A DNA stretch of 64,000 bases, taken from NCBI RefSeq assembly GCF_900109575.1, contig NZ_FOAF01000001.1, positions 1,955,662-2,019,661 on the forward strand. The letters are read 5' to 3'. A program made the translations under genes and the position numbers. Positions 1-64,000 of the stretch are shown one piece after another. The first letter of the stretch is position 1, and every line of letters begins with the position of its first letter. The DNA is from Olivibacter domesticus. Lineage in GTDB: Bacteria; Bacteroidota; Bacteroidia; Sphingobacteriales; Sphingobacteriaceae. The notes beneath the pieces were generated by a model. The model was not told where the DNA came from and did no database searches. It worked only from the letters and a program-made list of their open reading frames with translations.

Positions 1-515
1 AAGGGCCGATAAGCGCTCCCATCCCAAAACATGCCCGCTTCTCCTAAACCCGTCCCTGGTGCTAAAACGGCCATATTCCCGTTTGCTACTTGTTTGCTAT
101 TATAGATATAAGCTAGGTCATCATCTCTCACACCGGCCAAACCGTAGGCTGTTGCTTCCAGATCGTTCAATAAATAAACCGCTCTAATACCGGTTTTTTG
201 TTTTAATTCGTCCGTATTTAAGGTCCAAGATAAATTAGTTAGTTTAACTGTTCCGTTTACTACTGGGCCTGCTACCCCAATGGAAAGAACATCTGGTAAA
301 TTGGATTTATTTTCTTTGAGAAATAGCTTCACTATATCATAAAAAGAGGAATGCTGCTTTGAAGAAAATGTGGCATCTTTTAATGGTTTTAATTTTCCAT
401 TCGCTGTTACAAATAAACCAAGGCTGGTTTTAGTTCCTCCAATGTCTGCTGATAAAACGGTAATTGTTTCTTTAATCTTTTTATTTTTCGGGAAAAACAG
501 TGGGAATGAAATCAT
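1..515 (-). CDS. glk: Glucokinase, N-terminal part (cut by window edge)
   Basis: ATP-dependent phosphorylation of glucose to glucose-6-phosphate in the cytoplasm. I translated the reverse strand from the ATG at 515: about 171 residues are open to the window edge. Visible are the phosphate-binding motif ADIGGTKTSLGLF (about residues 22-34), the sugar-binding LNDLEATAYG with its catalytic-type Asp, and the glycine-rich GTGLGEAG near the edge. The roughly 20-residue extension before ADIGGTK is common in Bacteroidota glucokinases of the COG0837 type. The C-terminal part lies outside the window. Transcribed away from the window; the promoter would lie in 516-650, where no strong consensus is visible. 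Confidence 0.85.
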   Translation of the reverse strand, partial: MISFPLFFPKNKKIKETITVLSADIGGTKTSLGLFVTANGKLKPLKDATFSSKQHSSFYDIVKLFLKENKSNLPDVLSIGVAGPVVNGTVKLTNLSWTLNTDELKQKTGIRAVYLLNDLEATAYGLAGVRDDDLAYIYNSKQVANGNMAVLAPGTGLGEAGMFWDGSAYRP

Positions 516-688
516 CGTATTTATGTCCTAATTTAACATTTAGTAAATCTACAAGGAAATAGTATGATATGTTTGTATCTTATGTAAAAAAGATAAATTA
601 TTCCAAATAAGGCCCGTTAAAGTCGGGAAGACTTCACATTATTGGCACATAAGTTAGGAGACAATTAATTACAGCATTTTCCAATGGA

Positions 689-720
689 GCAAACGCGGCC
701 TCTAAAAAGACAGCGTTTGC
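689..720. terminator. Hairpin 3' of the phosphodiesterase gene
   Basis: Perfect 8-bp arms GCAAACGC (689-696) and GCGTTTGC (713-720) around a 16-nt loop, about 40 bp past the stop of the minus-strand gene at 758. No clear T-run follows on the minus strand, so terminator function is a guess. Confidence 0.35.
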
Positions 721-757
721 CTACAATATGTTGTACTTTCAAAATTCGCTAAAGCAA

Positions 758-2068
758 TTAGTTCACAGCATTATAATATTTGACAGAAGATCTTCCTCTA
801 GCCGTTGGTAAATCCAAATTCAAATATTCTTTTACAAATACGGTTACATCTCTTAGATCTAATTGCTTGATTTCCAATCCCTTTTTTATATTTGGTGCTA
901 TAGCAATAAAACCCGTTTGAATATTCCTTGTGTTAGGAAAATAACCGTGTGTTCCCCCCTCTCCGGAAAGTATAGCCTCTCCGGTCACTTCTTTGCCAAA
1001 GGCCGCTCCTGATAAACCTGAAAGCGCAAAAGAGACATGTGGGTTAGCACCTATTTCTTTCATTTGCGCAGCGTCTACTATCCGGAAATATTTTTTCTCT
1101 TCCGAAGGCAATGATTTCAGCATTTTCAACACTTGCTTCTTAGTTTGCTGGTCGTGTTCATCTCTTAAAAAAAGAAAGGCAGCTCCTCCTACCTGGAAAA
1201 ATCGGGCCTTCCAATTACTTTCATCCTGCGGATCTAATAAACCCGCTTTCGCCAGCCAAACGTTTGGATTTATTGATTTTTCCACGTTATAAAATCCATG
1301 GTCGCCGGTAACTATGAGCAAGGTGTTATGCTCCATTCCTGCGTCTTTAATGGCTTGTCTAATGATTCCGATGCTCCTATCCGCTTCATGTATTGCGTCT
1401 TCTACCATTTGCCCTTCCCGTCCTACGGTATGCTCTGCATGATCAACTGAGATAAGATGTATGGTCATTAAATTCGGTTTCTTGTTGCGGATGACCCAAG
1501 CCGCAGTTTGCGCATTATACTCGTCTTCACCCCATTTAATCTCCTGCTTGCCTGAAAAAACCTCTCTTCTAATAGTATCCATAATCCCCTTAGGCCATGC
1601 ATACTTTTCTCTGACTTCTTCGCCCATGCTTCCTATATCGGAAATATTAAAATCAATGGGTGCTCCCGCCGAAGCTGGCCACATTAAAGAAGCTACTTTT
1701 AAACCGGCAGACTTTGCTGCTTTCCAAATAGTTGGCGATGTTATCTCATTAAAATTCCAGTAAATTTTCCCTGTTGTGCTATCTGGCTCAAAAACACCAT
1801 TAAAATAAATACCGTGATCTGCCGGCTGTACACCTGTTACAATAGTTGTATGGGATGGGTATGTGACAGATGGGAAAACGCTGTTAACACCATAAGCATG
1901 AACACCTTCTCGTAGCATTTGCTTGAGATTTGGGGTATTCCATTTATCTTCAAAATAAAAATCAGGACGAAAACCATCAATGGTTACCAGAATAACGTGC
2001 TTATGTTCTTGTGCTTTTAGTGTAAGTACTATGAAAGAAGCGAAAAGAAGAAATAATTTTTTTTTCAT
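758..2068 (-). CDS. Secreted alkaline-phosphatase-superfamily nucleotide pyrophosphatase/phosphodiesterase
   Basis: 436 residues with a signal peptide ending near LTLKAQ (residue 20), so exported to the periplasm or surface. It belongs to the NPP branch of the alkaline phosphatase superfamily (two-zinc phosphodiesterases that split nucleotide or sugar-nucleotide phosphodiesters). Seen: the first metal ligand in VTIDGFRPDF (Asp31), the nucleophile region SVTYPSHTTIVTG (Thr69 by analogy with NPP TFPNHY), DHGIYFNG, SVDHAEHT, TGDHGF and the late zinc ligand in GTHGYFPNT. Length is normal for the family. It stands alone between glucokinase and the MFS exporter. The substrate cannot be inferred from sequence. 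Confidence 0.85.
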   Translation of the reverse strand: MKKKLFLLFASFIVLTLKAQEHKHVILVTIDGFRPDFYFEDKWNTPNLKQMLREGVHAYGVNSVFPSVTYPSHTTIVTGVQPADHGIYFNGVFEPDSTTGKIYWNFNEITSPTIWKAAKSAGLKVASLMWPASAGAPIDFNISDIGSMGEEVREKYAWPKGIMDTIRREVFSGKQEIKWGEDEYNAQTAAWVIRNKKPNLMTIHLISVDHAEHTVGREGQMVEDAIHEADRSIGIIRQAIKDAGMEHNTLLIVTGDHGFYNVEKSINPNVWLAKAGLLDPQDESNWKARFFQVGGAAFLFLRDEHDQQTKKQVLKMLKSLPSEEKKYFRIVDAAQMKEIGANPHVSFALSGLSGAAFGKEVTGEAILSGEGGTHGYFPNTRNIQTGFIAIAPNIKKGLEIKQLDLRDVTVFVKEYLNLDLPTARGRSSVKYYNAVN

Positions 2069-2158
2069 TATGCAATTTTGGCTTTTTATTTAAAATTCTC
2101 GCAAGTTATAGTTTACGGTATTACGCTAATATTAAATTTTTCTTTTGCTATTTATTCG

Positions 2159-3658
2159 TTACCTACTAAATCCATTACGATTCGTACTTGGCAATAAAAA
2201 TAAGATGAAGCCCACCAAAATTAATAGCGCAATATTCGCTATAGTAGCTGTATGATATGCCTTTAAATAATTGGATGTGGTAAAATCATCTCCGAGCACA
2301 TGAAAAAATAGACCGCCAACAATACCTACACCCAAAGCTATAGCTATTTGCTGAAAGGTTAAATATATACCGGAAGCCGCTCCTGCTAATGAAGCTGGAA
2401 TACTTTTCATCGATATAGTGAACATCGTAGGCAATACCGAACCGCACCCTAAACCGTAGACAAATAAAACGGGTAAGGTAAGCGCCGTGCTGACCACATG
2501 AGACTGTAAAACCACCAAATGAAAAACAAGCGATATGATCATAATTCCTATACCACTTAGTAATACATATTTGCCATAATGTGGCACCAACTTAATGGAA
2601 ATAAAAGAAGCTACTACATACCCTACTCCTTGAAAAACAAAGTAAAAACCACTTAGCGAAGAACTGATTCCTAAACCTGTTTGTAGCTGGAGCGCATTGA
2701 TAAGGAAATACGAATCTTGAACCATATAATAAAATAGCGCTGCACATAACCCAATATTAAAATTTCTGTTTTTAAAGAGTGTGATATTGATTAACGCATC
2801 CTTCTTTACAGCTAATCTTTTCCGTTGATTGTATAAGAATGCTAATAACGTTAAAAGTGACAATACGAGCATTACAACGCTCCAGTTTGGCCATCCCAAT
2901 TCTCTCCCCTGAATGATGGGATAAATGAGTGAGATGAGTGAAAAGATCATCAAACCTAGTCCGATAAAATTGAAACCTTTCCAATGTTTTTTACTTATTT
3001 CTGCTTGACCAGACCTATTGCTGTTTATTTCCGCTGAAGCTAGAGGTGCTCCTTTATTATCCACCATTACATTCCCTTTTGTGCTCGCTCCTTCCAGAAA
3101 TTTAAATGCCAAAAGAGCAGAGAGAATACCTATCGGAAGGTTAATCAAAAATACTAACCTCCATCCTTCGATAAAAAAATGTGTGTCTGGTAAAATTCCG
3201 CCAAGAAATTGGCCTATAACAGATGCCGTGCCTGCTATACTTCCGTAAATACCAAGTGCTTTCTCACGCTCCTTGATATCTGGAAAAAGTATCGGTATAA
3301 ATGCAACCCCTTGTGGAACCATAAACGCCGCACTGATACCTTGTAATAAACGCCCAGTATTAATTTGTAAAGCGTTTTGTGATAAACCACACATACAAGA
3401 GGCCAATGTAAAAATCAGTATACCTGTGATAAACACTTTCTTTTTACCAAAATAATCTCCTGCTCGTCCACCTGTAATAAGGAAGGCGGCATAGCCAATA
3501 ACATATAATACAATGACCAATTGTATATCACTATCGGTGCCCCTTATACCCTTTTTAATGGAAGGAATGGCAACATTTACAATGAAGAGATCTATGACCG
3601 ACAAAAATATTGCGGACGAAACTATTAAGAGGAGGAACCATTTACTAATCCTTTTCAT
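2159..3658 (-). CDS. MFS drug exporter, DHA2 (EmrB/QacA-like) family
   Basis: 499-residue integral membrane proton antiporter. Hydrophobic segments run along almost the whole length, with the MFS motif A variant GGRAGDYFGKK after helix 2 and the motif C region GSIAGTASVIGQFLGGILP in helix 5; the size fits the 14-helix DHA2 group. A hydrophilic loop (about residues 190-225) separates the halves. It is divergent from an HxlR-type regulator starting 75 bp away, the classical layout for a regulator controlling an efflux gene, so induction by a toxic compound or electrophile is likely (inference). The exported substrate is unknown. Confidence 0.85.
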   Translation of the reverse strand: MKRISKWFLLLIVSSAIFLSVIDLFIVNVAIPSIKKGIRGTDSDIQLVIVLYVIGYAAFLITGGRAGDYFGKKKVFITGILIFTLASCMCGLSQNALQINTGRLLQGISAAFMVPQGVAFIPILFPDIKEREKALGIYGSIAGTASVIGQFLGGILPDTHFFIEGWRLVFLINLPIGILSALLAFKFLEGASTKGNVMVDNKGAPLASAEINSNRSGQAEISKKHWKGFNFIGLGLMIFSLISLIYPIIQGRELGWPNWSVVMLVLSLLTLLAFLYNQRKRLAVKKDALINITLFKNRNFNIGLCAALFYYMVQDSYFLINALQLQTGLGISSSLSGFYFVFQGVGYVVASFISIKLVPHYGKYVLLSGIGIMIISLVFHLVVLQSHVVSTALTLPVLFVYGLGCGSVLPTMFTISMKSIPASLAGAASGIYLTFQQIAIALGVGIVGGLFFHVLGDDFTTSNYLKAYHTATIANIALLILVGFILFLLPSTNRNGFSR

Positions 3659-3733
3659 GTATTTTACCTTATTTATTTATCTTTATGGAGCTAAGGTGGC
3701 CGCTTTCATTCGCCTCCACAAGTAGTTCGGTAA

Positions 3734-4132
3734 ATGATACTAGGTATGAAAAACAATACTATTATTGATAATGAGGGCATTGAAAATCCTGAAAAATTAA
3801 ATCTAAAAGAAAATAACTGTGCTGTGACAAACGTGTTTAAAGTGATTGGTGGCAAATGGAAGGTTTTACTCGTTAACGCAATATACAATGATTGCCCAAA
3901 AAGGTTCGGTGAACTCAAACGTGAAATGGAAAATGTGATTACACAAGCTACACTAACTACCCAATTAAGGGAGTTAGAACGGGATGGGATCATTTGTCGG
4001 AAAGCTTATGCGGAGTCACCTCCAAGAGTTGAATATAAACTTTCGGAACTTGGAAAAACATTGATTCCTGTAATCAGATCACTTGAGACATGGTGGGACG
4101 CTTACTCCAAATGCGTAAGTGAACAGAAGTAG
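3734..4132 (+). CDS. HxlR-family winged-helix transcriptional regulator
   Basis: 132 residues (128 if translation begins at the second ATG, 3746). The HxlR signature is clear: NCAVTNVFKVIGGKWKVLLV, followed by CPKRFGELKREM, ITQATLTTQLRELERDGI and VEYKLSELGKTLIPV, which give the winged helix that binds an inverted repeat as a dimer. The single Cys at the front of the domain (ENNCAV) corresponds to the redox-sensing Cys of HypR/YodB-type members, so thiol or quinone sensing is possible but unproven. It is divergent from the MFS exporter and probably represses it from the shared 75-bp gap. Confidence 0.85.
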   Translation: MILGMKNNTIIDNEGIENPEKLNLKENNCAVTNVFKVIGGKWKVLLVNAIYNDCPKRFGELKREMENVITQATLTTQLRELERDGIICRKAYAESPPRVEYKLSELGKTLIPVIRSLETWWDAYSKCVSEQK

Positions 4133-4171
4133 GTTGATTAAAAAGAAATAGCAAGCGACGGAAGATGCTAT

Positions 4172-4723
4172 TTAAATGATTTCACTTTCCTTTAGATAAC
4201 CATCTTGGTAAGCTTTTTCTATTAACATGTTCCAGCGGTCTTGATTTACGCTATCTAACATATGCCTTGTTTCATTGTCGTACCTTAACTCAATACGCTT
4301 ATAGTTTTCGAACAACTGGTTGAATAATTGGTTGGCTTCCTGTTTATAATTCTCGGTATACACATAACTCCGCAGCGTTCTAAGTAAATCTTTCTGCATG
4401 ATGGCTCCTATTTGAAAGTGCTTTTGTTCGTGTGATATTAATTCTTTCATATGCTCCAAGTTCCTTATATTATTCCTTTTTATCCATGAAGCCTTTTCGT
4501 CAAGCTTCAAATTCACAACAAAGTCAAGCGTAAAATGGCCATTAACATTTCTCACTTGATAGCTGTAACCAATTCTCCATTGTGTTTGAGCCAAAAACGG
4601 TTCAGGTAAGGTTGGTTTGCCTTTAAAATCTTCTACTGTTAAGGCGCGATAGCCCTGTCCATACAATATGTTGCTTGCATAAATAAAGCAAATGAAAAGG
4701 ATAAGAGATAACTTAGGGCTCAT
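4172..4723 (-). CDS. DUF922-family secreted protein, putative zinc protease
   Basis: 183 residues with an N-terminal hydrophobic signal (LILFICFIYASNILYGQ). The body matches what I know of DUF922: an early YRALTVEDFKGKP segment, then ELISHEQKHFQIGAI, an HExxH-type zinc site (HEQKH), followed by a long helical tail. The family is proposed to be zinc-dependent peptidases, mainly on the HExxH motif; activity has not been shown to my knowledge. It converges with the HxlR gene and is divergent from the SGNH hydrolase. Family assignment is moderately sure. Confidence 0.65.
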   Translation of the reverse strand: MSPKLSLILFICFIYASNILYGQGYRALTVEDFKGKPTLPEPFLAQTQWRIGYSYQVRNVNGHFTLDFVVNLKLDEKASWIKRNNIRNLEHMKELISHEQKHFQIGAIMQKDLLRTLRSYVYTENYKQEANQLFNQLFENYKRIELRYDNETRHMLDSVNQDRWNMLIEKAYQDGYLKESEII

Positions 4724-4875
4724 GTGCTTTTTATCAATTAATACTTGGAAAATAAAATCTTGCTTATAATGTAATTACCTTTAGCTGTCCTTATGGCTTA
4801 TACTTTATAGACATATTTATGGATAAGTTTGAATTATTGTTATCTTGCTCATTGTCCAATTTAGTAAAACTTTTT

Positions 4876-5706
4876 ATGAAAAAAATTTTAATTCTGCTAA
4901 CCTTAACCTTTTTTTTAACCTCTTTTACTCCCAAAGAGATCAAGTGGATAGCTATTGGTGATTCGATCACCTATTTAAATGATCATTTAGATGAAACGGG
5001 CAATCGGGTTACAAAAGGCTATATGACAAGAGTAATAGAAAAAAAGCCAGCATTACAGTACCTAAATCAGGGCCATAATGGTTGGACAGCCGTAAAGATT
5101 GCCAAGAACATTGACCAACTTGGTTTGACAAAGGCAGATATTTATAGCGTTTTTCTAGGAACAAATGACTGGTGGGCAGGGCTTCCTCTTGGTACGATCA
5201 AAGACTACACAAATGACAAGGGAAATGCTACAGTCTATGGGGCCTTCAGAATAATTGTTAACAAAATCAAGCGACTTAATAATCAAGCTGAAATTGTACT
5301 TATTACGCCTATGCAACGAACAGATTTTATATATATAGGCGACATGCATAATAATGCATGGGGTTCTTATAAAGAAAAGGCGGGACAATCACTTGAACAG
5401 TTTGCTGAAGCTATAAAAACTATTGGCAAACAGGAAAGTTTTCAAGTGATTGATCTGTATCATAACAATCTTTTAGCTTTGCCGAAGCTGGTCAAATACA
5501 AGCGCCTAAAAGATCCTCTGAGCGGCAGTTACAATAATTATAAGTACCCGACCTACACGACTATACCATTTAATCCAGCTGCGGACGAATATCCTTATCC
5601 CATCGACGCCATTGATATGACATATGATGGTTTACACCCGTCTGATAAAGGCAATCAGTTAATAGCTGACGCGTTATTAAAAGTATTTAAAAGAAATAAT
5701 CAGTAA
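4876..5706 (+). CDS. Secreted SGNH/GDSL-type hydrolase
   Basis: 276 residues from the ATG at 4876, chosen because it opens directly into a signal peptide (MKKILILLTLTFFLTSF); an in-frame ATG at 4819 would put 19 unrelated residues in front. SGNH blocks are all present: AIGDSITY (block I, catalytic Ser), NQGHNGWT (block II Gly), GTNDWW (block III Asn) and DGLHPSDKGNQL (block V Asp/His). The family comprises esterases and acetyl-hydrolases acting on carbohydrate or lipid esters. It sits 3 bp upstream of the NamZ-like muramidase and is surely co-transcribed, so an ester on peptidoglycan or its fragments is a reasonable guess for the substrate. Confidence 0.85.
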   Translation: MKKILILLTLTFFLTSFTPKEIKWIAIGDSITYLNDHLDETGNRVTKGYMTRVIEKKPALQYLNQGHNGWTAVKIAKNIDQLGLTKADIYSVFLGTNDWWAGLPLGTIKDYTNDKGNATVYGAFRIIVNKIKRLNNQAEIVLITPMQRTDFIYIGDMHNNAWGSYKEKAGQSLEQFAEAIKTIGKQESFQVIDLYHNNLLALPKLVKYKRLKDPLSGSYNNYKYPTYTTIPFNPAADEYPYPIDAIDMTYDGLHPSDKGNQLIADALLKVFKRNNQ

Positions 5707-5709
5707 GAT

Positions 5710-6921
5710 ATGATTCATAAACCTCTCTTTCTATTCGTCATCTCGCTAACCATATTTCAGTTAAGCACTGTTTATGCACAACAGAAAAACAGGTCTGAAG
5801 CGATCATAACAGGCGCTGATCAAGTGGAAGCTTATCTCCCATACTTAAAAAATAAAAAAGTTGGAATGGTAGTCAATCAGACATCTATCATCGGCAAAAA
5901 GTTGAGCGTGGACAGTTTACGATCATTAGGCATCAATATCAAGTCCATTTTCGGACCGGAACACGGATTTCGTGCAAATGCTAGTAATGGCGCCAAAGTA
6001 ACAGACGAGATCGATCCGGAAACAGGTATTCCTATCATTTCATTATATGGAAAAAAGCGAAAGCCTTCGAAAGCTGATGTGGATGCTATAGATATAATGG
6101 TTTTTGATATTCAAGACGTAGGTTGCCGGTTTTTCACTAATATCAATACCCTGGCCGATGTCATGGAGGCCTGCTCGGAAAACAATAAAGAATTATTAAT
6201 TCTTGATCGCCCAAATCCGAACGCTTATATCGATGGTCCTATATTAGACATGAAGTTTAAATCTGGTATTGGTAAATTTCCAATACCAGCTACACATGGC
6301 ATGACCATTGCTGAATTTGCGCAGATGATTAACGGAGAGGGATGGCTGTCTGCTAAAAGGAAATGTAAAATTAAAATCATACCTGTAAAAAATTACAACC
6401 ATGATTTATACTATGAACTCCCAGTTAAGCCTTCGCCTAATTTAAATTCGCAAGCGTCCGTTATATTATATCCGTCACTATGTCTGTTTGAAGGTACGAT
6501 TATAAGTCAAGGCCGAGGTACTTATATGCCTTTTACGGTGCTTGGCGCACCCGCACTTAAAGGAAAATATCAATTTTCTTTCAAGCCTGTAAGTATCAAA
6601 GGCATGTCCGAACTACCTCTTCACCAAGATGAGGAGTGCTTCGGACTTGATTTAAGAAACGAGAATTTAGATTCTCTGCACGCGGCTGGCCGTATAAATC
6701 TACAATGGATGATTGAATTTTATAAAGCTTATCCAAAAAAGGAAAAGTTTTTCGATTCCTCACAGAGCAAAGCCATGGGTAAAATCGAAAACTTAATAGG
6801 TAACGATCTATTTAAAAAACAGCTGACAGCCGGAATGAGTGAAGAACAAATCAGAAAAAGTTGGGAACCAGGTTTAAATAAGTATAAAAAAATGAGAACG
6901 AAATATATAATATATCCATAA
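5710..6921 (+). CDS. DUF1343 family, NamZ-like exo-beta-N-acetylmuramidase
   Basis: 403 residues with a signal peptide (cleavage near VYAQQ). DUF1343 was renamed NamZ after the Bacillus subtilis YbbC enzyme, which removes terminal MurNAc from the non-reducing ends of peptidoglycan glycans (glycoside hydrolase family 171). Family hallmarks seen: GMVVNQTSIIG, IFGPEHGFRAN with its conserved Glu-His, GIPIISLYGKKRKP, MVFDIQDVGCRFFT, LDRPNPN and THGMTIAEFAQMINGEGWL. Length is normal. Translation is probably coupled to the SGNH hydrolase 3 bp upstream. Together they suggest periplasmic cell-wall turnover; recycling genes such as amgK or murU are not in this window. Confidence 0.85.
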   Translation: MIHKPLFLFVISLTIFQLSTVYAQQKNRSEAIITGADQVEAYLPYLKNKKVGMVVNQTSIIGKKLSVDSLRSLGINIKSIFGPEHGFRANASNGAKVTDEIDPETGIPIISLYGKKRKPSKADVDAIDIMVFDIQDVGCRFFTNINTLADVMEACSENNKELLILDRPNPNAYIDGPILDMKFKSGIGKFPIPATHGMTIAEFAQMINGEGWLSAKRKCKIKIIPVKNYNHDLYYELPVKPSPNLNSQASVILYPSLCLFEGTIISQGRGTYMPFTVLGAPALKGKYQFSFKPVSIKGMSELPLHQDEECFGLDLRNENLDSLHAAGRINLQWMIEFYKAYPKKEKFFDSSQSKAMGKIENLIGNDLFKKQLTAGMSEEQIRKSWEPGLNKYKKMRTKYIIYP

Positions 6922-6932
6922 TACGAAACGAA

Positions 6933-6973
6933 CTATTTCAAATCACTCATTAAATTGGAATGATTTGAAATAG
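6933..6973. terminator. Bidirectional hairpin between convergent genes
   Basis: Perfect 13-bp arms (CTATTTCAAATCA at 6933 and its complement ending at 6973) around a 15-nt loop, lying between the stop of the NamZ-like gene and the stop of the convergent minus-strand gene. T-rich arms make it usable on both strands. Confidence 0.6.
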
Positions 6974-6992
6974 ACCTCAAAGAGGAATAGGC

Positions 6993-7205
6993 TTACTTTG
7001 GCAGAGCAAATTCCACATCGGTAACACAATGCTCGCAAACGCTTACATCTTCATAAAATTGTTTTGCATTACGGGTCGCGTCTTCGCTATTAGCATAATA
7101 ACCAAGGTAAACTCTCCTCACTGGTAAAAACTTGCAACCATCTGCATGTATTTCATGCACCCCCGATGGCTGAGGTTCTTCATTTAAATAATAGAAGTTA
7201 GGCAT
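6993..7205 (-). CDS. Small conserved Cys/His protein
   Basis: 70 residues, no signal peptide. The sequence carries HEIHADGCKFLP, then RRVYLGYYANSEDATRNAKQ and a final CEHC. One Cys plus His residues near the front and CxxC near the end suggest a single zinc site. I have an impression that short proteins of the pattern H-x3-C-x-L-P ... YLG-x-[FY] ... CxxC recur in Bacteroidota, but no function is known to me. It converges with the NamZ operon. Confidence 0.55.
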   Translation of the reverse strand: MPNFYYLNEEPQPSGVHEIHADGCKFLPVRRVYLGYYANSEDATRNAKQFYEDVSVCEHCVTDVEFALPK

Positions 7206-7786
7206 ATATGTGGTGTTAGGTTAATCTGTTTAAATATCTATCGAATCTACATTTTGCTTGATTTTTTTAATTGTTTTATTCTTTATGATAAGTGAATCAT
7301 AAAAATATCATCTATTAGAATTGGTTTCCTTGTTTAATCTATTGCGATGCTCTTCTAAGTACGTTTACATAGGTTTTAATAAAAAAACTAATACAGTCAA
7401 TTACTCCAAAACACCATCATCAACAAATTTTCTTTTATTTCACACATCAGTACTCACTTTTTCACACATTAGAACGAAGTAATTCCAAATATTTCTAAAG
7501 TAAATTTTTAACTTTTATTCTGAATTATTGTTTAATGAATGATTTAGCTTGATTAACAGGTCTAATTTAAGGATGATGAATAAGATTTACAAATGTTTTA
7601 AGAATATTTAACATAGCGATTTCCATGTAGCACTGTGAAATATGTTAACTGTATTTCTTATCAAACGCTAGAGGGTGCAAAGGGCAAGTAGGTTGTGATG
7701 ATTAGGAATATTTATGAGGTTGTTTCGCTGAATTTTGAGTACCTTTTATTGAAAAAGGCACTCATCACTGATGGTTGGTATAACTG
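7206..7786. other. Intergenic stretch, no gene recognised
   Basis: About 580 bp of very AT-rich DNA with no ORF above a few codons. Two features stand out: a direct repeat TTTCACACAT[CT]AG at 7438-7450 and 7460-7472 (22-bp spacing, two helical turns), and a hairpin GAGTACCTTTT...AAAAAGGCACTC at about 7736-7763 beyond the stop of the desaturase gene, with one mismatch, which may end that transcript. Confidence 0.4.
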
Positions 7787-8539
7787 TTAACCTACCGTTT
7801 CGGCTATCGGCACTGGTTTTTGAATTTCAATAATCTTTAACCAATTCAACAATAAGATCACTGGGTAAATTGGATCCAGCTCATGCCATTTTCTACCAAA
7901 ATTAACCGATGATGGGTATTTATGGTGATTATTATGATATGACTCACCTAACATCAAAATATCTACAGAAAATAAATTTTGGGAAGTATTATTAACCTTA
8001 AAGTTTGTATAGCCATATTTATGTGCGAACCAATTAATGATAGCTCCATGTAAAGGGCCCATAATGATAACCAAAGGGAATAGTAAAAACCACCATGCTG
8101 ACGTGGCAAATGTTAAAAAAAACACGAAATAAGCCAATACCCACAATAATCTTGACAGATTGGAATTTGCCCACTTTTCAAATTTTCGCCATTCTGGAAG
8201 GTTCTTTTGAAAACGGCTTTCTACCGGCACCTTTTCTTTTACAATTTCGGTATAGATTTTCTTTGTGCGCCACATCATACTAAAGATATTTGATGAAAAG
8301 CTCGGCGAATGTGGATCTTTTTCAGTATCGGTATACGCATGGTGCATGCGATGCATGATGGCATAAGCTTTAGGGCTTAAATAAGATGAACCCTGAGTTA
8401 TATAAGTGAATAGAAAGAAAAAGCGTTCCCAAAATTTGTTCATTTTAAACGAACCGTGAGCAGCATATCTGTGTTGAAAGAACGTTTGTGAAAAAAGGGA
8501 TAAATACCATATCCCAATAAAGAATAAGAGAATAATCAT
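7787..8539 (-). CDS. Acyl-CoA/fatty-acid desaturase, membrane di-iron type
   Basis: 250-residue integral membrane enzyme that inserts a cis double bond in a saturated acyl chain using O2 and an electron donor. The three His boxes that bind the di-iron centre are visible: HRYAAH (23-28), HRMHH (63-67) and HNNHH (202-206), plus the accessory HKYGY (His173). Four hydrophobic stretches surround them. It is shorter than typical delta-9 desaturases (about 300) because the N-terminus starts almost at the first membrane helix; no better upstream start is evident. Divergent from an acyl-CoA thioesterase-like gene, a plausible partner in membrane-lipid adjustment. Confidence 0.85.
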   Translation of the reverse strand: MIILLFFIGIWYLSLFSQTFFQHRYAAHGSFKMNKFWERFFFLFTYITQGSSYLSPKAYAIMHRMHHAYTDTEKDPHSPSFSSNIFSMMWRTKKIYTEIVKEKVPVESRFQKNLPEWRKFEKWANSNLSRLLWVLAYFVFFLTFATSAWWFLLFPLVIIMGPLHGAIINWFAHKYGYTNFKVNNTSQNLFSVDILMLGESYHNNHHKYPSSVNFGRKWHELDPIYPVILLLNWLKIIEIQKPVPIAETVG

Positions 8540-8740
8540 TAAATATAAATAAAAACAAAAGGCGCAAGATAACCATTTTAAAGTTAAAAAAAGTTACGCT
8601 CGTTATTTTATATACAATATTTGATAATTTTGCGAATGGTAAAACGTATTATATTACGCAACAAACGTCACATTTCTATGGTTGCACCATTTTAATATAA
8701 ACTTATGCGCAAGATATCCATCAACAAATAGTCAGCATCT

Positions 8741-9223
8741 ATGTTAACACATGCAAAATCGACACAAAAAATCCGATTTAGAGACTGTGATCTCTTTGGT
8801 CATTTAAATAATTCTAGTTATCTAGACTATTTTTTAGATGCAAGAGAAGATCATTTAGCAAACAATTATGGAATGAACCTTTCCGAATTGTATAAACAGG
8901 ATCAAGCCTGGGTAGTAGGTTCGCATGAAATCTACTATCTTCGTCCCGCATTTTACGGAGAGATTGTCTGTTTACTATCTGCGCTGGTAAAGATTTCACA
9001 AGACCGACTTGTCGTAGAAATGATTATGACAGATGAGAAAGTGCAACAAATAAAAGCTATTACCTGGTCGAATTTTTTTAGCATAAGCATCAAGACGGGC
9101 ACAAAAAAGAGCCACTCGCAGACATTCATGGACTTCGGTTCTACTATGCTCTTAGAAGACATCAATTATAATGACGGTTTAGACAAGAGAATCAAAGCGC
9201 TGAATCGTATCATTAAACGTTAA
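8741..9223 (+). CDS. Hot-dog fold acyl-CoA thioesterase (4HBT/FatM-like)
   Basis: 160 residues, cytosolic. The opening KIRFRDCDLFGHLNNSSYLDYFLDARED is the 4HBT active-site region, with the catalytic-type Asp and the GHLNN turn. The family hydrolyses acyl-CoA or acyl-ACP thioesters. The gene is divergent from the desaturase with 200 bp between the starts, which fits a shared fatty-acid regulatory region. Substrate chain length is not inferable. Confidence 0.75.
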   Translation: MLTHAKSTQKIRFRDCDLFGHLNNSSYLDYFLDAREDHLANNYGMNLSELYKQDQAWVVGSHEIYYLRPAFYGEIVCLLSALVKISQDRLVVEMIMTDEKVQQIKAITWSNFFSISIKTGTKKSHSQTFMDFGSTMLLEDINYNDGLDKRIKALNRIIKR

Positions 9224-9260
9224 ATAAACGCTACGCGTGATAATACTAGTTAATATTCCC

Positions 9261-9300
9261 TTTTGAACCGTTTTGAACAATAATGAACCTTAATTGAATG
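9261..9300. promoter_or_regulatory. Four 10-bp phased repeats upstream of the permease gene
   Basis: Consecutive 10-mers read TTTTGAACCG, TTTTGAACAA, TAATGAACCT and TAATTGAATG, i.e. a TGAAC core repeated once per helical turn, ending 63 bp before the permease ATG. A weak -7-like ATAATTTG follows near 9322. Looks like a binding array on one DNA face; the binding protein is unknown. Confidence 0.4.
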
Positions 9301-9363
9301 GGTATTCCTTTTTCTGTTTAATAATTTGCGTTACATAAACAAGAATTATTAAAAAGTAGAACT

Positions 9364-11772
9364 ATGATCAGGAATTATCTTAAGATTGCTTGGAGAAATA
9401 TTGTCGGCCATAAAGCACATAGTTTAATCAATGTGTTTGGGCTCGCATTGGGTATCACCTGTTATCTATTGATATCTTTTTGGGTAAGAGATGAAACCAG
9501 CAAAGACAACTTTCATCAAAATGGAGATCTATTATTTACTACTTATTATTCCACCATCGCTGATGGAAAGGCGGAAGGGATGTATGCAAGTCCTCGCAAA
9601 TACGACGATAATCAAGTCTCAATGATCTTAAAAGATGCCAAAGAGGCAATTCCTGACATCAAGCATCTTTGTTTTTACATCACCGGTTATGAGCTGCCAT
9701 GGGGTCATCCGGAAACATTTCAAGTGGGCGACAAAAAGGTAAAAATGGAGGGGTCAAGAGCAAGCGGCGATTTTTTTAAAATGTTTAACTACCCACTCAT
9801 TGAGGGTTCAGCTGAAACGGCGCTTCAAGATATGAGCGGAATTGCCATCTCCAGGAAAATGGCCGAAATATTTTTTGGCAGTCCGAAAGAAGCTATGGGA
9901 AAAAACTTACGGTTTGAAAATAAGCGCGATTTTATTGTAAAGGCAGTATTTGAAAATCTTACGACAAATAGTTCGCTTAGATTTGATTTTTTACTCAATT
10001 GGGATGCGCAAGAAAAACTATTAGAATGGGCTTCTGGTAACGTTTACACTTATTTACAGCTGAACGAAAACGCCAGCCCCATAAAGGTTCAAAGGCAGTT
10101 AAACCAATTTCTTGAAGCGAGGTTAGATAAAAAAGTAGGCGTAAAATTTAACGTCGGTCTACAACGTTTTGGCGATCAATATCTATATAACCATTTTGTA
10201 AATGGAGAACCACAAGGCGGTCGTATTGAATATGTGAGAATCTTTAATGGTGTAGCCATCTTCATTCTACTAATTGCATGTATCAATTTCATGAACCTTG
10301 CTACTGCAAGATCGATAAAAAGAGCTAAAGAAGTTGGACTACGTAAGGTTGTTGGCTCAAACCGCACCCACCTTGTGATTCAATTTTTTAGCGAATCAAT
10401 TTTATTTTGCTTATTAGCTAGCCTCCTATCCCTTCTATTCTTATTGCTTGCCATGCCTGCGTTTAACTACCTAACAGAAAAACAGATGAGTTACCCTTTT
10501 GCACAACTATCATTTTGGTTAAACCTATTTAAATTGACTTTGGTTACAGGATTTATTGCAGGCATCTATCCAGCCCTATATCTATCCTCCCTCAAGCCTG
10601 TGCAAATCTTAAAAGGAATCCTCAAATCTCAAAAGGGAGCCGTATTATTCAGGAAAGGAACGACAATTTTTCAGTTTGTACTTTCCAGTATGCTCATAAT
10701 AGCTACTATTGTTATTTCCCGTCAGATGAACTTCATCCAACACACTAATTTAGGCTATGATCGTGAGAATCTGGTGTGTATCCGTATAGAAGGCGAATTA
10801 GCCACTTATAATAAGTATCGTTTATTTAAAGAGCGTGTTACAAACATGTCCGGGATAGAAATGGTTGATCGCACTTCTGAGGCGCCGCATGAAATGGGTT
10901 TCGAAGTGATAGAGCCCATTAATTGGCAAGGAAGACCGGCCAATGCTACAGTCGCTTTTAAGCCCGCTTCTGTTGGTTTTGATTTCACGAAGCTTATGAA
11001 ATTGGAGATTGTTGAAGGACGAGATTTTTCAAAAGAAATTAGTACGGACTCGGCCGATGCTTTTCTGATAAATGAGGAAGCAGCAAAACAAATGGGACTG
11101 AAGGATCCCATTGGCAAATGGGTATCCGCATGGAATAAAAAAGGACATATCATTGGCGTTCTTAAAGACTTTCATACAGCATCGCTTCGAGATCCTATAA
11201 AACCCGTGATTATAGATGTGAAAGAATACGAATATTTCGGTTTTATCATGGTGCGGACTAAAGCTGGACAAACTCGTAATGCACTGGCTAGCCTGGAAAA
11301 AGTTTATAGTGATATGAATCCCAATTATCCATTTTCCTACCAATTTATTGATAAGGAATATGAAAACCTCTACAAGAGCGAGTTAAGTACATCAAAACTC
11401 ACCATTGTCTTTTCCAGTCTCGCCATCATCATATCCTGTCTTGGTTTACTAGGTTTAGTCATGTTCGCCGTTGATCAACGTGTAAAAGAAATTGGTGTTC
11501 GCAAAGTGTTAGGTGCGTCAGCGAGTGGTATTGTTCAACTGCTATCCAAAGATTTCATAAAACTTGTTTGTATTGCGTTGCTTGTTGCCTTACCAATTGC
11601 TTATCTATTAATGAGCAAATGGTTAAACAATTTTGCTTATAGCATTAAAATACAATGGTGGATGTTTGCCTTGGCTGCCTGTTCTATGATACTAGTTGCC
11701 TTAGGTACTATTGCCCTTCAAGCAATCAAAGCTGCCATTGCTAATCCAGTTAATTCGTTGAGAGATGAATAG
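9364..11772 (+). CDS. MacB/FtsX-type ABC permease, duplicated domain, no ATPase
   Basis: 802 residues. Layout: N-terminal helix (MIRNYLKIAWRNIVGHKAHSLINVFGLALGI), MacB_PCD periplasmic domain, three-helix FtsX domain with NFMNLATARSIKRAKEVGLRKVVG, a second periplasmic domain and a second FtsX domain with VKEIGVRKVLGASASGIVQLL. No nucleotide-binding domain is encoded nearby, which is usual for Bacteroidota members that borrow a MacB/LolD-like ATPase. Such permeases do not transport through the membrane but move peptides, lipoproteins or toxins mechanically in the periplasm. It is a paralogue of the gene at 48256. It converges with the cat gene, leaving 12 bp. Confidence 0.85.
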   Translation: MIRNYLKIAWRNIVGHKAHSLINVFGLALGITCYLLISFWVRDETSKDNFHQNGDLLFTTYYSTIADGKAEGMYASPRKYDDNQVSMILKDAKEAIPDIKHLCFYITGYELPWGHPETFQVGDKKVKMEGSRASGDFFKMFNYPLIEGSAETALQDMSGIAISRKMAEIFFGSPKEAMGKNLRFENKRDFIVKAVFENLTTNSSLRFDFLLNWDAQEKLLEWASGNVYTYLQLNENASPIKVQRQLNQFLEARLDKKVGVKFNVGLQRFGDQYLYNHFVNGEPQGGRIEYVRIFNGVAIFILLIACINFMNLATARSIKRAKEVGLRKVVGSNRTHLVIQFFSESILFCLLASLLSLLFLLLAMPAFNYLTEKQMSYPFAQLSFWLNLFKLTLVTGFIAGIYPALYLSSLKPVQILKGILKSQKGAVLFRKGTTIFQFVLSSMLIIATIVISRQMNFIQHTNLGYDRENLVCIRIEGELATYNKYRLFKERVTNMSGIEMVDRTSEAPHEMGFEVIEPINWQGRPANATVAFKPASVGFDFTKLMKLEIVEGRDFSKEISTDSADAFLINEEAAKQMGLKDPIGKWVSAWNKKGHIIGVLKDFHTASLRDPIKPVIIDVKEYEYFGFIMVRTKAGQTRNALASLEKVYSDMNPNYPFSYQFIDKEYENLYKSELSTSKLTIVFSSLAIIISCLGLLGLVMFAVDQRVKEIGVRKVLGASASGIVQLLSKDFIKLVCIALLVALPIAYLLMSKWLNNFAYSIKIQWWMFALAACSMILVALGTIALQAIKAAIANPVNSLRDE

Positions 11773-11784
11773 CGGTGTATTTGG

Positions 11785-12423
11785 TTAAGATTCTAGGTAA
11801 TACTGAAAAAGAGAAATAAACTTTCCAACATCTATTCCATCACATAAACCGTGATGAACATGAATAGATAAGGGCAAAAATAATTGACTTCCATGTGCTT
11901 GGTATCTACCAAACGTAATTTTTGGAATGCTGTCATCACCAATCGTATGTTGCGCATGTTGCATTTGACTAAAAGCCAGGTAAGGCATAACAGAATAATG
12001 TATGACATCCTTTTTATTACTATCTGTCTTCAATCCCTTTTTATTCTTTTCTTCATTTATCTTAATTTTGGCTGAGTCTTCAAATTCTCTAAATGTTTTA
12101 GCGTAGTTAAAATAAGCAAAGCCGAATGTCTCATCTGGTCTTAGTACTGTTATCGAGCCATCCACCTCTCCATACTCCAGTATCTCATTCCCTTCTATAC
12201 GTAATCTAAAGGCAGACAATTGATTAATAGCTTTTAAGGAATGATATAAATAATAATAAAAGAAAGAAATACCGTAAGTTTTGCAGTAATGGTACGATTT
12301 GGTACAGTTAATTTGAGTGCTTAACCCCCAAAAAGGAGCTTCAAATCCATGAAAAAATTCAAAGTGCTCTTTTCGCTTCCAACTTGTTTTATTCAGGATT
12401 AAGTATGAATTTTGTTTTTTCAT
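11785..12423 (-). CDS. cat: Chloramphenicol acetyltransferase (classical CAT fold)
   Basis: 212 residues, cytosolic, normal length for trimeric CAT. The catalytic signature HVHHGLCDG (188-196) holds the general-base His191 in HHxxxDG; the front WKRKEHFEFF and the substrate-side TFGFAYF/VMPYLAFSQ segments also match the family. It transfers acetyl from acetyl-CoA to chloramphenicol; some chromosomal Bacteroidota members may prefer other acceptors. A leader ORF within a hairpin lies immediately 5' (12433-12459). Divergent from an AraC regulator, convergent with the permease. No mobile-element genes flank it, so it is probably a resident chromosomal gene. Confidence 0.85.
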   Translation of the reverse strand: MKKQNSYLILNKTSWKRKEHFEFFHGFEAPFWGLSTQINCTKSYHYCKTYGISFFYYYLYHSLKAINQLSAFRLRIEGNEILEYGEVDGSITVLRPDETFGFAYFNYAKTFREFEDSAKIKINEEKNKKGLKTDSNKKDVIHYSVMPYLAFSQMQHAQHTIGDDSIPKITFGRYQAHGSQLFLPLSIHVHHGLCDGIDVGKFISLFQYYLES

Positions 12424-12432
12424 GCCGCAAAG

Positions 12433-12459
12433 CTATTCTTTCACTAAAGAAAGAATCAT
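12433..12459 (-). promoter_or_regulatory. Candidate cat leader peptide ORF inside a hairpin
   Basis: On the minus strand an ATG at 12459 opens an 8-codon ORF (MILSLVKE, stop TAG at 12435-12433) that ends 9 nt before the cat ATG. The same segment forms a perfect 8-bp inverted repeat, ATTCTTTC (12435-12442) / GAAAGAAT (12449-12456), loop ACTAAA. This is the geometry of translational attenuation known from inducible cat and cmlA genes, where a stalled ribosome opens a hairpin. The repeat could equally be an operator for the divergent AraC protein. Confidence 0.4.
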
Positions 12460-12496
12460 GCAGCAATGGATTATTAACTAGCAAAAAAGGATTTTT

Positions 12497-13474
12497 ATGT
12501 ATAAAATGTACGGAGATGAATTCACTGAGTTGGTGAACAGAAATTTTACCGATAATTTTGGTATACAAGAAAATTCAATTGAAAAAAATGGTTTCTTTAG
12601 CTGTCAAGCAGCAATCATAAAATCTGAGGCCTACAACGTTTTACACTTCAGGTCATCCTTTCAGACAGCTTTGGAAGTAAATAATTTTAAAGATTTTAAT
12701 CATACCAGTTTCCATTTTCAACTTAGAGGTCATTCTGATGCAAACATTTCAGGTTTTAAACACGCCCTGCCCCTTCAGCAAGGGGATTATAATGTTATGA
12801 ATTGTGTTGATCCGATCAGCAACTTCAAATTTCCCGAACAACCAAACTACGCTTATATCTGTGTCGGTGTTAATCCAACTCATTTAAGCAAGCTGCTGGA
12901 GCATTGCGGAATGGACTGGAAAAATCTAGCAGATGATATTCAGTTTAAACGTCCTTTTGCTCTTTTAGAGAAACCTAGACAGTTTAGTATGGATATAAAA
13001 TCTATTCTGGGCACCATTATCAACCCGTCTATTGCAGATTCCCTAAAAAAATGTTTTTTAAATAGTAAAGTAGATGAACTTATACTACTTACCTTAGATG
13101 ATACGCTTAAAACACAAAATGATGGTTTTAATAAGATACTGAGTAAACGTGACACGGCATCTTTGTATGATCTGAAACAATTTCTTGATACGCACTATTT
13201 GGAATCTTTCACACTCTCTCATCTCGCAAGGCAAACAGGTTTAAATGAATTCAAGTTAAAAAAGGGTTTTAAATTATTATTTAATTATACAGTTTTTGGC
13301 TATATTCATTACTTAAGAATGCAACATGGCATGAATTTACTTAAGGAGCAAGAACTACGCGTTAGTGAAATAGCGACCTTACTTGGCTATTTCTCGGATG
13401 CATCCTTCAGCAGGGCCTTTAAAAATCATTTTGGCTGTAAACCAACAGATTTAAAAATTAATGTAATAAAATAG
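12497..13474 (+). CDS. AraC-family transcriptional regulator
   Basis: 325 residues. C-terminal 100 residues give the two helix-turn-helix motifs: LKQFLDTHYLESFTLSHLARQTGLNEFKLKKGFKLLF and RVSEIATLLGYFSDASFSRAFKNHFGCKPTD. The N-terminal about 200 residues are a ligand or dimerisation region of the PchR-like kind, with no family I can name exactly. The DinB gene follows 7 bp after the stop and is likely in the same transcript. The divergent cat gene, 73 bp away, is a candidate target. Confidence 0.85.
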   Translation: MYKMYGDEFTELVNRNFTDNFGIQENSIEKNGFFSCQAAIIKSEAYNVLHFRSSFQTALEVNNFKDFNHTSFHFQLRGHSDANISGFKHALPLQQGDYNVMNCVDPISNFKFPEQPNYAYICVGVNPTHLSKLLEHCGMDWKNLADDIQFKRPFALLEKPRQFSMDIKSILGTIINPSIADSLKKCFLNSKVDELILLTLDDTLKTQNDGFNKILSKRDTASLYDLKQFLDTHYLESFTLSHLARQTGLNEFKLKKGFKLLFNYTVFGYIHYLRMQHGMNLLKEQELRVSEIATLLGYFSDASFSRAFKNHFGCKPTDLKINVIK

Positions 13475-13481
13475 CCTTTAT

Positions 13482-13919
13482 ATGGAGCAAACAATTCAGC
13501 GCCTCGAATTTTTATGTGATACCATCCCGTCTTTATTACATAGGCTAGATGAAATAACAATTTCGTTTAAACCTTCCCCGAATAAATGGAGCAAGAAAGA
13601 AATTATCGGCCATCTTATCGATAGTGCGACCAACAATCATCAACGTTTCATAAGAGGGCAATTCGAAGATCTTCCTCGCATTGCATACAACCAGGATAGC
13701 TGGAATACTTATAGTTATCATCAGCTTATTAAAACTCATCAATTAATTACCTTCTGGGAAACCTACAACCGACAGCTATTGGCTATTATAAAACATATTC
13801 CTGAAGAGCGTTTATCTCGACAAGTACATACAGGACAAAAGACTCATTCACTCAAGTTCCTAATAAATGATTATATGGAACATCTCGAACATCACCTAAA
13901 GCAACTAGTTTCTTATTGA
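13482..13919 (+). CDS. DinB-family (four-helix bundle, metal-binding) protein
   Basis: 145 residues with the DinB_2/YfiT-like layout: helix 1 with LLHRLDEI, then KPSPNKWSKKEIIGHLIDSATNNHQRF (first His ligand), and the C-terminal DYMEHLEHHLKQL carrying two further His ligands. The superfamily includes bacillithiol-type S-transferases and thiol-dependent detoxification enzymes, so a glutathione-S-transferase-like role is possible but not shown. Co-oriented with the AraC gene (7-bp gap) and convergent with the ABC ATPase gene (7-bp gap). Confidence 0.8.
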   Translation: MEQTIQRLEFLCDTIPSLLHRLDEITISFKPSPNKWSKKEIIGHLIDSATNNHQRFIRGQFEDLPRIAYNQDSWNTYSYHQLIKTHQLITFWETYNRQLLAIIKHIPEERLSRQVHTGQKTHSLKFLINDYMEHLEHHLKQLVSY

Positions 13920-13926
13920 GTACTAC

Positions 13927-14604
13927 TCAATGTTCAAAAGTACCTGCAGGCACATACCCCAATGCTTCCAGTTCCTGATGGTTTGCTATATTCCGACTTA
14001 CCCCGTTAGTAATAAGCATAATTTGTGTGCTTATTTGTATTATATTTCGGTAATCATGATCTGTTAAGATAATCCCTTTATCTTTTTTAGCGTCGCTTAT
14101 TACTTCCTTGATCATTTCCTTGTAAATCGGTTCAATGCCCGAAAATGGCTCATCAAGCAACACAAATAGGGCATCAAGTTGAACAACAAGTAAGACCTCC
14201 AAATATCTCCGTTCACCCCCTGATAATGTGTTAACCTTTTGTTTAAGTTTGTTTTTGATTCTGCTATCTCCCTTCACGCTCGTTCTATTCGTTGCATTTT
14301 GTATCATCACATCTATTACCTGTTCTACTAGAGAATTTGAGGGTAAAAAGCCATGTTGAGGAAGATATCCAATAAGTTTAGATTGATAAGGCTTATTATA
14401 GACAGTGCCGTTGATACGAATACATTTATTTAGCGGTATCAATGTACCAAAAATGATCTTCATTAATGATGATTTACCACTACCATTACGCCCCAGTATG
14501 CCTATTATATCACCCGTTCTACAATTCATATAACAATCAGTAAGCAACTGGTTTATATTATCAAAAGATAATAGCACAGAATCTACTTGCAGTTCATTCA
14601 TCAT
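13927..14604 (-). CDS. ABC transporter ATP-binding subunit, short form
   Basis: 225 residues, a single nucleotide-binding domain. Seen: Walker A GRNGSGKSS (about 38-46), Q-loop LPQHG, signature LSGGERR, Walker B ALFVLLDEP, and the H-loop ILTDHDYRNI. The TDHDYRN switch and the overall look resemble LptB-like and other stand-alone Bacteroidota ATPases. Its partner should be the small membrane protein whose stop lies 2 bp upstream; together they make a minimal two-component ABC transporter. Divergent from the LytS-thioredoxin-LytTR operon. The cargo is unknown. Confidence 0.8.
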   Translation of the reverse strand: MMNELQVDSVLLSFDNINQLLTDCYMNCRTGDIIGILGRNGSGKSSLMKIIFGTLIPLNKCIRINGTVYNKPYQSKLIGYLPQHGFLPSNSLVEQVIDVMIQNATNRTSVKGDSRIKNKLKQKVNTLSGGERRYLEVLLVVQLDALFVLLDEPFSGIEPIYKEMIKEVISDAKKDKGIILTDHDYRNIIQISTQIMLITNGVSRNIANHQELEALGYVPAGTFEH

Positions 14605-14606
14605 AT

Positions 14607-14936
14607 TTAAAAAAAAATAGAATTCCCAATGTATAAAAATATCGCGATTAGTAGATTGGCCAAGGCTCCGAAGCCGAATAAATGCATCTTTGAGTATCCC
14701 AGGTTATAATAAAAATAATAGACTGGCTTTCTCATTAATTCAAAATAAAACAACGATAACGCATAGCCAAATGTTGTAAAATTAACAATGAATATGAGCA
14801 ATAGGTCTTGAATAAGATAGATCCCCAGCAACGTAAAACATAAGGAAAACAAAAAATTCAGTGGAAAGATCTGCTTATAGAAAAAAAACAATGTTCGCAT
14901 CAGTCGTAACGCTAATTTCATTGTTAAGATATACAT
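14607..14936 (-). CDS. Small membrane protein, probable partner of the ABC ATPase
   Basis: 109 residues (104 if started at the second Met, 14921). Nearly all hydrophobic: about three membrane segments (FFFYKQIFPLNFLFSLCFTL, LLLIFIVNFTTFGYALSLFY, FGFGALANLLIAIFLYIG), with basic residues between. No family recognised. The 2-bp spacing to the ATPase and divergent placement from the two-component genes suggest it is the membrane subunit; with so few helices it would need to oligomerise. Strongly AT-rich like its neighbours. Confidence 0.6.
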   Translation of the reverse strand: MYILTMKLALRLMRTLFFFYKQIFPLNFLFSLCFTLLGIYLIQDLLLIFIVNFTTFGYALSLFYFELMRKPVYYFYYNLGYSKMHLFGFGALANLLIAIFLYIGNSIFF

Positions 14937-15039
14937 TTTTTATTTTTTTCACTCCTTCTTTAATTAGATCTTGCGATAAATTGATCATTCACCCCATAAA
15001 TAAATCGATTCATCCCATTTTATTGCGCTTACTACTACT

Positions 15040-15052
15040 AATGTTTAACATT
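15040..15052. promoter_or_regulatory. Palindrome AATGTTTAACATT before the kinase gene
   Basis: Perfect 6-bp arms about a single T, 15 bp before the kinase ATG in the 131-bp divergent region. It is a candidate operator or a remnant of a LytTR-type site; a single copy is weak evidence. Confidence 0.25.
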
Positions 15053-15067
15053 GTGAAAATTTAAGTT

Positions 15068-16537
15068 ATGAAGCTAAGACGAATAGAAGCGATTGTAGCG
15101 AGTGCTATTACACTTTTTGTTATCGTAATAATATACGGACAGCACACTAAAAATTGGGAAGAAAAATCATCCTATTTTTTGGCCAAACCTTTTATAGAAA
15201 AAGGATTAACCTTTAATTTTTATCAGCATCATCTCTTACCTCTAATACTATATGTTTGTTTATTTTACATGGCTTTTTTGATATTCAATAATTGGATTAT
15301 CCCTAAATTTATTGAGACCAGAAGATTTGAAAAAGCGCTCGTCACATCTTTACTAATCATTTTCTTATTGTGGTTTGGTTTTGCATTTTGTGAATGGGCT
15401 AGACATCTGTATAAGCAACATGCTATTTGGTCCTATTTCGGTGAAGATAAAAGGGTCGCCACTCCGCTGTTCTTTTTAGTTTTATTTTTAACAATTTATA
15501 CATTAATCAAGGCAGGAATAATCTATTTATTTAAACAAAAAGATAACCTTACCTCACGTATTGCACAGGAGAGCCTGATAGGCAGCTTGAGCATTGCTAC
15601 CATCTTCTCTTTAATGATTGGTCTTAATGGTAAGATGGCATTCTTTTGGCTGATGATGTCCACATATTTGTTTATTATGTACTGTATTGAGGTATATAAG
15701 CTTCTTCCCTTCTGTACTAGATACAACTACAACTTAAAAAGGTATTTATATATTAGAATACCTTTATCGTTATTGGTTTATTTACCTTTCGGCACCATTT
15801 TAAGTACAACGTTACCCATGAATTTTCAGGCCTTTTTGGTCATCTGGGTTTGCACCAACGTAGTGTCAATACCTGTTATAAGATATATCTATCAACAGAA
15901 GCTAGGAAATATGGCTAAGCTTCTTAATCTTGAAACTGCCTTAGGTGAAAGCACTGCAAGTCTTAATTTTTTACGTTCACAAATCAATCCTCATTTCTTA
16001 TTCAATATTCTAAATACGCTATACGGTACTGCTCTAATAGAAGAGGCAGAACGAACGGCCTCAGGCATTCAAAAATTGGGCGATATGATGCGTTTCATGT
16101 TACATGAAAACACGCAAGACAAAATTCTCTTGGTGCGTGAGGTAGAATACCTCTACAACTATATAGATCTTCAGAAACTACGGACGGATACTTCTAAAAA
16201 CATTAGGGTTGATCAGAATATCCAAGAAGTAGACACGAACTATCATATCGCTCCAATGCTACTAATTCCCTTTATAGAAAATGCCTTTAAGCATGGTATA
16301 AGTCTAAATGAGCGTTCTTGGATTAAAGTCACTTTATATATAAACGACAATAAGCTTTTCTTTGATGTATACAACAGTATTCATCAAAAGCCAAGCTCCG
16401 ACCTTGAAAAAAATCATAGCGGTATAGGCCTTCAAAATGTAAAACAACGGCTTTTACAAATATACCCTGGGCAACATGAACTAATAATTCGTCAAACAAA
16501 TGAAGAATATTTCATTCATTTAACCTTAGCATTATGA
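15068..16537 (+). CDS. LytS-type sensor histidine kinase with multi-helix membrane domain
   Basis: 489 residues. The N-terminal about 280 residues contain roughly seven to eight membrane helices with no periplasmic sensor domain of size. Then comes the His_kinase (PF06580) domain: LNFLRSQINPHFLFNILNTLYG with phospho-acceptor His309, and a short GHKL ATPase with PMLLIPFIENAFKHG (N box) and GIGLQNVKQRL (G box). Its stop overlaps the next ATG by 4 bp (ATGA), so translation is coupled to the thioredoxin lipoprotein, which is followed by the cognate LytTR regulator. Confidence 0.85.
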   Translation: MKLRRIEAIVASAITLFVIVIIYGQHTKNWEEKSSYFLAKPFIEKGLTFNFYQHHLLPLILYVCLFYMAFLIFNNWIIPKFIETRRFEKALVTSLLIIFLLWFGFAFCEWARHLYKQHAIWSYFGEDKRVATPLFFLVLFLTIYTLIKAGIIYLFKQKDNLTSRIAQESLIGSLSIATIFSLMIGLNGKMAFFWLMMSTYLFIMYCIEVYKLLPFCTRYNYNLKRYLYIRIPLSLLVYLPFGTILSTTLPMNFQAFLVIWVCTNVVSIPVIRYIYQQKLGNMAKLLNLETALGESTASLNFLRSQINPHFLFNILNTLYGTALIEEAERTASGIQKLGDMMRFMLHENTQDKILLVREVEYLYNYIDLQKLRTDTSKNIRVDQNIQEVDTNYHIAPMLLIPFIENAFKHGISLNERSWIKVTLYINDNKLFFDVYNSIHQKPSSDLEKNHSGIGLQNVKQRLLQIYPGQHELIIRQTNEEYFIHLTLAL

Positions 16538-18033
16538 AATTAACAAACGTCTTCTTAGCTATTTTTTTTGTCCTTTTTTCACTTGGATGTTCAGCTAAAT
16601 TTCATTTGAGCGGAAAAATAAGACAAAATTCTTCAGTTATTCTGAAAGTCAATATACCGACCATTTATACACTTAACGAAGCAAATAATCTGATTATTAC
16701 ACTTAACGAAAAAGGTAAATTTAGTCTGGATCTACCTATAAATGAGCAAAAATTTGCATACTTCTTTATTGACAATAAATCGTATATACTACTATTACAG
16801 CCCGATAAGGATCTTTATTTAGAAATTGATGACACAAACCGTACAATTTTAACCTTTACAGGAAGCGCTGCTCCTGTAAATCAAGTATTATATACCATTG
16901 ATATAAATAGGATTCCATTTTTCATGGAACGAGAAAATGAAACATATCGATATGCAAAAACTAAACCTGACGAGGTCCAAGATTTGGTTGTGTTACCTTG
17001 GCTAAAAGAAAGAGAGCAAAAACTAGATATCATTGAAAAAAGCAGTCTTACTACACCCGATAAAAATCTACTTAAATCTGAAGTCTATTATAATTCTATC
17101 AATTATCTAAGCGATTTTGTGAGGGCGATTGTCCGTTGGAAACAAAGCGAATGGAGAAATTTCATCATAAACTTATGCGATTCAACCTCTGCAAACCCAA
17201 TTGTTGATAATCCAGGCATTCAATATTATATCTTCATTGATAAATACATTAGCTATATGGAAGCCAAAGCCTTTAATCTATATAGCCAAGACACTAGCAT
17301 GAAGAAGTTAAGGTTTTTTAATTTGAGCATAGACAGTGGCCGTACATTGGCAAACGAGAAGGGTGAAATTTATCTCTCTTGGTTGGCTGTACATCAAAAT
17401 TTCCTCAACGATATTGCCGAAAAATATCTGGCACAACAAATAACAGATCAATATCAATATAAAGAATTAAAGCCGTTTAAGAGCTTGATGAGCGAATTTA
17501 ATATTTATTTCCCTAAAAGTTCTTATATAAAAGAATTACAACGCTATGATATGGACCTTCATACTAAATTGACACATAACCTAAATAATAAATCAATTGA
17601 AATAGTGGATAATTATGATACGGTAAAATCGATCTATAATGTTGTAAATAGTTTTAAGGGTAAAGTAGTATATCTTGATATTTGGGGTACTTGGTGCGGG
17701 CCCTGTAAAGACGAATTGAGGTATGTTCCTGCACTAAAAGAGAAATTTAAGAATGAAGAGTTAATTTTTCTATATTTAGATATGGATAAAGATGCTAAAG
17801 ATAAAGAATGGCAAGATTTTATAAGAATAAACGAAATGACTGGTGTACATCTGCGAATGAATAATGAAAAAATTAAAGCAATATGGCAAGAGCTTCTACC
17901 GAATCAAAAAGAAATTCATGGGCAATATCCAAGTTATTTCATTTTTGATAAAGAAGGTGATTTAATCAAAGAAAAAGCCAAACGCCCAAGTGATGGAGAA
18001 AAATTATATAGCCAATTAAAACAATACTTATAA
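16534..18033 (+). CDS. TlpA-like thioredoxin lipoprotein between kinase and regulator
   Basis: 499 residues. A lipoprotein signal (FFVLFSLGCSA, acylated Cys about residue 19) anchors it in the envelope. Residues about 20-355 form an unrecognised N-terminal region that begins with a beta-rich HLSGKIRQNSS segment like the DUF4369 front of other Bacteroidota TlpA proteins. The C-terminal thioredoxin fold carries WGTWCGPC (Cys388, Cys391) and a cis-Pro region near YPSYFIF. TlpA-type proteins reduce periplasmic disulfides. The striking point is position: it overlaps the kinase by 4 bp and ends 1 bp before the regulator, so it is an integral member of the signalling operon. Confidence 0.8.
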   Translation: MKLTNVFLAIFFVLFSLGCSAKFHLSGKIRQNSSVILKVNIPTIYTLNEANNLIITLNEKGKFSLDLPINEQKFAYFFIDNKSYILLLQPDKDLYLEIDDTNRTILTFTGSAAPVNQVLYTIDINRIPFFMERENETYRYAKTKPDEVQDLVVLPWLKEREQKLDIIEKSSLTTPDKNLLKSEVYYNSINYLSDFVRAIVRWKQSEWRNFIINLCDSTSANPIVDNPGIQYYIFIDKYISYMEAKAFNLYSQDTSMKKLRFFNLSIDSGRTLANEKGEIYLSWLAVHQNFLNDIAEKYLAQQITDQYQYKELKPFKSLMSEFNIYFPKSSYIKELQRYDMDLHTKLTHNLNNKSIEIVDNYDTVKSIYNVVNSFKGKVVYLDIWGTWCGPCKDELRYVPALKEKFKNEELIFLYLDMDKDAKDKEWQDFIRINEMTGVHLRMNNEKIKAIWQELLPNQKEIHGQYPSYFIFDKEGDLIKEKAKRPSDGEKLYSQLKQYL

Positions 18034-18034
18034 A

Positions 18035-18727
18035 ATGATTCAAGCCATAGCTGTCGATGATGAGCCTATTGCGTTGGAGGTGATACAAAAACTTGCTGAA
18101 AAGGTTTCTTTTTTGCAAATAAAAGAGACCTTCACAAATGCCTTTCAGGCAATGGAATATTTACAGGTAGAGAAAATCGATTTGCTCTTCCTGGACATTA
18201 AGATGCCGGATATTTCAGGCATCGAATTCTTTAATAGCCTGCATATTAAACCACTGGTCATTTTCACAACGGCTTATGGAGAACATGCACTAACTGGTTT
18301 TGAGTTAGATGCAGTAGATTACCTTTTAAAACCTTTTTCTATTGCACGATTTATAAAGGCTTGCAATAAAACAAGGGAAATTTTGCAGATAAGAAAAGGC
18401 GGATTGGAAACACCAAACTTATTGATAATCAAAACGGGTTATGGACAAATTAAAGTTAATTGCATAGATATCTATTACCTGGAGGCAACGGGTAACTACG
18501 TGACTTTTATAAATAAAGATCAATCAATTATTAGTAGAATGACACTTACGGAATGCATTGATCTCTTACCCAAAGAACAATTTATCCGTATACATAGATC
18601 CTTTATTATAAATATAGATGCTATAGATAAGATGGAAAGACACCAAATTACGATTAATGGATATATACTACCCATTGCTGCCTCCTATAGAAAGTCTTTG
18701 ATTGAATTGTTTGAAAGAAGCAAATAA
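18035..18727 (+). CDS. LytTR-family response regulator
   Basis: 230 residues. Receiver domain 1-120 with acidic pocket DDE near the front, phospho-acceptor Asp54 in LLFLDIKMPD, and the Thr/Lys positions in FTTAYGEHA and LLKPFS. C-terminal LytTR DNA-binding domain about 130-228 (IYYLEATGNYVTFI, RIHRSFIINIDAIDKM). Starts 1 bp after the thioredoxin lipoprotein gene, completing the three-gene operon. The mini ABC transporter on the other side of the 131-bp promoter region is the most obvious target (inference). Confidence 0.88.
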   Translation: MIQAIAVDDEPIALEVIQKLAEKVSFLQIKETFTNAFQAMEYLQVEKIDLLFLDIKMPDISGIEFFNSLHIKPLVIFTTAYGEHALTGFELDAVDYLLKPFSIARFIKACNKTREILQIRKGGLETPNLLIIKTGYGQIKVNCIDIYYLEATGNYVTFINKDQSIISRMTLTECIDLLPKEQFIRIHRSFIINIDAIDKMERHQITINGYILPIAASYRKSLIELFERSK

Positions 18728-18918
18728 TTTATTTAAACCTGCGGATCCGACGTAAGGTCTCCTTTTCAACACCTAGATAATTGGAAAGTCAATATCTCCA
18801 ATTTATCCATCAATCAACATTTAAGGCGTTTTTTTGGGCTCGGTTTAACTCTATTTAAAGGAAAAATATAATAAATATTGTTATATCTCAATAAAGGATT
18901 TAAAAGATTTCTAATCAT

Positions 18919-18990
18919 TAAAAAAAGCAAAAGCCCTGCTTTTTGGGATTGCAGAGCCTTTACCAAAATCAACCTAAACCTATAATTTTA
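18919..18990 (-). terminator. Minus-strand terminator hairpin with conserved leader (element A)
   Basis: The 366-bp gap 18728-19093 holds no gene. On the minus strand, arms GGCTCTGC / GCAGGGC (one mismatch) are followed by a T-rich tail at 18919-18930, which fits termination of the GH172 transcript. The 5' flank AGGTTTAGGTTGATTTTGGTAAAGG resembles the flank of the hairpins at 62405 and 63267. I see no promoter upstream of this copy. Confidence 0.55.
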
Positions 18991-19093
18991 AACAGTTCTT
19001 TGTTTTTTTTGTTTTATCTATTTCTATTTTTATAGGAATCGAAAGACACGCCATCTTCTTTGAGAAATATTAATAAAGATGAGAAACGAATTG

Positions 19094-20998
19094 TTAGTCA
19101 TTCCTAACTAAGATCAGCCGCTCGATTTTCAGCACATTTTTCACGGAACTATCTCCTACATGAAAAGTGATAGCGTCTTTAAAATCATCCAGATCGATAT
19201 TACAGAGATAATGAAATGCCTCTTTTTTTGCTACGGAAGCATGGGCGGACAGCGTATCACTTACCTGTTTCTGCCTTTGCCATATCGTAAATTCAGCACC
19301 CTCGGGTATCCTTTCCAAGTCGGCAAACAATTTATATCTGCCTCTAGGTAAGGTACTCAAGTCCACTTTAAGTTGTCCACCATTTGTAAATTGCCATTCG
19401 TTCCCATTTATTTTTACCTGGCCGCCAATACTATAGCGCATCAATTGAGGGTAGACCATCATAGTATCTGGTAAATAAACGCTTGTTACTAAATTGGATG
19501 GCTCTTGTGTTTGCTTTGCGATAGCCGCATCAGCATAGTAGAGGGCAAGTGAGGTGTAATTTACCGGTTTGTTATTTCTTTCGGGCCCGTGTTCGATGGT
19601 ATGTAAAATTTCTTTTGTAAAGGGCATCTTATCAGTCAAAAATAGACGATATCCGCCCGTTCTAGCATAAGGCAATGAATAATCAAGCGAACCATGTAAG
19701 GGCAAACTCATTTTCCGGTCCCAACGATCTAATAATGCATACCATCCCCCATTAAAGTAATCTTCAGAACCAGTGCCATGTAATCGCATTTCTCCATCTA
19801 TTTCTGTAACATCATCCCCTTCAAAAAATAGCGTCATCCCTGGATCTAAGCCTTGCGCTTGTAGCAATGTACCCACATAATGTCCTTTGCCTTTACCTTC
19901 CAAAAACACATGGGGTTTACCTAATGCTGCGTGCTGATTATCATGCCAAAAGGCATAGAACTTCCCTTCTGTCCGCGGTTTACGCTTTTCATGATTTACA
20001 TAAATTTCGGCCTTAACCCTAACAGGTTTGGTAGATAAATTGGATGTTCTGTAGCGCAAAGCTATTTCAGCTCGGCGATCAAAGGGCATTGGGAAATAGC
20101 AATAATTGACACCATTAGATGATCCTAACAACAAACTTTGCATAGAAGTTTTTCCGAAAGCATATCCAAAAAAGTCAGCCACCGGCGCGTTAATCGCAGG
20201 CATTGTTTCATTATCCCATGTGGCTAACAAATCTATTTGTTTATTTAATCCTTCGAAAGCGTCGGACGGACTCAATTCAAATCCAATAATCCTCCCCCCT
20301 TGTTGAAAATCAACAAGTTTAACCGTTTCACCAGGCGACAATAATGTGTCTATAGTAATATGTTTAATGCTTTGAGTTAGCTCAGTTTTCACTTGTTTCC
20401 ACTTCGCCTCCACCTGCTTTAATGCATTTTTTGCCTGTTCATCAAACGGTAGCCGAAAGTTTTCAACCTGCATATTGTTCGGGTAGGTGTTGTATTGTAT
20501 TTGGTAAAATTGTAATTTCTTACCTCTCAAAATGATTTTGCAGCCCTTGGCATATGGAATAGGAACATAAGAATAATAACCGCCTATTTCATTGCCGCAT
20601 AAAGGGTTTACAAACGGATAAACTTTCCCGGAGAACAAATCTTGAAAGCTTATAGAAAAATTTGCTTTCTCTGAATTTCCGAAATAAAAATCGAGGGTAT
20701 CATTTGTCGGTGTAGGTGTCCAAATCCGATTGATAACGCCATTACCTTTCGCTTCAAATAGAACCAATGTACTATCTACATTGCGTTTGATATAAGAATA
20801 TTTGCCACTAAAACCATCATCGTTCCCGCCCGTTCTATCATAAGAAGAAAATTGCCCGACGGTGGCTTGGCTATAGCTTGGCAAATCTTTAATATCATGC
20901 AGCTTATCTAATTCCGTAACGATATTTATTTTTTTCTGCTGGGCGTATCCCAAAATTAGCAAAAGTTGCATGCCGATTAACAGTGTTGCTTTTTTCAT
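19094..20998 (-). CDS. DUF2961 protein, glycoside hydrolase family 172
   Basis: 634 residues with a signal peptide ending at LGYAQQ, so periplasmic or surface exposed. Matches DUF2961, now GH172, whose characterised members act on fructofuranose dianhydrides and D-arabinofuranosides. Features seen: the opening GNDDGFSGKYSYIKR, GVINRIWTPTP, the sugar-pocket GTGSEDYFNGGWY and the double jelly-roll-like second half (SIGGQVKINGNEW, GRYKLFADLERIPEG). About 630 residues is longer than the roughly 400-residue core, with an extra C-terminal beta domain. Monocistronic as far as visible; no SusC/SusD genes are adjacent, so it is not in an obvious polysaccharide-utilisation locus here. Confidence 0.75.
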   Translation of the reverse strand: MKKATLLIGMQLLLILGYAQQKKINIVTELDKLHDIKDLPSYSQATVGQFSSYDRTGGNDDGFSGKYSYIKRNVDSTLVLFEAKGNGVINRIWTPTPTNDTLDFYFGNSEKANFSISFQDLFSGKVYPFVNPLCGNEIGGYYSYVPIPYAKGCKIILRGKKLQFYQIQYNTYPNNMQVENFRLPFDEQAKNALKQVEAKWKQVKTELTQSIKHITIDTLLSPGETVKLVDFQQGGRIIGFELSPSDAFEGLNKQIDLLATWDNETMPAINAPVADFFGYAFGKTSMQSLLLGSSNGVNYCYFPMPFDRRAEIALRYRTSNLSTKPVRVKAEIYVNHEKRKPRTEGKFYAFWHDNQHAALGKPHVFLEGKGKGHYVGTLLQAQGLDPGMTLFFEGDDVTEIDGEMRLHGTGSEDYFNGGWYALLDRWDRKMSLPLHGSLDYSLPYARTGGYRLFLTDKMPFTKEILHTIEHGPERNNKPVNYTSLALYYADAAIAKQTQEPSNLVTSVYLPDTMMVYPQLMRYSIGGQVKINGNEWQFTNGGQLKVDLSTLPRGRYKLFADLERIPEGAEFTIWQRQKQVSDTLSAHASVAKKEAFHYLCNIDLDDFKDAITFHVGDSSVKNVLKIERLILVRND

Positions 20999-21216
20999 AA
21001 TTAGGCCTTTGTAGGAGTATTTAATCGATAAAGCAACTAATATAGTAAAGACAAGCGATTTAGAGAAATTATTTATTTAAGACATTAGTGGCTAATCTAA
21101 ATTTGCATTTTGGTATTAAAAAAAACGGCTTATCAGCTCGATAATAGCTGAAAGTGGCCTCATAAACATTTGGCTAATAACATTTAATTATTTATAAATA
21201 ATTGATTTTACCCAGT

Positions 21217-21288
21217 ATTTTACAAAATATTGTAAAATTTATGTGCACCGGCTTTTCGTCATAAAGAATTAGTTTTACGACAGTAAAA
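21217..21288. promoter_or_regulatory. Two related TTTTAC/GTAAAA palindromes
   Basis: ATTTTACAA-AATA-TTGTAAAAT (21217-21238) has perfect 9-bp arms, and TTTTAC-GACA-GTAAAA (21273-21288) ends directly before the ATG of the next gene. A further half-site TTTTAC lies at 21206. Sharing the same half-site at two places suggests an operator for a dimeric repressor, perhaps autoregulation; unproven. The rest of the 290-bp gap to the GH172 start holds only a small hairpin TCAGCT/AGCTGA. Confidence 0.35.
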
Positions 21289-21588
21289 ATGACTAAAATG
21301 GAGAACTTCGTTGCCTTAAAAGATTTTCATAATCATTTGAAGAAATATTTCTTAAAACATCCAGAAAAGTTACCGCAGGGGATTAACACTGGTGGTTTAA
21401 TCGTCAAACCGATACAAAGCGCATGGACAGATAACCGCCTTGAAAGCAATCATCAATATATAAGATACATAGATGTCATGTTCGCCGGGAACGAGAGTAC
21501 GTTGGACAATTCTTTCCATAGCTTTATAATAACTTATTCGAAAGATGATAGTATTCTTGATGTCATGAAAATGGAATTCGTTAAATAA
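21289..21588 (+). CDS. Hypothetical protein, 99 residues
   Basis: No family recognised. Soluble, mixed alpha/beta pattern, rich in His and Asn (HNHLKKYFLKHPEKL, DNRLESNHQYIRYIDVMFAG). Starts at 21289 or at the second ATG, 21298. It is a single-gene unit: palindromes at its start and a strong bidirectional terminator 19 bp after its stop support a real gene. Confidence 0.6.
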   Translation: MTKMENFVALKDFHNHLKKYFLKHPEKLPQGINTGGLIVKPIQSAWTDNRLESNHQYIRYIDVMFAGNESTLDNSFHSFIITYSKDDSILDVMKMEFVK

Positions 21589-21606
21589 TCTTCCAAACCT
21601 AATGTT

Positions 21607-21630
21607 GAAAAGCCCCAAATGGGGCTTTTC
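21607..21630. terminator. Bidirectional terminator
   Basis: Perfect 10-bp stem GAAAAGCCCC / GGGGCTTTTC with a 4-nt loop AAAT, between the convergent 99-residue gene and the EamA transporter. Confidence 0.8.
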
Positions 21631-21695
21631 GTTTCTTTACCTGTTTACTATTTTCTTAATTACAAACACTAATAACTGGAGGTGAATTTTCACGC

Positions 21696-22607
21696 TTAAA
21701 TTATTTTGTATTTAAGCGGATTATCAGCTTTCCAATTTGATAAGTTCATCCATATAATGGCTAGGAGCATCCATGCAACCCCAAACCACTGCAAGAAACT
21801 TATCTCTTCATGTAAGAAAAAATGGGCGCTAACAACAGCGACAGGTAATTCTGCCGTCATTAGGATGCTGCTTAAACCTATTCCAATTTTTGGAATCCCC
21901 TTGGCAAATAAAACAGGCGGTATAATTGTACCAAAAAGTGCAAGAAAGGCAGTCCATTTAATTAACCTCCCATCAAAATAATTTGCGTAAAGAAGATCTT
22001 CAAGATTAAAAAATAAAATCCCAAGTGCTGAACCTGTCATGATGACTGCACTTTTATAAATAGTAGGCAAGCCCTTTCCTACTCTACTATTGGCTACAAT
22101 ATAGCAGGCATACAGTAAGGATGATAACAAGGCCAAAACTATCCCTTTTAAGGAAAAAACCTGTGTGCTTTTGCCTAACGCTCCACCAGCCATTAAGGTT
22201 CCACAAAGTATTAAAACAGCAATTATTATATGGCCTTGTTTAGGTTTTACTTTAAAGCATAACCATTCAACTAATATTCCTAACCAAGTAAACTGCATCA
22301 ATATTACGATGGCTAATGATGCATTAATATAATATACCGAGCGGTAATAAATATATGTTGTTAATCCGATTGCTACACCTGTAAGTAGAAGGGTATACAA
22401 ATTTTTAAACGAAACAATAACCGATGGTTTATCTGTCCGCCCCTTTTGAAGATAATGCATAAACCACAAACATATCGCCCCAATGAAAGCTTGAAGGAAC
22501 GCTATCTGCGAAGTGTGATACCCTTCCTGATAGGCCAATTTAACAAAAGTAGAAAGAACACCGAAGCAGCAAGCCCCAGCAAAAACGATAAAAAAATATT
22601 TGAACAT
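21696..22607 (-). CDS. EamA/DMT-family transporter
   Basis: 303 residues with ten hydrophobic segments in two EamA repeats (e.g. FKYFFIVFAGACCFGVLST at the start, GIVLALLSSLLYACYIVANS at the repeat start, ILMTAELPVAVVSAHFFLHEE near the end, the typical EamA tail). Inner-membrane exporter of metabolites or drugs; specificity cannot be read from the sequence. Confidence 0.85.
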   Translation of the reverse strand: MFKYFFIVFAGACCFGVLSTFVKLAYQEGYHTSQIAFLQAFIGAICLWFMHYLQKGRTDKPSVIVSFKNLYTLLLTGVAIGLTTYIYYRSVYYINASLAIVILMQFTWLGILVEWLCFKVKPKQGHIIIAVLILCGTLMAGGALGKSTQVFSLKGIVLALLSSLLYACYIVANSRVGKGLPTIYKSAVIMTGSALGILFFNLEDLLYANYFDGRLIKWTAFLALFGTIIPPVLFAKGIPKIGIGLSSILMTAELPVAVVSAHFFLHEEISFLQWFGVAWMLLAIIWMNLSNWKADNPLKYKII

Positions 22608-22970
22608 AATGTCCTTGTTGCTAACATGAATAATTTGATTGATAAAATTTGATCACAAAGCAATTTTAGAAAAAGGGAATCCATAAGCCTATCTTGAAAC
22701 AAGCCTTGAAAAAATGAATTGCTTTGTTAGTTAAGCAACTGGAGGGGGAAGAACATTAAAAGTTGTAAACTTGCTCATTGAAATAAAACGCTTAACTCAA
22801 ATTAAAGTAAATTATCTTTTATATGCAAATTTGAATCCGCATACATCATAGACCTTCAGCCAAGTTATCTCGATTCTGTATAGCTAAGTGCTGGAAATAC
22901 CTTATTATTGTAATCAAATTTTGTGTAAGCTTAGCATTTGGCAGCTTTTATTTACATATTAAAACGTAAA
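22608..22970. other. Intergenic region with an 11-bp inverted repeat
   Basis: The 360 bp between the divergent EamA and epimerase genes contain ACAAAGCAATT (22655-22665) and its perfect complement AATTGCTTTGT (22717-22727), 51 bp apart, with a small CTTG/CAAG hairpin between. Could fold as a long hairpin in a leader transcript. No ORF and no strong promoter consensus recognised. Confidence 0.35.
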
Positions 22971-23954
22971 ATGAAAATTTTAGTTACCGGAAGTAGCGGT
23001 CATTTAGGGGAAGCTTTAGTTAGGACGCTTAGAACAAGTAATCATGAGGTGGTTGGCATTGACGTGATTCCTTCTGCATTCACAGACAAAGTGGGGTCAA
23101 TTGCTGACCGACAATTTGTTAAACAATGCATGAAGGGAATAAATGCAGTTATGCATACAGCCACTCTTCATAAGCCCCATGTTGCCACGCATAGCAACCA
23201 ACAATTTATCGACACCAATATTAGCGGAACACTTAATTTACTGGAGGAGGACCTAGCTGCTGGAATAGATGCTTTTATTTTCACAAGTACTACTAGCACC
23301 TTTGGCGGCGCAATGGTACCAAGAAAAGGTCAACCCGCGGTATGGATAACGGAAGAGGTCGTTCCTATTCCAAAAAACATTTACGGTGTCACTAAAACTA
23401 CAGCCGAGAACCTATGTGAACTATTCTCTAGGAATCACAGTCTTCCTAACATTGTATTAAGAACTTCGCGATTTTTTCCAGAAGATGATGATCAGGAACA
23501 AACAAGATTAGCTTATGAAAATGACAATACAAAGGTCAACGAATTGCTTTATAGACGCGTAGACCTAATGGACGTTGTAAGCGCTCATTTAAAAGCTTTA
23601 GAAAAGGCTTCGTCAATTGGCTTCGGAAAATATATTATAAGTGCCACTACGCCATTTACCTACGATGATTTATCCGAGCTGACATCTGATGCTCCCAAAG
23701 TCGTAAAAAGATTGTACCCCGATTACGCTGAATTATTCAAAGATAAGGAATGGAAGATGTTTCCCTCTATTGAGAGAGTATATGTAAATGAACGGGCGAG
23801 AAAGGAACTCGATTGGCAACCAAAGCATGATTTTCGTTATGCACTTGACTGTATAAAATCGGGCATAGATTATAGAAGTGCTTTATCAATTAAAACAGGA
23901 TCGAAAGGCTACCATACAAAGAAGTTTGAAAAGGGCCCCTATCCTATTAAGTGA
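22971..23954 (+). CDS. NAD(P)-dependent epimerase/dehydratase, extended SDR
   Basis: 327 residues from the ATG at 22971, which opens directly at the Rossmann motif MKILVTGSSGHLGEAL; an in-frame ATG at 22938 would add 11 non-conserved residues. NAD(P)-binding GxxGxxG is present, with the catalytic Tyr-Lys in the YGVTKTTAE segment and a Ser/Thr region FTSTTSTFGG. Extended SDRs epimerise or dehydrate nucleotide sugars or reduce small carbonyls. No sugar-pathway neighbours here, so the substrate is open. Confidence 0.8.
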   Translation: MKILVTGSSGHLGEALVRTLRTSNHEVVGIDVIPSAFTDKVGSIADRQFVKQCMKGINAVMHTATLHKPHVATHSNQQFIDTNISGTLNLLEEDLAAGIDAFIFTSTTSTFGGAMVPRKGQPAVWITEEVVPIPKNIYGVTKTTAENLCELFSRNHSLPNIVLRTSRFFPEDDDQEQTRLAYENDNTKVNELLYRRVDLMDVVSAHLKALEKASSIGFGKYIISATTPFTYDDLSELTSDAPKVVKRLYPDYAELFKDKEWKMFPSIERVYVNERARKELDWQPKHDFRYALDCIKSGIDYRSALSIKTGSKGYHTKKFEKGPYPIK

Positions 23955-23984
23955 TGTTATGACTTAAATAGTAACCTTAAGCCT

Positions 23985-24890
23985 TTATAACCAAGGGGTT
24001 TCATATATAGCTTTATAATTTGCTTCTTCTATAAACTCAATGCCCATACTCTTCAGAAAAATAGTTTTTCCAAGCGTTCTGTTATCGGGTTTATCTACAT
24101 GTGTTGAAATATACCAACCTTTTTTTGCCTGCTTGTTAAATTGCTTGAAATAACGCGCACGCTCGATAAGCAGCCATCGTAAAAACACTTCATTTTCATT
24201 GAGTCCTAAGCCAATAATACATAGTGATTTCTTAAAAATGATATCAAGCCACGTTTGCTGTCCGTTCCAGTTTCCATTATTCTTTATGTTAAATAATCGC
24301 CCCTTACCTTTATGTAAATAAGCTCTCGCCTTTTCAACACTCCCCATATACTGAGAAAGACCAAGACGGATACTCCTTGGATATTGCGTAATGCCATTGA
24401 TATACCATATACCAAAACCGCTCGTCGGACTTTCGAGCGCTTTATCCCCAAAATAAGCCTTCCAAGGATAATAGTCGGTAAAGCCTTCATCACTCTTTAA
24501 AAAACGTTGTTTTAGGTTTAACGATCGAGGAAGCAATAAATCAAAATTGGTCGTTAAGACAGGGATATCCAATTCCTCAAGCTTTTTTGCAAACCGACGA
24601 TGATGATCGAGGTAGCTCCATTGATCAAGAAGTTTTGCCGCTTGTTTTTGAATAGAATAATCAGCAGCAGAATAATCTGACTTAGAAAGATCTAACAAAT
24701 CGTAAAACTCTGTAACCGTCACTCCTTCGGGCATTTTACTATAAACACCCGGATTAAACGTTTTCCATAAATCAATTAATAGGTCATCCCATGAAAACCC
24801 ACCCTTTTGCTCTAAATAACGATTTATACCATTTCCAACTATTATGGCTATATCGTCTTTGTTGCTTTCTATAAGTTGTTTTAGAGCCAT
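23985..24890 (-). CDS. SIR2-like domain protein with altered catalytic motif
   Basis: 301 residues, soluble. SIR2-like landmarks: nucleotide-binding IIVGNGINRYL (17-26), TTNFDLLL (113-120), PRSIRLGLSQYMG (171-183) and SLCIIGLGLNENEVFLRWLL (222-241), the usual SIR2_2 order. In the related family I know of, the segment before PxSIxLG reads W-H-x-H-G and carries the catalytic His; here it is IWYING (161-166), so both histidines are replaced. SIR2-like NADases are common anti-phage effectors, but this protein has no partner domain and may be inactive or a binding protein. The next gene is an O-methyltransferase in the same orientation (6-bp gap). Confidence 0.65.
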   Translation of the reverse strand: MALKQLIESNKDDIAIIVGNGINRYLEQKGGFSWDDLLIDLWKTFNPGVYSKMPEGVTVTEFYDLLDLSKSDYSAADYSIQKQAAKLLDQWSYLDHHRRFAKKLEELDIPVLTTNFDLLLPRSLNLKQRFLKSDEGFTDYYPWKAYFGDKALESPTSGFGIWYINGITQYPRSIRLGLSQYMGSVEKARAYLHKGKGRLFNIKNNGNWNGQQTWLDIIFKKSLCIIGLGLNENEVFLRWLLIERARYFKQFNKQAKKGWYISTHVDKPDNRTLGKTIFLKSMGIEFIEEANYKAIYETPWL

Positions 24891-24896
24891 TTTACT

Positions 24897-25475
24897 TTAT
24901 TTCTTTACGGCAATGATAATCCCCGATGCCCACATCAGTTTTGTTATCGCTAAATTTTCTTTTTTTTCAAGATCTTTAATAAGGTTCAATGCTTTCTCCT
25001 GGTGTCCCTCTGGCCAATTAGCCTGCGGAAGCATATCATCAATGATATAAAATCCACCCGGATTCATCATATCCAATACTTCGTCCAAAAGCAAATATTT
25101 ACCATGCCATGTATCAGCAAAAATATAGTCGAACCGCTGATTTCTATTTTCTTCAATCCACACAGCCCCATCGTTTAAAACAAGCTCTAGACGCTTGTCT
25201 CTACTCAGAAAATTCGAAGCGATATTTAAAAACGCACTATCATTATCAATTGAAACCAAAGAGGACGCTTGATCCATACCAGCCAAAATCCAAGTAGTAG
25301 ACAACCCCGTCCCAGTTCCTAATTCAAGAAACTTTGCAGAAGTCTTGCTACTAGCAAGTGTTCTCAGTAAGGAACAGGTAAGGACTTCGGAGGCCATAGA
25401 AAATCCTGCCTTTTTAGTTGCTTCTAAAATAGCTGTATAAGCACTCGGAAAAGGTTGATTTATTTCTTGATTCAT
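24897..25475 (-). CDS. Class I SAM-dependent O-methyltransferase
   Basis: 192 residues from the ATG at 25475; an ATG at 25493 would add six residues. Methyltransferase_24/O-methyltransferase-like: motif I ARFLELGTGTGLSTTWIL variant (FLELGTGTGLS), acidic SIDNDS after strand 2, and DYIFADTWHGKYLLLDEVL with a metal-ligand-like Asp. Probably methylates a small molecule. Co-oriented and nearly contiguous with the SIR2-like gene downstream. Confidence 0.75.
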   Translation of the reverse strand: MNQEINQPFPSAYTAILEATKKAGFSMASEVLTCSLLRTLASSKTSAKFLELGTGTGLSTTWILAGMDQASSLVSIDNDSAFLNIASNFLSRDKRLELVLNDGAVWIEENRNQRFDYIFADTWHGKYLLLDEVLDMMNPGGFYIIDDMLPQANWPEGHQEKALNLIKDLEKKENLAITKLMWASGIIIAVKK

Positions 25476-25663
25476 ATATATTGAATTAAACATACGGAAA
25501 AATTAGCTGCATTGTCCGGCAAAGTGAAAATTACCAAATAAATCATCAAATAAATAATAAAAGTCCTTATTCTCAATATTTGTACAACGAAATTCACAAA
25601 AAACGTAAACATTACGCTTAAATTTTTGTTACTTAGTGACTACTAATTAATCTTAAACGAATT

Positions 25664-26782
25664 ATGAAATCACGCCGAGACTTTATCCATAAGCTTGCTT
25701 TATCTGCAGCAGCGATACCTTTTTTTCCATCACAATTTCCATTGCACGATTTAAATCCTCTTAACAACAGCCAAGAAGGCACGGTCTTAAGGGTTGCTAT
25801 CATGGGATTAGGGGGCTATGGAACACGTGTAGGTGAGGCTATACAAGAATGTCAGCGGGTTAAACTTGTTGGAGTTATTAGTGGCACCCCAGCTAAAATA
25901 AAAAATTGGCAGGCGAAGTATAATATACCGGAAAAAAATTGTTACAACTATGAAAATTTCGATAATATAAAAGATAATCCTGATATCGATGCAGTTTATG
26001 TAATTACCCCAAACGCCCTTCATCATGATCAGGTAATTAGGGTCGCTAAAGCTGGTAAACATGTTATATGCGAAAAACCGATGGCCCTAAATGCACAAGA
26101 GGGCAAAGAAATGGTAGATGCCTGCAAAAATGCCAATGTTAAATTATTGGTGGGATATCGTATGCATTTCGAGGCTAAAACATTAGAAGTGGTGAATATG
26201 CGTCAAAAGGGAGACTTTGGTAAAATTATGTTCTTTCAAGGTCTATCGGGATTTAAAATAGGTGATCCTAACCAGTGGCGATTAAATAAGGCCTTGGCTG
26301 GTGGAGGTGCAATGATGGATATAGGTATTTATGCCTTAAATGGCGCACGCTATATGGTTGGCGAAGAACCATCCTGGTTAACCGCCCAAGAAACGAAAAC
26401 GGATATGGTAAAATTCAAAGACGGTGTGGATGAAACCATTCAGTTTCAGTTAGGTTTTCCAAGTGGCGCAGTAGCTTCCTGTTTATCAACTTATAATATG
26501 AATTACCTAGATCGCTTCTATTTAAATGGGGAGAAGGGCTTTGCTGAGTTACAGCCTTCAACTGGGTATGGTCCTATTGAAGGACGTACACACCTTGGAA
26601 AACTCACTCAACCACATACGACACATCAAGCTAAACAGATGGATGAAATGGCAGGAATTATTTTCGATGGTAAAAAACCAATTGTGCCCGTTGATGGCGA
26701 GGAAGGATTAAAGGACCTTAAAATTATTGATGCTATTTATCAAGCTTGCAAAACAGGAGAAAAATTGAAATTAAACAGCTAA
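25664..26782 (+). CDS. Gfo/Idh/MocA-family oxidoreductase with Tat-like signal
   Basis: 372 residues. Begins MKSRRDFIHKLALSAAAIP: twin Arg plus hydrophobic stretch, the Tat signal typical of glucose-fructose oxidoreductase-like periplasmic enzymes, which export with bound NADP. The Rossmann GLGGYGTRVGEAI follows, then the conserved CEKPMALN (catalytic Lys region, about residue 145) and the GGAMMDIGIYALNGARYM segment of the C-terminal domain. Acts on a sugar; substrate unknown. Stands alone. Confidence 0.85.
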   Translation: MKSRRDFIHKLALSAAAIPFFPSQFPLHDLNPLNNSQEGTVLRVAIMGLGGYGTRVGEAIQECQRVKLVGVISGTPAKIKNWQAKYNIPEKNCYNYENFDNIKDNPDIDAVYVITPNALHHDQVIRVAKAGKHVICEKPMALNAQEGKEMVDACKNANVKLLVGYRMHFEAKTLEVVNMRQKGDFGKIMFFQGLSGFKIGDPNQWRLNKALAGGGAMMDIGIYALNGARYMVGEEPSWLTAQETKTDMVKFKDGVDETIQFQLGFPSGAVASCLSTYNMNYLDRFYLNGEKGFAELQPSTGYGPIEGRTHLGKLTQPHTTHQAKQMDEMAGIIFDGKKPIVPVDGEEGLKDLKIIDAIYQACKTGEKLKLNS

Positions 26783-26929
26783 ATTTATTATTTTTTTGAT
26801 CTAATAAATTGATGATAATGAAGTGTTTTCATTTTTTTATCTAATAATTAACCAACTTAAGAGCATTTTTCATCAAAGGGATGTTCTATATGTGCTACCA
26901 ATTTCGTATTTTTAGCAGGTCAATTTAAT

Positions 26930-27196
26930 ATGAGAACACCCAACGAATCATTCGATAACGGTTTATTACATCAGGGGCAATTGCTTCGGATCACCTACAA
27001 TAATATAGATCATCAATTCAGAATAGTTAAACCTTCACACATTAAAGTATCTACTAATGAAATAGAAATTCAGTTGGATGGTTTTAATAAAATACTTCAA
27101 CGAGAAGGGAGAAATTGGGTTTTTGAAGATCCAGATGCAGATCAGGATTTTGCAAACGCCATTGGAAGGCTGATATGCTTGAGATATAGGCTTTAG
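26930..27196 (+). CDS. Small conserved-looking hypothetical protein
   Basis: 88 residues, acidic, soluble, no signal. The beta-rich front (GQLLRITYNNIDHQFRIVKPSHIKVSTNEIEIQLDG) followed by GRNWVFEDPDADQDFANAIGR suggests one small folded domain. No function recognised. Single gene with 147 bp upstream and 267 bp downstream that hold no other gene, only a small hairpin CTCATTT/AAATGAG near 27358-27381. Confidence 0.6.
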   Translation: MRTPNESFDNGLLHQGQLLRITYNNIDHQFRIVKPSHIKVSTNEIEIQLDGFNKILQREGRNWVFEDPDADQDFANAIGRLICLRYRL

Positions 27197-27463
27197 ATTT
27201 TTGTATTTATTCATATAAGTGCTATAGAGGTCAGTATAGAAATTTTTGAAATTTCACACTATTTCATATCTCTCCAAAGCACCGACCAAAAACACTTTAA
27301 TTTAGTTAGAATAGCCCATCTATTCTATAAATGTATAACGGAAATACAAGTGTCTACTCATTTCTTCATAAAAAATGAGCATTTAATTGATTAAAATTAG
27401 CATTGCTTATCTATTTTTTATTTCTTAATTTCAATTGTTAAAACCAACCAACTTAAATACACT

Positions 27464-27685
27464 ATGGAAATTAATCTAAACTATCTTAGCGATCTGCTAA
27501 AAATTGAACTTAAAACGGATAATATTGGAGAAATTCCATATTTAAAATTAGATGAAAAGTATGTTATTACTGAACATTTTTTAACAAAAGAACTTGAGCT
27601 AAATAACTTGGAAAACTACGAATGGCATTGCTTGTCTTTTGACGAAATAAGCAATATTCTAAATTTCCAACCATTAAATGGGTAG
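27464..27685 (+). CDS. Orphan small protein with TDNIGE motif (copy 1)
   Basis: 73 residues, acidic. No known family. Shares with the protein at 34271-34495 the pattern L-x(3)-L-x(4)-TDNIGE-[IL]-P ... EW ... E[EI]-I ... F near the end, at the same spacing, so the two are probably diverged paralogues about 6.8 kb apart. Confidence 0.6.
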   Translation: MEINLNYLSDLLKIELKTDNIGEIPYLKLDEKYVITEHFLTKELELNNLENYEWHCLSFDEISNILNFQPLNG

Positions 27686-27894
27686 TATCTTTTGTGAGAA
27701 TTAGTCCTTGTAATTAACTGAATAGCGCTCAACAGTTACACGTGTGCTGAGCTTAGACGGTCTGCCGCCATATTTCTAATCTTTTTATCCTAACGATTCG
27801 GTGTAATTCTTAAAATTATCTAAAATAGCTTGCCTAGGTCTTAGATAAACAAAACGACCCTTCCAGCGTTCTTACTAAAATACACTTTTAATTT

Positions 27895-28380
27895 ATGACA
27901 AATCTGGATTCTGCTGCTATTGAGCAATGCGATAAATTATTATCAGACAAAAAGTTAACAATTGCTTTTGTAGAAAGTGCAACAGCGGGGAGTTTGTCGG
28001 CGGCATTCGCTAGACTTCCCCATGCCGGGTCTTTCCTAAAAGGCGGCATCGTTTGCTATGATGCGTGTGTTAAAAAAGATCTTTTAGGTATCTCAAAAGA
28101 GCTAATCGAACAATATACACCTGAATCCACAGAGGTCACCAGAGCATTGGCAGTAAAATTAAAAGAAATTATTTCCGCTGATGTCATCGTGTCAGTTACA
28201 GGGTTAACAACACCAGGAGGAAGCGAAAATGAACAAAAACCGGTTGGAACGATGTTTTTTTGTATTTTAATTAATGGCAAAGCAACTGATAATAAAGTAA
28301 TCTTTACCGGTTCCCAGGATATGATAATAAGTAAAACAATTGAACAGATCAGTCTCTCGATTATTAAGGCACTAGCTTAA
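27895..28380 (+). CDS. CinA C-terminal domain, nicotinamide-nucleotide amidohydrolase-like
   Basis: 161 residues, covering only the CinA C-terminal (PncC) domain. Typical sequence: IAFVESATAGSLSAAFARLPHAGSFLKGGIVCYD, VTGLTTPGG and PVGTMFFCI. PncC deamidates nicotinamide mononucleotide to nicotinate mononucleotide in the pyridine-nucleotide salvage cycle. The classical front reads AESCTGG; here it is VESATAG, with the Ser kept but Cys and one Gly changed, so activity is plausible but not certain. Confidence 0.8.
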   Translation: MTNLDSAAIEQCDKLLSDKKLTIAFVESATAGSLSAAFARLPHAGSFLKGGIVCYDACVKKDLLGISKELIEQYTPESTEVTRALAVKLKEIISADVIVSVTGLTTPGGSENEQKPVGTMFFCILINGKATDNKVIFTGSQDMIISKTIEQISLSIIKALA

Positions 28381-28419
28381 TAGACTTAAACACCCCATAT
28401 TGCCGGCCTCTGCAATCAA

Positions 28420-29670
28420 CTAATGAAAGTTCACATCCAATTTGACTTCTTCATTAGATCCGCGTCCCTCGCCTATCCATCTTGATCCGGTATAAATTAG
28501 TTTAATCGCCTGCTGATTAGCGTCTTCATCTAAGCCCCGTATGACACGTATGTTTATAGGATTTCCCTCAGTATCTACTTGAAATATCACGGTCACTTTT
28601 CCGCTGTTACCATATATATTGTTGATATGCAAGTATTTTTTGTAAGCTTCCCAGCCAATAGCTGGCTTCAGCGTTTGCTTTGCTTTCGCATTGTAACCAA
28701 CCACCATCACCTCATTAAGCGAAGTATTATTCGGTTCTAAGGCTATTAAGACACTGTCTCTCGCCCGCATATTAATTTGCTGACGCTCATATCCTGCCAT
28801 GGAAACCGCCAGTTGTGTAGAATCGGAAGAATGTGGTAGGCTGAACCTTCCATTACTATCTGTAACCCCCATAGCTTTATCTGCTAATAAGACATTTACC
28901 CCCGGTAGAGGTTGATCCGTTTCCTTATCTTTTACCATCCCTTTTATAGCATTTGGCTTACGCAGGATTGCTGCTCTTTTGCTTATTGAATTTGCTTGTG
29001 CAGTGACGTTAGTATATAAAGACTCCGCCGATGGAACGGGAGAAAGTTTATGCTGTATTGTTCGTTGTTTTGCATCGGTACTTGCCATTAAACCAGGAGA
29101 ATCAGCTTGTGCGGTTATCTCCACCTCTTGACGATCTATCGATTTAGACGGTGTATTTTCGCCTTTTATGGCGCTTCGAGATAACACTTTTGGTTTATTG
29201 GGTGGGGCAGTAACGGCTGGGGACTTTTTTGAGGGTAAGGCCGCAATAAGTTGCGAGCTATCCGATTGCTTAGGAGACACCTCGATTGATGCACGATTAG
29301 TATCTTCTCCTTTTGCTGGTGTATCCTGGAAAACAAGCGTCTCTTGGTCCAAAAGTCCGTCGTTTTTCGACGTGCGGAAGATCCACAAGCTAACTACCGC
29401 TACAAGGACAACTGACGCCGCTATTAGCCAAGCTCTCCAAGCTACAACTTTTCCTCTTTGCTTATTGGACACACGTTGCCTGATGAGTTGGTCAATAACG
29501 GATAGATTAGTCTCATGCATTTCTTCATTGCCGCTTTCCATTCCTATCATCATATCCATTAGCAAAGGATCTTCTTGGGCGCGTTTCTCAAGCATATGCA
29601 TTTCATGAGCGGATAATTCCCCTTTCAAATACTTACGAATCAACAATATGTCAGGATGGCTATTCTTCAC
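28420..29670 (-). CDS. Anti-sigma factor with CarboxypepD_reg-like and TonB-like C-terminal domains
   Basis: 416 residues. Cytoplasmic helical N-terminus (ILLIRKYLKGELSAHEMHMLEKRA) of the anti-sigma kind, one membrane segment near residues 78-100 (AWLIAASVVLVAVVSLWIF), a low-complexity periplasmic stretch, a carboxypeptidase-regulatory-like domain (IKGMVKDKETDQPLPGVNVLL ... VMVVGYNA) and a C-terminal TonB-like domain (GKVTVIFQVDTEGNPINIRVIRG). Overlaps the sigma factor gene by 11 bp. It should hold the ECF sigma factor at the membrane and release it on a periplasmic signal. Confidence 0.8.
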   Translation of the reverse strand: MKNSHPDILLIRKYLKGELSAHEMHMLEKRAQEDPLLMDMMIGMESGNEEMHETNLSVIDQLIRQRVSNKQRGKVVAWRAWLIAASVVLVAVVSLWIFRTSKNDGLLDQETLVFQDTPAKGEDTNRASIEVSPKQSDSSQLIAALPSKKSPAVTAPPNKPKVLSRSAIKGENTPSKSIDRQEVEITAQADSPGLMASTDAKQRTIQHKLSPVPSAESLYTNVTAQANSISKRAAILRKPNAIKGMVKDKETDQPLPGVNVLLADKAMGVTDSNGRFSLPHSSDSTQLAVSMAGYERQQINMRARDSVLIALEPNNTSLNEVMVVGYNAKAKQTLKPAIGWEAYKKYLHINNIYGNSGKVTVIFQVDTEGNPINIRVIRGLDEDANQQAIKLIYTGSRWIGEGRGSNEEVKLDVNFH

Positions 29671-30235
29671 GATTTTTGTCCATACAAATTTTTAAATTCC
29701 TCTTACCATTTTGGATATAACTTTTAACTTCTTTCAACGTGTACCCTGTTAAATCAACTATCTCTTTATAACACTTCTCATTCAGGTAGAATAAATCTAC
29801 ACTCTTTCTTTGTTTTTCAGGAAGCTTTTCCATACACTTCTCAAGAACAATAAACGACCGTTCTTTATTGTCTCCAGACTCATGATGACCGTTTAATGGA
29901 AATTCCACAAATTCATCTAATGATATATATTGCATTTTTTTTGCTGAGCGCAATTGCATCAGGCAATGATTACGACTGAATACATATAACCAGCTACCAA
30001 ATTTTTTAATTTCCTGCTTATTTACCTTTTGTATCAATTCCTCAAAAATTTGCATCACCGCATCTTTACTTTGTTCACTATCTTGTAAATATCGGTAGCA
30101 AACATAATAAACCATGGAGGCATGGGCCTGAAATAATTCTCCCAACACAGATAAATCTTCCGTTTGACGATAACGCTGTAAGAGCATTTCATCGTTTTCA
30201 GTATCTGATTGCTTATAATTATTAAACCCACTCAT
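29660..30235 (-). CDS. ECF-type RNA polymerase sigma factor
   Basis: 191 residues. Region 2 is visible (LGELFQAHASMVYYVCYRYLQDSEQSKDAVMQIFEEL) and region 4 helix-turn-helix (LPEKQRKSVDLFYLNEKCYKEIVDLTGYTLKEVKSYIQNGKRNL). Co-transcribed with its anti-sigma gene (11-bp overlap). Divergent from the VWA-domain gene 79 bp away, which is the probable main target. Confidence 0.88.
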   Translation of the reverse strand: MSGFNNYKQSDTENDEMLLQRYRQTEDLSVLGELFQAHASMVYYVCYRYLQDSEQSKDAVMQIFEELIQKVNKQEIKKFGSWLYVFSRNHCLMQLRSAKKMQYISLDEFVEFPLNGHHESGDNKERSFIVLEKCMEKLPEKQRKSVDLFYLNEKCYKEIVDLTGYTLKEVKSYIQNGKRNLKICMDKNREE

Positions 30236-30314
30236 TTAGCTGATCAAAATAATTTTTTTTTCTTGATTATGGAAATATAAACAAAGATGCATCCTTCGCA
30301 AAAATTCAATAATT

Positions 30315-32198
30315 ATGAAGACGTATTTTTCTCTAGTTATGCTACTGCTAATCCTGGTAGGATTCAGAGCTGATGATTATCACACTACAAGTGGCACTGT
30401 TTACGACACAGAAAACAATAGACCACTACAAGGAGTAACCATAAAAGTCGAAGGGACCCATATTACTACAACTAGCAATAATAAAGGTAAATACATGCTA
30501 AATGTTCCTAACGGCGCCACACACCTGTTATTCTCCATGATAGGTTTCGAGTCGAAACGCGTAAGAATAGAAAAAACAAGCTTACTGGACGTATGGCTTG
30601 ATCCTTCCAACGCATCGCTAGAAGAAACTGTAATAGTTGATGCGTCAAAGGCTCGCCGATCTAACATGCGTACAGCAACCTTTATAAGTGCGCAAACCAA
30701 ATCAATACCTCGTGGAGGACTTGTTATAAATAGGCATTATCCCACATATCCTAGTACAGAATCATACAAGAAAATTTCGGAAAATGGCTTTATAGATCCA
30801 AAACAAGAGCCTCTTTCTACGTTTGCGATAGACGTAGATGCTGCATCGTATAGCAATGTAAGAAGGTTTATAAACAATGGTCAACTGCCACCGAAAGATG
30901 CTGTAAGATTGGAAGAAATGATCAATTACTTCCAATACAATTTAGCAGCTCCTAACAATAATGATCCCGTAGCGATACACACCGAGCTGTCGTCTGCTCC
31001 ATGGAACGTAAAGCATCATTTACTCCGCATCGGTCTAAAAGCAAAAACAATGAAAACGGATAAACTCCCCCCTTCTAATTTTGTGTTTCTGCTAGATGTA
31101 TCAGGCTCAATGAGTGATTTTAACAGACTACCTTTGGTAAAAACTTCTATGAAGTTGCTGGTAGACCAGTTACGCGACAAAGATCATGTAGCAATTGTGA
31201 CGTATGCAGGAAGTGCTGAAATTAAGTTAACAAGTACTGCTGGAAACAATAAAATAAAAATTAAAGATGCCATCGACGCATTGGAAGCAAATGGGTCCAC
31301 TGCCGGAGGTGCAGGTATTAAATTAGCTTATCGATTAGCAAAGGAAAGTTTTATCAAGGAAGGAAACAATAGAATTATACTCGCATCAGATGGTGATTTC
31401 AACGTAGGCCCTTCTAGCGATGCAGACATGGAAGAATTGGTTGCCAATGAACGACAAAGTGGAATAAGTCTTTCAGTACTTGGTTTTGGAATGGGAAATT
31501 TAAAAGACAGCAAGATGGAAACACTTGCTAATAAAGGTCACGGTAATTATGCTTATATAGACAATTTAGCGGAAGCCAGAAAAGCGATGGTTACCGAATT
31601 TGGGAGTACCTTATTTACCGTGGCCAAAGATGTAAAAATGCAAGTTGAATTTAACCCTGCAAAAGTACAGGCCTATCGTTTATTAGGTTACGAGAACCGT
31701 TTATTAGAGAAAGAGGATTTCAACAATGATCAAAAAATGGGAGGAGACATGGGCGTTGGGCATACTGTTACCGCTTTGTATGAAATCATTCCTGCCGGCA
31801 TTAAAGATGATTATGTAGGTAACGTTGATCCGCTTAAATACCAAAGTCCTAATAAAAGCACTGTGATCTCCAATTCTACTGAAATGGCCACCATTAAATT
31901 CAGGTACAAGAATCCCGAAAGTGAAAAAAGTAACCTAAAAAAGCTATCAATAGCTGCAAAGCCTGTTAGCTTCTCAGAAACAAGTGAGGACTTTAAGTTT
32001 ACGAGTGCTGTTGCAGAGTTCGGCTTATTACTCCGCAATTCGGCTTATAAACAGCAAGCAGCATACGACGGACTCATCACGCGCGCCAAAAAAGCTAAAG
32101 GTATTGATGAGGAAGGTTATAGAGCAGAATTTATTAAATTGGCTGAAAACACGAAACTTCTTGCGAAAAGCAATGATATAACGCAAGGCAATAATTAA
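30315..32198 (+). CDS. VWA-domain (YfbK-type) surface protein with CarboxypepD_reg-like front
   Basis: 627 residues. Short signal peptide, then a carboxypeptidase-regulatory-like domain (TSGTVYDTENNRPLQGVTIKV), the YfbK N-terminal segment (PLSTFAIDVDAASYSNVRRFIN), a von Willebrand A domain with an intact MIDAS FLLDVSGSMS and a DUF3520-like C-terminal part. Binds a divalent cation and probably a protein ligand at the envelope; no enzymatic activity expected. Divergent from the sigma/anti-sigma operon, a common Bacteroidota arrangement. Ends in a strong hairpin. Confidence 0.85.
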   Translation: MKTYFSLVMLLLILVGFRADDYHTTSGTVYDTENNRPLQGVTIKVEGTHITTTSNNKGKYMLNVPNGATHLLFSMIGFESKRVRIEKTSLLDVWLDPSNASLEETVIVDASKARRSNMRTATFISAQTKSIPRGGLVINRHYPTYPSTESYKKISENGFIDPKQEPLSTFAIDVDAASYSNVRRFINNGQLPPKDAVRLEEMINYFQYNLAAPNNNDPVAIHTELSSAPWNVKHHLLRIGLKAKTMKTDKLPPSNFVFLLDVSGSMSDFNRLPLVKTSMKLLVDQLRDKDHVAIVTYAGSAEIKLTSTAGNNKIKIKDAIDALEANGSTAGGAGIKLAYRLAKESFIKEGNNRIILASDGDFNVGPSSDADMEELVANERQSGISLSVLGFGMGNLKDSKMETLANKGHGNYAYIDNLAEARKAMVTEFGSTLFTVAKDVKMQVEFNPAKVQAYRLLGYENRLLEKEDFNNDQKMGGDMGVGHTVTALYEIIPAGIKDDYVGNVDPLKYQSPNKSTVISNSTEMATIKFRYKNPESEKSNLKKLSIAAKPVSFSETSEDFKFTSAVAEFGLLLRNSAYKQQAAYDGLITRAKKAKGIDEEGYRAEFIKLAENTKLLAKSNDITQGNN

Positions 32199-32205
32199 CA
32201 ATTTT

Positions 32206-32238
32206 CTTACCGCTTTATTGAAAAAATAAAGCGGTAAG
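32206..32238 (+). terminator. Terminator hairpin of the VWA gene
   Basis: Perfect 14-bp arms CTTACCGCTTTATT / AATAAAGCGGTAAG around GAAAA, 7 bp after the stop. The tail is only moderately T-rich. The remaining 267 bp up to the tRNA-Cys promoter region contain no recognisable gene. Confidence 0.7.
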
Positions 32239-32505
32239 ATTTAATCACCTTGAAACAACAATATCTATTCCTTTAGATCTCACGGAATTATTGTTCCACC
32301 AGATCAATCAAATCTCAAGGATTTCTCCAACACAAGTTAAAATTAATACCATTAAATTTTAGCAACATATATCAAGCTAATAATGGTTCTATTCTAATCA
32401 TAATCAGACATATAATTAATCGTTTATACAAAAAATCCCAATGAACTGAATTTAATAGGTCATTAAAAAACTCCTTTAACCGCTAAAAAACAAATATTTT
32501 CCCGT

Positions 32506-32556
32506 GAATTGTGCTAGAATTGTGCATTGGCTGCACAACTATAATTACTAAATTTG
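32506..32556 (+). promoter_or_regulatory. tRNA-Cys promoter with overlapping inverted and direct repeats
   Basis: Bacteroidota-type promoter: TTG (32527-32529), 19-bp spacer, TAAATTTG (32549-32556, perfect TAnnTTTG), 14 bp before the tRNA. Overlapping the -33 box is TTGTGCA-N5-TGCACAA (32520-32538), and GAATTGTGC occurs twice 11 bp apart (32506, 32517). This looks like an operator on a tRNA promoter. Confidence 0.55.
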
Positions 32557-32570
32557 TATTGTAAATTAAA

Positions 32571-32641
32571 GGTCGGATGGCCGAGCGGTTAGGCTGAACT
32601 TCGCAAAAGATCATAGAGTGGTTCGAATCCACTTCCGACCT
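32571..32641 (+). tRNA. tRNA-Cys (GCA), atypical anticodon arm
   Basis: Acceptor GGTCGGA pairs perfectly with TCCGACC, discriminator is T73 (the tRNACys identity base), T arm AGTGG-TTCGAAT-CCACT is perfect, and the D arm is GCC/GGC. The anticodon arm GAACT-TCGCAAA-AGATC places GCA at 34-36, but has an A-A mismatch (29-41) and C instead of the universal U at position 33. CC but no A follows, so CCA is added later. It may be a diverged functional gene or a tRNA pseudogene. Confidence 0.7.
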
Positions 32642-32760
32642 CCTTTTTAAATCAACATTATTAGAACCTACCAACGGCGCTAGTTTGTTTTTTTTTGCAA
32701 ACTGATTATTAGATACTTGCAAACAATTCACCTCAAATAAGTAAAGATTTCATTTTAATT

Positions 32761-32791
32761 TTTGTCAATAACAATAAAGCTGCTATTTTTG
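32761..32791 (+). promoter_or_regulatory. Promoter of tRNA-Ser
   Basis: TTTG (32761-32764), 19-bp spacer, TATTTTTG (32784-32791), matching the Bacteroidota consensus TTTG-N19/20-TAnnTTTG; the tRNA begins 31 bp downstream. Confidence 0.65.
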
Positions 32792-32822
32792 CATTCCTTT
32801 TTAATCGAGTAAAAAAGATTTT

Positions 32823-32913
32823 GGAGAGTTGTCCGAGTGGTTTAAGGAGCACGCCTGGAAAGTGTGTATACCTCAAAAGGGTATCGAGAGTTCGAATCTC
32901 TCACTCTCCGCCA
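32823..32913 (+). tRNA. tRNA-Ser (GGA)
   Basis: Class II tRNA with a long variable arm (TACCTCAAAAGGGTA). Acceptor GGAGAGT pairs with ACTCTCC; anticodon loop CTGGAAA gives GGA (Ser, UCC/UCU codons); T loop TTCGAAT. CCA is encoded (32911-32913). Confidence 0.95.
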
Positions 32914-33034
32914 AAGAAATGATCCCGCCTTCAAGCGGGATTTTCTATTTATGGCGTTTGCCAAACCTATGGTTTGAAGCAAACGAGACATCAATAGAAA
33001 ATGAACGAACAACGTGAGTGAGCATTTCTTTGAG
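32912..33034. repeat. Long imperfect inverted repeat behind tRNA-Ser
   Basis: Nested complementary arms: CAAAGAAATG (32912-32921) with CATTTCTTTG (33025-33034); ATTTTCTATT (32940) with AATAGAAAAT (32993); CGTTTGC with GCAAACG and AAACC with GGTTT around a TAT centre. The outer-left arm also contains the ordinary tRNA terminator ATCCCGC/GCGGGAT. The whole could fold as one hairpin of about 120 nt; no ORF inside. Confidence 0.55.
32922..32945 (+). terminator. Terminator of tRNA-Ser
   Basis: ATCCCGC-CTTCAA-GCGGGAT followed by TTTTC, 8 bp after the encoded CCA. Confidence 0.75.
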
Positions 33035-33161
33035 CCACCCCACCAAGAGATCACCGAGCGAAGCGGAGGTAAAATAACTCCCGTAGATAACTAGAAGCTC
33101 TTTTGTTATTTATCGTGCGAAATCAATGTACTTTTGTTATATTCGATAATCTACAAGCATC

Positions 33162-33896
33162 ATGAAAGAGAATAAATACGATGAACCAGCTTTTTTTGAA
33201 CAGTACGGAAAAATGAACCGTTCAGTAAAAGGGTTGAGTGGTGCAGGTGAATGGTATCTTTTAAAAGAGATTTTGCCGGATCTTAAAGGAAAAGATGTGC
33301 TCGATTTGGGATGTGGGTTTGGATGGCATTGCAGGTATGCCACCGAAAAAGGGGCTGCTTCCGTAACAGGTATTGATATTTCTGAAAAAATGCTTAAAAA
33401 AGCAAAGGAGATCAATCATCTGCAAGGGATTAAATATGAAAGGACAGCACTTGAAGATGCTGTATTTCCAGCGAATCATTTTGATGTTGTATTCAGCTCT
33501 CTGACCCTCCATTATATAAAATCGTATGATGCGCTTATTCGCAGCGTTTACCAATGGCTTAGACCGGGGGGCTCATTTGTGTTTTCAGTTGAACATCCTG
33601 TTTTCACTGCTCAAGGCATGCAGGATTGGATCTATAACGAAACAGGAGATAAATTATACTGGCCGGTAGACAAATATTTTTCCGAAGGGCAAAGAGACAC
33701 CTCCTTTTTGGGCGAGCATGTAATAAAATATCACAGAACAATTGCCACTTATCTGAACGAACTTTTGAAGGAGAATTTTAAGCTTACAGCCGTTGAAGAA
33801 CCAATGCCAAGCGAAGAAATGCTGAAGCATATTCCTGAAATGAGGGAAGAATTACGCCGTCCGATGATGTTGCTGATCGCAGTAGATAAATTATAA
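33162..33896 (+). CDS. Class I SAM-dependent methyltransferase
   Basis: 244 residues. Motif I VLDLGCGFGWHCRYA, acidic GIDISEKML after strand 2, HFDVVFSSLTLHYI (strand 4) and LRPGGSFVFSVEHPVF make this a Methyltransf_11-type small-molecule methyltransferase. A -7-like TACTTTTG (33129-33136) precedes the start. Its base composition looks less AT-rich than its neighbours and similar proteins are frequent in Firmicutes, so horizontal acquisition next to the tRNA is possible (impression only). Substrate unknown. Confidence 0.85.
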   Translation: MKENKYDEPAFFEQYGKMNRSVKGLSGAGEWYLLKEILPDLKGKDVLDLGCGFGWHCRYATEKGAASVTGIDISEKMLKKAKEINHLQGIKYERTALEDAVFPANHFDVVFSSLTLHYIKSYDALIRSVYQWLRPGGSFVFSVEHPVFTAQGMQDWIYNETGDKLYWPVDKYFSEGQRDTSFLGEHVIKYHRTIATYLNELLKENFKLTAVEEPMPSEEMLKHIPEMREELRRPMMLLIAVDKL

Positions 33897-33922
33897 CGAT
33901 CTTAGGAGACCCGTTTACTTCC

Positions 33923-34156
33923 TTAACGGTTCGGGAACTTCTCTCTTTCAAATAATTTTTGAAATGTATATTCTTTCTCGTTAACCTTAAGTCTGAATAT
34001 TCTTTCTTTCCTAAATCTTCGATAGAAATAATCAAAATTTCTCGAATCTGGTTCTATACCCTCAAATTTACGCACAAAAGACCTTAGGTTGGTTTCAAAC
34101 AATATTGCTTCACCCCCTAAAATAACAATATATAACGCTTTGAGCCCTTGCAACAT
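33923..34156 (-). CDS. Small hypothetical protein, possibly leaderless
   Basis: 77 residues: a hydrophobic strand-like front (LYIVILGGEAILF), then a basic, aromatic part (DYFYRRFRKERIFRLKVNEKEYTFQKLF). No family recognised. A perfect -7 box TATTTTTG lies on the minus strand at 34169-34162, only 5 bp before the ATG, so transcription would begin at or next to the start codon (leaderless mRNA) unless a later start is used. Coding status is probable rather than sure. Confidence 0.5.
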   Translation of the reverse strand: MLQGLKALYIVILGGEAILFETNLRSFVRKFEGIEPDSRNFDYFYRRFRKERIFRLKVNEKEYTFQKLFEREKFPNR

Positions 34157-34213
34157 AAATACAAAAATACGTAGTATTTATACGACAATATCTATATTAT
34201 GTTGTCATCACTA

Positions 34214-34244
34214 TTTGATATACAACATTGTATTTATATATTTG
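34214..34244 (+). promoter_or_regulatory. Promoter of the TDNIGE orphan gene
   Basis: TTTG (34214-34217), 19-bp spacer, TATATTTG (34237-34244): consensus match. Predicted transcript start near 34250 lies downstream of the in-frame ATG at 34199, which settles the coding start at 34271. Confidence 0.6.
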
Positions 34245-34270
34245 CAAAATATAAATATCCAGATTTTCCC

Positions 34271-34495
34271 ATGCCTATTTTTAGACTAGCCTCCAAATTA
34301 GGACTTCCAGTGAATACAGACAATATTGGAGAGTTACCTATAATTATCATTAATGCACATATATTCATATCACAGAGTGAGACAGAGGGCTTGTTTGATA
34401 TTAATAACACCTGCATGATGGAATGGTATTCTGTAACAGAGGAAATTGCTACCCTACTCTACCATTTCAATCAAAATCAAATACCTACACCATAG
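34271..34495 (+). CDS. Orphan small protein with TDNIGE motif (copy 2)
   Basis: 74 residues from ATG 34271 (an upstream in-frame ATG at 34199 lies before the promoter). Contains LASKLGLPVNTDNIGELP, the same motif and spacing as the 73-residue protein at 27464, and a C-terminal EW...EEIATLLYHF matching EW...DEISNILNF there. Acidic and soluble. Function unknown. Confidence 0.6.
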   Translation: MPIFRLASKLGLPVNTDNIGELPIIIINAHIFISQSETEGLFDINNTCMMEWYSVTEEIATLLYHFNQNQIPTP

Positions 34496-34525
34496 CCGTT
34501 GGGAAATGTCAGCAATTCCTGACAC

Positions 34526-34732
34526 ATGACGGGAAGTAAAAATACTGCTTCAAAAATCACAATTGTTGGTGTAAGTGTCCTCTATATGCGAAACAATACT
34601 TACGCATATTTCACTATTTGTGAAAATGGCACATTCAGCTCCCTCAGAAAGATAAATCCGGACTATTCTGAGTATAAACGTCTACAAAGAAACTACAAGA
34701 AAAATTTATATGAATTTAATTTGGTTACTTAG
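34526..34732 (+). CDS. Possible small gene, unrecognised
   Basis: 68 residues, basic, with a beta-strand-like middle (KITIVGVSVLYMRNNTYAYFTICENGTF) and a Tyr/Lys-rich end. No family and no clear promoter or ribosome-binding site; listed because it fills the gap between two same-strand genes with a plausible composition. Confidence 0.35.
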   Translation: MTGSKNTASKITIVGVSVLYMRNNTYAYFTICENGTFSSLRKINPDYSEYKRLQRNYKKNLYEFNLVT

Positions 34733-34787
34733 CCTAGGTTCTCAATTTTAATAGTAGTATTACCGATCACTAACAGTCAAAACTTAA

Positions 34788-35621
34788 ATGAAATCTTATC
34801 AAGTTATTGAAATAAATCCACCCTACGTGATAATAGAAAAAGACGGCGCTATTTACAGCATTCCTATCGAGGCAGATATTGAAAGCTGGCAACCGCTATC
34901 GCAAAATTATTCCAAAGATAAAAAACACATTTATTTCTGTGCTTCAAAAGTATTCAATAAACATTTACGCTTTTTAGACTTGGAAACTTTAGAGGTTATT
35001 TTTGAACACCCATCTATTACGTTAACTTATTTCAGCGACGCTCACGGGGTATATATAGACAGTTTTATGGGTAGCTTCACTTCGTTAGAAGGTGCCAATC
35101 CCGTTACGTTCAAAATCACAGATAAAGACAAAGGCTTTTCCTCAGATCAATTTGCAGATTATTACTTTCATGAACGCCTGCCATATCGTATAGCGTACGC
35201 AAAATTTTTAAATGAGCACTACGCTATTGCCAATGAAAAAGTGTACGCTGGCTATATCAAGGAAATTGAAAACGTTGATCTTAGCACATTTGAGGTAATA
35301 ATTCCAAATTTAATAGAGAATGTGGCTAAAGATAAAAACCATATCTATTTTAGAGATAAGGTGGTTGAACAAGCCAATCCAAAGACTTTCAGATTTGTTG
35401 ACGCCTGTATTGCGGCCGACAGGCCTTACTATTTAGACTGTTCCATTGATTTTTATGCAAAAGATGATACCCACGCCTATTTTGTTAGAACAATAGCGCG
35501 GGATTTTAAAGTAATCAAGACCAAAAATTTGAGTAATTTCGATTTTAAAGTGATTAATGAACGTGGATATGCATATGATCAACTCAATATTTATTCACAA
35601 GGAAAAAAGGTGAAGAGATAA
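34788..35621 (+). CDS. DKNYY-repeat protein
   Basis: 277 residues, no signal peptide. Repeated units YSKDKKHIYFCASKVF, AKDKNHIYFRDKVVEQANPKTFRFVD and YAKDDTHAYFVRTIA are DKNYY-family repeats (D-K/D-x-x-[HY]-[IA]-Y-[FY]), which form beta-propeller-like or solenoid folds of unknown role. The YxxDxxxxY spacing indicates about five units. No neighbouring gene hints at a function. Confidence 0.7.
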   Translation: MKSYQVIEINPPYVIIEKDGAIYSIPIEADIESWQPLSQNYSKDKKHIYFCASKVFNKHLRFLDLETLEVIFEHPSITLTYFSDAHGVYIDSFMGSFTSLEGANPVTFKITDKDKGFSSDQFADYYFHERLPYRIAYAKFLNEHYAIANEKVYAGYIKEIENVDLSTFEVIIPNLIENVAKDKNHIYFRDKVVEQANPKTFRFVDACIAADRPYYLDCSIDFYAKDDTHAYFVRTIARDFKVIKTKNLSNFDFKVINERGYAYDQLNIYSQGKKVKR

Positions 35622-35768
35622 AGGTCCGCAATCAACATCTTTTGGGTACAGGTTTAACGTTGCCGGATCTCCAAAAAAAATCAGAAAAATTTTCGGGTTT
35701 TATTTTAATTATGATAAATTTATGATAGAAATTGCCTGCTGAAAGAATCAAATAGATAGCTACTTTTT

Positions 35769-36542
35769 ATGAACATGGAAGTATATGCCCCTTCGGCTTC
35801 GCTTAGTCCTTACATAAAGACTTATCTTTTTCTTGACGCTCAAAATGAATTGCTTAATCGGATCTTACCTGACACCTCACTTGTGATGGCCTTTAGATAT
35901 AAGGGGCATGTGAGCTACCAAACGGCACATGGCCAAATCGCCTTACCATCCTCTGCTATTTCCGGCTTAAGAAAATCTTTCCGATTAATTAATTACGCTC
36001 CTGACACCAGCAACCTATTGGTAATATTTAAGGAGGCTAGTGCTAAAATGTTTATCCGAGAGCCACTTCACGAGCTGTTTGACGACAGTATATCCCTCAC
36101 CGACCTTACAGGCTATCAAAATCTAACAGCTTTCGAAGAGCAGTTAACTTTCGCAGATACTAACCGGCAAAGAATAAATTTGCTTGAAAAGTTTCTACTA
36201 TCCAAGCTGATTTTTAGCAAACCTTACGAACTTATTTTTACGGCATTGCAAAGAATTCATACTGCAAAAGGCGTATTACGCATTAAAGAATTAGCGGCTA
36301 GCCTTTTTATAAGTCAAGATGCCTTTGAAAAACGCTTTAGACGCATGGTCGGCACCTCTCCTAAACAATACTGCTATATTGTACGTATGAAAGCCAGTGT
36401 TGATGATGGTTTGAAAAGAAGTTTATTAAGCGAATCGGCATTTAATGCGGGTTACTTCGATCAAGCTCATTTCAACAAAGACTTTAAACTTTTTACCGGA
36501 CAAACACCTACTGACTTTCTAAGCTCCCCAGTTTTTTGGTAG
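35769..36542 (+). CDS. AraC-family transcriptional regulator (DUF6597-like front)
   Basis: 257 residues. N-terminal part (APSASLSPYIKTYLFLDAQ ... LPDTSLVMAFRYKGHV) is the DUF6597-type domain common in Bacteroidota AraC proteins. HTH region: VLRIKELAASLFISQDAFEKRFRRMVGTSPKQYCYIVRM and LLSESAFNAGYFDQAHFNKDFKLFTGQTPTDF. No divergent target gene; its regulon is not local in any obvious way. Confidence 0.85.
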   Translation: MNMEVYAPSASLSPYIKTYLFLDAQNELLNRILPDTSLVMAFRYKGHVSYQTAHGQIALPSSAISGLRKSFRLINYAPDTSNLLVIFKEASAKMFIREPLHELFDDSISLTDLTGYQNLTAFEEQLTFADTNRQRINLLEKFLLSKLIFSKPYELIFTALQRIHTAKGVLRIKELAASLFISQDAFEKRFRRMVGTSPKQYCYIVRMKASVDDGLKRSLLSESAFNAGYFDQAHFNKDFKLFTGQTPTDFLSSPVFW

Positions 36543-36780
36543 TTGATATATTTGCTATAGATAAAATAGACCTGCACATCATTCCACCCACTGGGAACTT
36601 TTAGTTAAAATTCAAATCATTTCTGTTACAACATAATTTTTATCGTTACAGAAAACTTAGCATTATATTAAAATGTAGTTCATTATATTTTGCAAATTTC
36701 ATCTTTTAAAAGTTCTTTATGTATTTTGCATAAAAAGTGAAGGGCAACATTAACGTATAAGTCTTATTCTTAATTGTTTA

Positions 36781-39363
36781 ATGAGAAATCTGAAGATTCA
36801 TTTAAAAGAACAACATTATTACTTTAAAGAAGTACTCGCATTTTTATTTATAATGCTTGGTATTTATTTTTTAAGGCAACAACGTGAGGAGCTCTTTAAG
36901 GTTAAGCAAACTATCGCATTAACGCATCCATTTTGGCTTTCATTAGGAATAATATTAGTGGGTATCTATATTTTGCTGCAGGCGATGATGTACGTCCATA
37001 GCTTTAGATCGGTAGGAAAAGATATTTCTATTAAATTAGCCATCCATCTATTCCTGAAAAGAAATCTTGTGAGCGTCTTTTTGCCAGGAGGGGGAGTGAC
37101 TTCTTTAGCGTTTTTTACAAAGGAAATAGAAAGAACCGGTGTCAGTAAAACGAAAATCAATTTTGCTTCTTATATCTATGGCATTATAGGCATTGCATCC
37201 ATCATTGTGATTTCGATACCTGTTATTGCATTTACAACATTAACCAATAAAGCCATTGGAGGCGAATGGGAGACAATTACCATATTAACCATTTTATTAT
37301 TACTGATAGCTTTTATTGGTAAATCCATCTATACCCAAGGATATATTTATAAGCTTATTGTACGTTATTTCCCTGCCTTTGAAACGATTGTTGAAGAAAT
37401 TCAGCGTGGAAAATTCAGCAAAAAACATTTACTGTATACTTTGCTTTATTCCACCTTTATAGAGCTTGTAGGTATCATGCATCTGTACATAGCTATGGAG
37501 GCAATCGGTATAAATGGCAATATCACAGCCGCTATAGTGAGTTATGTCATCGCCACTCTTTTCTTATGCATATCACCTTTTATGCGAGGTTTGGGTGCAG
37601 TTGAGATATCGATGGTATATATTTTAAGTAAATTTAACATAGATAAGACGCTCGCTATTTCGATTACTTTTCTTTATCGCCTATTTGAATTCTGGCTCCC
37701 ACTGGTTGCTGGTTTAGTTAGCTTTCTTTTTCAAAAAGGTAATCTTATTTTGCGCGTTTTCCCATCTGTCTTATTATTTGTTTTGGGAATCGTCAATATT
37801 GCATCTGTACTTACGCCCGCAATCGCCAGTAGATTAAAAACACTACATCAGTTTATTCCGAACGATACCATACATTTCTCCAATTATATGGTGCTACTCA
37901 TCGGTTTTCTTTTAATGATCTGCTCTGCGTTTTTAATAAAGGGTTTGAGAAATGCCTGGATTATAGCCCTGTCATTAAGTGCTCTATCGCTCATAGGGCA
38001 TATAACAAAAGCGATTGATTATGAAGAAGCCTCTCTCGCGCTATTTACATTGATCACATTAATTGCTACCTACAAACAGTACTATATCAAAGGAGACAGA
38101 AAACTTCAAAATTTCAGCGTAGGCACCTCATTTATCATTATTATCTCTGTACTCATCTATGGAACAATTGGGTTTTATCAATTGAAATCCAATCACTTTA
38201 ATGAAGATTTCACGTTAGGTGAATCTATTATTAACACGTTCGCCTGCCTAGTCTTATTAGACACCACTTACTTAAATCCGCAAACTGAATTTGCAAAGTT
38301 ATTTATATATTCTATTAATATTTTTGGCATTACGGCCATTCTACTACTATTCTATTCCTTTGTGCATCCTTATATATTCGATTTGGCCCATAATGAAGAA
38401 GAACGAGAGAAAGCAGATAACTTAGTGCAGTTATACGGCAAATCTCCTGTTGATTATTTTAAAGTAGCGCATGACAAGTTTTTTTTCTTTAGCGCTGAAC
38501 CTGCGGGAATGATATCTTACAAAATCGCCAATAGTTATGCCATTGTATTACATGAACCTATATGTGAAACAGATGATTTTGGCAAAGGAAAAATTATAAG
38601 TTCATTTGAAGCATTTTGCCAACAAAATAGCGTAAAGCCTGTCTATTATAGAGTGGACGAGGAAAATCTACCATTCTTTACAAGCATGAAAAAGAAAGCG
38701 CTTCCGATAGGCCAAGAAGCTATAGTAAACCTTAACGATTTTACATTGGAAGGTAAAAGCAATAAATCTTTAAGAAATGCATTGAATAATGTTCAGAAAA
38801 AAGGTTTTATAACAAAGATCTATCTACCGCCTATCAAGGATGGATTGCTACAAAAGCTTAAATATGTTTCGGACGACTGGCTTCAAAGCTTAGATCGTGA
38901 AGAAATGGTTTTTTCACAGGGGATGTTTAACGAGCTGGAATTAAAAAATCATACGATCATTACCTTAGAAAACAATGATGAGAAGGTACTTAGTTTCTTA
39001 AATATTATACCTGATTATGTCCCTGGAGAAATTACATACGATCTTATTAGAAAAACTGCTGATGCTCCTAATGGCAATATGGACTGCCTTATAGTAGCAC
39101 TTATTGCGTATGCTAAAGAAAATGGATTTCAAACGCTTAACATGGGGTTAGCACCATTTTCTGGTATTGGTAAACCCGAAGATATTCCGCAAAGAACTAT
39201 TAAATTTGCATACGAAAAATTACAGCAATTTAAGCATTATAAAGGTTTAAGAGACTTTAAAGATAAATTTGAGCCTCAATGGCAAACAAAATATCTTGTA
39301 TACAACAACGACTATGATTTATTACATATTCCTTTGGCATTGAATAAAGTCATGCGTACTTGA
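36781..39363 (+). CDS. mprF: MprF-like lysylphosphatidylglycerol synthase/flippase
   Basis: 860 residues. N-terminal about 530 residues hold some 13-14 membrane helices (LPG synthase transmembrane region, including VFLPGGGVTSLAFFTKE typical of UPF0104/MprF flippases), followed by a cytosolic DUF2156 GNAT-like catalytic domain (KSPVDYFKVAHDKFFFFS ... LNMGLAPFSGIG). MprF moves an aminoacyl group (classically lysine from Lys-tRNA) to phosphatidylglycerol and flips the product, reducing binding of cationic peptides. In Bacteroidota other aminolipids are possible. Lies 138 bp upstream of a two-component system and efflux operon. Confidence 0.85.
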   Translation: MRNLKIHLKEQHYYFKEVLAFLFIMLGIYFLRQQREELFKVKQTIALTHPFWLSLGIILVGIYILLQAMMYVHSFRSVGKDISIKLAIHLFLKRNLVSVFLPGGGVTSLAFFTKEIERTGVSKTKINFASYIYGIIGIASIIVISIPVIAFTTLTNKAIGGEWETITILTILLLLIAFIGKSIYTQGYIYKLIVRYFPAFETIVEEIQRGKFSKKHLLYTLLYSTFIELVGIMHLYIAMEAIGINGNITAAIVSYVIATLFLCISPFMRGLGAVEISMVYILSKFNIDKTLAISITFLYRLFEFWLPLVAGLVSFLFQKGNLILRVFPSVLLFVLGIVNIASVLTPAIASRLKTLHQFIPNDTIHFSNYMVLLIGFLLMICSAFLIKGLRNAWIIALSLSALSLIGHITKAIDYEEASLALFTLITLIATYKQYYIKGDRKLQNFSVGTSFIIIISVLIYGTIGFYQLKSNHFNEDFTLGESIINTFACLVLLDTTYLNPQTEFAKLFIYSINIFGITAILLLFYSFVHPYIFDLAHNEEEREKADNLVQLYGKSPVDYFKVAHDKFFFFSAEPAGMISYKIANSYAIVLHEPICETDDFGKGKIISSFEAFCQQNSVKPVYYRVDEENLPFFTSMKKKALPIGQEAIVNLNDFTLEGKSNKSLRNALNNVQKKGFITKIYLPPIKDGLLQKLKYVSDDWLQSLDREEMVFSQGMFNELELKNHTIITLENNDEKVLSFLNIIPDYVPGEITYDLIRKTADAPNGNMDCLIVALIAYAKENGFQTLNMGLAPFSGIGKPEDIPQRTIKFAYEKLQQFKHYKGLRDFKDKFEPQWQTKYLVYNNDYDLLHIPLALNKVMRT

Positions 39364-39501
39364 TTGACTTCCTAATAAAAATTTTATTTTACTTCAAAAT
39401 TTTTACAAAATTGCCTGTTAATTTGCTTCGTTTTAGCAAATTGTGCCTGATGTCGGCATATTTAATTCGCTAAAACCTAATTCAATTTAAAGAAGTGCTT
39501 T

Positions 39502-40179
39502 ATGAAAATATTAGCTATAGAAGACAATAAAGAACTCGCCAGTAGCATATACGATTATTTGGCACATGAAAATTATATATGCGAATTGGCTTATAGCGCT
39601 TCAGAGGCACGCGAAAAGTTGTTGTTTTATTCGTACGACTGTATTGTGCTCGATATCATGCTCCCCGATGGAAATGGATTGGAATTATTGAATTTTATGA
39701 AGTCCGAACATATATCCGGCTCCATACTCATTGTATCTGCAAAGGGAGCTTTGGATGACAAAATACAAGGATTAGAAAGCGGCGCAGACGATTATTTAAC
39801 AAAACCATTTCACCTACCCGAATTACATGCACGCCTTCGGGCAATACATAGAAGAAAAAACCTTGAAGGCAATAATATTGTTTCCTTTAAGGAAATAGCC
39901 CTTAACACGAATACTTTTGAATTAAAGATCCACGGTAAAGACTTAGATACGACAAGAAAAGAATTTGAACTACTATTATACTTTCTAGTAAATAAAAACA
40001 GGGTATTATCCAGGCAGGCAATTGCTAATCATCTTTGGGGAGATTATACGGATAATCTCAGTAATGTAGATTTTGTATATCAGCATGTAAAGAACCTTCG
40101 AAAAAAGATTAATCAAGCGGGCGGAGCAGATTACATTGATACCATCTATGGGTTAGGCTATAAGTTTAATACCCACTAA
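39502..40179 (+). CDS. OmpR/PhoB-type response regulator
   Basis: 225 residues. Receiver with phospho-acceptor Asp51 (IVLDIMLPDGNG) and Lys in LTKPFH; winged-helix Trans_reg_C domain with TRKEFELLLYFLVNKNRVLSRQAIANHLWGD and DTIYGLGYKF. The kinase gene follows after 10 bp. Likely controls the adjacent TolC-RND-adaptor genes. Confidence 0.9.
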   Translation: MKILAIEDNKELASSIYDYLAHENYICELAYSASEAREKLLFYSYDCIVLDIMLPDGNGLELLNFMKSEHISGSILIVSAKGALDDKIQGLESGADDYLTKPFHLPELHARLRAIHRRKNLEGNNIVSFKEIALNTNTFELKIHGKDLDTTRKEFELLLYFLVNKNRVLSRQAIANHLWGDYTDNLSNVDFVYQHVKNLRKKINQAGGADYIDTIYGLGYKFNTH

Positions 40180-40189
40180 TATTAAATAA

Positions 40190-41512
40190 ATGAAACTGGC
40201 AGATAAATTTACACTTTGGTTTCTTGGCATCATATTATTGGTAACACCCATTAGTATGTTTACCACATTGAGCAATATACGGAGCCGTATTGATAATTCT
40301 GAAATAGAAAGGCTCAAAGCCGTTAACAATGAGGTGGCCGAGCAATTACGAGACGGAATAGCTCCTGATAAATACTCGCAAGGAAGACCAATCATCATTC
40401 TAAAGATCGACAAAGCCCTTCCTAAAAGTGAGGTTCAAGTGGAAAAGCAACGATGTGATGGTGCGACAGCTTTAAACGAATGCCGTATTACAGTAAGCTC
40501 CTACTACAGCATAAATGAGACCAATTACCAGGTGTCATCTTATAACTACGTCACACAGTCGGCCCATATTTTAAAAGGTATGCTTTTCACGGCCATTCTT
40601 AAAACAATGATAATTGCTTTAATAGTTTTGCTTACGGTACGGTGGGTGTCAAAAAAAATTCTTTCCCCATTCAATCAAACATTAAACAGTATTCAAAAAT
40701 TCAATATTAAAAAAAAGCAACCTTTAGCTTTAGCAGAGACAAATACCAAGGAATTTCAAGCGCTTAACCAGTTTCTAAAAAAAATGGCCGATAAGGCTGT
40801 GATCGAATATGGTTTAGTTAAAGAATTCAGTGAGAATGCATCGCACGAATTACAAACCCCATTAGCTGTGTTGAGAAGCAAACTTGAGCTCCTCACCGAA
40901 ACAGATATACAAGTTAATCAGGCCTCCCTGATTGCCGATATGCAAAACGCTATAGAAAAACTTTCCCGCATAAACCATTCGCTATTATTACTTACTAAAT
41001 TAGAAAATCAGGAATTTGAAGCCACCAGCGAAATAAACTTCACAAATTATGTGCAGGAGCTCCTCGCCATTTATGAAGACCGAATTGCCATAAAAGAGTT
41101 AACCTTAACAAGCAATATCGACGAGCAGGTATACGTTAAAATAAATCCTACATTAGCAGATATGCTTTTTGACAACTTATTAAGCAATGCTATCAGACAT
41201 AATGTAAGAAATGGCACCATACATTTGCGACTTAATAAAAGAGGGATTGTCATCAGCAACACAGGACCTTTTCCTGTATTCCCTACGGAAGAACTTTTTC
41301 AACGATTCAAAAAGAGCAATCAGTGTAACAATAGTGTAGGTTTGGGATTATCTATAGTAAAAAGGATTTGTGAGTTGAACAATTTTAAGGTCACTTACAT
41401 TTATGAAGATAATTTACACATTCTTAAGGTCATATTCTCTGAAGATCAATCAATAGGAGAAGATAAAGAAGAAAAAGAGGGGTATACAGACAATCAAATT
41501 GTTACAATCTAA
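40190..41512 (+). CDS. Sensor histidine kinase (HisKA/HATPase)
   Basis: 440 residues. One membrane helix near residues 8-26, a periplasmic loop of about 110 residues containing two Cys (KQRCDGATALNECRI, perhaps a disulfide), a second helix near 132-155, then HisKA with His219 in ENASHELQTPLAVLRSKL, N box DNLLSNAIRHN and G box VGLGLSIVKRI. Cognate of the regulator 10 bp upstream; together they fit CzcS/CusS-like sensors that control efflux pumps. Confidence 0.88.
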   Translation: MKLADKFTLWFLGIILLVTPISMFTTLSNIRSRIDNSEIERLKAVNNEVAEQLRDGIAPDKYSQGRPIIILKIDKALPKSEVQVEKQRCDGATALNECRITVSSYYSINETNYQVSSYNYVTQSAHILKGMLFTAILKTMIIALIVLLTVRWVSKKILSPFNQTLNSIQKFNIKKKQPLALAETNTKEFQALNQFLKKMADKAVIEYGLVKEFSENASHELQTPLAVLRSKLELLTETDIQVNQASLIADMQNAIEKLSRINHSLLLLTKLENQEFEATSEINFTNYVQELLAIYEDRIAIKELTLTSNIDEQVYVKINPTLADMLFDNLLSNAIRHNVRNGTIHLRLNKRGIVISNTGPFPVFPTEELFQRFKKSNQCNNSVGLGLSIVKRICELNNFKVTYIYEDNLHILKVIFSEDQSIGEDKEEKEGYTDNQIVTI

Positions 41513-41644
41513 TTAGAATTTCATTACAAAAAGAGCTGATTTCTTCAAATTCTCTTCAAAATTAATAATCAATTTCACAAAAGATAATAATTGAGTTTAA
41601 TATATTTTGTGAAAGTTACATTTATAACTGTAAAATGGCATTCC

Positions 41645-43024
41645 ATGTTATGTCTTTTACTATTAGCGTTTACTCTTAATCTTCAGGCACAGGAACAATT
41701 ATCATTAAAAAATGCCTTAGACATTGCGGTTAACAATTATGGTACAATTAAAGCAAAGGCTAATTATGCAAATGCATCACGGTCTTCTGCTACACAGGCA
41801 AAAAGAGACTATCTACCAAATCTCGTTCTTTCCGGACAACAGGATTATGGTACAGTAAATGGTCAAAATGGCCCTTTATACGGTTTTGGTGGATTTGGTG
41901 TTGCTTCTTCAGGCCTTCCTCTTCCTAATCAGAATTGGAATGCAGCCTTTGGATCACTTTACCTAGCCAATGTTAATTGGGAGTTTTTCTCTTTTGGCAA
42001 GGCAAAAGAAAGAATCAAAGTAGCAAAAGAAATTGCTAGCAGAGATGATAGGGATCTTCAACAAGAGCTCTTTAATCATCGAGTAAAAGTAGCTGCTGCT
42101 TATCTTAATTTATTAGCTGCTCAGAAGCTCACACTATCTTATGAGAAAAATCTAAATAGAGCGGATACTTTCAGAAGGGTTGTCGTAACGCGGGCATTAA
42201 ATGGCTTGATTGCTGGGGTTGACTCTTCTCTAGCAAATGCAGAAGTCTCTAATGCAAAAATTGCTTATACGAAAGCAAAAGATTTTGAACAACAACAAGG
42301 CAATAACCTGGCTCAACTAATGGGTGTTCAGCCTACGGATTTTTTGCTAGATACTGTTTTTATATCGAATGTACCCCAAGGCTTGGAACAACCTATTGAT
42401 ACAAACTGGAACAATCATCCAGCACTGCAATGGTACCAATCACGCTTACGTGTAGGGAAAGAACAGACCAAGTATTTAAAGACATTGTACTACCCGTCGT
42501 TCTCGCTCATTGGCATATTTCAAACAAGGGGTTCAGGCTTCAGTAGTACTTATGCAACCAATCAAAGTGCTTATACGCAAAACTACTTTGACGGCATCAA
42601 ACCAACGAGGTCTAATTATCTCATTGGAATTGGCCTCACATGGAATATCACCCAACCTTTCAGAGTTTCGCAACAGGTAAAAGCACAACAATACACTAAC
42701 AACGCGTTAGATAACGAATTTGAATTGGCCAATCAGCAATTACATGCGCAATTGGTACTTGCTGAAACCAAAATTCATAATGCGCTGAGCAATTATAAAG
42801 AGGCACCAACGCAGGTAAAAGCGGCTTCTGATGCCTTTTTGCAAAAATCGGTTTTATATAAAAATGGATTAACGAATCTAGTGGATGTTACACAAGCTTT
42901 GTACACGCTCATAAGAGCAGAAACTGATAGAGATATTGCCTATAATAATGTGTGGCAAGCGCTACTTTACAAAGCCGCAGCCTCAGGCGATTTCGGGTTG
43001 TTTGTAAACAAAATAACGCCTTAA
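41645..43024 (+). CDS. TolC-family outer membrane efflux protein (operon 1)
   Basis: 459 residues from the ATG at 41645; the frame is open from TTG 41591 and GTG 41609, and GTG would add a Lys-containing n-region before the signal peptide (LCLLLLAFTLNLQAQ). Helical repeat pairs typical of TolC: LKNALDIAVNNYGTIKAKANYANASR, VKVAAAYLNLLAAQKL, YKNGLTNLVDVTQALYTLIRAETDRDIAYNNVWQALL. Forms the outer-membrane channel for the RND pump that follows 83 bp downstream. Confidence 0.85.
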   Translation: MLCLLLLAFTLNLQAQEQLSLKNALDIAVNNYGTIKAKANYANASRSSATQAKRDYLPNLVLSGQQDYGTVNGQNGPLYGFGGFGVASSGLPLPNQNWNAAFGSLYLANVNWEFFSFGKAKERIKVAKEIASRDDRDLQQELFNHRVKVAAAYLNLLAAQKLTLSYEKNLNRADTFRRVVVTRALNGLIAGVDSSLANAEVSNAKIAYTKAKDFEQQQGNNLAQLMGVQPTDFLLDTVFISNVPQGLEQPIDTNWNNHPALQWYQSRLRVGKEQTKYLKTLYYPSFSLIGIFQTRGSGFSSTYATNQSAYTQNYFDGIKPTRSNYLIGIGLTWNITQPFRVSQQVKAQQYTNNALDNEFELANQQLHAQLVLAETKIHNALSNYKEAPTQVKAASDAFLQKSVLYKNGLTNLVDVTQALYTLIRAETDRDIAYNNVWQALLYKAAASGDFGLFVNKITP

Positions 43025-43107
43025 CTAGACTTAGTTTCTATTAAGTTTATAAAATATCATATCCACTTATATAAAGTCTCTCAGTAAAATATTAAATAAA
43101 TCGACAT

Positions 43108-46100
43108 ATGAATTTGATCCGCTTTGCATTACGTAAACCTATAACCATCATGGTTATTGTAGCAGGGCTATTTTTCTTTGGAATAAAAGCAGTTACTTCC
43201 ATCAAGATTGATATTTTCCCTAAACTGGATATGCCTGTAATTTATATCTCACACCCTTTTACAGGTTATACTCCAGAACAAATGGAATCCTTTTTTGCAA
43301 AAAATTATGTCAATATCCTATTGTATACAAATGGTTTAAAAAGCATCGAAACAAAGAACATTCAGGGTCTTACGTTGATGAAATTAAATTTTTATCCAGG
43401 CACGAATATGGCACAGGCGGCAGCGGAGCTTTCTTCGTTTACCAATCGGATACAAGCCATTTTCCCACCGGGTTCCAATCCTCCTTTCATTATACGTTTC
43501 GACGCTTCTACCCTACCCGTTGGACAACTTGTTATCAGTAGTAAAAAAAGGAGTAATAATGAGCTCGCAGATCTTGCAAACACCTACGTTCGTTCTTCCT
43601 TTACATCTATAAGCGGCCTTGTAGCGCCTCCGCCTTTTGGAGGAAATATACGAACAATTGTAATCAAGGCGGATCCTGCTTCGTTACGCTCACACAACAT
43701 GACCCCAGACCAATTAGTGGAGGCCTTAAAATTAAACAATCAAACAGCACCATCGGGAAATGTTCGCGTGGGAGATAAAAATTATATAACGCCGACAAAT
43801 ACAACCATTAAGGATGTAAAAGATTTTGAGAATATTCCGCTCTTTAAAAATGGGGTTCAAAATTTATATTTGAGAGATGTTGCTACAGTGGAAGATGGTG
43901 CTGATATAACATCAGGGTATGCCTTGGTTAATGGCAAGCGATCTGTTTATCTAAATGTTGCAAAAAGCGCAGATGCTTCTACCTGGGAGGTGGTGAAAAA
44001 GCTAAAAGAAGCAGTACCCAGAATACAGAGTCAATTGCCGGAAGATGTGCAGGTAAGCTATGAATTTGACCAGTCGGTTTATGTAATGAACTCTGTAAAA
44101 AGCTTATTAACAGAAGGCGCAATAGGTGCTATTTTAACGGGTTTAATGGTCATTTTATTCTTAGGTGATATACGCGGTGCACTGATTGTAATTTTAACAA
44201 TTCCAACATCGATCATAGCAGGTGTATTATTTTTGAACCTATTTGGGCAAACTATTAATATCATGACTTTAAGTGGCTTGGCCCTCGCTATTGGTATTTT
44301 GGTTGATGAGAGTACCGTAACAATTGAAAATATACACCAGCACCTGGACATGGGCAAACCTAAAGCCCTTGCCATTTGGGATGCCTGTAAGGAAATTGCG
44401 TTCCCCAAACTCCTTATCTTATTCTGTATACTGGCGGTATTTGCTCCCGCTTTTACAATGGGTGGCATACCCGGATCGCTCTTTCTACCGCTTGCGTTAG
44501 CCATCGGATTCAGCATGATCGTCTCTTACTTCCTTGCCCAAACATTTGTTCCTATAATGGCCAACTGGATTATGAAAGTAAAACATCATAAAAAAGAAAG
44601 TGGAGCAGATTTAACAGATGCAGAAGAATTTGAAAGGGCGGGTTTAACCGCAGATGATAAGCATGCGCAAGCTGAGCAAAAAATCGCGTCGGTGACCGCA
44701 ATAGACAGAAATCATGATGGAAAAGTCAGCTATTTTGAACGAATTAGAATACGCTACCTTCGTTTTATCGAACGGCTGATGCCTTACCGCAAAGTGATCG
44801 TAGTTGGCTACATTATAGTTATTTGCGGTTTAGCAAGCATACTCATGATGCAAATTGGGCGCGATGTGTTACCTAAAGTCAATGGAAGCCAATTTCAAGT
44901 ACGCCTGCGGGCACCAGAAGGAACCCGCATCGAACAAACAGAAAAAAGAACGAATCAAGCCATAAATTTGATAAAAAAACTCGTTGGTTCAGAGAATGTC
45001 TCCATTACATCTTCTTATGTGGGAATGCACCCCTCTTTGTTCTCTACAAGCCCTATCTACCTTTGGATGGCAGGCCCTCATGAAGCCGTTGTGCAGGTGG
45101 CACTGAGTGAACATTATAAAACGGATCTTGATGAATTGAGAGAGAAAATACGTACCACCTTTACGAAGGAATTGCCAGATGTTAAAACTTCTTTTGAACC
45201 AATTGAGTTAACGGACAAGATCTTAAGCCAAGGTTCGCCAACTCCTATTGAAGTACGATTTTCAGGGCGCAATAAAAAGCTAAGTGAAGAATACGCACAG
45301 AAGCTTATGAAAAAACTCCGCGATGTTTCCTATTTAAGAGATGTCCAACTAGGGCAATCAACCAAATATCCATCGATCAATATAAACGTTGATAGACAGC
45401 GAGCTGCGCAATTGGGGGTAGATATGAATGATGTATCTAGAACGCTCATCGCATCTACATCTTCTTCCCGGTATACCGATAAAAATATTTGGATAGACCA
45501 AAAGGTTGGGAATAGTTATAGTGTACAGGTACAAATACCGGAAGCCAAAATGAATAGCATGGATGAAATAAGTGAAATACCCTTACTTAAAAACAGCTCG
45601 CGTCCGGTTTTAGGAGATATTGCAACCATAAATCATGGCACTACTTATGGTGAAACAGACAACCTCGGGGCTATGCCTATGCTTTCGGTTACTGCTAATA
45701 TCAATGAACAAGATTTAGGTACCGCCGCAAAAGAAGTACAAAAAGCCATTGCTTCACTTGGAGATTTGCCAAGAGGTCTTGATGTCGAATTAATAGGCTT
45801 AAGTAATACGTTAACAGAAACGATGGATAGTCTAGAAAGTGGTTTGGTAGTAGCAATCATCGTCATTTTTCTTATGCTCGCCGCCAATTTCCAGTCTTTT
45901 AAAGTATCTGGAATTGTACTTGCAACTGTTCCAGCTGTAATATTAGGCGCAATTGGTTTGCTGTTATTAACTGGATCAACCTTAAATTTGCAATCGTATA
46001 TGGGCATGATTATGTCGGTAGGTGTATCGATATCCAATGCAGTCTTATTGATCACGAATGCGGAAGAAATACGCAGAACAACGGGCAACGCCCTTTCCTC

Positions 46101-46392
46101 TGCAACAGGAGCAGCCTCCCTGCGGATGAGGCCTATTGTAATGACAGCACTGGCCATGGTAGTTGGTATGATTCCGATGGCGAGTGGACTGGGTGAAGCT
46201 GGTGACCAATCTTCTCCCCTCGGCAGAGCCGTTATCGGTGGGTTGATTGCCTCTACTTTTGCGGCTTTATTCATTTTACCATTGGCTTTCGCATGGGGGC
46301 AAGGAAAATCGTCTACGCAAAGCGTATCATTAGACCCTGAAGACGAAGAAAGTATTCATTATATCCCTACAATAGCAAAAAATAAAAATTAA
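43108..46392 (+). CDS. RND efflux permease with an EF-hand loop (operon 1)
   Basis: 1094 residues, 12-helix RND pump with two large periplasmic domains. Proton-relay segment in helix 4 reads LAIGILVDESTVTIENI (Asp-Glu instead of the Asp-Asp of AcrB) and helix 10 VGVSISNAVLLI lacks the usual Lys, as in several non-AcrB subgroups. The cytoplasmic linker after helix 6 is about 60 residues longer than in AcrB and contains DRNHDGKVSYFE (533-544), a perfect EF-hand calcium loop. Partner genes: TolC upstream, adaptor 4 bp downstream, kinase/regulator before them. Substrates not inferable. Confidence 0.88.
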   Translation: MNLIRFALRKPITIMVIVAGLFFFGIKAVTSIKIDIFPKLDMPVIYISHPFTGYTPEQMESFFAKNYVNILLYTNGLKSIETKNIQGLTLMKLNFYPGTNMAQAAAELSSFTNRIQAIFPPGSNPPFIIRFDASTLPVGQLVISSKKRSNNELADLANTYVRSSFTSISGLVAPPPFGGNIRTIVIKADPASLRSHNMTPDQLVEALKLNNQTAPSGNVRVGDKNYITPTNTTIKDVKDFENIPLFKNGVQNLYLRDVATVEDGADITSGYALVNGKRSVYLNVAKSADASTWEVVKKLKEAVPRIQSQLPEDVQVSYEFDQSVYVMNSVKSLLTEGAIGAILTGLMVILFLGDIRGALIVILTIPTSIIAGVLFLNLFGQTINIMTLSGLALAIGILVDESTVTIENIHQHLDMGKPKALAIWDACKEIAFPKLLILFCILAVFAPAFTMGGIPGSLFLPLALAIGFSMIVSYFLAQTFVPIMANWIMKVKHHKKESGADLTDAEEFERAGLTADDKHAQAEQKIASVTAIDRNHDGKVSYFERIRIRYLRFIERLMPYRKVIVVGYIIVICGLASILMMQIGRDVLPKVNGSQFQVRLRAPEGTRIEQTEKRTNQAINLIKKLVGSENVSITSSYVGMHPSLFSTSPIYLWMAGPHEAVVQVALSEHYKTDLDELREKIRTTFTKELPDVKTSFEPIELTDKILSQGSPTPIEVRFSGRNKKLSEEYAQKLMKKLRDVSYLRDVQLGQSTKYPSININVDRQRAAQLGVDMNDVSRTLIASTSSSRYTDKNIWIDQKVGNSYSVQVQIPEAKMNSMDEISEIPLLKNSSRPVLGDIATINHGTTYGETDNLGAMPMLSVTANINEQDLGTAAKEVQKAIASLGDLPRGLDVELIGLSNTLTETMDSLESGLVVAIIVIFLMLAANFQSFKVSGIVLATVPAVILGAIGLLLLTGSTLNLQSYMGMIMSVGVSISNAVLLITNAEEIRRTTGNALSSATGAASLRMRPIVMTALAMVVGMIPMASGLGEAGDQSSPLGRAVIGGLIASTFAALFILPLAFAWGQGKSSTQSVSLDPEDEESIHYIPTIAKNKN

Positions 46393-46396
46393 AGAT

Positions 46397-47509
46397 ATGA
46401 ACACTAATAGAAATTTCTTGTTATCCTTCTGTTTATTAGGTTCTGTTTTCCTCCTTTCAAGGTGTGGGACACCGGTACAAAAGGCCGAAGCTGAAAATAA
46501 ACCGTCATCTAAAGAAGAGCCGGCCATGGAAACTTTTAAACTTACTACAGGGGAACTGTCATCAACGATAAAAATTCCAGGGGAATTAATCGCATTTCAA
46601 CAGGTTGATCTTTATGCTAAGGTGAGCAGCTTTGTAAAAAAACTCTATGTAGACGTAGGTAGTGTAGTTACAGCAGGCCAGCTGTTAGCAACCATGGAAG
46701 CACCAGAACTCAATTCGCAGCTAGCGGGAGCTGAATCACGTTTAAAGTCCCAAGAAGCAGTATATCTGGCAAGCAAAGCTACTTACCAACGCTTGCTTGA
46801 AACAAGCAAAACTCCCGGCACTGTATCGCAAAATGACCTTGATCTTGCACTTGCTAAACAGAACTCTGATTTAGCTCAGTTCCAAGCGGCCGAAGCAGCA
46901 CATCGTGAAGTGGGTGATACTAGAAATTATTTAGAGATCCGAGCCCCCTTTTCTGGGATCATAACGGCAAGAAATATAAGCGCAGGAGCATATGTTGGTC
47001 CATCTGGAAAAGGCTCTGAAGCCCCGCTATTTACTTTACAAGAACAAAACAAACTTCGTCTTGTTGTGAGCGTTCCTGAGATGTATACATCCTATCTAAA
47101 TCAACACAATGAAGTAAACTTTACAGTGAAGTCGTTACCAAACGAGACTTTTAACGCAAAAGTAGCGAGATTAGCAGGGGCCCTTGATACTCGACTTCGT
47201 TCACAACGAATTGAAATGGATGTAAACAATGCTAACAAGGTTTTGCTTCCGGGCATGATAACTGAGGTGGAGATACCGCTCACTGGAGAGGAACACACCT
47301 TCGTTGTTCCCTTGGAAGCAGTTCTTAATTCCACTTTGGGCACCTATGTCATCAAAGTGGAGCATGACAGTACAAAATGGATTCCCATAAAAACGGGTCG
47401 ACAAGCGGATGGTAAAATGGAGATTTTCGGAAACCTCAAAGAATCCGATCAACTAGTAAAATTAGCGACTGAAGAGGTAAGGGATCAAGAACCCTTTCAA
47501 GCCAATTAG
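46397..47509 (+). CDS. RND periplasmic adaptor lipoprotein (operon 1)
   Basis: 370 residues. Lipoprotein signal with Cys in LLSRCGTP (residue 23). Membrane-fusion-protein order: barrel front, lipoyl half (VDLYAKVSSFVKKLYVDVGSVVTAGQLLATMEAPEL), alpha-hairpin about residues 110-165, second lipoyl half (IRAPFSGIITARNISAGAYVG) and beta-barrel. Last gene of the pump operon (4-bp gap); a strong terminator follows. Confidence 0.88.
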   Translation: MNTNRNFLLSFCLLGSVFLLSRCGTPVQKAEAENKPSSKEEPAMETFKLTTGELSSTIKIPGELIAFQQVDLYAKVSSFVKKLYVDVGSVVTAGQLLATMEAPELNSQLAGAESRLKSQEAVYLASKATYQRLLETSKTPGTVSQNDLDLALAKQNSDLAQFQAAEAAHREVGDTRNYLEIRAPFSGIITARNISAGAYVGPSGKGSEAPLFTLQEQNKLRLVVSVPEMYTSYLNQHNEVNFTVKSLPNETFNAKVARLAGALDTRLRSQRIEMDVNNANKVLLPGMITEVEIPLTGEEHTFVVPLEAVLNSTLGTYVIKVEHDSTKWIPIKTGRQADGKMEIFGNLKESDQLVKLATEEVRDQEPFQAN

Positions 47510-47548
47510 CGCTTAGCAATTAAGAAAAAAAATTCAGAACATATCCCT

Positions 47549-47588
47549 AAAAGGTCTTCCTGGAAGTTTTTCTAGGAAGACCTTTTTT
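47549..47588 (+). terminator. Terminator of efflux operon 1
   Basis: Perfect 13-bp arms AAAAGGTCTTCCT / AGGAAGACCTTTT with a 12-nt loop and six T at the end, 40 bp after the adaptor stop. Confidence 0.88.
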
Positions 47589-47710
47589 ATTTACCACCTG
47601 TTGCTATTAGCGCTTATATTTGCCTTATTATTTTGGATATAAATAATAATAATCGAATACATGAATCCATATACCTAATTTAGGTTATCTAAATACACAT
47701 AACAATTACC

Positions 47711-48097
47711 ATGGGAGAGTCATTTATACTGAACGTTGTTAAAGAACCTCTACAATCGCTTATGGAAGGAAAAAATACTATTTCCAACTTGCTAAACGCA
47801 CTATTTATGAATGGTACTGAAGGCGCATCTAAGCTCGTAACAGCCCTGATAGGATATCACTGGTTTGAAGGAGGTGCGCCGGATTATAAAAACTTGCAAA
47901 TTACCGATTGTCAGATTGATACCTTAACATTACGGGGCTTCATGCACATTACATATCTTCTTGAACGAACGTTTGGTTGCGCTGACATACAAACTACACA
48001 AACAGAAAATCAAAAATGGCATTTTACAATTGACACAGCATCTGCGGTTATTATTTTTGAAGGACCCAATGACCCAAACCGGCAGGATGAAATTTAG
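47711..48097 (+). CDS. Hypothetical protein, 128 residues
   Basis: No family recognised. Soluble and alpha/beta mixed, acidic end (FEGPNDPNRQDEI), no signal peptide. Starts within 20 bp of AT-rich sequence with ATGGGAGAG. Same strand as the downstream permease but 158 bp away, so co-transcription is uncertain. Confidence 0.6.
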   Translation: MGESFILNVVKEPLQSLMEGKNTISNLLNALFMNGTEGASKLVTALIGYHWFEGGAPDYKNLQITDCQIDTLTLRGFMHITYLLERTFGCADIQTTQTENQKWHFTIDTASAVIIFEGPNDPNRQDEI

Positions 48098-48255
48098 CGA
48101 ACTCGTTATTTTGTACGCAACCGTACATGTAATTGTATCAGAACCGAACACCAAGTCAAAGCATAAACCAAACAACACTCTTTAAATCAACTTTTTACAA
48201 ACATGGCATTAAGATAGTAAATAGGTAAACGTAGGATATCACATCAATAGCGTTT

Positions 48256-50601
48256 ATGATTAAAAACTATTTTAAATCGGCCTGGAGAGCGCTTCTCAAA
48301 AACAGAACAGCGAGTGCAATAAATATCAGCGGACTGGCTGTTGGTCTAGGTATTGGCATCATTGTAATCATATGGATAACGCATCAATTCAGTTACGATA
48401 AATTCCATAAGAACTATGCTAACATTTATCTGTTGATGACAAAGTCAAAGACAAACGGAGAAATTGGAATAGGTAAGGAAACTCCTGCCCCCTTAACAAA
48501 ACAAGTTTTAAACGAACTCCCTGAGATAAAGACGACAGCGAGAACGAGTCAGCCAAACCAGCAATTACTTAGAGTAGGCGAAAAAAATATTTATGAGCTA
48601 GGGATGTATGCTGAACCCACATTCTTTGACATGATGACATTTAAAACGTTGGCAGGAGATCCACGAGTAGCGCTCAATCAATCAGGCTCAGTCGTAATAA
48701 CAGAACGGACTGCAAAAAAGCTATTTGGAGATGAAAACCCAATAGGCAAATTAATAGACCATAACAATAGCCAAGTACTAAAGGTGGAAGCCGTCATTGC
48801 TGACGTACCCGAAAATAGCACCAATCAGTTTGACGTGGTTTTTCCTTTTAAAGATTTTGAACGCGAGAACAGTAATTGGATAGAGCGGTGGGATTATTAT
48901 ATCATAACAACCTGGGTGCAAACACTACATCGAACCGATCATACACTACTAGATAAGCGCATCAATGGACTCTTTCATAAAAAGCAGAAAGAAACTGGTT
49001 CCCTGTTCACATACCCTTTAGCCGACTTAAGACTTTACAATGAATTTAAAAATGGAGAACCGAGCGGTGGACGGATTTATGCAGTAGTTCTTCTTGGTGT
49101 AATTGGGTTATCCGTATTATTAATAGCTTGTATAAACTTCATGAACCTAACAACTGCTCAATCACAACGACGCGCCAAGGAAGTTGGTGTAAGAAAAGTG
49201 GTAGGCGCAACACGTTGGCAAACGATTTTCCAGTTTCTTACAGAAGCCTTCTTGTTAACCTTGGTGGCCACTGTGTTGGGTATTTCTATAGCAAAAATTG
49301 GCCTCCCACTGTTAAATGAAGTTACCACAAGTAACATCCCTTTTGATCTCCTAAAGGGAAATATTTGGCTAATCTTCATCCCGTTAATTATTTTTACCGC
49401 ACTGGTTGCAGGAAGCTACCCCGCTTTTTTTCTCAGCAAATTTAAACCAACGGATACATTAAAAGGTATTTCTGCAGGCAAGAACAATAAATTTTCGTTA
49501 CGCAAAGTGCTCGTAACCTTTCAGTTTATAGTTTCCATATTTTTGATCATTACCAGCATTGTAATTTTTAAACAGTTGGAATTCTCCAAGGGCCGACCAG
49601 TAGGTTATAACCCCGACAATCTGATACAAGTTGTAGCACATGGTGAAATGGCCGAAAAATTTACAGTAATGAAAAGTGCACTTCTCCAAATCCCGGGAGT
49701 CAGCAATGTTACCGCTGGAAATGACAATCTACTCCAATTTGGCGGGTCGGTAACAGGACTAGGGTGGACTGGAAAAACACCCGATCAAGATTTTTCTATC
49801 ACGATGACAAGTGTTCAATTTGATTGGATAAAGACAATTGGAGCTAAAATAGTGGAAGGTCGGGATTTCAATGAAACTTACGGTAGCGATACAGCATCCT
49901 GCTTAATTAATGAGGCCGCTGTAAGGAAAATGGGACTAAAAGCTCCTGTTATCGGTAAAATTGTAGGCGATAAAGAAGTCATCGGTGTTGTGGGAGACTT
50001 CATTTACAACAATCCTAATAGTTCTACAGCTCCAATGATTATTAACTATGGTGCTAATCCTATGTCCAACTTTTTTGTACGAATAAGTGAGCATGCCGAT
50101 AGGAAGAAAATACTACAGGAGATTGAACAACTAGTGAAAAGACAAAACCCAAATTATCCTTTTGAATACCGCTTTATAAGCGAAGAATATCAGCGTAAAT
50201 TCGACAATATGTATACTGCGGGGAAATTGATCAATACCATTAGCGTACTAGCTATTATTATCTCTTGCTTAGGACTATATGGATTATCGGCTTATGTAGC
50301 AGAAATAAGGGCCAAAGAAATAGGCATCAGAAAAGTACTAGGAGCCAATATTAAACAAATATGGTCGTCATTATCAAGAGATTTCCTCTTACCGGTTGGG
50401 TTAGCATTTTTAATTGTTACGCCTATTGCCATTTTCGCAATGGACTTAGTACTTTCCAACTGGGAGCATCACGTCAGTCTTTCTTGGTGGATATTTGCCC
50501 TAGCTGGTTTGATAGCACTAACCATATCCGTACTAACAGTAAGCTACCATGCCATTAAAGCTGCGCTGGTAAATCCAGTGGAATCGCTTAAAACAGAGTA
50601 A
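48256..50601 (+). CDS. MacB/FtsX-type ABC permease, second paralogue
   Basis: 781 residues with the same plan as the protein at 9364: front MIKNYFKSAWRALLKNRTASAINISGLAVG, MacB_PCD domain, FtsX domain with NFMNLTTAQSQRRAKEVGVRKVVGATRWQ, second periplasmic domain, second FtsX domain with AKEIGIRKVLGANIKQIW and the end VNPVESLKTE. No ATPase gene nearby. The 10-bp phased array found before the other copy is not present here. Function: mechanotransmission-type envelope export; substrate unknown. Confidence 0.85.
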   Translation: MIKNYFKSAWRALLKNRTASAINISGLAVGLGIGIIVIIWITHQFSYDKFHKNYANIYLLMTKSKTNGEIGIGKETPAPLTKQVLNELPEIKTTARTSQPNQQLLRVGEKNIYELGMYAEPTFFDMMTFKTLAGDPRVALNQSGSVVITERTAKKLFGDENPIGKLIDHNNSQVLKVEAVIADVPENSTNQFDVVFPFKDFERENSNWIERWDYYIITTWVQTLHRTDHTLLDKRINGLFHKKQKETGSLFTYPLADLRLYNEFKNGEPSGGRIYAVVLLGVIGLSVLLIACINFMNLTTAQSQRRAKEVGVRKVVGATRWQTIFQFLTEAFLLTLVATVLGISIAKIGLPLLNEVTTSNIPFDLLKGNIWLIFIPLIIFTALVAGSYPAFFLSKFKPTDTLKGISAGKNNKFSLRKVLVTFQFIVSIFLIITSIVIFKQLEFSKGRPVGYNPDNLIQVVAHGEMAEKFTVMKSALLQIPGVSNVTAGNDNLLQFGGSVTGLGWTGKTPDQDFSITMTSVQFDWIKTIGAKIVEGRDFNETYGSDTASCLINEAAVRKMGLKAPVIGKIVGDKEVIGVVGDFIYNNPNSSTAPMIINYGANPMSNFFVRISEHADRKKILQEIEQLVKRQNPNYPFEYRFISEEYQRKFDNMYTAGKLINTISVLAIIISCLGLYGLSAYVAEIRAKEIGIRKVLGANIKQIWSSLSRDFLLPVGLAFLIVTPIAIFAMDLVLSNWEHHVSLSWWIFALAGLIALTISVLTVSYHAIKAALVNPVESLKTE

Positions 50602-50616
50602 ATTTCAATATCGGGA

Positions 50617-50796
50617 TCAAGAAGAAAAACCTCTCGGATTTCTACTAATTTTGGGAGTATCATGCTTTCGCGGATGTTTACTATCGGAAAAGCTTTCATC
50701 TCTGCCTTTTAATTTACTACGGGTAGCCGCAGACATTTTAGTTTTGTTTGTAACCTGATCATCCTTCTTTGCTGTTTCTTTTTTCTGTGCACTCAT
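50617..50796 (-). CDS. Small lysine-rich hypothetical protein, 59 residues
   Basis: I translated this from the reverse strand: starts MSAQKKETAKKDD at 50796, stop TGA at 50619-50617. Very basic and polar (Lys, Arg, Ser, Thr), with SAATRSKLKGRDESFSDSKHPRKHDTPK in the middle, so probably disordered and possibly nucleic-acid binding. Such short Lys/Ser-rich stress-type proteins are frequent in the phylum, but I do not recognise a named family. It converges with the permease (15-bp gap). Confidence 0.55.
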   Translation of the reverse strand: MSAQKKETAKKDDQVTNKTKMSAATRSKLKGRDESFSDSKHPRKHDTPKISRNPRGFSS

Positions 50797-50869
50797 AACA
50801 TAATACTATTTAGTTATTTAACAATCAATTACTTAAAAAAACAAAGAAGACTACCTATTGTTTGTATTA

Positions 50870-51553
50870 TTATCCTTTTGCTCCGGCTGCCTCCAATATT
50901 TTCAGGAGTGCTTCTTTATTGTATTTACGCGCCAACTGTAAAGGCGTAAGCCCATCCTTATCAGGTATATTAATATCGCAACCACCTTCAATTAGATAAT
51001 GAAGTATTTGTTGATATTTTTCGCTTCCATCCGTCAATACTACTACCTCTAAAACGGCTGTCCAACCTAAATAATTAACGTGATCCTTTGGAAAATCTTT
51101 CAGACTAAGCAAGTATTTAACCATTTCCGGATGTCCCTTTTCGGCTGCAGGAATCAATCCCGTTCCACCGAACCTGTTTAGCAAATGGAAATCGGCTCCA
51201 GCCATAACGCATAGCTTTGCTATTTCTAGGTAACCACTTGCTGCTGCATATAAGAACGGAGAGTTCTTAATATCATCTTGGGCGTTTACATCTGCGCCAG
51301 CCTTTATTAACATGTTAGCACATGAAATATGATTACCGTAAGTTGCACACATTAAAGCGGTTCGCCCATTATTATCTCTTGCATTTATATCTTTTACTTG
51401 CTTGATATAAATTGCTACTTTTTCATCTAAACCTGCTTGCGCGGCATAAATTAATGCCTTTTCCATATCATCCATTTGCTTATTATTTATGGCACTCCTG
51501 CTGGCCGTTTGTATGGACAGCAAGAGCATACCGATCATTATTATCCTGTTCAT
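50870..51553 (-). CDS. Secreted ankyrin-repeat protein
   Basis: 227 residues with a short hydrophobic signal (IIMIGMLLLSIQTAS). About five ankyrin repeats: DNNGRTALMCATYGNHISCANMLIKAGADVNAQ, IKNSPFLYAAASGYLEIAKLCVMAGADFHLL, FGGTGLIPAAEKGHPEMVKYLLSL, a divergent one, and KDGLTPLQLARKYNKEALLKILEAAGA. Ankyrins bind proteins; partner unknown. In bacteria such small periplasmic ankyrins often accompany catalases or toxin-immunity genes, none of which are here. Confidence 0.8.
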   Translation of the reverse strand: MNRIIMIGMLLLSIQTASRSAINNKQMDDMEKALIYAAQAGLDEKVAIYIKQVKDINARDNNGRTALMCATYGNHISCANMLIKAGADVNAQDDIKNSPFLYAAASGYLEIAKLCVMAGADFHLLNRFGGTGLIPAAEKGHPEMVKYLLSLKDFPKDHVNYLGWTAVLEVVVLTDGSEKYQQILHYLIEGGCDINIPDKDGLTPLQLARKYNKEALLKILEAAGAKG

Positions 51554-51657
51554 CTTTATCTATTAACAATTAAAGGCAAATTTCATTGATTTATAGATTA
51601 ATTTCTTATACTGAAACTATTGATTATTGTTTAATTCGTAACATCTGGCATTAAGGG

Positions 51658-52527
51658 CTATGATGTATGCAAGCTGGCAGACCGAAATACAGACGGTGAA
51701 ACACCCGTGTGTTTTTTAAAAAAATGAGAAAAATAAGCTAGCTCATTATAGCCAAGAAAGAAAGCAATCTCCTGTATATCCATGGTGGTAATAGCAAGCA
51801 TCCGCTTTGCTTCTAGCAGCCTCCTCTCCCTGATTAATGTTCCTGCTTTCTGGCCTAATACTTTTTTACTGATGGTATTGAGATAGCTTGGTGTAACCAA
51901 TAACTTATCTGCATAGAACTGTACATTACCTGCTATATGATAAGACGTTTCCAATAGCGTTTTAAATTTCTCAATTAAACGGTGTGGGGCGGGTAGTATA
52001 TCGCTGTGACTCCATTGATTATAGTGCCACCTCGATAATAAGCTCAATATAATGGTTAATCGGTGATTTAATATACGGGTACTATATACTTCCTTTTTTT
52101 TAATCTCTTGCTGTATCTGGCTAATCTCGTTAGAAATTAATTTGTACTGATCTTCCAATATATCTATAAAAGGATTATTCCCTGGCTTGAACATTGGCCA
52201 TTCACTCATCAATACATAATTAGTAATAAAACTTGCTTTAAAGAATAGTTGGAAACCAGTCGTTTGTTCACTCATATTCCAAAAGTGCGTTTGCCCTGGC
52301 GCGACAAAAAATATTCTCCGATCATGCACTGTATAATCTTTCGCATCTATATTATGTATACCATTTCCGGATGCTATACATAAAACCAGATAAAAATCGT
52401 GTTTATGTGGATTGGACAATTTATTCTTTCCCTCCTCTTGTTGTTCAAGTATTACTAAATCTGAGAAATCAGGCTCGATAATATCTTCTATTTTCAACAA
52501 CGGTATTGATTTAGTTGTCTTTTTCAT
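51658..52527 (-). CDS. AraC-family transcriptional regulator (cupin front)
   Basis: 289 residues. Cupin-like sensor: KHDFYLVLCIASGNGIHNIDAKDYTVHDRRIFFVAPGQTHFW. C-terminal HTH pair: NVQFYADKLLVTPSYLNTISKKVLGQKAGTLIRERRLLEAKRML and DIQEIAFFLGYNELAYFSHFFKKHTGVSPSVFR. Divergent from the amidohydrolase gene with a gap of about 110-140 bp, so that gene is the obvious target. Confidence 0.85.
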   Translation of the reverse strand: MKKTTKSIPLLKIEDIIEPDFSDLVILEQQEEGKNKLSNPHKHDFYLVLCIASGNGIHNIDAKDYTVHDRRIFFVAPGQTHFWNMSEQTTGFQLFFKASFITNYVLMSEWPMFKPGNNPFIDILEDQYKLISNEISQIQQEIKKKEVYSTRILNHRLTIILSLLSRWHYNQWSHSDILPAPHRLIEKFKTLLETSYHIAGNVQFYADKLLVTPSYLNTISKKVLGQKAGTLIRERRLLEAKRMLAITTMDIQEIAFFLGYNELAYFSHFFKKHTGVSPSVFRSASLHTS

Positions 52528-52667
52528 AACACTACGGAATTATTAAACAATACAAATTTATAAAGATCTGGTCTATTATGCCTCCATAATTTTGTTGAAA
52601 ATAAAACTAGATTTGTTTTTTTTATAACAGTTTATTGAAGAAAATTTTTAATGCATTCATTTGTGTT

Positions 52668-54050
52668 ATGAAAAGAGCACTTCCACTTTTAATGTTCACA
52701 ATGTTTAGCCTTTATGCCTTAGCGCAGCAAGCTCCTTCCATTGATCTTATCATCAGTAACTGCAAAGTCATTAACATGGCTGACGGATCGATAACGCAAG
52801 GGCAAAGCGTCGCTATAAAGAATGGAAAAATTATTGACGTTCATTCTGACAAGTATATCAAAAACAAATATCAAGCTGCTCAATATATACAGGCCGAGGG
52901 CAGATATGTGATGCCTGGATTATGGGATATGCATATGCATTTCGGAGGAGGAGATAGTACCCTTCATGAAAACAAAAATTTTCTTGCTCTATACCTCGCG
53001 CATGGCGTAACCAGTATTCGGGATATGGCGGCTGATATAAGCAAAAGTGTAGTAAAATGGAGAGATGAAATAAATAATGATCAGCTGACTGGGCCGCGTA
53101 TTTTTACCTCTGGACCCAAATTAGAAGGGTACAAACCTATATGGAAAGGTGTGTTACAGGTGGGCACACCCGAAGAGGTTGAAAGTGCTTTAGATTCGCT
53201 GCAAAAATTAAATGTCGATTTTGTAAAAATTACAGAAAACACCTTAAAACCTGATATTTACTTATATGCATTAAAAGCTGTTAAAGCACGCGGGCTGAGG
53301 AGTTCAGCGCATATTCCGTCTTCTTTAACATTAAACGAAGTAATAGATGCAGGATTAAATTCGGTAGAGCATCTCGGTTACGCATACAACGCTGGGATTC
53401 CCAAAGCAGCCACTGCTTCGAAAGCATCACAATTTAATGCAGAATATGCGAAACAGCAATACAGATATATGGCTAACCATCATGTGTTCATTACGCCGAC
53501 TTTATTAGGAAGCTATATTATTTCACATCTTGATGAAGACTCCCATACGAATGATGCCTATTTAAAATATATTGGTCGCGGAATAAAAAACACGTATTCA
53601 TGGCGTGTAGATCGAGCTAAAAACATAAGCGCAGAAGCGAGTAAACAACGCCACGAAAACTACGATAATGTTAGCAAAATACTTCCTCTACTTCAAAGTG
53701 AGGGCGTAAAAATAATGGCGGGTACAGATGCAGGTTATTTAAACTCCTTTGTTTATCCAGGTATCGGCATACACCAAGAATTAGCGCTCATGGTGAAGGC
53801 CGGATTAAGTCCGCTGCAGGCTTTGCAAGCATCAGTAGTAAACTCACCTGCATTTCTTGGTTTAACAGAATATGGATCGGTTGCGAAAGACAAACGTGCC
53901 GATTTAATACTTTTAGATCAAAATCCCATTGAAAATATTGAAGCAACGCAAAAGATACATTCGGTGATTGTTAAGGGAGTGGTGTTTGACCGTCGTCAAC
54001 TAGATAAATTCTTAAAGGACGTAGCAGATCAAAATGTTAGCGGTCTATAA
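52668..54050 (+). CDS. Secreted amidohydrolase (imidazolonepropionase/prolidase-like)
   Basis: 460 residues from ATG 52668, which opens into a clean signal peptide (MKRALPLLMFTMFSLYALAQQ); ATG 52635 would add 11 residues. Metal-dependent hydrolase of the amidohydrolase superfamily: MPGLWDMHMHFGG gives the HxH pair, LDFVKIT-like VDFVKITEN carries the carboxylated-Lys position, SAHIPSS and SVEHLGYA further His, and MAGTDAGY the final Asp. Related periplasmic enzymes cleave dipeptides or cyclic amides. Divergent from an AraC regulator; the stop overlaps the convergent NAT gene by 14 bp. Confidence 0.82.
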   Translation: MKRALPLLMFTMFSLYALAQQAPSIDLIISNCKVINMADGSITQGQSVAIKNGKIIDVHSDKYIKNKYQAAQYIQAEGRYVMPGLWDMHMHFGGGDSTLHENKNFLALYLAHGVTSIRDMAADISKSVVKWRDEINNDQLTGPRIFTSGPKLEGYKPIWKGVLQVGTPEEVESALDSLQKLNVDFVKITENTLKPDIYLYALKAVKARGLRSSAHIPSSLTLNEVIDAGLNSVEHLGYAYNAGIPKAATASKASQFNAEYAKQQYRYMANHHVFITPTLLGSYIISHLDEDSHTNDAYLKYIGRGIKNTYSWRVDRAKNISAEASKQRHENYDNVSKILPLLQSEGVKIMAGTDAGYLNSFVYPGIGIHQELALMVKAGLSPLQALQASVVNSPAFLGLTEYGSVAKDKRADLILLDQNPIENIEATQKIHSVIVKGVVFDRRQLDKFLKDVADQNVSGL

Positions 54051-54843
54051 CCGCTAACGCTTCTTCTAAATTATGAATTGAACTGGTACAAATTCCAAAT
54101 ACCTCTTCCAATGTTTTGATAATCTTCTCTTTATTAGGCAATTCAAAGGATTCCTTTCTACCACTGTTATAACGAATATTTAGTATATTGTTGTTTAGCG
54201 AATAGCGTCCGTCGTCGTCTACTTTTGTTGCAATCAACTGCTTGGTAAAGTGAGAATCTGGATGAGTGGATACATACCAATTAGCAACTTTATAGTCGAT
54301 GGGTGCAATAATCTCTGTATAGAAATGGTAAATCGGCCGCCATTCATTTTGTTGCAATACCTGTAAAATATAATATTTTTCCTTCTGTATAATTCGAAAT
54401 ATGCCGTGCTGAGTCTCCTGCACAATATCTGGAGAGAATAGCAGGGGTGCTGTTAAAGTCATCGCACCAAAGCCAACATCCGCAATGTACTGTTGACCGT
54501 CTAGCAATATTAACAACAGCATATGGGTACGGGCCGGAACGGTGGTTAAATCATTATTCCAAACCACCCTACCCCATAGCCCATTCACGTCAAACCCTAT
54601 TGCTGTTAGTACTTCCTTCAACAACGTGTTTTGCTCAAAACAATATCCTCCTCGTTCGTCTTCAACCAACTTTTCGAAAACATCTTCTATATTTAAGCTT
54701 ACGTGCCTACCTGTAAGCGGATTTAAATTTTCAAAAGGAATATATTTTGGATGTAACCGGTGTATTTCCATCAATGTTTCTAATGTAGCCTGAACCGGTC
54801 CCTTATAATGTATCCGGTCAAAATATGCTCTTAAATTTATCAT
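54037..54843 (-). CDS. nat: Arylamine N-acetyltransferase
   Basis: 268 residues from ATG 54843 (MINLRAYFDRIHYKG, the usual NAT opening); an ATG at 54876 would run into the TolC gene. Catalytic triad at family-standard positions: Cys68 in RGGYCFEQN, His107 in ARTHMLLL, Asp122 in YIADVGFG. Transfers acetyl from acetyl-CoA to arylamines and hydrazines; in actinobacteria relatives serve in biosynthesis. Notably it is the last gene of an RND efflux operon (16-bp gap after the TolC gene), suggesting joint detoxification. Overlaps the convergent amidohydrolase 3' end by 14 bp. Confidence 0.88.
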   Translation of the reverse strand: MINLRAYFDRIHYKGPVQATLETLMEIHRLHPKYIPFENLNPLTGRHVSLNIEDVFEKLVEDERGGYCFEQNTLLKEVLTAIGFDVNGLWGRVVWNNDLTTVPARTHMLLLILLDGQQYIADVGFGAMTLTAPLLFSPDIVQETQHGIFRIIQKEKYYILQVLQQNEWRPIYHFYTEIIAPIDYKVANWYVSTHPDSHFTKQLIATKVDDDGRYSLNNNILNIRYNSGRKESFELPNKEKIIKTLEEVFGICTSSIHNLEEALAVIDR

Positions 54844-54859
54844 AATATTTAATGTCTGC

Positions 54860-56248
54860 TTAATTCCACCCGCCACCTAAAGCATGGTATAAGGTTATGA
54901 CTGACTGCCATTTAAGCCATTGATCATTTATATGATCTAATTGCGCAGCCAGAAGATTCTGCTCTGCCAATAGCACATCTGTGTAATTGGTGTAGGAGCT
55001 ATAATTTAACAGTTTTTTATTATAATCTACTGCTTTCTGTAACGCTTTTAATTGCTTCGTTCGTATTTCTTGCTGTGTTAAAGCTGTCTGATAAGCATAC
55101 AAAGCATCTGAAACTTCTTTACCAGCTTGTAGAACAGACTTTTTAAATTGAAAGTATGCTTCTGTTTTTTTTATTTTCGAAATCGATAGCTTTGTTTTAT
55201 TAACACTTCTATTAAAGATTGGTTGTGTTAATCCTCCCATAATATTGGCAAAAAAACCCGACGGCGTAAACCATTGCTGTAAATCATAACTTGTATATCC
55301 GGCTGAAGCTGTAATATTAAATGCTGGGTAAAAATTTGCCCGAGCTGCGTTTTCATCTTCAAGTGTCATACGAAGCGCATATTCAGCTATTTGTAAATCC
55401 GGCCTATTTTGCAAAAGTTGAGAAGGAATTCCAATCCGCAAATCAGTATTTAAAGACTGGTGGGCCAATGTTTGTCTTTTTATAGGTGATGATGGCATAG
55501 CTAACAACAAACTCAACGCATTTTCAGCTTCCCTAATTTCTCGTTTAATTGCTGGAACAGCAATTTCCGCGGCATAGTAGTTTGCCTCACTTTGTACAAC
55601 ATCGGCTCCATTAACAACATTTGCTTCTTTCAAGGAATTCATCGTCTTCATGTCTTTCTTTCGATTGCTGACCGTGTTATTTAATATTATCAACTGTTCG
55701 TCGAGTGTTAATAGTTTATAATAAGTCTGTGCTATCTCTGCAATTAACTGTGTCTGTACCGCACGTTTAGCCGATTCCGTTTGTAGCAAGGCGGCCAACG
55801 ATTTTCGCTTTGCGCTTTTTAGTTTTCCCCAAATATCCGCTTCCCAGCTTGCATTTAAACCTACATTATACTGTGTAGCATTGTTTATTATTCCGTACCC
55901 TTGAGGAAACGCAAGCCTTGACTGTGTCATGCTAGCTAATCCGCTAATTTCTGGCAAAAAGGCTGCTTTACTTTGGAACAACAAAGCACGGGCCTCCTCG
56001 ATATGTTGTACGGCTATTTGAATGTCTAAGTTATTTTGAAGTCCTATTTCAATAAAATTTTGAAGCACAGTATCAGCAAACATGCTTTTCCATTGAACTT
56101 GCGCCATTGTAGTAGTATCTCCTTCATACATTGTACTTCGATATAGATGATCAACATTTATTACCGGACGTTCATATTGTTTTCTTACGCTGCAACTAGT
56201 CAAAATGAATAGTATATTGAATAGCCATATATATTTATGTTTAGCCAT
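54860..56248 (-). CDS. NodT/OprM-type TolC outer membrane lipoprotein (operon 2)
   Basis: 462 residues from ATG 56248, which gives a proper lipoprotein signal (MAKHKYIWLFNILFILTSCS, Cys about 19); the frame is open upstream to 56311 inside the pump gene. NodT-family features: YEGDTTTMAQVQWKSMFADTVLQNFIEIGLQNNLDIQIAV, the QTRLAEIAQTYYKLL-like hairpin (QLIAEIAQTYYKLL) and QNRPDLQIAEYALR. Forms the outer membrane tunnel for the pump 4 bp upstream. Confidence 0.88.
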   Translation of the reverse strand: MAKHKYIWLFNILFILTSCSVRKQYERPVINVDHLYRSTMYEGDTTTMAQVQWKSMFADTVLQNFIEIGLQNNLDIQIAVQHIEEARALLFQSKAAFLPEISGLASMTQSRLAFPQGYGIINNATQYNVGLNASWEADIWGKLKSAKRKSLAALLQTESAKRAVQTQLIAEIAQTYYKLLTLDEQLIILNNTVSNRKKDMKTMNSLKEANVVNGADVVQSEANYYAAEIAVPAIKREIREAENALSLLLAMPSSPIKRQTLAHQSLNTDLRIGIPSQLLQNRPDLQIAEYALRMTLEDENAARANFYPAFNITASAGYTSYDLQQWFTPSGFFANIMGGLTQPIFNRSVNKTKLSISKIKKTEAYFQFKKSVLQAGKEVSDALYAYQTALTQQEIRTKQLKALQKAVDYNKKLLNYSSYTNYTDVLLAEQNLLAAQLDHINDQWLKWQSVITLYHALGGGWN

Positions 56249-56252
56249 AATT

Positions 56253-59200
56253 TTAATTATTAAGATTTGATTTGCCACTAATTTTTTCATGTAGGGCTTG
56301 AAAAATGACAAATAGCGTAGGGATCACGAATATTCCAAAAATTGTTCCTATCAGCATGCCTCCAACCGCAGCCGTTCCTATAGAGCGATTGCTTAATGCA
56401 CCAGCACCTGTAGCCACCATCAAAGGCAATAAACCAAAAATAAATGCGAAGGAAGTCATGAGAATAGGTCTTAACCTTAGGGTAGCTGCTGTAACAGCGG
56501 CCGCTACCAAACTCTTACCCGTATTCCTATACATTAAAGCAAACTCTACTATCAGAATGGCATTCTTAGCCAGCAGTCCAAGAAGCATGATTAAACTAAT
56601 CTGCAAGAAAATATTATTGTCTAAACCAAATAAGCGGGCAAAAAGGAATGCTCCGGCTAAGCCTATCGGTAATGACAAAAGGATTGATAACGGTAAAATA
56701 TAACTTTTATATTGCGCGCTCAATAAGAAATATATAAATATTAAACTCAAAAAGAATATTAATACCGTCTGCCCGCCACTATTTAATTCTTCTCGACTCA
56801 GGGCGGAAAACTCATAACTATATCCTTGTGGTAAAGCGGTTTGCGCTACTTCTTGAATAGCCTTGATGGCGTCACCCGAACTAAAACCAGGCTTTGGGGA
56901 ACCGGTTACGGTTGCTGCTGTATAGAGATTAAAACGGTTGACAAACTCAGGTCCGTAGGTCTTCTTTATACTAATAAATTCCGAAACTGGTGTCATTTCA
57001 TTATTAGCTGTACGGACAAATATTTTGTCGATCGATTCTTTATTCACCCTTTGATCTATTTCCGCTTGAATCATCACTTTATATTGCTTACCGAAACGAT
57101 TAAAATCTGAAGCATATATCCCTCCAAGGTATCCCTGTAAGGCAGCCAAGACGAGTGCTGGCGACAATCCTGCTTCCGTAACCTTGGCTACATTAACGTT
57201 CACTTCATATTGTGGAAAACCAATATTGAATGGAGTGGCTGCGTATTGGATTTCCGGCCGCTGGTTTAAGCCACCCATAAATTGCCCAATAACCTGGTCA
57301 AACTGCCGATAGTTTCCGCCAGTTTTATCTTGAAGCTGAAATTCGAAACCGTCATTATTGCCAAAACCTTGTAAAGTTGGTGCGGCAAAAAATATTATCT
57401 GCGCATCTTTAATACTTGCTGTCTGCATAAACAATCGTTCAACTACGCGCTCAATATGATGTGCTTTTCCCTGTCTATCATCCCAATGTTTCAGTCTAAT
57501 AAAAATGGCGGCATAGGAACTTCCTGTACCACTTATTAAATCCATTCCAGCTAGTCTGGAGGACAACTCTACCTCAGGCATCGCTCGAGCAATGCTATCA
57601 ACCTTGTCTGCAATTTTTTCTGCATGCTGTAAAGTGGTAGCTGGAGGTAGAATGATATTACCATAAATTGAACCACTATCTTCATTGGGCACAAAACCCG
57701 TGGGTGTTGTTTTTATTAACAGTGTAAGTACCAAAGAGGAAAACACTACAACGGCGATAATCAACCATTTTCGTTCCACAAGAAAGGTTATTGCAGTTTT
57801 ATAACGTTTTACCATTGCGTTAAAAACAGTATTAAAGCCCCTATAAAATCGCTGTAAAAATGAATCCTTTTTTTGCAGATGGTTTTCGGCGGGCATTTGC
57901 AGAAAAAGTGCACATAAAGCCGGACTTAAGGTCAAGGCATTAACAGCAGAAATGATAATAGCTATCGCTAATGTGAGGCCAAATTGTTTATAAAAAACCC
58001 CTACTGAACCGGTAACGAACGTGACAGGAATAAACACTGCCGCCATAATAAGTGTAATGGAGATAATGGCTGTGCTAATCTCACTCATTGCTTTTACAGT
58101 GGCTTCCTTAGCAGATGATGCTCCATCATCTAACTTCGCGTGCACCGCTTCTACCACTACGATGGCATCATCAACTACAATTCCTATAGCCAACACTAAC
58201 GCAAATAAAGTTAGCAGATTGATTGTAAAACCAAAAAGCTTCAAAAAAAAGAACGTTCCAATAATGGCTACCGGTACCGCAATAGCCGGTATTAAAGTAG
58301 ACCTGAAGTCTTGAAGAAATATGAATACTACTAAGAAAACAAGTATAAATGCCTCAATAAGTGTATGAATCAATTTGGTAATAGATGCGTCTAAAAATTC
58401 GTTCGCATTGGAGTAAATACCAAAACGCATACCCGGTGGGAAATCTTTAGATGCCTCTTTTAATACTTCTTCACATTGCTTAATGATGTCATGTGCATTG
58501 GAGCCCGCTGTCTGGCTTATAGACACATAAGTAGCATGTTTACCTTGCGCAGTCATACTACTCGCATAAGAAAGTGCCCCAAGCTCGATGGTAGCTATAT
58601 CTTTAAGTCTTAAAAAATGTCCATTTTTATCGCCTTTTAAAACGATATTCCCAAATTGCTCGGGTGTTTCCAACCGGCCCGTGTATTTCAACACATATTG
58701 ATAGGTCTGTTCACTGTTTTCTCCAATTTTACCTGGAGCGGCCTCCAAATTCTGTTCATTAAGCGATCGGATTACATCAGATGGCATCAATCCATATATA
58801 GCCATTACGTCAGGTTTTAACCATATACGCATGCTATAATCCTGTCCGCCATAAACAGTAGCGTCACCTATTCCATCTATTCGTTTAAGTTGAGGCATTA
58901 CATTAATTCTTAAATAGTTATCTAAAAATTTCTGATCGTATCTTCCGTCGTCGCTATAGAGTAAAAAGCTGAAAATTTCACTACTTAATCGTTTAGTGGT
59001 TGTGATACCCGTCTTGATCACTTCAGCCGGCAATAAACTCGTTGCTTTAGCCACCCTATTTTGCACATTTACAGCCGCCATGTCTGGATCAGTACCTTGC
59101 TTAAAATTAATTGTGATAACAGCGCTTCCATCGTTGCTGGCTTTGGAGGTCATATAAGTCATATGTTCAACGCCATTAATTTCTTCTTCCAACGGAATGA

Positions 59201-59384
59201 TAACACTTTTCATTACCACATCGGCGTTGGCTCCTTGATAAGTTGCAGCAACCTGAACAGTGGGAGGAGCTATTTCGGGATATTGAGAAATGGGTAACGT
59301 TATTAAACCTAAAATCCCCAACACAACAATAATAATGGAAATCACTGTGGATAAAACAGGATTATCTATAAATTTCTTTAACAT
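56253..59384 (-). CDS. HAE1/AcrB-type RND multidrug efflux pump (operon 2)
   Basis: 1043 residues from Met at 59384 (MLKKFIDNPVLSTVISIII); another in-frame Met lies 3 residues earlier. 12-helix pump with the classical proton relay: LVLAIGIVVDDAIVVVEAV (Asp-Asp in helix 4) and LLAKNAILIVEFAL (Lys in helix 10). Length and layout match AcrB/MexB. Adaptor gene 21 bp upstream, TolC gene 4 bp downstream. Exports drugs, dyes or detergents by proton antiport. Confidence 0.9.
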   Translation of the reverse strand: MLKKFIDNPVLSTVISIIIVVLGILGLITLPISQYPEIAPPTVQVAATYQGANADVVMKSVIIPLEEEINGVEHMTYMTSKASNDGSAVITINFKQGTDPDMAAVNVQNRVAKATSLLPAEVIKTGITTTKRLSSEIFSFLLYSDDGRYDQKFLDNYLRINVMPQLKRIDGIGDATVYGGQDYSMRIWLKPDVMAIYGLMPSDVIRSLNEQNLEAAPGKIGENSEQTYQYVLKYTGRLETPEQFGNIVLKGDKNGHFLRLKDIATIELGALSYASSMTAQGKHATYVSISQTAGSNAHDIIKQCEEVLKEASKDFPPGMRFGIYSNANEFLDASITKLIHTLIEAFILVFLVVFIFLQDFRSTLIPAIAVPVAIIGTFFFLKLFGFTINLLTLFALVLAIGIVVDDAIVVVEAVHAKLDDGASSAKEATVKAMSEISTAIISITLIMAAVFIPVTFVTGSVGVFYKQFGLTLAIAIIISAVNALTLSPALCALFLQMPAENHLQKKDSFLQRFYRGFNTVFNAMVKRYKTAITFLVERKWLIIAVVVFSSLVLTLLIKTTPTGFVPNEDSGSIYGNIILPPATTLQHAEKIADKVDSIARAMPEVELSSRLAGMDLISGTGSSYAAIFIRLKHWDDRQGKAHHIERVVERLFMQTASIKDAQIIFFAAPTLQGFGNNDGFEFQLQDKTGGNYRQFDQVIGQFMGGLNQRPEIQYAATPFNIGFPQYEVNVNVAKVTEAGLSPALVLAALQGYLGGIYASDFNRFGKQYKVMIQAEIDQRVNKESIDKIFVRTANNEMTPVSEFISIKKTYGPEFVNRFNLYTAATVTGSPKPGFSSGDAIKAIQEVAQTALPQGYSYEFSALSREELNSGGQTVLIFFLSLIFIYFLLSAQYKSYILPLSILLSLPIGLAGAFLFARLFGLDNNIFLQISLIMLLGLLAKNAILIVEFALMYRNTGKSLVAAAVTAATLRLRPILMTSFAFIFGLLPLMVATGAGALSNRSIGTAAVGGMLIGTIFGIFVIPTLFVIFQALHEKISGKSNLNN

Positions 59385-59405
59385 AAAAATCAATTATAAT
59401 GACAA

Positions 59406-60533
59406 CTATTTTTTTAGTAATGGTTTTATTTTTTCCCCATCTTGTAGCCCCATAATCCCTTCCAAAACTAACTGGTCAGCAGCTTGTAGCCCTCTCTTAA
59501 CTACATACTGATCTTTTAATGGAAGTTCCATGATTTGTATTTCTCTACTTTTTACGACTCCTTGACTATCAACCGTATACACAAACAATTTGCCTTGAAT
59601 ATCTTGCGCTGCCTTGGCAGGAATGACTAGCGCATCCTTAATTTCAGCGGGAATTTTTAGCACAGCACTTGCTCCGCTCTTTATTAAAAATGCGGGGTTG
59701 GGAAATGTTGCTCTTAAATTAATCGATCCAGTTTCCGTATTAATTAACCCTCCTATTGTTTCTATTTTTCCACTTTGTGGATATTCGCTTCCATTAGCTA
59801 ATATCAATCTCACTTTAGGTAACTTTTCGAGCTTCTTTTCTAGATTTTCTCCTTCAGGAGAACCCATAAAATCCAAAAACTGGCGTTCGTTAAAAGAAAA
59901 ATAGGCGTGTATCTTTCCAATATTAGAAACAGTTGTTAGCGGCTGTGGAGAAGTATTACTTACTAAACTCCCTATTTTATAGGGTAAATTTCCTACAACT
60001 CCGGATACCGGGCTATTGATAATTGTATAACCTACATTGGTTTTGGCATTTATTAAGTTTGCTTTAGCCTGTTGCAATGCAGCCTCTTTTGTCGCCAATA
60101 AATTCGCTGCTTGTTCTAACTCATATTTGCTTATAATATCTTCATCCACTAAGGGTTTCGTTTTGTTATATTGCATACGAGCTGTATTTACCTCAGCTGC
60201 TGTACTCGCTATAGCGGCGCTTGCTGTACGCACTTCCTGCTCATATTGCGGCGCGTGAATTTTAAATAAGGCCTGTCCCCTTTTAACTTGCTCACCCTCA
60301 TCAACATAAATCTTTTCTACAAAACCATCCACTTTGGGTCTAATCTCTATATTTTGCTCTCCTTTTAAGGTTGCAGGATACTCTTGATACACTTTTATAG
60401 ATTGTAAATGCAAGGCACTAACAGGGTATTGTTCTAAATTATCCGACTGTTCCTCTTTTCCTGAGCTTTGTTTGCAACTAGGTAAGCTAAGAGCAACTAT
60501 TACCATTAACCAATAATCTATATATCTTTTCAT
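59406..60533 (-). CDS. AcrA-type periplasmic adaptor lipoprotein (operon 2)
   Basis: 375 residues. Lipoprotein signal with Cys in ALSLPSCKQ (residue 20). Order of domains: lipoyl half (IRPKVDGFVEKIYVDEGEQVKRGQALFKI), alpha-hairpin, second lipoyl half (INSPVSGVVGNLPYKIGSLVS), beta-barrel and membrane-proximal domain. First gene of the four-gene operon adaptor-pump-TolC-NAT. A small inverted repeat lies 18 bp before its start. Confidence 0.9.
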   Translation of the reverse strand: MKRYIDYWLMVIVALSLPSCKQSSGKEEQSDNLEQYPVSALHLQSIKVYQEYPATLKGEQNIEIRPKVDGFVEKIYVDEGEQVKRGQALFKIHAPQYEQEVRTASAAIASTAAEVNTARMQYNKTKPLVDEDIISKYELEQAANLLATKEAALQQAKANLINAKTNVGYTIINSPVSGVVGNLPYKIGSLVSNTSPQPLTTVSNIGKIHAYFSFNERQFLDFMGSPEGENLEKKLEKLPKVRLILANGSEYPQSGKIETIGGLINTETGSINLRATFPNPAFLIKSGASAVLKIPAEIKDALVIPAKAAQDIQGKLFVYTVDSQGVVKSREIQIMELPLKDQYVVKRGLQAADQLVLEGIMGLQDGEKIKPLLKK

Positions 60534-61030
60534 CTGTAAATAATTTTTTATCCATCGGTCAGATGGAGCTTACCATGTTGAAAATTTACATTTCCTTGTG
60601 TGATAAAAATGAAATTTTAAACATGGACGGTTCATTTGATATTATTTTAATTTCTTTTTCTTTACTATATGGCAAAAGATATCCCCTTTCAAAAAAATTC
60701 CTTTTTTGAATCGCAATAGCTTTGCTATTTCGTTTATAAAATATAAGGTTGACCTACTAAGAAGTGAGGTGCACTAGCTAATTTCTTCTTCAATCATGGT
60801 GTTAGATCTTTTTTCTTCTGTCAGAACACTGATAAATATTTTCGTCTCAACTTTCACCATTTATTATTTATTAACACGAAGGTATAGCATATTCTGACCA
60901 GCGCTGGCACCCAGATTGTACAAAACCGATAGTCCAGGATTTATTAATGTTGTTTCATAGGCAATTATTTTAATTTATGGGTCAAAGTTAGTACATTTGC
61001 TTATTAAACCAAGTAATTACTTTGTTTATT
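60534..61030. promoter_or_regulatory. Divergent regulatory region of efflux operon 2
   Basis: About 500 bp without a convincing gene. Inverted repeat TCCATC-GGTCA-GATGGA (60551-60567) just before the adaptor start looks like an operator. A perfect -7 box TACATTTG (60992-60999) sits 32 bp before the regulator ATG on the plus strand, without a clear -33 box. A 28-codon minus-strand ORF (60774-60860) is probably chance. Confidence 0.4.
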
Positions 61031-61660
61031 ATGAGTCATAATTTAGAAGATTACGATAGCGCCTTATGGCTGCTCAAGAAAAAAGGGCCTCAAATATTGG
61101 CTAATGTGGCTTCTGAGCTACAAATCACTACTGAAGGAGCGCGGTTTAAACTACAAAAACTAGCTACTGAAGGTCTTGTTACATCCACTACTAAGGCCAA
61201 AGGACGTGGCCGTCCTCAACAGATCTGGACATTAACAACAGCTGGGCATGCTCGTTTTCCAGATACACATGCTGATCTTACTGTCAAGTTAATTCAGCTT
61301 ATTCGCACAAGCTTAGGAGAACAGGCATTACAAACTGTTATTGATGAAAACGAAAAAAGCGGTACTTTAAAATATATGGATCTTCTAGACGGTTACAGCG
61401 ATTTAGAGAACAAAGTGAATAAATTAGCAAAAATTCGTAATAAAGAAGGGTACATGGCCGAATATCAAAAACTTGAAAATGGCTATCTATTAATTGAAAA
61501 TCACTGCCCTATTTGCGCTGCGGCACAAACTTGTCAAGGTTTCTGTCAATCTGAACTCAATACTTTTCAGAAGGTGTTGGGAGAAGGCGTAAACATAGAA
61601 CGTGTTGATCATATACTCGCTGGAGCTAGAAGGTGTGCCTATAAAATATTTGTTAATTAA
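61031..61660 (+). CDS. HTH regulator with C-terminal cysteine cluster (SufR-like, COG2345)
   Basis: 209 residues from ATG 61031; ATG 61022 lies 3 codons earlier. Winged-helix N-terminus (ALWLLKKKGPQILANVASELQITTEGARFKLQKLATEGLV ... RGRPQQIWTLTTAGHARFP), then a helical part and the C-terminal cluster HCPICAAAQTCQGFCQSEL plus GARRCAYKI, giving Cys 159, 162, 168, 172 and 202. In SufR and relatives such cysteines bind an Fe-S cluster that senses redox or iron. Divergent from efflux operon 2 (497 bp), which it may control. Confidence 0.75.
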   Translation: MSHNLEDYDSALWLLKKKGPQILANVASELQITTEGARFKLQKLATEGLVTSTTKAKGRGRPQQIWTLTTAGHARFPDTHADLTVKLIQLIRTSLGEQALQTVIDENEKSGTLKYMDLLDGYSDLENKVNKLAKIRNKEGYMAEYQKLENGYLLIENHCPICAAAQTCQGFCQSELNTFQKVLGEGVNIERVDHILAGARRCAYKIFVN

Positions 61661-61765
61661 GAAAATAGTTGAATAGGTAAATCGTGAAATTTAAAGCTAG
61701 TTTTAGGGTGTGATCATTAATTTCGGCCACTCCAATAACTAATAACCAACAACAAATAACCAAAA

Positions 61766-62347
61766 TCATGGCCTCATAAAGCCCAATCCAAATGCTGTAC
61801 CAGCACCTAACACAGCTCCAACAGCAACATCAGAGGGGTTATGCACACCCAAATACATTCTTGAATACCCTACGGAACCGGCCCAAATGAAAGAAGGAGC
61901 TATTACATACCATTTCGGATAAGCATGCGATAAAGCTGTTGCCGTACTAAATGATGCGGATGTGTGCCCTGACGGAAAAGAATAACTAGTTGGTTCATAT
62001 ACTGCTTTAAATCCGATGTGGGCAATGAAAGGTCTTGGGCGCTTAAATATTTTTTTGAGCGCAAAATTCAGTAAGGCTGTAGTGGCAGTACTACTTGCGA
62101 CATAAGCAGCGTTCTGACGCATTCCTTTATTACCATCTATAGCTCCAGCTACAAAAAGTCCAATTGGAATGGCAGCATTGACATAATTATTAGCATCAGA
62201 GATAACCCGCATAACCTTGGTTTGTTGCATGGTACGTTTTGCAGCTAAACTTTCTAAAATCCTTAAATCTATTTTGTCTATCGCAGATTGTGCATCTACA
62301 GTGTTATAAGTGAAAAGAATAAGGATAAAGGCCCAGACTTTCATCAA
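61766..62347 (-). CDS. PAP2-family phosphatase, secreted
   Basis: 193 residues with a signal peptide (cleavage near TVDAQ). All three PAP2 motifs: KKIFKRPRPF, SFPSGHT and SRMYLGVHNPSD (catalytic His pair). Hydrophobic segments about 60-80, 92-105 and 150-190 suggest a small membrane-associated lipid phosphatase (undecaprenyl-pyrophosphate, phosphatidate or lipid A phosphate). Lies downstream of the yceI gene on the same strand, separated by element B. Confidence 0.85.
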   Translation of the reverse strand: MMKVWAFILILFTYNTVDAQSAIDKIDLRILESLAAKRTMQQTKVMRVISDANNYVNAAIPIGLFVAGAIDGNKGMRQNAAYVASSTATTALLNFALKKIFKRPRPFIAHIGFKAVYEPTSYSFPSGHTSASFSTATALSHAYPKWYVIAPSFIWAGSVGYSRMYLGVHNPSDVAVGAVLGAGTAFGLGFMRP

Positions 62348-62404
62348 GTAAAGATTTAAATCTCAAACATAGCCAAAAATCGGGAAAAGATCATATCGTA
62401 TAAA

Positions 62405-62520
62405 TAAAAAAAGGTCTTCAATCGGTGAAATTGAAGACCTTTAGCTAAGCAATTATAAAGCTAAATTATGACCTAACGATCATTTATAAAAATGCTGAGA
62501 CAAAATAATTTATAATTATC
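62405..62520 (-). ncRNA. Hairpin element B, second copy of sRNA-like element
   Basis: On the minus strand: hairpin arms AAAGGTCTTCAAT / ATTGAAGACCTTT followed by seven T, preceded by CATAATTTAGCTTTATAATT, almost the same as element C on the other side of yceI. The -33 TTTG is kept, but the -7 region is GATCGTTA instead of TATCTTTG, so this copy may have lost its promoter and serve as the yceI terminator. Confidence 0.45.
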
Positions 62521-62534
62521 GATCACCTTAAAAT

Positions 62535-63107
62535 CTATTCTACGCTAAATTCACCATCGGCAGTAAGTTTTACTTGCTCCCCTAACATCTCTGCCGGAAA
62601 CTTAGTACCAATTGCAAAATCGGATCGGTTCAAACTGCCTGACACATTAAAACCAGCAACCTGCTTTTTACTCTTTGGATTCGTGATCGTCCCTCTATGC
62701 CACAATTCTAATTGAATGGGTTTAGTAACACCATGCAAGGTCAGGTCACCGGAAAGTTTATATCTCCCCTCACTAATTTTCTCAAGGCCAGTGCTTTTAA
62801 AAGACAATGTTGAAAATTGTTCTACATCGAAAAAATCTGCACTTCTTAAATGTTTATCACGCTGTTCAATACCTGTATTGACAGAAACCGCTTTTGCAGT
62901 AAAATTAAATACAGCATCGCTAAAATCATCTTTTGTGGTGGTTAGGCTCGCTTCAAAATCTGTAAATGCGCCTGAAACAGTGGAGATCCCCATGTGGGTA
63001 ACATCAAATTTAATTTGCGTATGTGCTTTGTCGGCTTTCCAGATCGTTTGGGCCAGGCCTGGTAAGGATATTGCTGCTAATAGCAGGAGAACTAATAACT
63101 TTTTCAT
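62535..63107 (-). CDS. YceI-family periplasmic lipocalin-like protein
   Basis: 190 residues from ATG 63107, chosen for its clean signal peptide (MKKLLVLLLLAAISLPGLAQ); ATG 63134 would add nine residues. YceI fold signature: WKADKAHTQIKFDVTHMGISTVSGAFTDFEA, the RDKHLRSADFFDVEQF stretch and GDLTLHGVTKPIQL. Binds polyisoprenoids or amphiphiles in a barrel. A promoter-like TTTG-N21-TTCTTTTG lies on the minus strand near 63210-63178, separate from element C, so yceI seems to have its own promoter. Confidence 0.88.
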   Translation of the reverse strand: MKKLLVLLLLAAISLPGLAQTIWKADKAHTQIKFDVTHMGISTVSGAFTDFEASLTTTKDDFSDAVFNFTAKAVSVNTGIEQRDKHLRSADFFDVEQFSTLSFKSTGLEKISEGRYKLSGDLTLHGVTKPIQLELWHRGTITNPKSKKQVAGFNVSGSLNRSDFAIGTKFPAEMLGEQVKLTADGEFSVE

Positions 63108-63264
63108 AATTTGTTGTTTACTGATGAATGACAAGGATTATTTATATTCAATAATATTACTCAAAAGAAATCATGAATCGTTAAATAAGACAAATAATGT
63201 TTTCATTTTGTTTAAAACTTCTTGTAAACAATATCCAGAATAAAAGCAACGAGAGTAGACATAA

Positions 63265-63331
63265 ACAAAAAAGATCTTCAACCGGGGAGATTGAAGACCT
63301 TTAACTAACCAATTATAAACCTAAATTATGA
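63265..63331 (-). ncRNA. Candidate small RNA, element C
   Basis: Stand-alone unit between divergent genes: predicted start near 63331 from the promoter below, conserved CATAATTTAGGTTTATAATT, then a hairpin AAAGGTCTTCAA / TTGAAGATCTTT with a T-run at 63265-63272. Predicted length about 65 nt. No ORF of note. Also possible: an attenuator leader of yceI. Confidence 0.5.
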
Positions 63332-63336
63332 TGACA

Positions 63337-63368
63337 CAAAGATAGTGTACAAAAAACACTAAGACAAA
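63337..63368 (-). promoter_or_regulatory. Promoter of element C
   Basis: On the minus strand: TTTG (63368-63365), 20-bp spacer, TATCTTTG (63344-63337): exact match to the Bacteroidota TTTG-N19/20-TAnnTTTG consensus. Confidence 0.6.
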
Positions 63369-63578
63369 TGGTATTTGTAATTTATTTGTCATTTACTAAA
63401 AATTAAACACATAGGTTCTTGCCTTGTTATATTCGTTTAACATTATTACTAATCATTGTTAACCTTTTCATAAAGTTGAATTAACAATCTAAAAACACGA
63501 TAATGCTATCATTGCACCCAATATAATAGACGGTTATCTTTTAATACATTGTTTTAACATTTCACACCCATTATTTGC

Positions 63579-64000
63579 ATGAAAAAATCTAACTTTTTAT
63601 TTTTCACCTCCCTTTTTTTTTCCTCACTTAGTTACGGACAGGAGTTCGTTAAAGGTTATGTATACGATGATGCTAATGGGAATGGGAAAATGGATAAAAA
63701 AGAAATTGGTTTAGCACAAGTGTCTGTCAGTAACGGAATTGAGGTTGCTCAAACGAGCGACAAAGGTTATTATGAATTACCTGCGAGAGAAGATCAAGTA
63801 ATATTCGTGATCAAACCCACCGGGTATCAATCACCGCTTAACGAAAACAATTTACCCCAAAACTATTACCTTCATAAACCAAACGGTTCGCCTGCCGACT
63901 TCAAATATAAGGGTGTATCCCCTACTGGGCCGCTACCTAAACTTCTAAACTTTGCTTTAATCAAGCAAGAGGAAAATGATAACTTTAAAGCACTTATTTT
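63579..64000 (+). CDS. Calcineurin-like phosphoesterase, N-terminal part (cut by window edge)
   Basis: About 140 residues to the window edge. Signal peptide (FFTSLFFSSLSYGQ), then an SdrD/Cna-B-like opening (GYVYDDANGNGKMDKKEIGLAQVSVSNG ... DKGYYELPAREDQVIFVIKP), which is the Metallophos_N type fold placed in front of many Bacteroidota secreted calcineurin-like phosphoesterases; the catalytic domain would lie beyond 64000. DANGNGKMDKKE is an EF-hand/dockerin-like calcium loop. The phosphatase assignment rests on the N-terminal domain only. Confidence 0.6.
   Translation, partial: MKKSNFLFFTSLFFSSLSYGQEFVKGYVYDDANGNGKMDKKEIGLAQVSVSNGIEVAQTSDKGYYELPAREDQVIFVIKPTGYQSPLNENNLPQNYYLHKPNGSPADFKYKGVSPTGPLPKLLNFALIKQEENDNFKALI

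Follow-up and report, generated by a model that had tools for sequence, protein, structure and literature searches.

We identified a predicted small RNA gene, here called element C, in a 64-kb stretch of the Olivibacter domesticus genome (hereafter "the window"). As certainly as sequence allows, C is a member of a small RNA family, and we interpret it as one gene of a multicopy family that would act in trans. On balance it is probable that an unpaired core shared by these RNAs pairs with mRNAs shortly before the start codon and blocks translation, its chief targets being SusC-type outer-membrane pores of polysaccharide-utilisation loci (PULs). Many copies under different promoters would then provide dosage, and several signals could silence the same set of pores.

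The minus strand carries a promoter of the form TTTG-N20-TATCTTTG at 63337..63368. It is an exact match, as the preliminary description had reported, and with spacers of 18-22 nt it is the only one in the 64 kb, where 0.22 would be expected. This promoter type is called sigma-ABfr (PMC11697453). An imperfect palindrome over the promoter spacer, AGTGTACAAAAAACACT (63344..63360), has one mismatch to AGTGTA-N5-TACACT and is a candidate operator, and its frequency in the window is at chance level (3 matches when up to 2 mismatches are allowed, vs 1.9 expected). Between the promoter and the core stands TGTCA (minus strand). The predicted RNA, ~66 nt long, occupies 63266..63331 on the minus strand, based on a covariance model (94.3 bits), the fold and the alignment. 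Its 5′ end is placed from the promoter and its 3′ end from the terminator, and transcription is inferred to run from TATCTTTG through to the U tail. The proposed pairing region is the 27-nt core TCATAATTTAGGTTTATAATTGGTTAG (63305..63331, minus strand), which is unpaired in the predicted fold. In short form the core reads UCAUAAUUUAGGUUUAUAAUUGGUUAG and is followed by the terminator hairpin (63267..63302, minus strand), which has a 14-bp stem that covaries, a 5-nt loop (TCCCC) and a U tail. Folded alone, the RNA has a z-score of -2.9, and inclusion of the promoter region lowers this to -3.7. A second delimitation of the hairpin gave 63270-63302. Thus the T-tailed hairpin of the preliminary description is present, and so is the lack of a coding gene, as no ORF of at least 40 aa overlaps 63265-63368. 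Rfam gave no match at the gathering score anywhere in the window, and for C itself there were only five matches at E ≤ 10, all at chance level.

A BLASTN search of the source genome with the 251-base region around C recovered 20 places (E ≤ 7.7e-4). The covariance model built from these 20 copies (R1) found 23 places at E ≤ 1e-3, a number that rises to 27 if E ≤ 1 is allowed. The small RNA family proposed earlier from three copies holds, on the larger scale of about 20 dispersed copies. In 19 of the 20 aligned copies AGGTTTATAATTGG is kept, exactly or with one base changed, the exception being copy B, and most of the 17 invariant alignment columns fall within the core. Directly before the core, 14 of the 20 copies have the box TAnnTTTG, vs 0.36% of 20,000 random positions. 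Seven of these 14 also have an AGTGT-N-ACACT palindrome across the spacer, and a looser version of the pattern occurs at 28 of the 43 promoter-type loci of relatives. The 12-mer ATTATAAACCTA has 25 matches in the genome (reversed control, 5), 18 of them inside copies recognised by the model; three of the other seven are at ORF starts.

The claim that this is a small RNA family under selection at the RNA level is supported by the pattern of substitution in the hairpin. Among the 20 copies, double changes that keep pairing were found in 9 of 11 predicted pairs. In a larger set (109 matches from this genome and from named loci, 100 distinct sequences), 93.5% of cells are paired and all 11 modelled pairs show compensatory changes. 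Cells with double changes number 313, vs a mean of 84 after shuffling, and none of 500 shuffles reached this value. Sliding the structure by 1-3 columns lowers the score to 0.29 or less, vs 0.74 for the real structure. Fitting the 109-match alignment to the model favours the structure; the unfitted alignment of the 20 copies agrees with it. Constancy of the core in the named loci is partly a selection artefact, because these loci were retrieved with an exact 22-base pattern; the copies in the source genome are unaffected.

That exact core pattern matched at least 117 stretches. Among the 80 matches listed were Sphingobacterium, Mucilaginibacter, Parapedobacter, Olivibacter, Rhinopithecimicrobium and the unclassified "bacterium A37T11". 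A covariance-model search over relatives, which the preliminary description had suggested, also recovered the family: R1 matched 20 of 25 genomes of the Sphingobacteriaceae and 0 of 16 other genomes of the class. A second model built from the 109 matches (R2) matched 114 of 151 Sphingobacteriaceae genomes, with 1-30 copies each, and 10 of the 11 family members in a sample of the phylum. Outside the family, R2 matched 11 of 384 genomes at E ≤ 0.01 (~3.8 expected), and these matches were weak and single. Inspected one by one, two of them (L172 and L173) look true and the others are doubtful or chance. L172 and L173, from one genus of another family, have a promoter, TTTTTTCATAATAGATTGGTTAGTTAAG and a terminator and are likely distant relatives beyond the Sphingobacteriaceae. 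At L183-L185 (genome G024) the core is a variant in which AATTGGTTAG/GGTTGGTTAG words are repeated, and the TCTCCCC loop is the same. For the weak relatives, Rfam returned tRNA alone at the gathering score, and the sub-threshold remainder was taken as chance.

To identify candidate targets, we compared the core with start regions using RNAduplex, with dinucleotide-shuffled cores as control and with genes and starts called by a crude script. UCAU was dropped from the core so that the AUG itself would not be scored. For 754 genes in loci that bear the small RNA (-41 to +30, ≤ -12 kcal/mol), 55 passed vs 26.8 ± 8.1 for shuffled cores, a value reached by 0 of 40 shuffles. The cut-off of -12 kcal/mol was fixed before a separate 400 kb of the source genome was tested, where 26 of 290 genes passed (7.8 ± 4.2 for shuffled cores; 0 of 60 shuffles reached this). 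The -120 window of this genome was also enriched (13 vs 5.0, 0 of 60 shuffles). Five of the 26 hits have TonB plug and CarboxypepD domains and three are AraC-type regulators; others include glycoside hydrolases, a SusD and a sugar transporter-like protein. SusC-like genes passed in 5 of 11 cases vs 20 of 268 other genes. The 11 had been collected by iterated search without regard to N-terminal extension, and SusD was excluded from the others. In the 754-gene set, 0 of 12 SusC-like genes passed.

Start regions were not enriched in the other genomes compared. In G540, from another genus and with 22 copies, 7 of 310 passed vs 5.7, in a sample that held one SusD-like gene and no SusC-like gene. 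Neither G460 (6/140 vs 3.7) nor G011 (4/157 vs 4.5) was significant, and since weak diverged copies were later found in both, they are not clean blanks. G095 (3/166 vs 3.0) and G072 (4/133 vs 2.7) were not significant either, and in these control genomes single distant windows stand out (G095 at -120 and G072 at +80, at a looser cut). As an individual gene, the MFS sugar transporter at L012:14798-16195 (minus strand), 3.8 kb from a copy, has first codons complementary to the core over ~19 nt (-21.7 kcal/mol) and is a strong single target candidate.

For SusC we assembled 40 of the best 53 scored TIGR04056 genes of the source genome (7 of the 53 scored were not fetched) together with the 11 earlier SusC-like genes, and split the set into 33 PUL-type genes and 18 with a long N-terminal extension. 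Of the 33 PUL-type SusC genes, 11 carry a stretch of 8 nt complementary to the core in the 50 nt before the start, vs 18 of the 268 others (p = 4.6e-5), and the matches centre 10-20 nt before the SusC start. Flanking windows at -160, -110, +10 and +60 do not separate SusC from the others (p ≥ 0.06), only 6 of 2000 shuffled cores reached the SusC fraction, and none of the 18 SusC genes with the N-terminal extension carries the complement upstream. A count of 6-mers in SusC start regions that was blind to the core ranked CTAACC, ACCTAA and TAACCA highest, all complementary to the core, and six of the top ten lie within the core complement (p = 0.0017).

These 6-mers and the restriction of the complementarity to the 50 nt before the start speak against a reading that we consider unlikely, though the best of the alternatives: that the small RNA family is real and its core is mainly a site for an RNA-binding protein, acting as a sponge, with the match to SusC secondary. 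In its favour, the core is constant over far more of its length than a pairing seed needs, it contains repeated UUAGG/UUGGUU words, and the sites in the source genome use both halves. The Bacteroides small RNAs FopS and GibS bind the protein RbpB (PMC11697453). Against it, we found no Hfq protein and no match to RRM_1 at E ≤ 0.001 in the source genome; the same RRM_1 search was positive in Bacteroides ihuae.

We also compared the leaders of SusC genes in G460, in which SusC genes with a long N-terminal extension (3 and 4) were likewise separated. ACCAATT occurs in 6 of 24 SusC leaders vs 0 of 126 others, and CCAATTT and CAACCAA are also favoured. From these leader words, AAAUUGGUUG would be expected in a G460 small RNA. 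An exact search of G460 with AAATTGGTTG gave 61 matches vs 43 for the control, a count that is uninformative, and a scan of 30 of the 61 sites for a following terminator gave nothing convincing. A sensitive model search returned one weak match, L397 (G460:C1:3006223-3006290, E = 0.019), which lies outside these 30. L397 reads ...AGTGTATTATTTACACTATCTTTGAGACATATTCATAATACATAAATTGGTTGTG, followed by a hairpin with AUCUCCCCGGU, and has the predicted AAAUUGGUUG core, a promoter and the same loop. Among held-out G460 SusC genes the result was marginal (4/16 vs 8/126; p = 0.03 for 7-mers and 0.06 for 8-mers). When cores were swapped in G460 using 8-mers, the source-genome core scored 8 of 24 and the G460 core 6, so there was no clean cross. 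Covariation of seed and target between species is thus suggestive only.

The G460 data bear in both directions on an alternative that we regard as rather improbable, in which the small RNA is real and has other RNAs as its true targets, and the apparent target signal stems from nucleotide composition, either that of Bacteroidota start regions or that of SusC leaders. Words resembling the core complement occur in SusC leaders of G460, a genome with only a weak diverged copy, and the negative result in G540 and the 0 of 12 SusC-like genes point the same way. Against this, dinucleotide-shuffled cores rarely attain the observed values, the A+T content of leaders is similar (0.72 for SusC, 0.70 for others), and the G460 words fit the variant core of G460. 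We retain translational control of SusC by core pairing as the preferred reading.

The genomic setting of the copies bears on whether C acts on its neighbour. C lies 159 nt upstream of a yceI-like gene and copy B (62405..62478, minus strand, 79.3 bits) 57 nt downstream of it, both co-stranded with the gene, as might be expected of a cis-acting leader, an attenuator or a plain terminator of yceI. Such a role is very improbable. A cis leader would keep a fixed orientation and distance to the downstream gene, and the next downstream gene is co-oriented with 10 of the 20 copies and opposed to the other 10; promoter and terminator are ~66 nt apart with nothing else between, and the neighbours vary from copy to copy. 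The dispersed, mostly intergenic copies (18 of 20 between called ORFs, two overlapping an ORF call) and their partial clustering within 20 kb could speak for a DNA repeat, mobile or REP-like, that has no function as RNA. This is hardly credible, given that promoter, core and covarying hairpin have been conserved together as one transcription unit, both flanks outside it mostly differ among copies, and the hairpin arms change with pairing kept.

B had been described as a near-identical copy of C. This is true of its hairpin, which is intact; the core is changed at two G, and no TAnnTTTG box precedes it. As B begins 57 nt past the stop of the co-stranded yceI-like gene, any RNA made from it would be derived from the 3′ UTR. 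The missing promoter of B, the copy number (~20) and the probable targets had all been overlooked. Copy A (18924..18992, minus strand, 19.8 bits), also reported earlier as a diverged copy, is possibly a strongly diverged relative: its fold (z-score -2.7) and the sequence ATAGGTTTAGGTT, common to A and L396, a weak member in another genome (E = 0.007), favour this, and the E-value of 0.8 and the failure to see a promoter of the C type before it do not. In G001, from the same genus, a copy lies 177 nt from a relative of the gene at 61766-62344 with no yceI stretch between them, so the place predates the species. Copies occur within 5, 10 and 15 kb of SusC genes in 2, 6 and 10 of 20 cases (1.8, 2.9 and 3.9 at random), a comparison with self-chosen distances and a SusC list of the best 53 scored, on which we do not rely.

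The closest counterpart among described RNAs is FopS, a family of paralogous small RNAs of Bacteroides thetaiotaomicron with 12-15 copies in Bacteroides, which represses SusC translation at the start codon and is counteracted by RbpB (PMC11697453). By that account, the family reported here resembles FopS in build, in its many paralogous copies (20-23) and in promoter type (TAnnTTTG in 14/20), and the complementarity enriched in SusC leaders of the source genome may reflect a similar repression. FopS comes from another order, Bacteroidales, and was compared by description; the Rfam models scanned gave C only chance-level matches at E ≤ 10. Forms linked to tRNAs do not figure in the FopS description consulted. 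Its partner RbpB is, per the same source, an RRM_1 protein, for which the source genome has no match. Given the lack of an RRM_1 or Hfq gene and of an Rfam link, we propose that the family works like FopS and do not say that it is FopS. GibS of Bacteroides is a single intergenic small RNA whose middle region is structured and which has two seeds (PMC7366714). It shares with the present family a conserved single-stranded 5′ part that pairs with translation-initiation regions and a 3′ terminator, and differs in being one RNA with other targets (PMC7366714). Structured RNA motifs of Bacteroidetes include 6S-flavo, Flavo-1 and Pedo-repair (Weinberg 2010; PMC2864571), all three from the same phylum and Pedo-repair from a genus of the Sphingobacteriaceae. 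None of these was matched in our Rfam scans, whose library holds the models by accession range.

Regulatory RNA in the phylum beyond Bacteroides is almost unstudied, and we found no paper on small RNAs of Sphingobacteriaceae in the open-licence literature. If our reading is true, control of SusC pores by multicopy small RNAs would be a general strategy of Bacteroidota, with or without RbpB, and the word linking seed to leader would allow simple target prediction from genomes.

We sorted 119 cores in 117 named loci by simple pattern and found 43 of the promoter type, 38 with GTCTTYT and a longer leader, and 27 behind a sequence resembling a tRNA T arm. The remaining 11 include two with a near-promoter box. 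The tRNA-linked cores are mostly from Mucilaginibacter and follow the order TGTAGGA...GGTTCGACTCCTTCTCCTACAG, CTCTTCT and core. Rfam called a tRNA before the core at L167 (69 bits), L188 (58.5 bits) and L054 (32.9 bits; cut-off 29). ARAGORN reported no tRNA at 13 tRNA-linked loci among 22 scanned, nor in 12 that were cut out. Its silence where Rfam calls one suggests tRNAs of an unusual kind, or genes that only resemble tRNAs. In L054, inspected by eye, the variable arm is long, the loop UUGUCGC gives the anticodon GUC, and the anticodon stem contains a mismatch. A type-II tRNA-like gene with the GUC loop (by eye), the anticodon-stem mismatch and a G at the discriminator place is conserved in Mucilaginibacter ~120 nt before the core and fused to the small RNA, at L054, L076, L081, L085, L091, L096, L100, L117, L128, L131, L132 and L133. 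At L122, before 4815 on the minus strand, a promoter comes first, then a reduced tRNA-like element consisting of just an acceptor-like stem and a T arm, and directly after it the core. The inspected matches in two small genomes, G013 and G009, also lie behind tRNA-like ends. C itself has its own promoter and no tRNA.

That the same core is found after a promoter, after a hairpin leader and after a tRNA marks core plus terminator as the functional unit. The three 5′ architectures would be short genes with their own promoter and a common operator, longer RNAs with a hairpin leader, and trailers behind tRNAs or behind type-II tRNA-like genes. The core may be freed from tRNA or tRNA-like transcripts as their 3′ trailer in Mucilaginibacter and some small genomes, and we propose this tRNA-linked biogenesis in relatives as a new twist. 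3'ETS-leuZ of E. coli is a small RNA from a tRNA trailer that acts with Hfq as a sponge of small RNAs. The tRNA-linked copies would resemble it by analogy, as regulatory RNAs cut from the 3′ part of a tRNA precursor, and differ in that the same core also occurs in stand-alone, promoter-driven genes. If this is correct, they would be a rare example of one small RNA made both via its own promoter and by tRNA processing. More tentatively, there may be an RNA code across the family for silencing nutrient pores, in which a nearly invariant single-stranded cassette, produced with at least three 5′ architectures, pairs with a complementary word in SusC leaders that drifts along with it (as in G460). 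Such a code would be a counterpart of FopS independent of Hfq and RRM, with tRNA-like 5′ domains as maturation devices.

Two further repeated sequences were observed. At L009:3920-4105, L012:3904-4088 and 12284-12469, and L014:3947-4131, a word like TGTCATGCTTATCTCA stands upstream of the promoter and is possibly a second regulator site. An AC-rich stretch of ~30 bases, CCAATAACTAATAACCAACAACAAATAACCAA, at 61732-61766 of the window recurs at many places in the source genome and in G001 and is another dispersed repeat.
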